This document shows, one piece after another, positions 1-11,341 of a DNA stretch of 11,341 nt. This stretch comes from Clostridia bacterium (GTDB taxonomy: Bacteria > Bacillota > Clostridia > Christensenellales > Borkfalkiaceae). The notes under the pieces were generated by a model. That model was not told where the DNA came from and searched no databases. It was given only the letters and a program-made list of their open reading frames with translations. Position 1 is the stretch's first letter. Every line of letters begins with the position of its first letter. The stretch lies in assembly GCA_029054485.1 (NCBI GenBank), contig JAIDFD010000104.1, positions 1 to 11,341 on the forward strand. The letters are read 5' to 3'. A program made the translations under genes and the position numbers.

Positions 1-32
1 GCTTTTGCAATCCGTAAAAAAGTGCAAAAATT

Positions 33-50
33 ACCTTAAATATTTAAGGT
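33..50. promoter_or_regulatory. 18-bp perfect palindrome, candidate operator of the hydrogenase gene
   Basis: ACCTTAAATATTTAAGGT reads identically on both strands. It ends 7 nt before the -35 box of the hydrogenase promoter, so its centre lies near -51 relative to the predicted start site. That position suits an activator, or a repressor that blocks polymerase. The half-site ACCTTAAAT does not match the Rex (TTGTGA/TTGTTA) or FNR (TTGAT) half-sites. It has no loop and no following T run, so it is unlikely to be a terminator of an upstream gene. The regulator is unknown. Confidence 0.45.
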
Positions 51-57
51 TAAACTA

Positions 58-86
58 TTGAAAAATCGGCGTATATATGTTATTAT
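58..86 (+). promoter_or_regulatory. Sigma-A-type promoter of the hydrogenase gene
   Basis: The -35 box TTGAAA (58-63) is separated by exactly 17 bp from the -10 box TATTAT (81-86), which is preceded by an extended-10 TGn (78-80). Transcription would start near 93 and give a leader of about 22 nt containing the GGAGA ribosome site at 106-110. The promoter overlaps the in-frame TTG at 58, which argues against that codon as the start. Confidence 0.7.
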
Positions 87-114
87 TTTATCGATTAAAC
101 AATTTGGAGAAAAT

Positions 115-1629
115 ATGAAAAGTCAAAGCGTAGTAACAGACCTCAGAAGAAAGGTCTTTACCGAAGTTGCAAGGGTCGCATACGAATCGAACGATGTATC
201 AAGCGATTTAGAGGAAATTCCCTTTTTGATAACTCCGTCCGAGGTGCCCAAGTACCGTGAAAATATTTACCGCGAAAGGCAGATAGCGTCCGAAAGGGTG
301 CGCCTTGCGATGGGGCTTTCGCTTCGCCCCGCAAATAAACCCGTACATATCACTTCGGGCGTGGACAAGAGCACGATTGCCGAAAAATATTACGAACCGC
401 CTCTTATGCAGGTTATTCCCTCCGCGTGCGACAAGTGTCCCGACAACGAGTTTTATGTGACCGACCAGTGCCGCAACTGCGTGGCCCACTCGTGTATAAA
501 AGCCTGCCCCAAGGGTGCGGTTTCAACCGTGGACGGCAGGTCGTATATAGACCAGTCAAAGTGTATAAGGTGCGGCAAGTGTAAAGCCGCCTGCCCATAC
601 GATGCAATCGCCCACCACAAGCGCCCCTGCGCAACGGCGTGCGGCGTAAAGGCGATTTCTTCCGATGAGTACGGCAGGGCGCATATTAATAATGACATTT
701 GCGTTGCGTGCGGTCAGTGTATGTCTGCCTGTCCGTTCGGCGCGATTGCAGACAAGTCGCAGATATTCCAGCTTATTCAGGCTATCAAAAAGGGCGATGA
801 GGTCGTAGCCGCGCTTGCACCCGCGGTAGTGGGACAGTTCGGCACGGACGTCACTTTCGGAAAATTCAAATCAGCGCTTTTGGCGCTCGGCTTTAAGGAC
901 GTTTACGAGGTTGCGGTCGGCGCGGACGTGGGCTGTATCGCCGAGGCGCACCATTACGTCAACGAAGTAACGTCTGGCAAACTGCCCTTTTTGTTTACAA
1001 GCTGTTGCCCCGCGTGGGCGGTGCTTGTCAAAAAGCAGTTCCCCGACCTCGCTTCCGAGGTTTCTCAGGAGCTTACTCCTATGGTCGCGACCGCGCGTTC
1101 GATAAAGGTCAAGCGCCCCAACGCGAGGGTTGTGTTTATAGGACCTTGCGCGGCAAAAAAGCTTGAAGCTTCCAGAAGAACGGTGAGAAGCTACGTTGAC
1201 TTTGTAATAACCTTTGAAGAGCTTGCTGGAATGTTCGATGCCAAGAATATAAAAATTTCGGAAATGGAAGATTTGCCCGTATCCTTAAAAGCTACGGGCG
1301 CGGGCAGGGGTTACGCTTGCTCGGGCGGCGTTGCAAGCGCAATAGAAAAATGTATTAAGGAATACTACCCCGCCGCGGAAGTTAAAATCCAGCATGCGGA
1401 AGGGCTTGCCGAGTGTAAAAAAATGCTGTTCCTGGCAAAGAGCGGAAAGCTCAACGGCTATATGATAGAGGGAATGGGCTGTCCCGGAGGTTGCGTTGCG
1501 GGCGTGGGCACTATAATTCCCCCCGAGCGCGCAAAGGCGGCGGTCGAGCAAATAGTCAAATCGAGCGAGGTTTCCATTCCTTCAAAGGATATGGAAGATT
1601 TAGCGGAAGAACTGACGAGTATGGATTAA
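115..1629 (+). CDS. Monomeric [FeFe] hydrogenase, group B
   Basis: A 504-aa cytoplasmic iron-sulfur hydrogenase that would interconvert protons and H2 with reduced ferredoxin as likely partner. The H-cluster signatures are TSCCPAW (residues 295-301), IGPCAAKK (342-349) and MGCPGGC (454-460). C297, C345, C456 and C460 are the expected cluster ligands and C298 the proton-relay cysteine. The TSCCPAW and GPC forms are those of group B rather than group A enzymes. Before the H domain lie 16 cysteines (C105-C206), including two clear CxxCxxCxxxCP ferredoxin motifs at 150-161 and 196-207, enough for four [4Fe-4S] clusters. I chose ATG 115 because it has GGAGA 5 nt or less upstream; the longer reading from TTG 58 would start inside the promoter. 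The third signature is slightly unusual (GMGC, then AGVG, where EGMACPGGC with following glycines is usual). The physiological role of group B enzymes is poorly defined. No maturation genes (hydE, hydF, hydG) are in the window. Confidence 0.93.
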   Translation: MKSQSVVTDLRRKVFTEVARVAYESNDVSSDLEEIPFLITPSEVPKYRENIYRERQIASERVRLAMGLSLRPANKPVHITSGVDKSTIAEKYYEPPLMQVIPSACDKCPDNEFYVTDQCRNCVAHSCIKACPKGAVSTVDGRSYIDQSKCIRCGKCKAACPYDAIAHHKRPCATACGVKAISSDEYGRAHINNDICVACGQCMSACPFGAIADKSQIFQLIQAIKKGDEVVAALAPAVVGQFGTDVTFGKFKSALLALGFKDVYEVAVGADVGCIAEAHHYVNEVTSGKLPFLFTSCCPAWAVLVKKQFPDLASEVSQELTPMVATARSIKVKRPNARVVFIGPCAAKKLEASRRTVRSYVDFVITFEELAGMFDAKNIKISEMEDLPVSLKATGAGRGYACSGGVASAIEKCIKEYYPAAEVKIQHAEGLAECKKMLFLAKSGKLNGYMIEGMGCPGGCVAGVGTIIPPERAKAAVEQIVKSSEVSIPSKDMEDLAEELTSMD

Positions 1630-1634
1630 TCGAT

Positions 1635-1664
1635 AAGCCCCGCGCGTTTGCCGCGCGGGGCTTT
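1635..1664 (+). terminator. GC-rich hairpin after the hydrogenase gene
   Basis: GCCCCGCGCG (1637-1646) pairs perfectly with CGCGCGGGGC (1652-1661) around a 5-nt loop, and AA/TT extends the stem. It starts 5 nt after the stop codon. Only three T residues follow before an A run, so termination may be partial or may rely on the very stable stem. Confidence 0.65.
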
Positions 1665-1690
1665 AAAAAATAAAAATTTGTCAATATAAT
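1662..1690 (+). promoter_or_regulatory. Promoter of the TrxR-like gene, probably giving a leaderless mRNA
   Basis: A perfect -10 box TATAAT (1685-1690) lies 17 bp after TTTAAA (1662-1667, 4 of 6 matches to the -35 consensus). The ATG at 1696 is the sixth base after the -10 box, where transcription itself should begin. No G-containing ribosome site lies between 1681 and 1695. The -35 box overlaps the T run of the preceding hairpin. Confidence 0.55.
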
Positions 1691-1695
1691 AAATT

Positions 1696-2547
1696 ATGTA
1701 CGATGTAGCTATTATAGGCAGCGGACCCGCAGGGATTTCCGCGGCAATAAACTTAAAAATTTTAAATAAAAATTTCATATGGCTGTCAAGCCGCGCCGTA
1801 TCCAAAAAAGTCGGGCAGGCACCGCTGATTAAAAATTATCCCGGACTTCCGGACGTAACGGGCGGCGAGCTTGCCTGGACTTTTAAAAACCATATCGAGC
1901 GTATGAACATAAAGCTCGAAGAAAAGGTTGTAACCGGCGTGTACGATACGGGCGGCAAATTCACCCTTTTGGCGGGCGAGGAGCAGTACGAGTCAAAAAC
2001 GGTAATTATCTGCTCCGGCACGGAAACGGTGAAATCGCTTGAAGGGGAAGAAAGCTTTGTCGGGCGGGGCGTAAGCTACTGCGCAACCTGCGACGGCTTT
2101 TTATACAGGGATAAGACAATCGCGGTTTTATGCACCGATAAAAAGTTTGAACACGAGGTTGAGTTTTTAGCCGGCCTTTCAAAAAAAGCGTACGTCTTTC
2201 CTATGTATCAGGGCTATGATATTAAGTCTGAAAAAGCCGAAATTCTTTTGAAAAACCCCGTAAAAATCACTGGCGGGCAAAAGATAGAAAAAGTGCATTT
2301 CAAGGGCGGCGAAGTCGCCGTAGACGGGCTGTTTATTTTAAAGGGCGTTATCTCGCCGTCGACCCTCGTTCACGGACTGGAAGCCGAGGGCGGAATTATC
2401 AAGGTCAAGCGTGATTTATCGACCAATATTGCGGGTATTTTTGCCGCAGGCGACTGCACGGGCGCACCCTACCAGTATGCAAAGGCTGTGGGCGAGGGCA
2501 ACGTTGCAGCACATTCCGCGGTTGAGTACCTTGCACAAAACAAATAA
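1696..2547 (+). CDS. Thioredoxin reductase-like flavoprotein, probably ferredoxin-dependent (FFTR-type)
   Basis: A 283-aa FAD-binding disulfide reductase related to TrxB and expected to reduce thioredoxin in the cytoplasm. Visible signatures are the N-terminal FAD dinucleotide fold GSGPAG (8-13), the redox pair CATC (C129, C132) followed by DG, and the C-terminal FAD motif GIFAAGDC (247-254). The NADPH domain is eroded. Where TrxB has GGGDSA, this protein has LCTDKK (145-150), and the HRRxxxR phosphate-binding motif is replaced by AYVFPMYQGYD (165-175). The protein is also 20-30 residues shorter than typical NADPH-TrxR. These losses match the pyridine-nucleotide-independent ferredoxin-dependent flavin thioredoxin reductases known from Clostridium. 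It lies 66 nt after a ferredoxin-linked hydrogenase, which fits ferredoxin as donor. Its N-terminus (MYDVAIIG) matches family starts, so ATG 1696 is probably right although it lacks a ribosome site. Ferredoxin as donor is inference; another flavin reductase role is possible. Confidence 0.85.
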   Translation: MYDVAIIGSGPAGISAAINLKILNKNFIWLSSRAVSKKVGQAPLIKNYPGLPDVTGGELAWTFKNHIERMNIKLEEKVVTGVYDTGGKFTLLAGEEQYESKTVIICSGTETVKSLEGEESFVGRGVSYCATCDGFLYRDKTIAVLCTDKKFEHEVEFLAGLSKKAYVFPMYQGYDIKSEKAEILLKNPVKITGGQKIEKVHFKGGEVAVDGLFILKGVISPSTLVHGLEAEGGIIKVKRDLSTNIAGIFAAGDCTGAPYQYAKAVGEGNVAAHSAVEYLAQNK

Positions 2548-2553
2548 CTTCAG

Positions 2554-2595
2554 GGGCGGGTTTTTTCGTGTTTTGTCGAAAAAACCCGCCCTTTT
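2554..2595 (+). terminator. Intrinsic terminator after the TrxR-like gene
   Basis: A perfect 15-bp stem, GGGCGGGTTTTTTCG (2554-2568) with CGAAAAAACCCGCCC (2577-2591), encloses an 8-nt loop and is followed by TTTT (2592-2595). It starts 7 nt after the stop codon and isolates the redox genes from the prmA operon. Confidence 0.85.
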
Positions 2596-2614
2596 AAGCC
2601 CGAGCCGAAATCAG

Positions 2615-2644
2615 TTGCGTTTATCGCGCTTAATGTGATAAAAT
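2615..2644 (+). promoter_or_regulatory. Promoter of the prmA operon, possibly giving a leaderless mRNA
   Basis: TTGCGT (2615-2620) and TAAAAT (2639-2644) are 18 bp apart, with an extended-10 TG at 2636-2637. The prmA ATG at 2651 is the seventh base after the -10 box, the expected start site, and the only purine patch between them (AGG at 2647-2649) is too close to act as a normal ribosome site. Confidence 0.5.
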
Positions 2645-2650
2645 ACAGGT

Positions 2651-3589
2651 ATGAAATTTACCGAACTTACAATACATACCACAAGCGACGGAAGCGAGCT
2701 TGTCGCAGACGTGCTGTGGCGCTATACAAATTACGGCGTGGCAATTTCGGACGTTAAAGACGTAATCGCTTTGCAGAGCAACAAATCTATGTACTGGGAT
2801 TACATTGACGAAAGTCTGAAAGAGGGCGGCGACGTTCTCGTCAAAGCGTTTATCGCTCTGGATGAAACCGAAAAAACCTTGCCCCTTATCCGTGAGGATT
2901 TGGAAGAGCTGATAAAAAACGGCGGAAGCTTTATCAACTTCGGCACCTTTGAAACAACGAGCCGTATAGTCGAGGGCGATGACTGGCTTGAAATCTGGCG
3001 CAAGCATTTCCGCCCCTTACATATAGGCGAAAAAATCGTGGTCTGCCCCGAGTGGATAGAGTACGAAAAAGCAGACGGCGAACAGGTCGTCAAATTAGAT
3101 TCCAATATGGCTTTCGGCACCGGCGAACATGAAACGACTTCTATGTGCTTAAAGCTTTTGCAGGAATATCTGACGCAAAATTCGGTCTGTATAGACGTTG
3201 GTTGCGGCAGCGGAATTTTGGGAATTTCCGCTATTAAACTGGGCGCAAAATTTGCGTACCTTACCGATATAGACGACATTGCGGTAAAGAGCGCAACCCA
3301 CAACGCGCAGATAAACGGCGTAGAGAATAGCGTTCGCGTGGCGCACGCCGACCTTTTGGACGACGCGCAAATTAAGGGTGATATAATGCTCGCAAACATC
3401 ACGGCGGAAATTCTTTGCCGCCTTGCGCCGTCTATACCCAAAAACTTAAACAAGGGCGGCGTGCTTATTTTAAGCGGAATTATTGAACCCCGCCTTGAAA
3501 GCGTGTTAAAGGCTTTTTGTGCGCAGGGACTAACTTTGGACAAACAGATGCACGAGGGCGAGTGGTTTGCCCTGTCTTTTAAACTATGA
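2651..3589 (+). CDS. prmA: Ribosomal protein L11 methyltransferase
   Basis: A 312-aa SAM-dependent methyltransferase expected to methylate ribosomal protein L11 on lysines and its N-terminus. The N-terminal substrate-recognition domain occupies about residues 1-110. The linker carries the family's conserved tryptophans (DWLEIWRKHF, 111-120). The catalytic domain starts with MAFGTGEHETT (153-163), followed by the SAM-binding DVGCGSGIL (182-190) and the LANI motif (247-250). Length is normal for the family. One detail differs from the usual GTGTHxTT: the third position is Glu (GTGEH). It opens an operon, overlaps rsmE by 4 nt (ATGA) and shares its order with the common Clostridia cluster prmA-rsmE-mtaB, although dnaJ, the usual upstream neighbour, is replaced here by the TrxR-like gene. 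Confidence 0.95.
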   Translation: MKFTELTIHTTSDGSELVADVLWRYTNYGVAISDVKDVIALQSNKSMYWDYIDESLKEGGDVLVKAFIALDETEKTLPLIREDLEELIKNGGSFINFGTFETTSRIVEGDDWLEIWRKHFRPLHIGEKIVVCPEWIEYEKADGEQVVKLDSNMAFGTGEHETTSMCLKLLQEYLTQNSVCIDVGCGSGILGISAIKLGAKFAYLTDIDDIAVKSATHNAQINGVENSVRVAHADLLDDAQIKGDIMLANITAEILCRLAPSIPKNLNKGGVLILSGIIEPRLESVLKAFCAQGLTLDKQMHEGEWFALSFKL

Positions 3590-4308
3590 GCGGACGCAGA
3601 AGATTTTTTACCGAAATACAAGAGGGAAGCACCGAAGCCGAAATTTCGGGCGAGGAGTTTATCCACGCAAAGACCGTACAGCGCGTGGAAGAGGGCAGTG
3701 AAATTACCCTGCTCGATGGAAGCGGAAAAGAATACGCCGCGATAGTCACCAAGGTTTCAAAACACAGTCTTACAGCCCATATTACGGGCGAGAGAGAGGG
3801 CGACAAAGAGCCCGAGACTTTTATGTACCTTTTGTGCGGCGCTCTCAAAGGCGACAAAACCGAACTGGTCGTGCAAAAGGCAACCGAGCTTGGCGCGGGC
3901 AAAATAGGCGTTTTTTCGTCCGAATATTGCTCGGCTTATATGAACGAAAACAAGCTTGAACGACTTAACAAAGTCGCGCGCGAGGCTGCTAAGCAGTGTA
4001 TGCGCTCGCGTGCGCCCGAGGTCGTCTACTTTGATAATTTCGCTTCCGCGCTTGAAAGTGCGAATACTTGCGAAAATAAAATTTTTGCCTGCGAATTTGC
4101 AAAAAAGTCGGATATAAATCTTTCAAAAATTAACGGCTCGACTGCAATCGTTGTGGGTAGTGAGGGCGGGTTTTCCGAAAAGGAAGCCGCCGCCGCGCAA
4201 AGTGCGGGGTTTTCGCAGATAACTTTGGGTAAGCGCATACTCCGCGCCGAAACCGCCGCAATCGCTCTTTTATCGCTGGTTGCGTTCGGTTTGGGTGAGC
4301 TTAAATGA
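3586..4308 (+). CDS. rsmE: 16S rRNA (uracil(1498)-N(3))-methyltransferase
   Basis: A 240-aa SPOUT-class methyltransferase that makes m3U1498 in helix 44 of 16S rRNA. The N-terminal PUA-like domain spans about residues 1-70. The SPOUT domain shows the family motifs LKGDKTELVVQKATELG (87-103), REAAKQCMR (132-140), VGSEGGFSEKE (190-200) and the knot element LGKRILRAETA (214-224). The usual GPEGG is GSEGG here. It begins on an ATGA that overlaps the prmA stop, has no strong ribosome site of its own and is therefore probably translationally coupled to prmA. It overlaps mtaB by 4 nt in the same way. Confidence 0.95.
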   Translation: MSGRRRFFTEIQEGSTEAEISGEEFIHAKTVQRVEEGSEITLLDGSGKEYAAIVTKVSKHSLTAHITGEREGDKEPETFMYLLCGALKGDKTELVVQKATELGAGKIGVFSSEYCSAYMNENKLERLNKVAREAAKQCMRSRAPEVVYFDNFASALESANTCENKIFACEFAKKSDINLSKINGSTAIVVGSEGGFSEKEAAAAQSAGFSQITLGKRILRAETAAIALLSLVAFGLGELK

Positions 4309-5519
4309 AAGCGGTAGTTTTTACGCTCGGCTGTAAGGTCAACGAGGTCGAGTCCGCGTCCATAATGTCCGCGCTCGAAGGGTTGGGCTGGGAAGTGAGC
4401 GAAAAGCTGGGCTATGCCGAGGCTTACGTTTTAAATACCTGCGCCGTCACGCGCGAGGCGGAAAAAAAGAGCCGTCAGCTTATAGCAAGGGTAAAGAAAT
4501 TCAACTCGGATGCAAAAATTTTCGTCTGCGGCTGTGCGTCCGAAAAATCCGCGCATAGCTTTGAAGAGCGCGGCGTGACCTTTGTCTGCGGCGCGAGAAA
4601 AAAAGAGCAGGTGGTTGAAGAGTTTTGCCGTCTTTACGGCGGCACGGTGAAAGGTTTGCCCTACCCTAAGCAGGTAAAAAGCCGTGCATTCATCAAAATT
4701 CAGGACGGCTGTAATAACTTTTGTTCCTACTGCATAATACCTTACCTTCGCGGCAGAGAAACCTCGCGCGAGGTGGAAGATATAATTAAAGAGGTAAAAA
4801 CCGTTTCAAGCCCCGAAATCGTCTTGAACGGAATAAACATTTCCGCTTACGAGGGCGGACTTTCAAGACTTATCCGCGCTTTAAGCGGCGTGGATAAAAG
4901 AATACGCTTAGGTTCGTTGGAGTGTTCGGCGGTCACGGAAGAGTTGCTTGAAGCGCTCAAAGGTTTAAAGGACTTTGCGCCCCAGTTTCACCTTTCCTTG
5001 CAGAGCGGAAGCGATGCGGTTTTAAAGTCGATGAACAGGCACTACACCCGCGCGGAATATCTGGATAAATGCGCGATGATTTACTCGGCTTTTCCGTCTG
5101 CGGCAATTACAACGGATATAATAGCTGGGTTTGCAGGCGAAACGGAAGAGGACTTTGAAAAAAGCCTCTCTATTATAGAAGAGGCGGGGTTTGCCCGCGT
5201 TCACGCGTTTGCGTATTCTCCGCGCGAGGGTACGGTTGCGTTTAAAATGAAAGACGTTCCGCCCGAAGTCAAGTCGAAAAGATTGCATATGCTTCTTGCG
5301 GCGGGAAAAGCGGCGGCAGAAAAATTTGCACAAAAGTTTTTAGGAAGCGTGCAGGAAATAATCGCCGAAGAATACTCGGACGGATACACCTGCGGCTATA
5401 CGGGAAACTATATACGCGTTTACGTCAAGGGCAGACTTTGCGCGGGCGAAAAGTACGGTGTGGGATTGACCGGATTATTCAAGGACGGAGTTTTGGCAGA
5501 AATAAATGGGAAAGAGTAA
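4305..5519 (+). CDS. mtaB: tRNA (t6A37) methylthiotransferase MtaB
   Basis: A 404-aa radical-SAM enzyme that converts t6A37 to 2-methylthio-t6A37 in ANN-decoding tRNAs. The N-terminal MTTase domain supplies three cysteines for the auxiliary [4Fe-4S] cluster: C10 (TLGCKVNEVE), C46 (LNTCAVT) and C77 (VCGCAS). The radical-SAM motif CNNFCSYC gives C136, C140 and C143, preceded by IKIQDG and followed by IIPYLRGRETSR, typical of MtaB/MiaB. The last 60 or so residues look like a short TRAM-type RNA-binding domain. Length is slightly below that of many homologues but no domain is missing. It overlaps rsmE by 4 nt and the protease gene by 14 nt. MtaB is preferred over MiaB or RimO because of the NEVE motif and the operon context. 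Confidence 0.94.
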   Translation: MKAVVFTLGCKVNEVESASIMSALEGLGWEVSEKLGYAEAYVLNTCAVTREAEKKSRQLIARVKKFNSDAKIFVCGCASEKSAHSFEERGVTFVCGARKKEQVVEEFCRLYGGTVKGLPYPKQVKSRAFIKIQDGCNNFCSYCIIPYLRGRETSREVEDIIKEVKTVSSPEIVLNGINISAYEGGLSRLIRALSGVDKRIRLGSLECSAVTEELLEALKGLKDFAPQFHLSLQSGSDAVLKSMNRHYTRAEYLDKCAMIYSAFPSAAITTDIIAGFAGETEEDFEKSLSIIEEAGFARVHAFAYSPREGTVAFKMKDVPPEVKSKRLHMLLAAGKAAAEKFAQKFLGSVQEIIAEEYSDGYTCGYTGNYIRVYVKGRLCAGEKYGVGLTGLFKDGVLAEINGKE

Positions 5520-7092
5520 AAGCGCGGTATTGCGTGCCAAAATTATATACTTTTTCAAAGAAACTTTCCGTGCCCGCTCTAAGGCGGAGTACAGGGAGAT
5601 TTTTTCGCGCGGACTGGGCGAAGATACCGCTGGCGTAAGCGGTGCTTTCCCTTGGCTGTACGTCCGCGCCTTTTTTGCTCTGTTAATACTGTTCACCGTA
5701 AATACCTTGATTTTGAGACTGACCGAAAACGAGCTTTACATTCCGTCGGTCACTTTTTTGGGAGGCATAACTTTTACGGTGCCTTTCGTAATTCTTTTAT
5801 ACGAGCTTTACCCCAAGCGAGATATCAGTCTGTTTCTGATTATCGCACTGCTTGTCGGCGGCGGCACCGTTTCGGGCTTGATTTCGCAGATTGTCTACGG
5901 GCTTCTTCCGGTAAAAAACCAGTGGCTTTTCGCAGTGGAAGCCGGCGTTGTGGAAGAGCTTGCAAAGGCTGTTCCCGCAATAGTTATCATTGCGATTTTC
6001 AAGCAAAAAAACCCTTACGCATGCTTTTTGATTGCGGCAACGGTGGGAGCGGGCTTTTCGGTCATAGAGGATATGGGCTATATCTTCTATTACTCTGATA
6101 AATACCTCGCGTTTTACAGCAGTGATATTCAGGCTACCGTTGCGCTTTTTGTTGACAGGGGCTTTTCGTCTTTCTGCACGCACATTCTGTGGACGGGCGC
6201 AATCGGCTGGGCGTACTGCTATATCAAAAATCCCTTCCGCTCGTTCAGCTTTTTCTTTATGATTGCGATAAGCGTGGGTCTGCACGTTTGCTGGGATTTG
6301 CCAATCGATGGTTGGTGGCAGGTGCTGGATATAACCGCGTGCGTTATCGTTGCGGCGAGCATATCTATAACAATCGTGCATCTTTCGCGCGTAAAGACGC
6401 TTTCCGCCGAAATGGATTTGACCGCTTTCAATGAAGATATTATACGCGAAGCAAAGGCAATGGGACAGCGTATGCGCTTTACCAATGCCGCAAATTTAAC
6501 CTTTTGTCTTGCGGCAACCTTTCTTTCTGTACTCGCGTTACTCTTTTGCGCAATGCCGATAGGAATGGATTATAAGCAGGAGAATTTTACAAAGCAGGAG
6601 TTTATCGACTTTTTGCAGGGCGGAAAGCTTTTCAAAGTCAACGAAAACCGACTGTACAACCCCAACGTAAAAAATTACGAAGAGCGGTATGAGGTCGGCG
6701 ACGATGATGAGCTTATTTTGACATATGCAATCCAAATGCAGAAGAGCGGTGCATACGACTACTATTACGGCTATTCGTTTGATAAGGATATAACGCTGGA
6801 TAACATTTGGGTAAACTCTGATATGGACGGCTTAAAGCTTCACCCGCTCAATTACTACGAGTTTGGCAACGACAAAATTGGAGTTTTCGATATATACGGT
6901 GAGGATATACTTTTCTACAACTACAACTCTTCAACCGATACGGTGACTGCCGTTACCACCGCGGAAGAGTTCGAGGGATACGATGCGCTGGTCGCAATCT
7001 GCGCCGCAGGCTGTGCCGTAACGGTGGGATGCACTATAATTTTAATATCGCTCAGAATAAAAATCAGGAGATTGAAAGATGAAAGACTGTAA
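5506..7092 (+). CDS. PrsW-family intramembrane protease with extra extracytoplasmic domain
   Basis: A 528-aa polytopic membrane protein. The core (residues about 50-295) has around eight predicted membrane segments and the PrsW (peptidase M82) signatures: VVEELAKA (E150, E151, K154), GFSVIEDMGY (E188), a conserved histidine in CTHILW (H226) and GLHVCWD (H260, D264). PrsW cleaves membrane-bound anti-sigma factors in B. subtilis; the substrate here is unknown. After a cytoplasmic loop (about 296-328) come two more membrane segments (about 330-351 and 493-516) that enclose a polar, tyrosine- and aspartate-rich domain of about 140 residues, predicted to lie outside the membrane and not recognised by me. 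Its total length far exceeds the roughly 220 residues of classical PrsW. The gene starts 14 nt inside mtaB with only a weak ribosome site, so coupled translation is likely. It interrupts an otherwise familiar mtaB-hit order. No anti-sigma/sigma pair is in the window. Confidence 0.82.
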   Translation: MGKSKSAVLRAKIIYFFKETFRARSKAEYREIFSRGLGEDTAGVSGAFPWLYVRAFFALLILFTVNTLILRLTENELYIPSVTFLGGITFTVPFVILLYELYPKRDISLFLIIALLVGGGTVSGLISQIVYGLLPVKNQWLFAVEAGVVEELAKAVPAIVIIAIFKQKNPYACFLIAATVGAGFSVIEDMGYIFYYSDKYLAFYSSDIQATVALFVDRGFSSFCTHILWTGAIGWAYCYIKNPFRSFSFFFMIAISVGLHVCWDLPIDGWWQVLDITACVIVAASISITIVHLSRVKTLSAEMDLTAFNEDIIREAKAMGQRMRFTNAANLTFCLAATFLSVLALLFCAMPIGMDYKQENFTKQEFIDFLQGGKLFKVNENRLYNPNVKNYEERYEVGDDDELILTYAIQMQKSGAYDYYYGYSFDKDITLDNIWVNSDMDGLKLHPLNYYEFGNDKIGVFDIYGEDILFYNYNSSTDTVTAVTTAEEFEGYDALVAICAAGCAVTVGCTIILISLRIKIRRLKDERL

Positions 7093-7417
7093 CTGCATTT
7101 TTTGCAAAATAATAGACGGAAAAATTCCGTCCGCAAAAGTTTACGAGGATGATAAAATGCTTGTCTTTAAGGACATCGAGCCTAAGGCAAAGGTTCACCT
7201 TCTCGCCATAGGTAAAGACCACTTCAAGCTGTTGTCCGAGATGGATAAAGACAGGGCGGAACTACTTAGCCATATGTTTTCAAAAATTCCGCAGATTGCC
7301 GCGGACAACGGTTGTCAAAACGGTTACCGTCTTGTGATAAATCAGGGCGACGACGCGGGGCAGACGGTATTTCATTTGCATATTCACATACTCGGCGGCG
7401 AGCAACTGCCTTGGTAA
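7079..7417 (+). CDS. HIT-family nucleotide-binding hydrolase (HINT type)
   Basis: A 112-aa histidine-triad protein of the HINT branch, which hydrolyses nucleoside phosphoramidates and adenylates such as AMP-lysine. The signature HLHIHILGG puts the triad at H99, H101 and H103; H101-H103 surround the nucleophile. The N-terminus CIFCKIIDGKIPS (6-18) is the usual HINT start, and NQGDDAGQTVFH (88-99) forms the phosphate-binding part. Length is normal. It overlaps the protease gene by 14 nt and has a good AGGAG (7066-7070) 8 nt before its ATG, so it can initiate independently of the upstream gene. It is the last gene of the operon; the rpsU gene that often follows in Clostridia is absent. Confidence 0.94.
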   Translation: MKDCNCIFCKIIDGKIPSAKVYEDDKMLVFKDIEPKAKVHLLAIGKDHFKLLSEMDKDRAELLSHMFSKIPQIAADNGCQNGYRLVINQGDDAGQTVFHLHIHILGGEQLPW

Positions 7418-7425
7418 AATAAATA

Positions 7426-7454
7426 AAAGCGCGGAGCTGAAAGCTCCGCGCTTT
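7426..7454. terminator. Bidirectional terminator between hit and the WYL regulator
   Basis: GCGCGGAGC (7429-7437) pairs with GCTCCGCGC (7443-7451), flanked by AAA and TTT, with a short TGAAA loop. Both genes converge on it. The T run is better for the - strand (TTTTATTTATTTT after the stem) than for the + strand (TTT). Confidence 0.8.
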
Positions 7455-7458
7455 AAAA

Positions 7459-8379
7459 TTAATATGAAGAGGTGATTTTTTGCGCCGTTTCAATTACCTT
7501 ACGCTTAAGCTCGGGCGGTTCGATTACTTTTACCGCGCCGCCGTAGCTTAAAATTTTGTTGACAAGTCCGCCGTCGTCCGGCAAGGCAAGCCTTGCGATA
7601 AACCCGCCGCCGACAGGCTCGATATTGTCAATTCCAAGCCATTCCTCAGCGTCCGAAAGCGAGCCTTTTTCAATTTCAAGGGTGACGCTTATGAGCTTGT
7701 CCGCAGAAACGTAAAAATCCAAATCTATCTCATCGCGCGTGAACTCGCGCTTACTGAAAACGCTTCCCGTAAAGGCGGCGTTTTTTATTCTGCCTATTTT
7801 AAAGGTGCGGAAGGTCTGCTTGGTGTGGCAGAATGCGTAAACGTACCAGATATTCTGTTTAAAAATAAGAAGGTGGGGGTCGATTACTCTTTTAGAGTGT
7901 TCGCCGCTCCGCGATATGTAATCGATAATAAGCGACTTGCTTTCGTTAACGGCTTGTTCGCAGACCTTCATTTTTTCGGAAAATTTATTTCCGCCCCACC
8001 AGTTGCCGCCGTCTACCAAAATATTTCCGCAAATCGAAAGCTCGCGCTTTTCCGCTTTTTGCCGGCGCTGTAATTTGTCCATTGCGGTGAGTATGCTCTT
8101 GTCGTTCATCTGCGAAGCCATTGCGCCCAGCGCGTTTACGGTTGCCGCGTATTCTTCACGGGTGAAGTAATAGGAGGGCAGGCGGAAGGTATCGGGAATA
8201 GAAATTCCGCCGTATCTGCCGCGCTCCACGTCGACCGGCACGCCGCATACGTTCAGCTCTTCAACGTACCTATAAACGCTTCGCGCCGAAATCTCGTACT
8301 TGTCTGCAAGCTGTCGCGCCGTCATTTTGCGCTTTGACAAAAGGGTCATCATTATATCAATCATTATCTGATATTTCAT
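7459..8379 (-). CDS. HTH-WYL domain transcriptional regulator (YafY type)
   Basis: A 306-aa DNA-binding regulator. The N-terminal winged helix-turn-helix (about residues 5-60) has MTARQLADKYEISARSVYRY (19-38), the usual recognition region, and the wing RGRYGG (53-58). The WYL domain (about 136-205) shows WYVYAFCH (178-185) with FRTFKIGRI (190-198), and a WCX-type C-terminal region covers about 228-305. WYL proteins sense ligands through this domain and often control adjacent genes. The start ATG 8379 has AAGGA 5-6 nt upstream. The gene is transcribed away from a tiny two-cistron unit, and its own -35 box overlaps a TGACA/TGTCA dyad, which suggests autoregulation and control of that unit. The ligand is unknown. 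Confidence 0.9.
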   Translation of the reverse strand: MKYQIMIDIMMTLLSKRKMTARQLADKYEISARSVYRYVEELNVCGVPVDVERGRYGGISIPDTFRLPSYYFTREEYAATVNALGAMASQMNDKSILTAMDKLQRRQKAEKRELSICGNILVDGGNWWGGNKFSEKMKVCEQAVNESKSLIIDYISRSGEHSKRVIDPHLLIFKQNIWYVYAFCHTKQTFRTFKIGRIKNAAFTGSVFSKREFTRDEIDLDFYVSADKLISVTLEIEKGSLSDAEEWLGIDNIEPVGGGFIARLALPDDGGLVNKILSYGGAVKVIEPPELKRKVIETAQKITSSY

Positions 8380-8460
8380 ACGGTATCCTTGGCATATTAT
8401 GTTAATGTGCTGAATAATATAAACCGTTAAAGTTAATAACTATTCAAAGAAATTAAAAGA

Positions 8461-8489
8461 ATTTTATCATATATGACAGTTTTTGTCAA
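8461..8489 (-). promoter_or_regulatory. Promoter of the WYL regulator
   Basis: On the - strand a perfect -35 box TTGACA (8489-8484) is followed after 17 bp by TAAAAT (8466-8461) with an extended-10 TG two bases before it. Transcription would begin near 8454 and leave a leader of about 75 nt, in which GTTAA occurs three times on the + strand (8401, 8426, 8432). Confidence 0.65.
8474..8488. promoter_or_regulatory. TGACA-N5-TGTCA dyad, candidate operator
   Basis: An inverted repeat TGACA/TGTCA with a 5-nt T-rich spacer lies in the divergent promoter region. It covers most of the regulator's -35 box and lies just upstream of the -10 box (8500-8505) of the opposite small cistrons. One bound protein could therefore affect both directions. 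Arms of 5 bp are short, so chance cannot be ruled out. Confidence 0.4.
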
Positions 8490-8499
8490 CTATTAATTT

Positions 8500-8505
8500 T
8501 ATAAT
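8500..8505 (+). promoter_or_regulatory. -10 box of the small cistron pair
   Basis: A perfect TATAAT is followed by a predicted start near 8512. There is no good -35 box at 16-18 bp; the closest match, ATGACA (8473-8478), is 21 bp away. Such a spacing, with a dyad between the elements, would be typical of an activator-dependent promoter. Confidence 0.45.
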
Positions 8506-8529
8506 GGTGTTGTAAAAGGAGAAGAAGAG

Positions 8530-8706
8530 ATGACTTATACGGCGTATATCCAAAGGCAAAAGGAAATAATAAGAAGCCGCCACGAATTCGATGAAGAGCG
8601 CATAAACCAACCTTATTGCGCCGACACCGAGCGTCTTTTTGACGATTTGCGCACAATAAAAGGGCTTAACGTAGCCGAAAGACTTGAAAAGGCAACAAAG
8701 GTATGA
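8530..8706 (+). CDS. Small charged protein of unknown function (58 aa)
   Basis: An ATG with a strong ribosome site, AAAGGAG (8515-8521, spacer 8 nt), opens a 58-codon frame starting MTYTAYIQRQKEII and ending LNVAERLEKATKV. The product is soluble, rich in Arg, Glu and Asp, with a single Cys (residue 30), probable helices at both ends (about 4-25 and 47-57), and no signal peptide or membrane segment. I do not recognise a family. It lies divergently from the WYL regulator, is preceded by a perfect TATAAT, and its stop overlaps the start of a 24-codon frame (ATGA). The ribosome site, promoter element and following terminator make it likely to be a real gene despite its size. Confidence 0.65.
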   Translation: MTYTAYIQRQKEIIRSRHEFDEERINQPYCADTERLFDDLRTIKGLNVAERLEKATKV

Positions 8707-8777
8707 TTAATGTTTTGAGAAAGACGGCGCGTATTGCAATAGCACTTTCCGCCGTAATTACATTTATCGGAATATAA
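8703..8777 (+). CDS. Putative 24-aa single-pass membrane peptide
   Basis: The frame starts on the ATGA that ends the 58-aa gene and encodes MINVLRKTARIAIALSAVIT followed by FIGI. The arrangement, a short basic N-terminus (R6, K7, R10) followed by about 14 hydrophobic residues, is that of a small inner-membrane peptide oriented N-in. AAAAGG (8687-8692) lies 10 nt before the start, and coupling to the upstream cistron is likely. It ends 6 nt before a terminator hairpin, so the transcript would hold only these two cistrons. Such peptides include membrane-complex subunits and type I toxin-like peptides; nothing here decides between them. A chance frame cannot be excluded at this length. Confidence 0.45.
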   Translation: MINVLRKTARIAIALSAVITFIGI

Positions 8778-8783
8778 AAAACA

Positions 8784-8811
8784 GGCGGCGCGGGATTTAT
8801 CCCGCGCCGCC
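8784..8811. terminator. Bidirectional terminator between the small cistrons and pgcA
   Basis: GGCGGCGCGGG (8784-8794) pairs with CCCGCGCCGCC (8801-8811) around ATTTAT. On the + strand it is followed by TTACTTTATTTTT and on the - strand by TGTTTTTT, so it can serve both converging units. Confidence 0.85.
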
Positions 8812-8832
8812 TTACTTTATTTTTGCCTTATT

Positions 8833-10554
8833 TTACGCTTTGATAAGTTTTTGTACTGCCGCTTGCATTTTCTCAAGCGCGGCTTCCGCGTCTTTCTTGT
8901 TGTTTGCCTTTACCGAGAAGTAAATTTTCAGTTTAGGTTCCGTGCCCGAAGGACGCACGCAGATAAAGCTACCGTTTTCAAGCTCGTAGTAAACGCAGTT
9001 TGTCAGGGGCGAACCGATTTCACTCTTTTCTCCCGTTGCAACTTCGGTCTTGGTGTTTGAAGAATAGTCGCGGATTACAACCACGTTGTAAATATCAAAC
9101 GCCTTAACGGGGCTTGCTTTCAGTCCGTCGACGACCGCGTTCATATCTTTCATAGCGTTCAGTCCCTTGAAGGGAATGGAAATATTGCAGTCAAGTACAT
9201 AGCCGTAGGTATCGTAAATTTCCTGCAAACGCTGGAAAACCGTCTTGCCGATATAAGTATAGTAACATACCATTTCAGCGCACAGCATAGAGGCTACGAC
9301 CGCGTCTTTGTCGCGCGCGTGCGTTCCGCGTAAGTAACCGCAACTCTCTTCAAAGCCGAACACGTAGGTATGCGAGAAGTCGCGCTCCCAAAGCTTGATT
9401 TTTTCGCCTATGAATTTAAAGCCTACGGGTACTTCGAAGAGCGCAACGCCGAATTTCTGGCAGATTGCCTTCGCCATTCCGGTTGTTACAAACGATTTGA
9501 CGGCCGCCGCGTTTTCGGGCAGAGCGTCCTCTTCTTTTAAGCGGGTGAGAATGTAGTCCAGAAGGAGTATGCCCACCTGATTTCCGGAAAGCGCTTCAAA
9601 CTCGCCTTCCTTATTTTTAACCGCAACGCCGAGACGGTCGCTGTCGGGGTCGGTGCCGAAAACTACGGTCGCGCCTATTCTGTTTGCAAGCGCAATACCC
9701 ATTGAAAGGGTCTCTTTAAACTCGGGGTTGGGCACTTCGACGGTTGAAAAGTCGGTGTCCTTTTTGGTCTGTTCTTCAACAACCGAGGCGTGTATGCCGA
9801 TTTTTTTCAGAATGGTTGTTACGGGAATATAACCCGAACCGTGAACGGGAGTGTATACAAGCTTCAAAGCCTTGCCGCAAGCTTTAACCGCCTTTTTGGA
9901 AAGGGTGAGCTTTTTAAGCTGTTTGTAATATTTTTTATCCACCTTTGCGGGCACGGGCTTAATGAATTTTTTGACCTGTTCCGCAGTGGGGGCAGGGGTG
10001 CCGAGATAGTCCCCGATTTTCTGAATGTAGCCAACGACGACTTCGGTATCCTCGGGCGACATCTGCGCGCCGTCCTCGCCGTAAACCTTGTAGCCGTTGT
10101 ACTGCTTGGGGTTGTGCGAAGCGGTAACCATAATTCCCGCAACCGTGCCCAGACACCTTACCGCAAACGACAGCATGGGTACGGGGTGTACGTCGGAGAA
10201 GAGGTAAGCCTTAATTTCGTTAGCCGCCAAAACTTCCGCCGCTGCAAGCGCGAACTCATCGCTCTTTAAACGAGTATCGTAAGAGATTACCACGCCGCGC
10301 TCCATATCAGCCTCGCCGCGGTTTTTGATAAATTCCGCAAGACCCTGCGTTGCGCGTTTTACGGTGTAAATATTCATCATATTCGTACCGTAGCCTATAA
10401 TTCCGCGCATACCCGCCGTGCCGAATTCAAGCTCTGCGCCGAAGCGGTACTCGATTTCTTCTTTATTATCTTTCAAGCTTTCCAGCTCTGTTTTACCTTC
10501 TTCGCAAAGACGGCCGTCGTTTAACCAGCTGTCGAAAATATCTTTGTAACTCAT
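8833..10554 (-). CDS. pgcA: Alpha-phosphoglucomutase (phosphohexomutase superfamily)
   Basis: A 573-aa cytoplasmic enzyme that interconverts glucose 1-phosphate and glucose 6-phosphate, feeding UDP-glucose and glycogen or cell-envelope synthesis. The four family signatures are present: the phosphoserine loop VTASHNPKQYNGYK (143-156, S146), the Mg2+ site DPDSDR (302-307), the sugar loop GFEESCGYL (400-408) and the phosphate loop RPSGTEPKLK (534-543). The length and the N-terminal region with EFGTAGMRG (43-51) place it with the B. subtilis PgcA type rather than the shorter PMM/GlmM enzymes. I start at 10554 because GGGAGG lies 5-6 nt upstream; an in-frame ATG at 10590 would lie near the predicted transcript start and lacks a ribosome site. 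It may also accept mannose phosphates. Confidence 0.94.
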   Translation of the reverse strand: MSYKDIFDSWLNDGRLCEEGKTELESLKDNKEEIEYRFGAELEFGTAGMRGIIGYGTNMMNIYTVKRATQGLAEFIKNRGEADMERGVVISYDTRLKSDEFALAAAEVLAANEIKAYLFSDVHPVPMLSFAVRCLGTVAGIMVTASHNPKQYNGYKVYGEDGAQMSPEDTEVVVGYIQKIGDYLGTPAPTAEQVKKFIKPVPAKVDKKYYKQLKKLTLSKKAVKACGKALKLVYTPVHGSGYIPVTTILKKIGIHASVVEEQTKKDTDFSTVEVPNPEFKETLSMGIALANRIGATVVFGTDPDSDRLGVAVKNKEGEFEALSGNQVGILLLDYILTRLKEEDALPENAAAVKSFVTTGMAKAICQKFGVALFEVPVGFKFIGEKIKLWERDFSHTYVFGFEESCGYLRGTHARDKDAVVASMLCAEMVCYYTYIGKTVFQRLQEIYDTYGYVLDCNISIPFKGLNAMKDMNAVVDGLKASPVKAFDIYNVVVIRDYSSNTKTEVATGEKSEIGSPLTNCVYYELENGSFICVRPSGTEPKLKIYFSVKANNKKDAEAALEKMQAAVQKLIKA

Positions 10555-10591
10555 TTTTTCCTCCCGAAAAAATTTATCTTTTATAAACAAT

Positions 10592-10621
10592 ATTATATAA
10601 CAAAAAACTCCCCGTTGTAAA
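10592..10621 (-). promoter_or_regulatory. pgcA promoter overlapping the upstream terminator
   Basis: On the - strand TTTACA (10621-10616, 5 of 6 consensus matches) is followed after 18 bp by a perfect TATAAT (10597-10592). The predicted start near 10585 gives a leader of about 30 nt with GGGAGG. The whole -35 box lies in the loop of the terminator hairpin of the preceding gene. Confidence 0.65.
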
Positions 10622-10630
10622 GAGGGGAGT
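10601..10630 (-). terminator. Terminator of the membrane-protein gene
   Basis: On the - strand ACTCCCC (10630-10624) pairs with GGGGAGT (10613-10607) around a 10-nt loop and is followed by TTTTTT (10606-10601). It stands about 70 nt after the stop codon of the upstream gene, across an A/T-homopolymer-rich spacer. Confidence 0.75.
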
Positions 10631-10698
10631 GTGAAAATTTTATTAAATAATTGTTATTTTTTAAAAAAACGCGCCTGATTTTTGTTTTTTTTAAAAAT

Positions 10699-11341
10699 TT
10701 ACTCGCCGCGGAAAAATTCTTCGCGGGTAAGAGGGCGCTCCTTTTCGGGCTTGATTATCGTCTTTTTATCAATGAAGTATTTGAGTTCTTCCCTGTCGTA
10801 ATAATTTACAAACTCGAAGCAAACTAAAATAATGTAGCTTGAAGGAACGGTAATCAAAAGTCCCGAGCCCAGCGTGAATACCGCGCCGGCAACGTTGAGT
10901 ATAAAGATGAGCATTGTTATTACAAAGAAATTCGCAAGCACGTTCGCGCTGTTTTTACGCCTTCTGTCAAAGGTGTACAAAAACGCTTTGCCCTGACCCT
11001 TTTTGCCCCGTATAAGTGAGGGGAGCCAGTCGGTAGTGAACATCATTTTTACAGATATTGCAAATACTGCGAGGGTTACGAACAGGCAGAGCTGAAAGGG
11101 TACGAACACAAAGAACAGACCCTTGAATACGAGGAAGTACAGCCCGAAGACAATTCCTATATCGTAAATAACCGAAAGGGGCACATACATAAGATTGTAG
11201 AGGCAGGCTTCTTTGAGGTTGCGTATAAGCGAAAGGCAAAACGATGAGTTTGCGTGCAATGCCATTTTGTCGTTAATTACTGCTGCTGCGGCGTAGTTGC
11301 CAAGCCCCGTGAAAAACTTTTCTACGATATATACCGCAAGC
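10699..11341 (-). CDS. Multi-pass membrane protein of unknown function (partial)
   Basis: The frame is open to the window edge: upstream of the ATG at 11265 there is no stop, and the 25 codons before it (starting LAVYIVEKFF) read well, so the real start lies outside. The visible 213 residues hold about four predicted membrane segments (roughly 48-71, 74-100, 133-155 and 158-180 of the visible part). A basic cytoplasmic loop between the second and third, RGKKGQGK plus DRRRKN, and a charged C-terminal tail (181-213) suggest that both face the cytoplasm. I recognise no catalytic motif or family; a DUF-type integral membrane protein is the safest description. It precedes pgcA but is separated from it by a terminator and a promoter. 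Confidence 0.8.
   Translation of the reverse strand, partial: LAVYIVEKFFTGLGNYAAAAVINDKMALHANSSFCLSLIRNLKEACLYNLMYVPLSVIYDIGIVFGLYFLVFKGLFFVFVPFQLCLFVTLAVFAISVKMMFTTDWLPSLIRGKKGQGKAFLYTFDRRRKNSANVLANFFVITMLIFILNVAGAVFTLGSGLLITVPSSYIILVCFEFVNYYDREELKYFIDKKTIIKPEKERPLTREEFFRGE

Follow-up and report, generated by a model that had tools for sequence, protein, structure and literature searches.

The window analysed here, an 11,341-nt stretch of DNA from a Clostridia bacterium, encodes a flavoprotein that looks like a newly identified member of an established enzyme family, the ferredoxin-dependent flavin thioredoxin reductases (FFTRs), and its gene follows a group B [FeFe] hydrogenase gene in a pair whose order looks to have been inherited once and to be mostly not operon-like. 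Our reading, to which we assign a probability of roughly 85%, is that the enzyme is a clostridial-type FFTR fed by ferredoxin, that the hydrogenase shares the same ferredoxin pool without a dedicated relay, and that the adjacency of the two genes is an inherited gene order. An FFTR is thus present in an uncultured gut genus without a detected NADPH-type reductase, and thiol reduction in the genus would be tied directly to the ferredoxin pool of fermentation.

The host genome comprises 1.46 Mb in 297 contigs and is estimated to be 97% complete. The order on the plus strand of the window is group B [FeFe] hydrogenase, FFTR, prmA, rsmE, MtaB-like gene, PrsW-type gene and HIT gene, and the order of the housekeeping run that begins with prmA is kept in relatives. 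The features are as follows:

115..1629, plus strand: group B (B1) monomeric [FeFe] hydrogenase (TIGR04105), 504 aa from the ATG at 115
1635..1663, plus strand: terminator-like GC hairpin of 12 pairs with a short T run, seen by folding and missed by the consensus scan
1662..1690, plus strand: promoter-like TTTAAA-17-TATAAT with 10/12 consensus matches, its end lying 5 nt upstream of the FFTR start codon
1696..2547, plus strand: FFTR, 283 aa by translation of the open reading frame
1717..1734, plus strand: N-terminal FAD motif GSGPAG, residues 8-13 of the translation (G8, G10 and A12 invariant in 58 sequences)
2080..2091, plus strand: redox-active CATC, residues 129-132 (C129 and C132 invariant in 58 sequences)
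2128..2145, plus strand: LCTDKK, residues 145-150, aligned at the expected site of the NAD(P)H pyrophosphate motif GxGxxA
2437..2463, plus strand: C-terminal FAD motif IFAAGDCTG, residues 248-256 of the translation (G252 and D253 invariant)
2552..2593, plus strand: terminator-like hairpin 3' of the FFTR gene, seen by folding
2651..3589, plus strand: prmA, ribosomal protein L11 methyltransferase (TIGR00406, 215.7 bits, cut-off 183; Pfam)
3586..4308, plus strand: rsmE, in the housekeeping run beginning with prmA
4305..5519, plus strand: MtaB-like gene, same run
5506..7092, plus strand: PrsW-type gene, same run
7079..7417, plus strand: HIT gene, same run

A PADLOC scan of three window proteins found nothing bearing on the FFTR or the hydrogenase; in that scan the regulator at 7459-8379 matched a WYL-type model and a few weaker ones.

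The preliminary description of this DNA had reported that CATC and both FAD motifs are kept and that the NADPH motifs are gone, and both statements were confirmed, the former in the 283-aa translation and the latter by alignment with NADPH-type thioredoxin reductases (NTRs) as controls. In this alignment with four NTR-type proteins of the same order, the position expected for HRRxxxR is occupied by PMYQGYD in the window FFTR. GxGxxA was present in 4/4 NTR rows compared to 1/69 other rows (the exception, L126 of genome G055, has a very long branch), and HRRxxxR in 3/4 NTR rows compared to 0/69 other rows. Because these motifs are nearly absent across the 69 non-NTR rows, the loss of the NAD(P)H motifs is a clade-wide property and not a chance gap. 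None of the marks of an NADPH-dependent thioredoxin reductase (a passing TIGR01292 score, GxGxxA or HRRxxxR) was found in the window protein, which scored 184 bits against TIGR01292, the model of NADPH-type thioredoxin reductases, below the cut-off of 343. The protein is 31-34% identical to three NTRs of the same order and shares the NTR fold. In a tree built by a quick method without bootstrap, with only four NTR rows and with the long outlier L126 beside the branch, the 68 FFTR rows, the window protein included, form one branch with the clostridial FFTRs 6gna and 6gnc (SH-aLRT 99). The predicted structure of the window FFTR matches 6gna with an rmsd of 1.9 over 280 residues, compared to 10-16 for ordinary NTRs, from a model fed by an alignment mostly of FFTRs (NTRs were 3/58 rows). 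Sequence, motifs, tree and predicted fold agree in supporting the proposed identity of the protein as an FFTR-type, pyridine-nucleotide-independent reductase. The outlier L126, which is reductase-like and 285 aa long, carries GNGQYA and CAVC; its branch measures 2.6 changes per column, and it is neither clearly an FFTR nor an NTR.

The FFTRs of Clostridium acetobutylicum (PDB 6gna, 6gnc and, with thioredoxin, 6gnd) have the same length, fold, domain arrangement and CATC as the window FFTR, have likewise lost both NAD(P)H motifs, and are 44-47% identical to it; by this homology, ferredoxin would most likely be the donor. The FFTR of Gloeobacter violaceus (PDB 5j60, 6xtf) is 22% identical to the window FFTR, and the C-terminal tail with a tryptophan stacking on FAD, described for cyanobacterial FFTRs in the available text of PMC12796991, is missing in the window FFTR, which ends in AVEYLAQNK at residue 283. 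Clostridioides difficile TrxB1 and TrxB4 resemble it by description, being FFTRs without NAD(P)H motifs that cluster with clostridial FFTRs (PMC10880999, available text); C. difficile also has NTRs and a trxA1-trxB1 operon, whereas the FFTR is the only reductase detected in the window genome. Furthermore, a thioredoxin gene lies within 1 kb in 21 of the best 80 named FFTR-like loci, the weak end of which (~33% identity) probably includes NADPH-type relatives, whereas the neighbour of the window FFTR is a hydrogenase.

With the FFTR as query, the own genome gave a single match at E<=1e-3, and no second thioredoxin reductase was found there. One match was likewise obtained in 33/34 FFTR-bearing genus genomes of the relatives sample (own genome included), the exception being G024 with a second match in a 553-aa frame. 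The same query gave matches of ~1e-15 to 1e-36 in 20/24 genomes from other families, so an NTR, if present, would probably have shown up; five of the other-family matches were inspected, four of which have GxGxxA and the fifth of which is L126. By eye, two further flavoproteins of this organism resemble NfnB or glutamate synthase. The FFTR is probably the only thioredoxin reductase of the organism and of most of the genus. The available text of PMC10880999 states that most Negativicutes and Clostridia carry both kinds of reductase, and that of PMC12796991 names an FFTR as the sole reductase in Gloeobacter and Prochlorococcus. No complete TrxA was found in the own genome, where the single weak thioredoxin-family match (L009, G000:C277:2408-2593) sits inside a 984-aa frame for a long surface-type protein; this absence is likely an assembly gap (297 contigs). 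Thioredoxin loss as a striking trait was rejected, as PF00085 matched in 36/36 sampled congeners (35 with E below 1e-23, and G005 with a short match at 3e-13). Pyruvate:ferredoxin oxidoreductase (PFOR) was found in the own genome only in pieces that score below the model cut-off (829 bits against 911, over 471 of 1167 positions); these pieces make it likely that the FFTR has access to reduced ferredoxin.

The neighbouring gene had been described as a ferredoxin-type, group B hydrogenase, and its product is indeed a group B [FeFe] hydrogenase, passing TIGR04105 (FeFe_hydrog_B1) with 613 bits against a cut-off of 450. The FFTR was also said to stand directly after it; this holds for position, as the FFTR starts 66 nt past the hydrogenase stop on the same strand, but a terminator-like hairpin lies in between. 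Positions 1627-1695 fold at -25.8 kcal/mol (z -4.7) and positions 2545-2650, behind the FFTR gene, at -38 kcal/mol (z -4.4), with 0/200 shuffles as good in either case. When the first 150 nt past the hydrogenase stop were compared with 40 dinucleotide-preserving shuffles per pair, a hairpin of <= -14 kcal/mol was present in 25/33 hydrogenase-FFTR pairs, compared to 0.27 expected; the T runs behind many of these hairpins are short, and "terminator" is a reading. The gene-to-gene continuity of an operon would be interrupted by the predicted hairpin in the window and in these 25 pairs. No strong hairpin was seen in 8/33 pairs, including those of G010, the closest relative (86% identical), and of G024, in which the gap is 8 nt and operon-like. 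Promoter-like sites in the region numbered seven, compared to a mean of 4.1 (sd 2.4) in shuffles, which is weak alone, and no Shine-Dalgarno sequence was seen before the window FFTR. Hairpins on both sides and a TATAAT near the ATG make a separate FFTR transcription unit, with its own putative promoter and terminator, the simplest reading. Separately, a -10-like hexamer (5 or 6 of the 6 TATAAT letters) occurs no more than 10 nt from the aligned start of the FFTR in 13/33 pair loci, a count taken in A+T-rich DNA without a control; a simple Shine-Dalgarno pattern is missing in 20/33, as in a leaderless gene, and TGATAAAAT is also present just upstream of the prmA ATG (2651).

A neighbourhood survey showed that the pair does recur in relatives, within one genus only. 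An FFTR was found in 43 of the 46 genus genomes searched (two samples), and the remaining three (G001, G022 and G028, 67-87% complete) gave no thioredoxin reductase match of either kind. The hydrogenase-FFTR pair is present in 33/43 FFTR-bearing congeners, always with both genes on one strand and the FFTR downstream. They are 8-400 nt apart in 31 pairs and ~1.2 kb apart in G006 and G017, where a lipoprotein-like ORF on the opposite strand lies between the two genes (L082 6962-8050, 362 aa, and L258 160-1191, 343 aa, respectively). Outside the genus, the order sample contains 48 FFTR genomes, of which 30 have the hydrogenase (E<=1e-80) and 18 do not, and no pair was seen among them; none was seen either in the 77 phylum-sample FFTR genomes tested, of which 20 have a hydrogenase, the nearest being ~10 kb away (G434). 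In the phylum sample the hydrogenase test covered 77 of 117 FFTR genomes, and it was also applied to G363, G087 and G178; the FFTR search thresholds (E<=1e-40 for the order, 1e-50 for the phylum) pass over weaker FFTRs. The pair occurs in 3 of the best 80 named FFTR-like loci, which all come from this genus and were among the genomes sampled above, and no hydrogenase was found 5' of the FFTR in 15 non-genus FFTR genomes, for each of which 0.4-3.3 kb was read. A pair can be missed where a contig breaks; G542 is not such a case, because a different short ORF precedes its FFTR and a thioredoxin-like ORF follows, and neither is G410, because its hydrogenase lies well inside the contig, far from the ends. 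In G363, both genes are near contig ends, and the FFTR there could precede the hydrogenase. No report of the gene pair was found among titles and abstract beginnings in the open-licence literature.

The 33 FFTRs linked to the hydrogenase all fall into a single branch (SH-aLRT 99). The ten remaining FFTR-bearing congeners (L093-L101 and L157) carry a different FFTR, 44-53% identical to that of the window, which follows a glycerol-kinase-like gene at 18-91 nt in nine and at 816 nt in L094; glpK was confirmed by NCBIfam in three of three tested. These ten glpK-linked FFTRs may form another branch (74, not firm), and both FFTR copies together were found in no sampled congener. The ten genomes retain both hydrogenase and FFTR with the genes apart, and in the hydrogenase tree the seven of them that were included grouped with four pair genomes (96). 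The FFTR branch and this grouping, both from quick trees, suggest an early presence of the hydrogenase-linked FFTR in the genus and, in one lineage, its replacement by another FFTR. Downstream, prmA follows the pair in 26/33 genomes, and in three congeners (G012, G018 and G027) prmA follows the hydrogenase with no FFTR between. The hydrogenase neighbour is retained throughout the 33-member FFTR branch, and prmA was not found downstream in 6/32, of which two were covered over a short stretch (702 and 1070 nt, with prmA up to 823 nt away elsewhere) and three are close kin. In G031, G024 and G428, the pair is kept and 2.4-7.4 kb downstream is without prmA. Retention of the hydrogenase where prmA is missing hints weakly at selection for the pairing, because two of the stretches are short and three of the six genomes are close kin. 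Neighbouring genes can be conserved and still mislead: the 33 genomes agree, but their FFTRs make up one branch, and terminator-like hairpins lie between the two genes of most pairs.

Family membership, motif loss, the lack of a detected second reductase, gene order and hairpins are what was seen; the donor, the substrate, the direction of electron flow and separate transcription we infer as follows. Reduced ferredoxin, most likely from PFOR, would pass two electrons one at a time to FAD, FAD would reduce the CATC disulfide after a domain swing, and the CATC dithiol would reduce thioredoxin. Thiol reduction in the organism and in most of the genus would then be tied to ferredoxin rather than to NADPH. 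From this ferredoxin pool the group B hydrogenase would draw as well, converting reduced ferredoxin to H2, so that the two enzymes would be users of one carrier, while their adjacency would be inherited within the genus and the FFTR would usually be its own transcription unit.

The preliminary description had gone further and suggested a functional link from the neighbourhood, with reduced ferredoxin, or H2 through ferredoxin, feeding thiol redox control. A dedicated partnership of this kind, with hydrogenase and FFTR as one unit in which H2 oxidation or a ferredoxin set point feeds or tunes thioredoxin reduction, is unlikely. It is favoured by the same-strand pairs in 33/43 FFTR-bearing congeners, by the three genomes that keep the pair without prmA downstream, by the operon-like gap in G024, and by a C. 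difficile spore hydrogenase that the available text of PMC10880999 names in a possible ferredoxin renewal system for FFTR. Against it stand the single branch of linked FFTRs in one genus, the lack of pairs in the 48 order-sample and 77 phylum-sample FFTR genomes outside it, the shared prmA order, the glpK-linked FFTRs of ten congeners that keep both proteins with the genes apart, and the tally of the best 80 named loci (3 with the pair, 21 with thioredoxin within 1 kb). Because the genes look separately transcribed in most pair genomes, with hairpins in 25/33, the neighbourhood alone is weak evidence for joint work. The proposed direction also runs against that of the group B hydrogenases of gut Bacteroides, to whose group the window neighbour belongs by TIGR04105 and which, according to the available text of PMC12578642, re-oxidise PFOR-reduced ferredoxin and produce H2; the main text of that paper does not contain the word thioredoxin and describes no such link. 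By analogy with these enzymes, the hydrogenase more probably competes for ferredoxin than supplies thiols with electrons from H2. Electron flow from H2 oxidation to thioredoxin could in principle occur but is not the default. In 1983, H2, hydrogenase and ferredoxin were reportedly used to reduce clostridial thioredoxin. It is also improbable that the only thioredoxin reductase, fed by ferredoxin, is held beside the hydrogenase as an overflow valve that sets the redox state of ferredoxin and hence of thioredoxin; if it were, a single regulated node would branch into H2 release and thiol reduction.

A different donor or substrate, for instance flavodoxin or F420 as donor or a thioredoxin-like partner other than TrxA, is distinctly unlikely, given that in both sequence and fold the window FFTR is clearly nearest to those of C. 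acetobutylicum and that a PF00085 thioredoxin is present in all 36 sampled congeners. That the protein is a degenerate NADPH-type reductase, with weak NAD(P)H use or on the way to loss, is very improbable: the shared fold and the 31-34% identity to the three same-order NTRs fit this, but the motif loss runs through the whole 68-row branch, no other reductase was detected, and the invariant cysteines and FAD-motif glycines indicate an FFTR under selection as an enzyme. Ferredoxin-fed reduction of thioredoxin, from a pool shared with the hydrogenase, is thus the reading preferred here.

The hydrogenase gene most likely starts at the ATG at 115, which has GGAG upstream, and not at the TTG at 58. 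TSCCPAW, GPCAAKK and EGMGCPGGC, which we take to be H-cluster motifs, are present in its translation. A dnaJ-type stress operon is a common gene order in Firmicutes; a stress operon with dnaJ ahead of the hydrogenase was not seen by eye in eight loci, and the genes upstream of the hydrogenase vary. At L081, the gene upstream of the hydrogenase is Lgt-like and scores under its model cut-offs.
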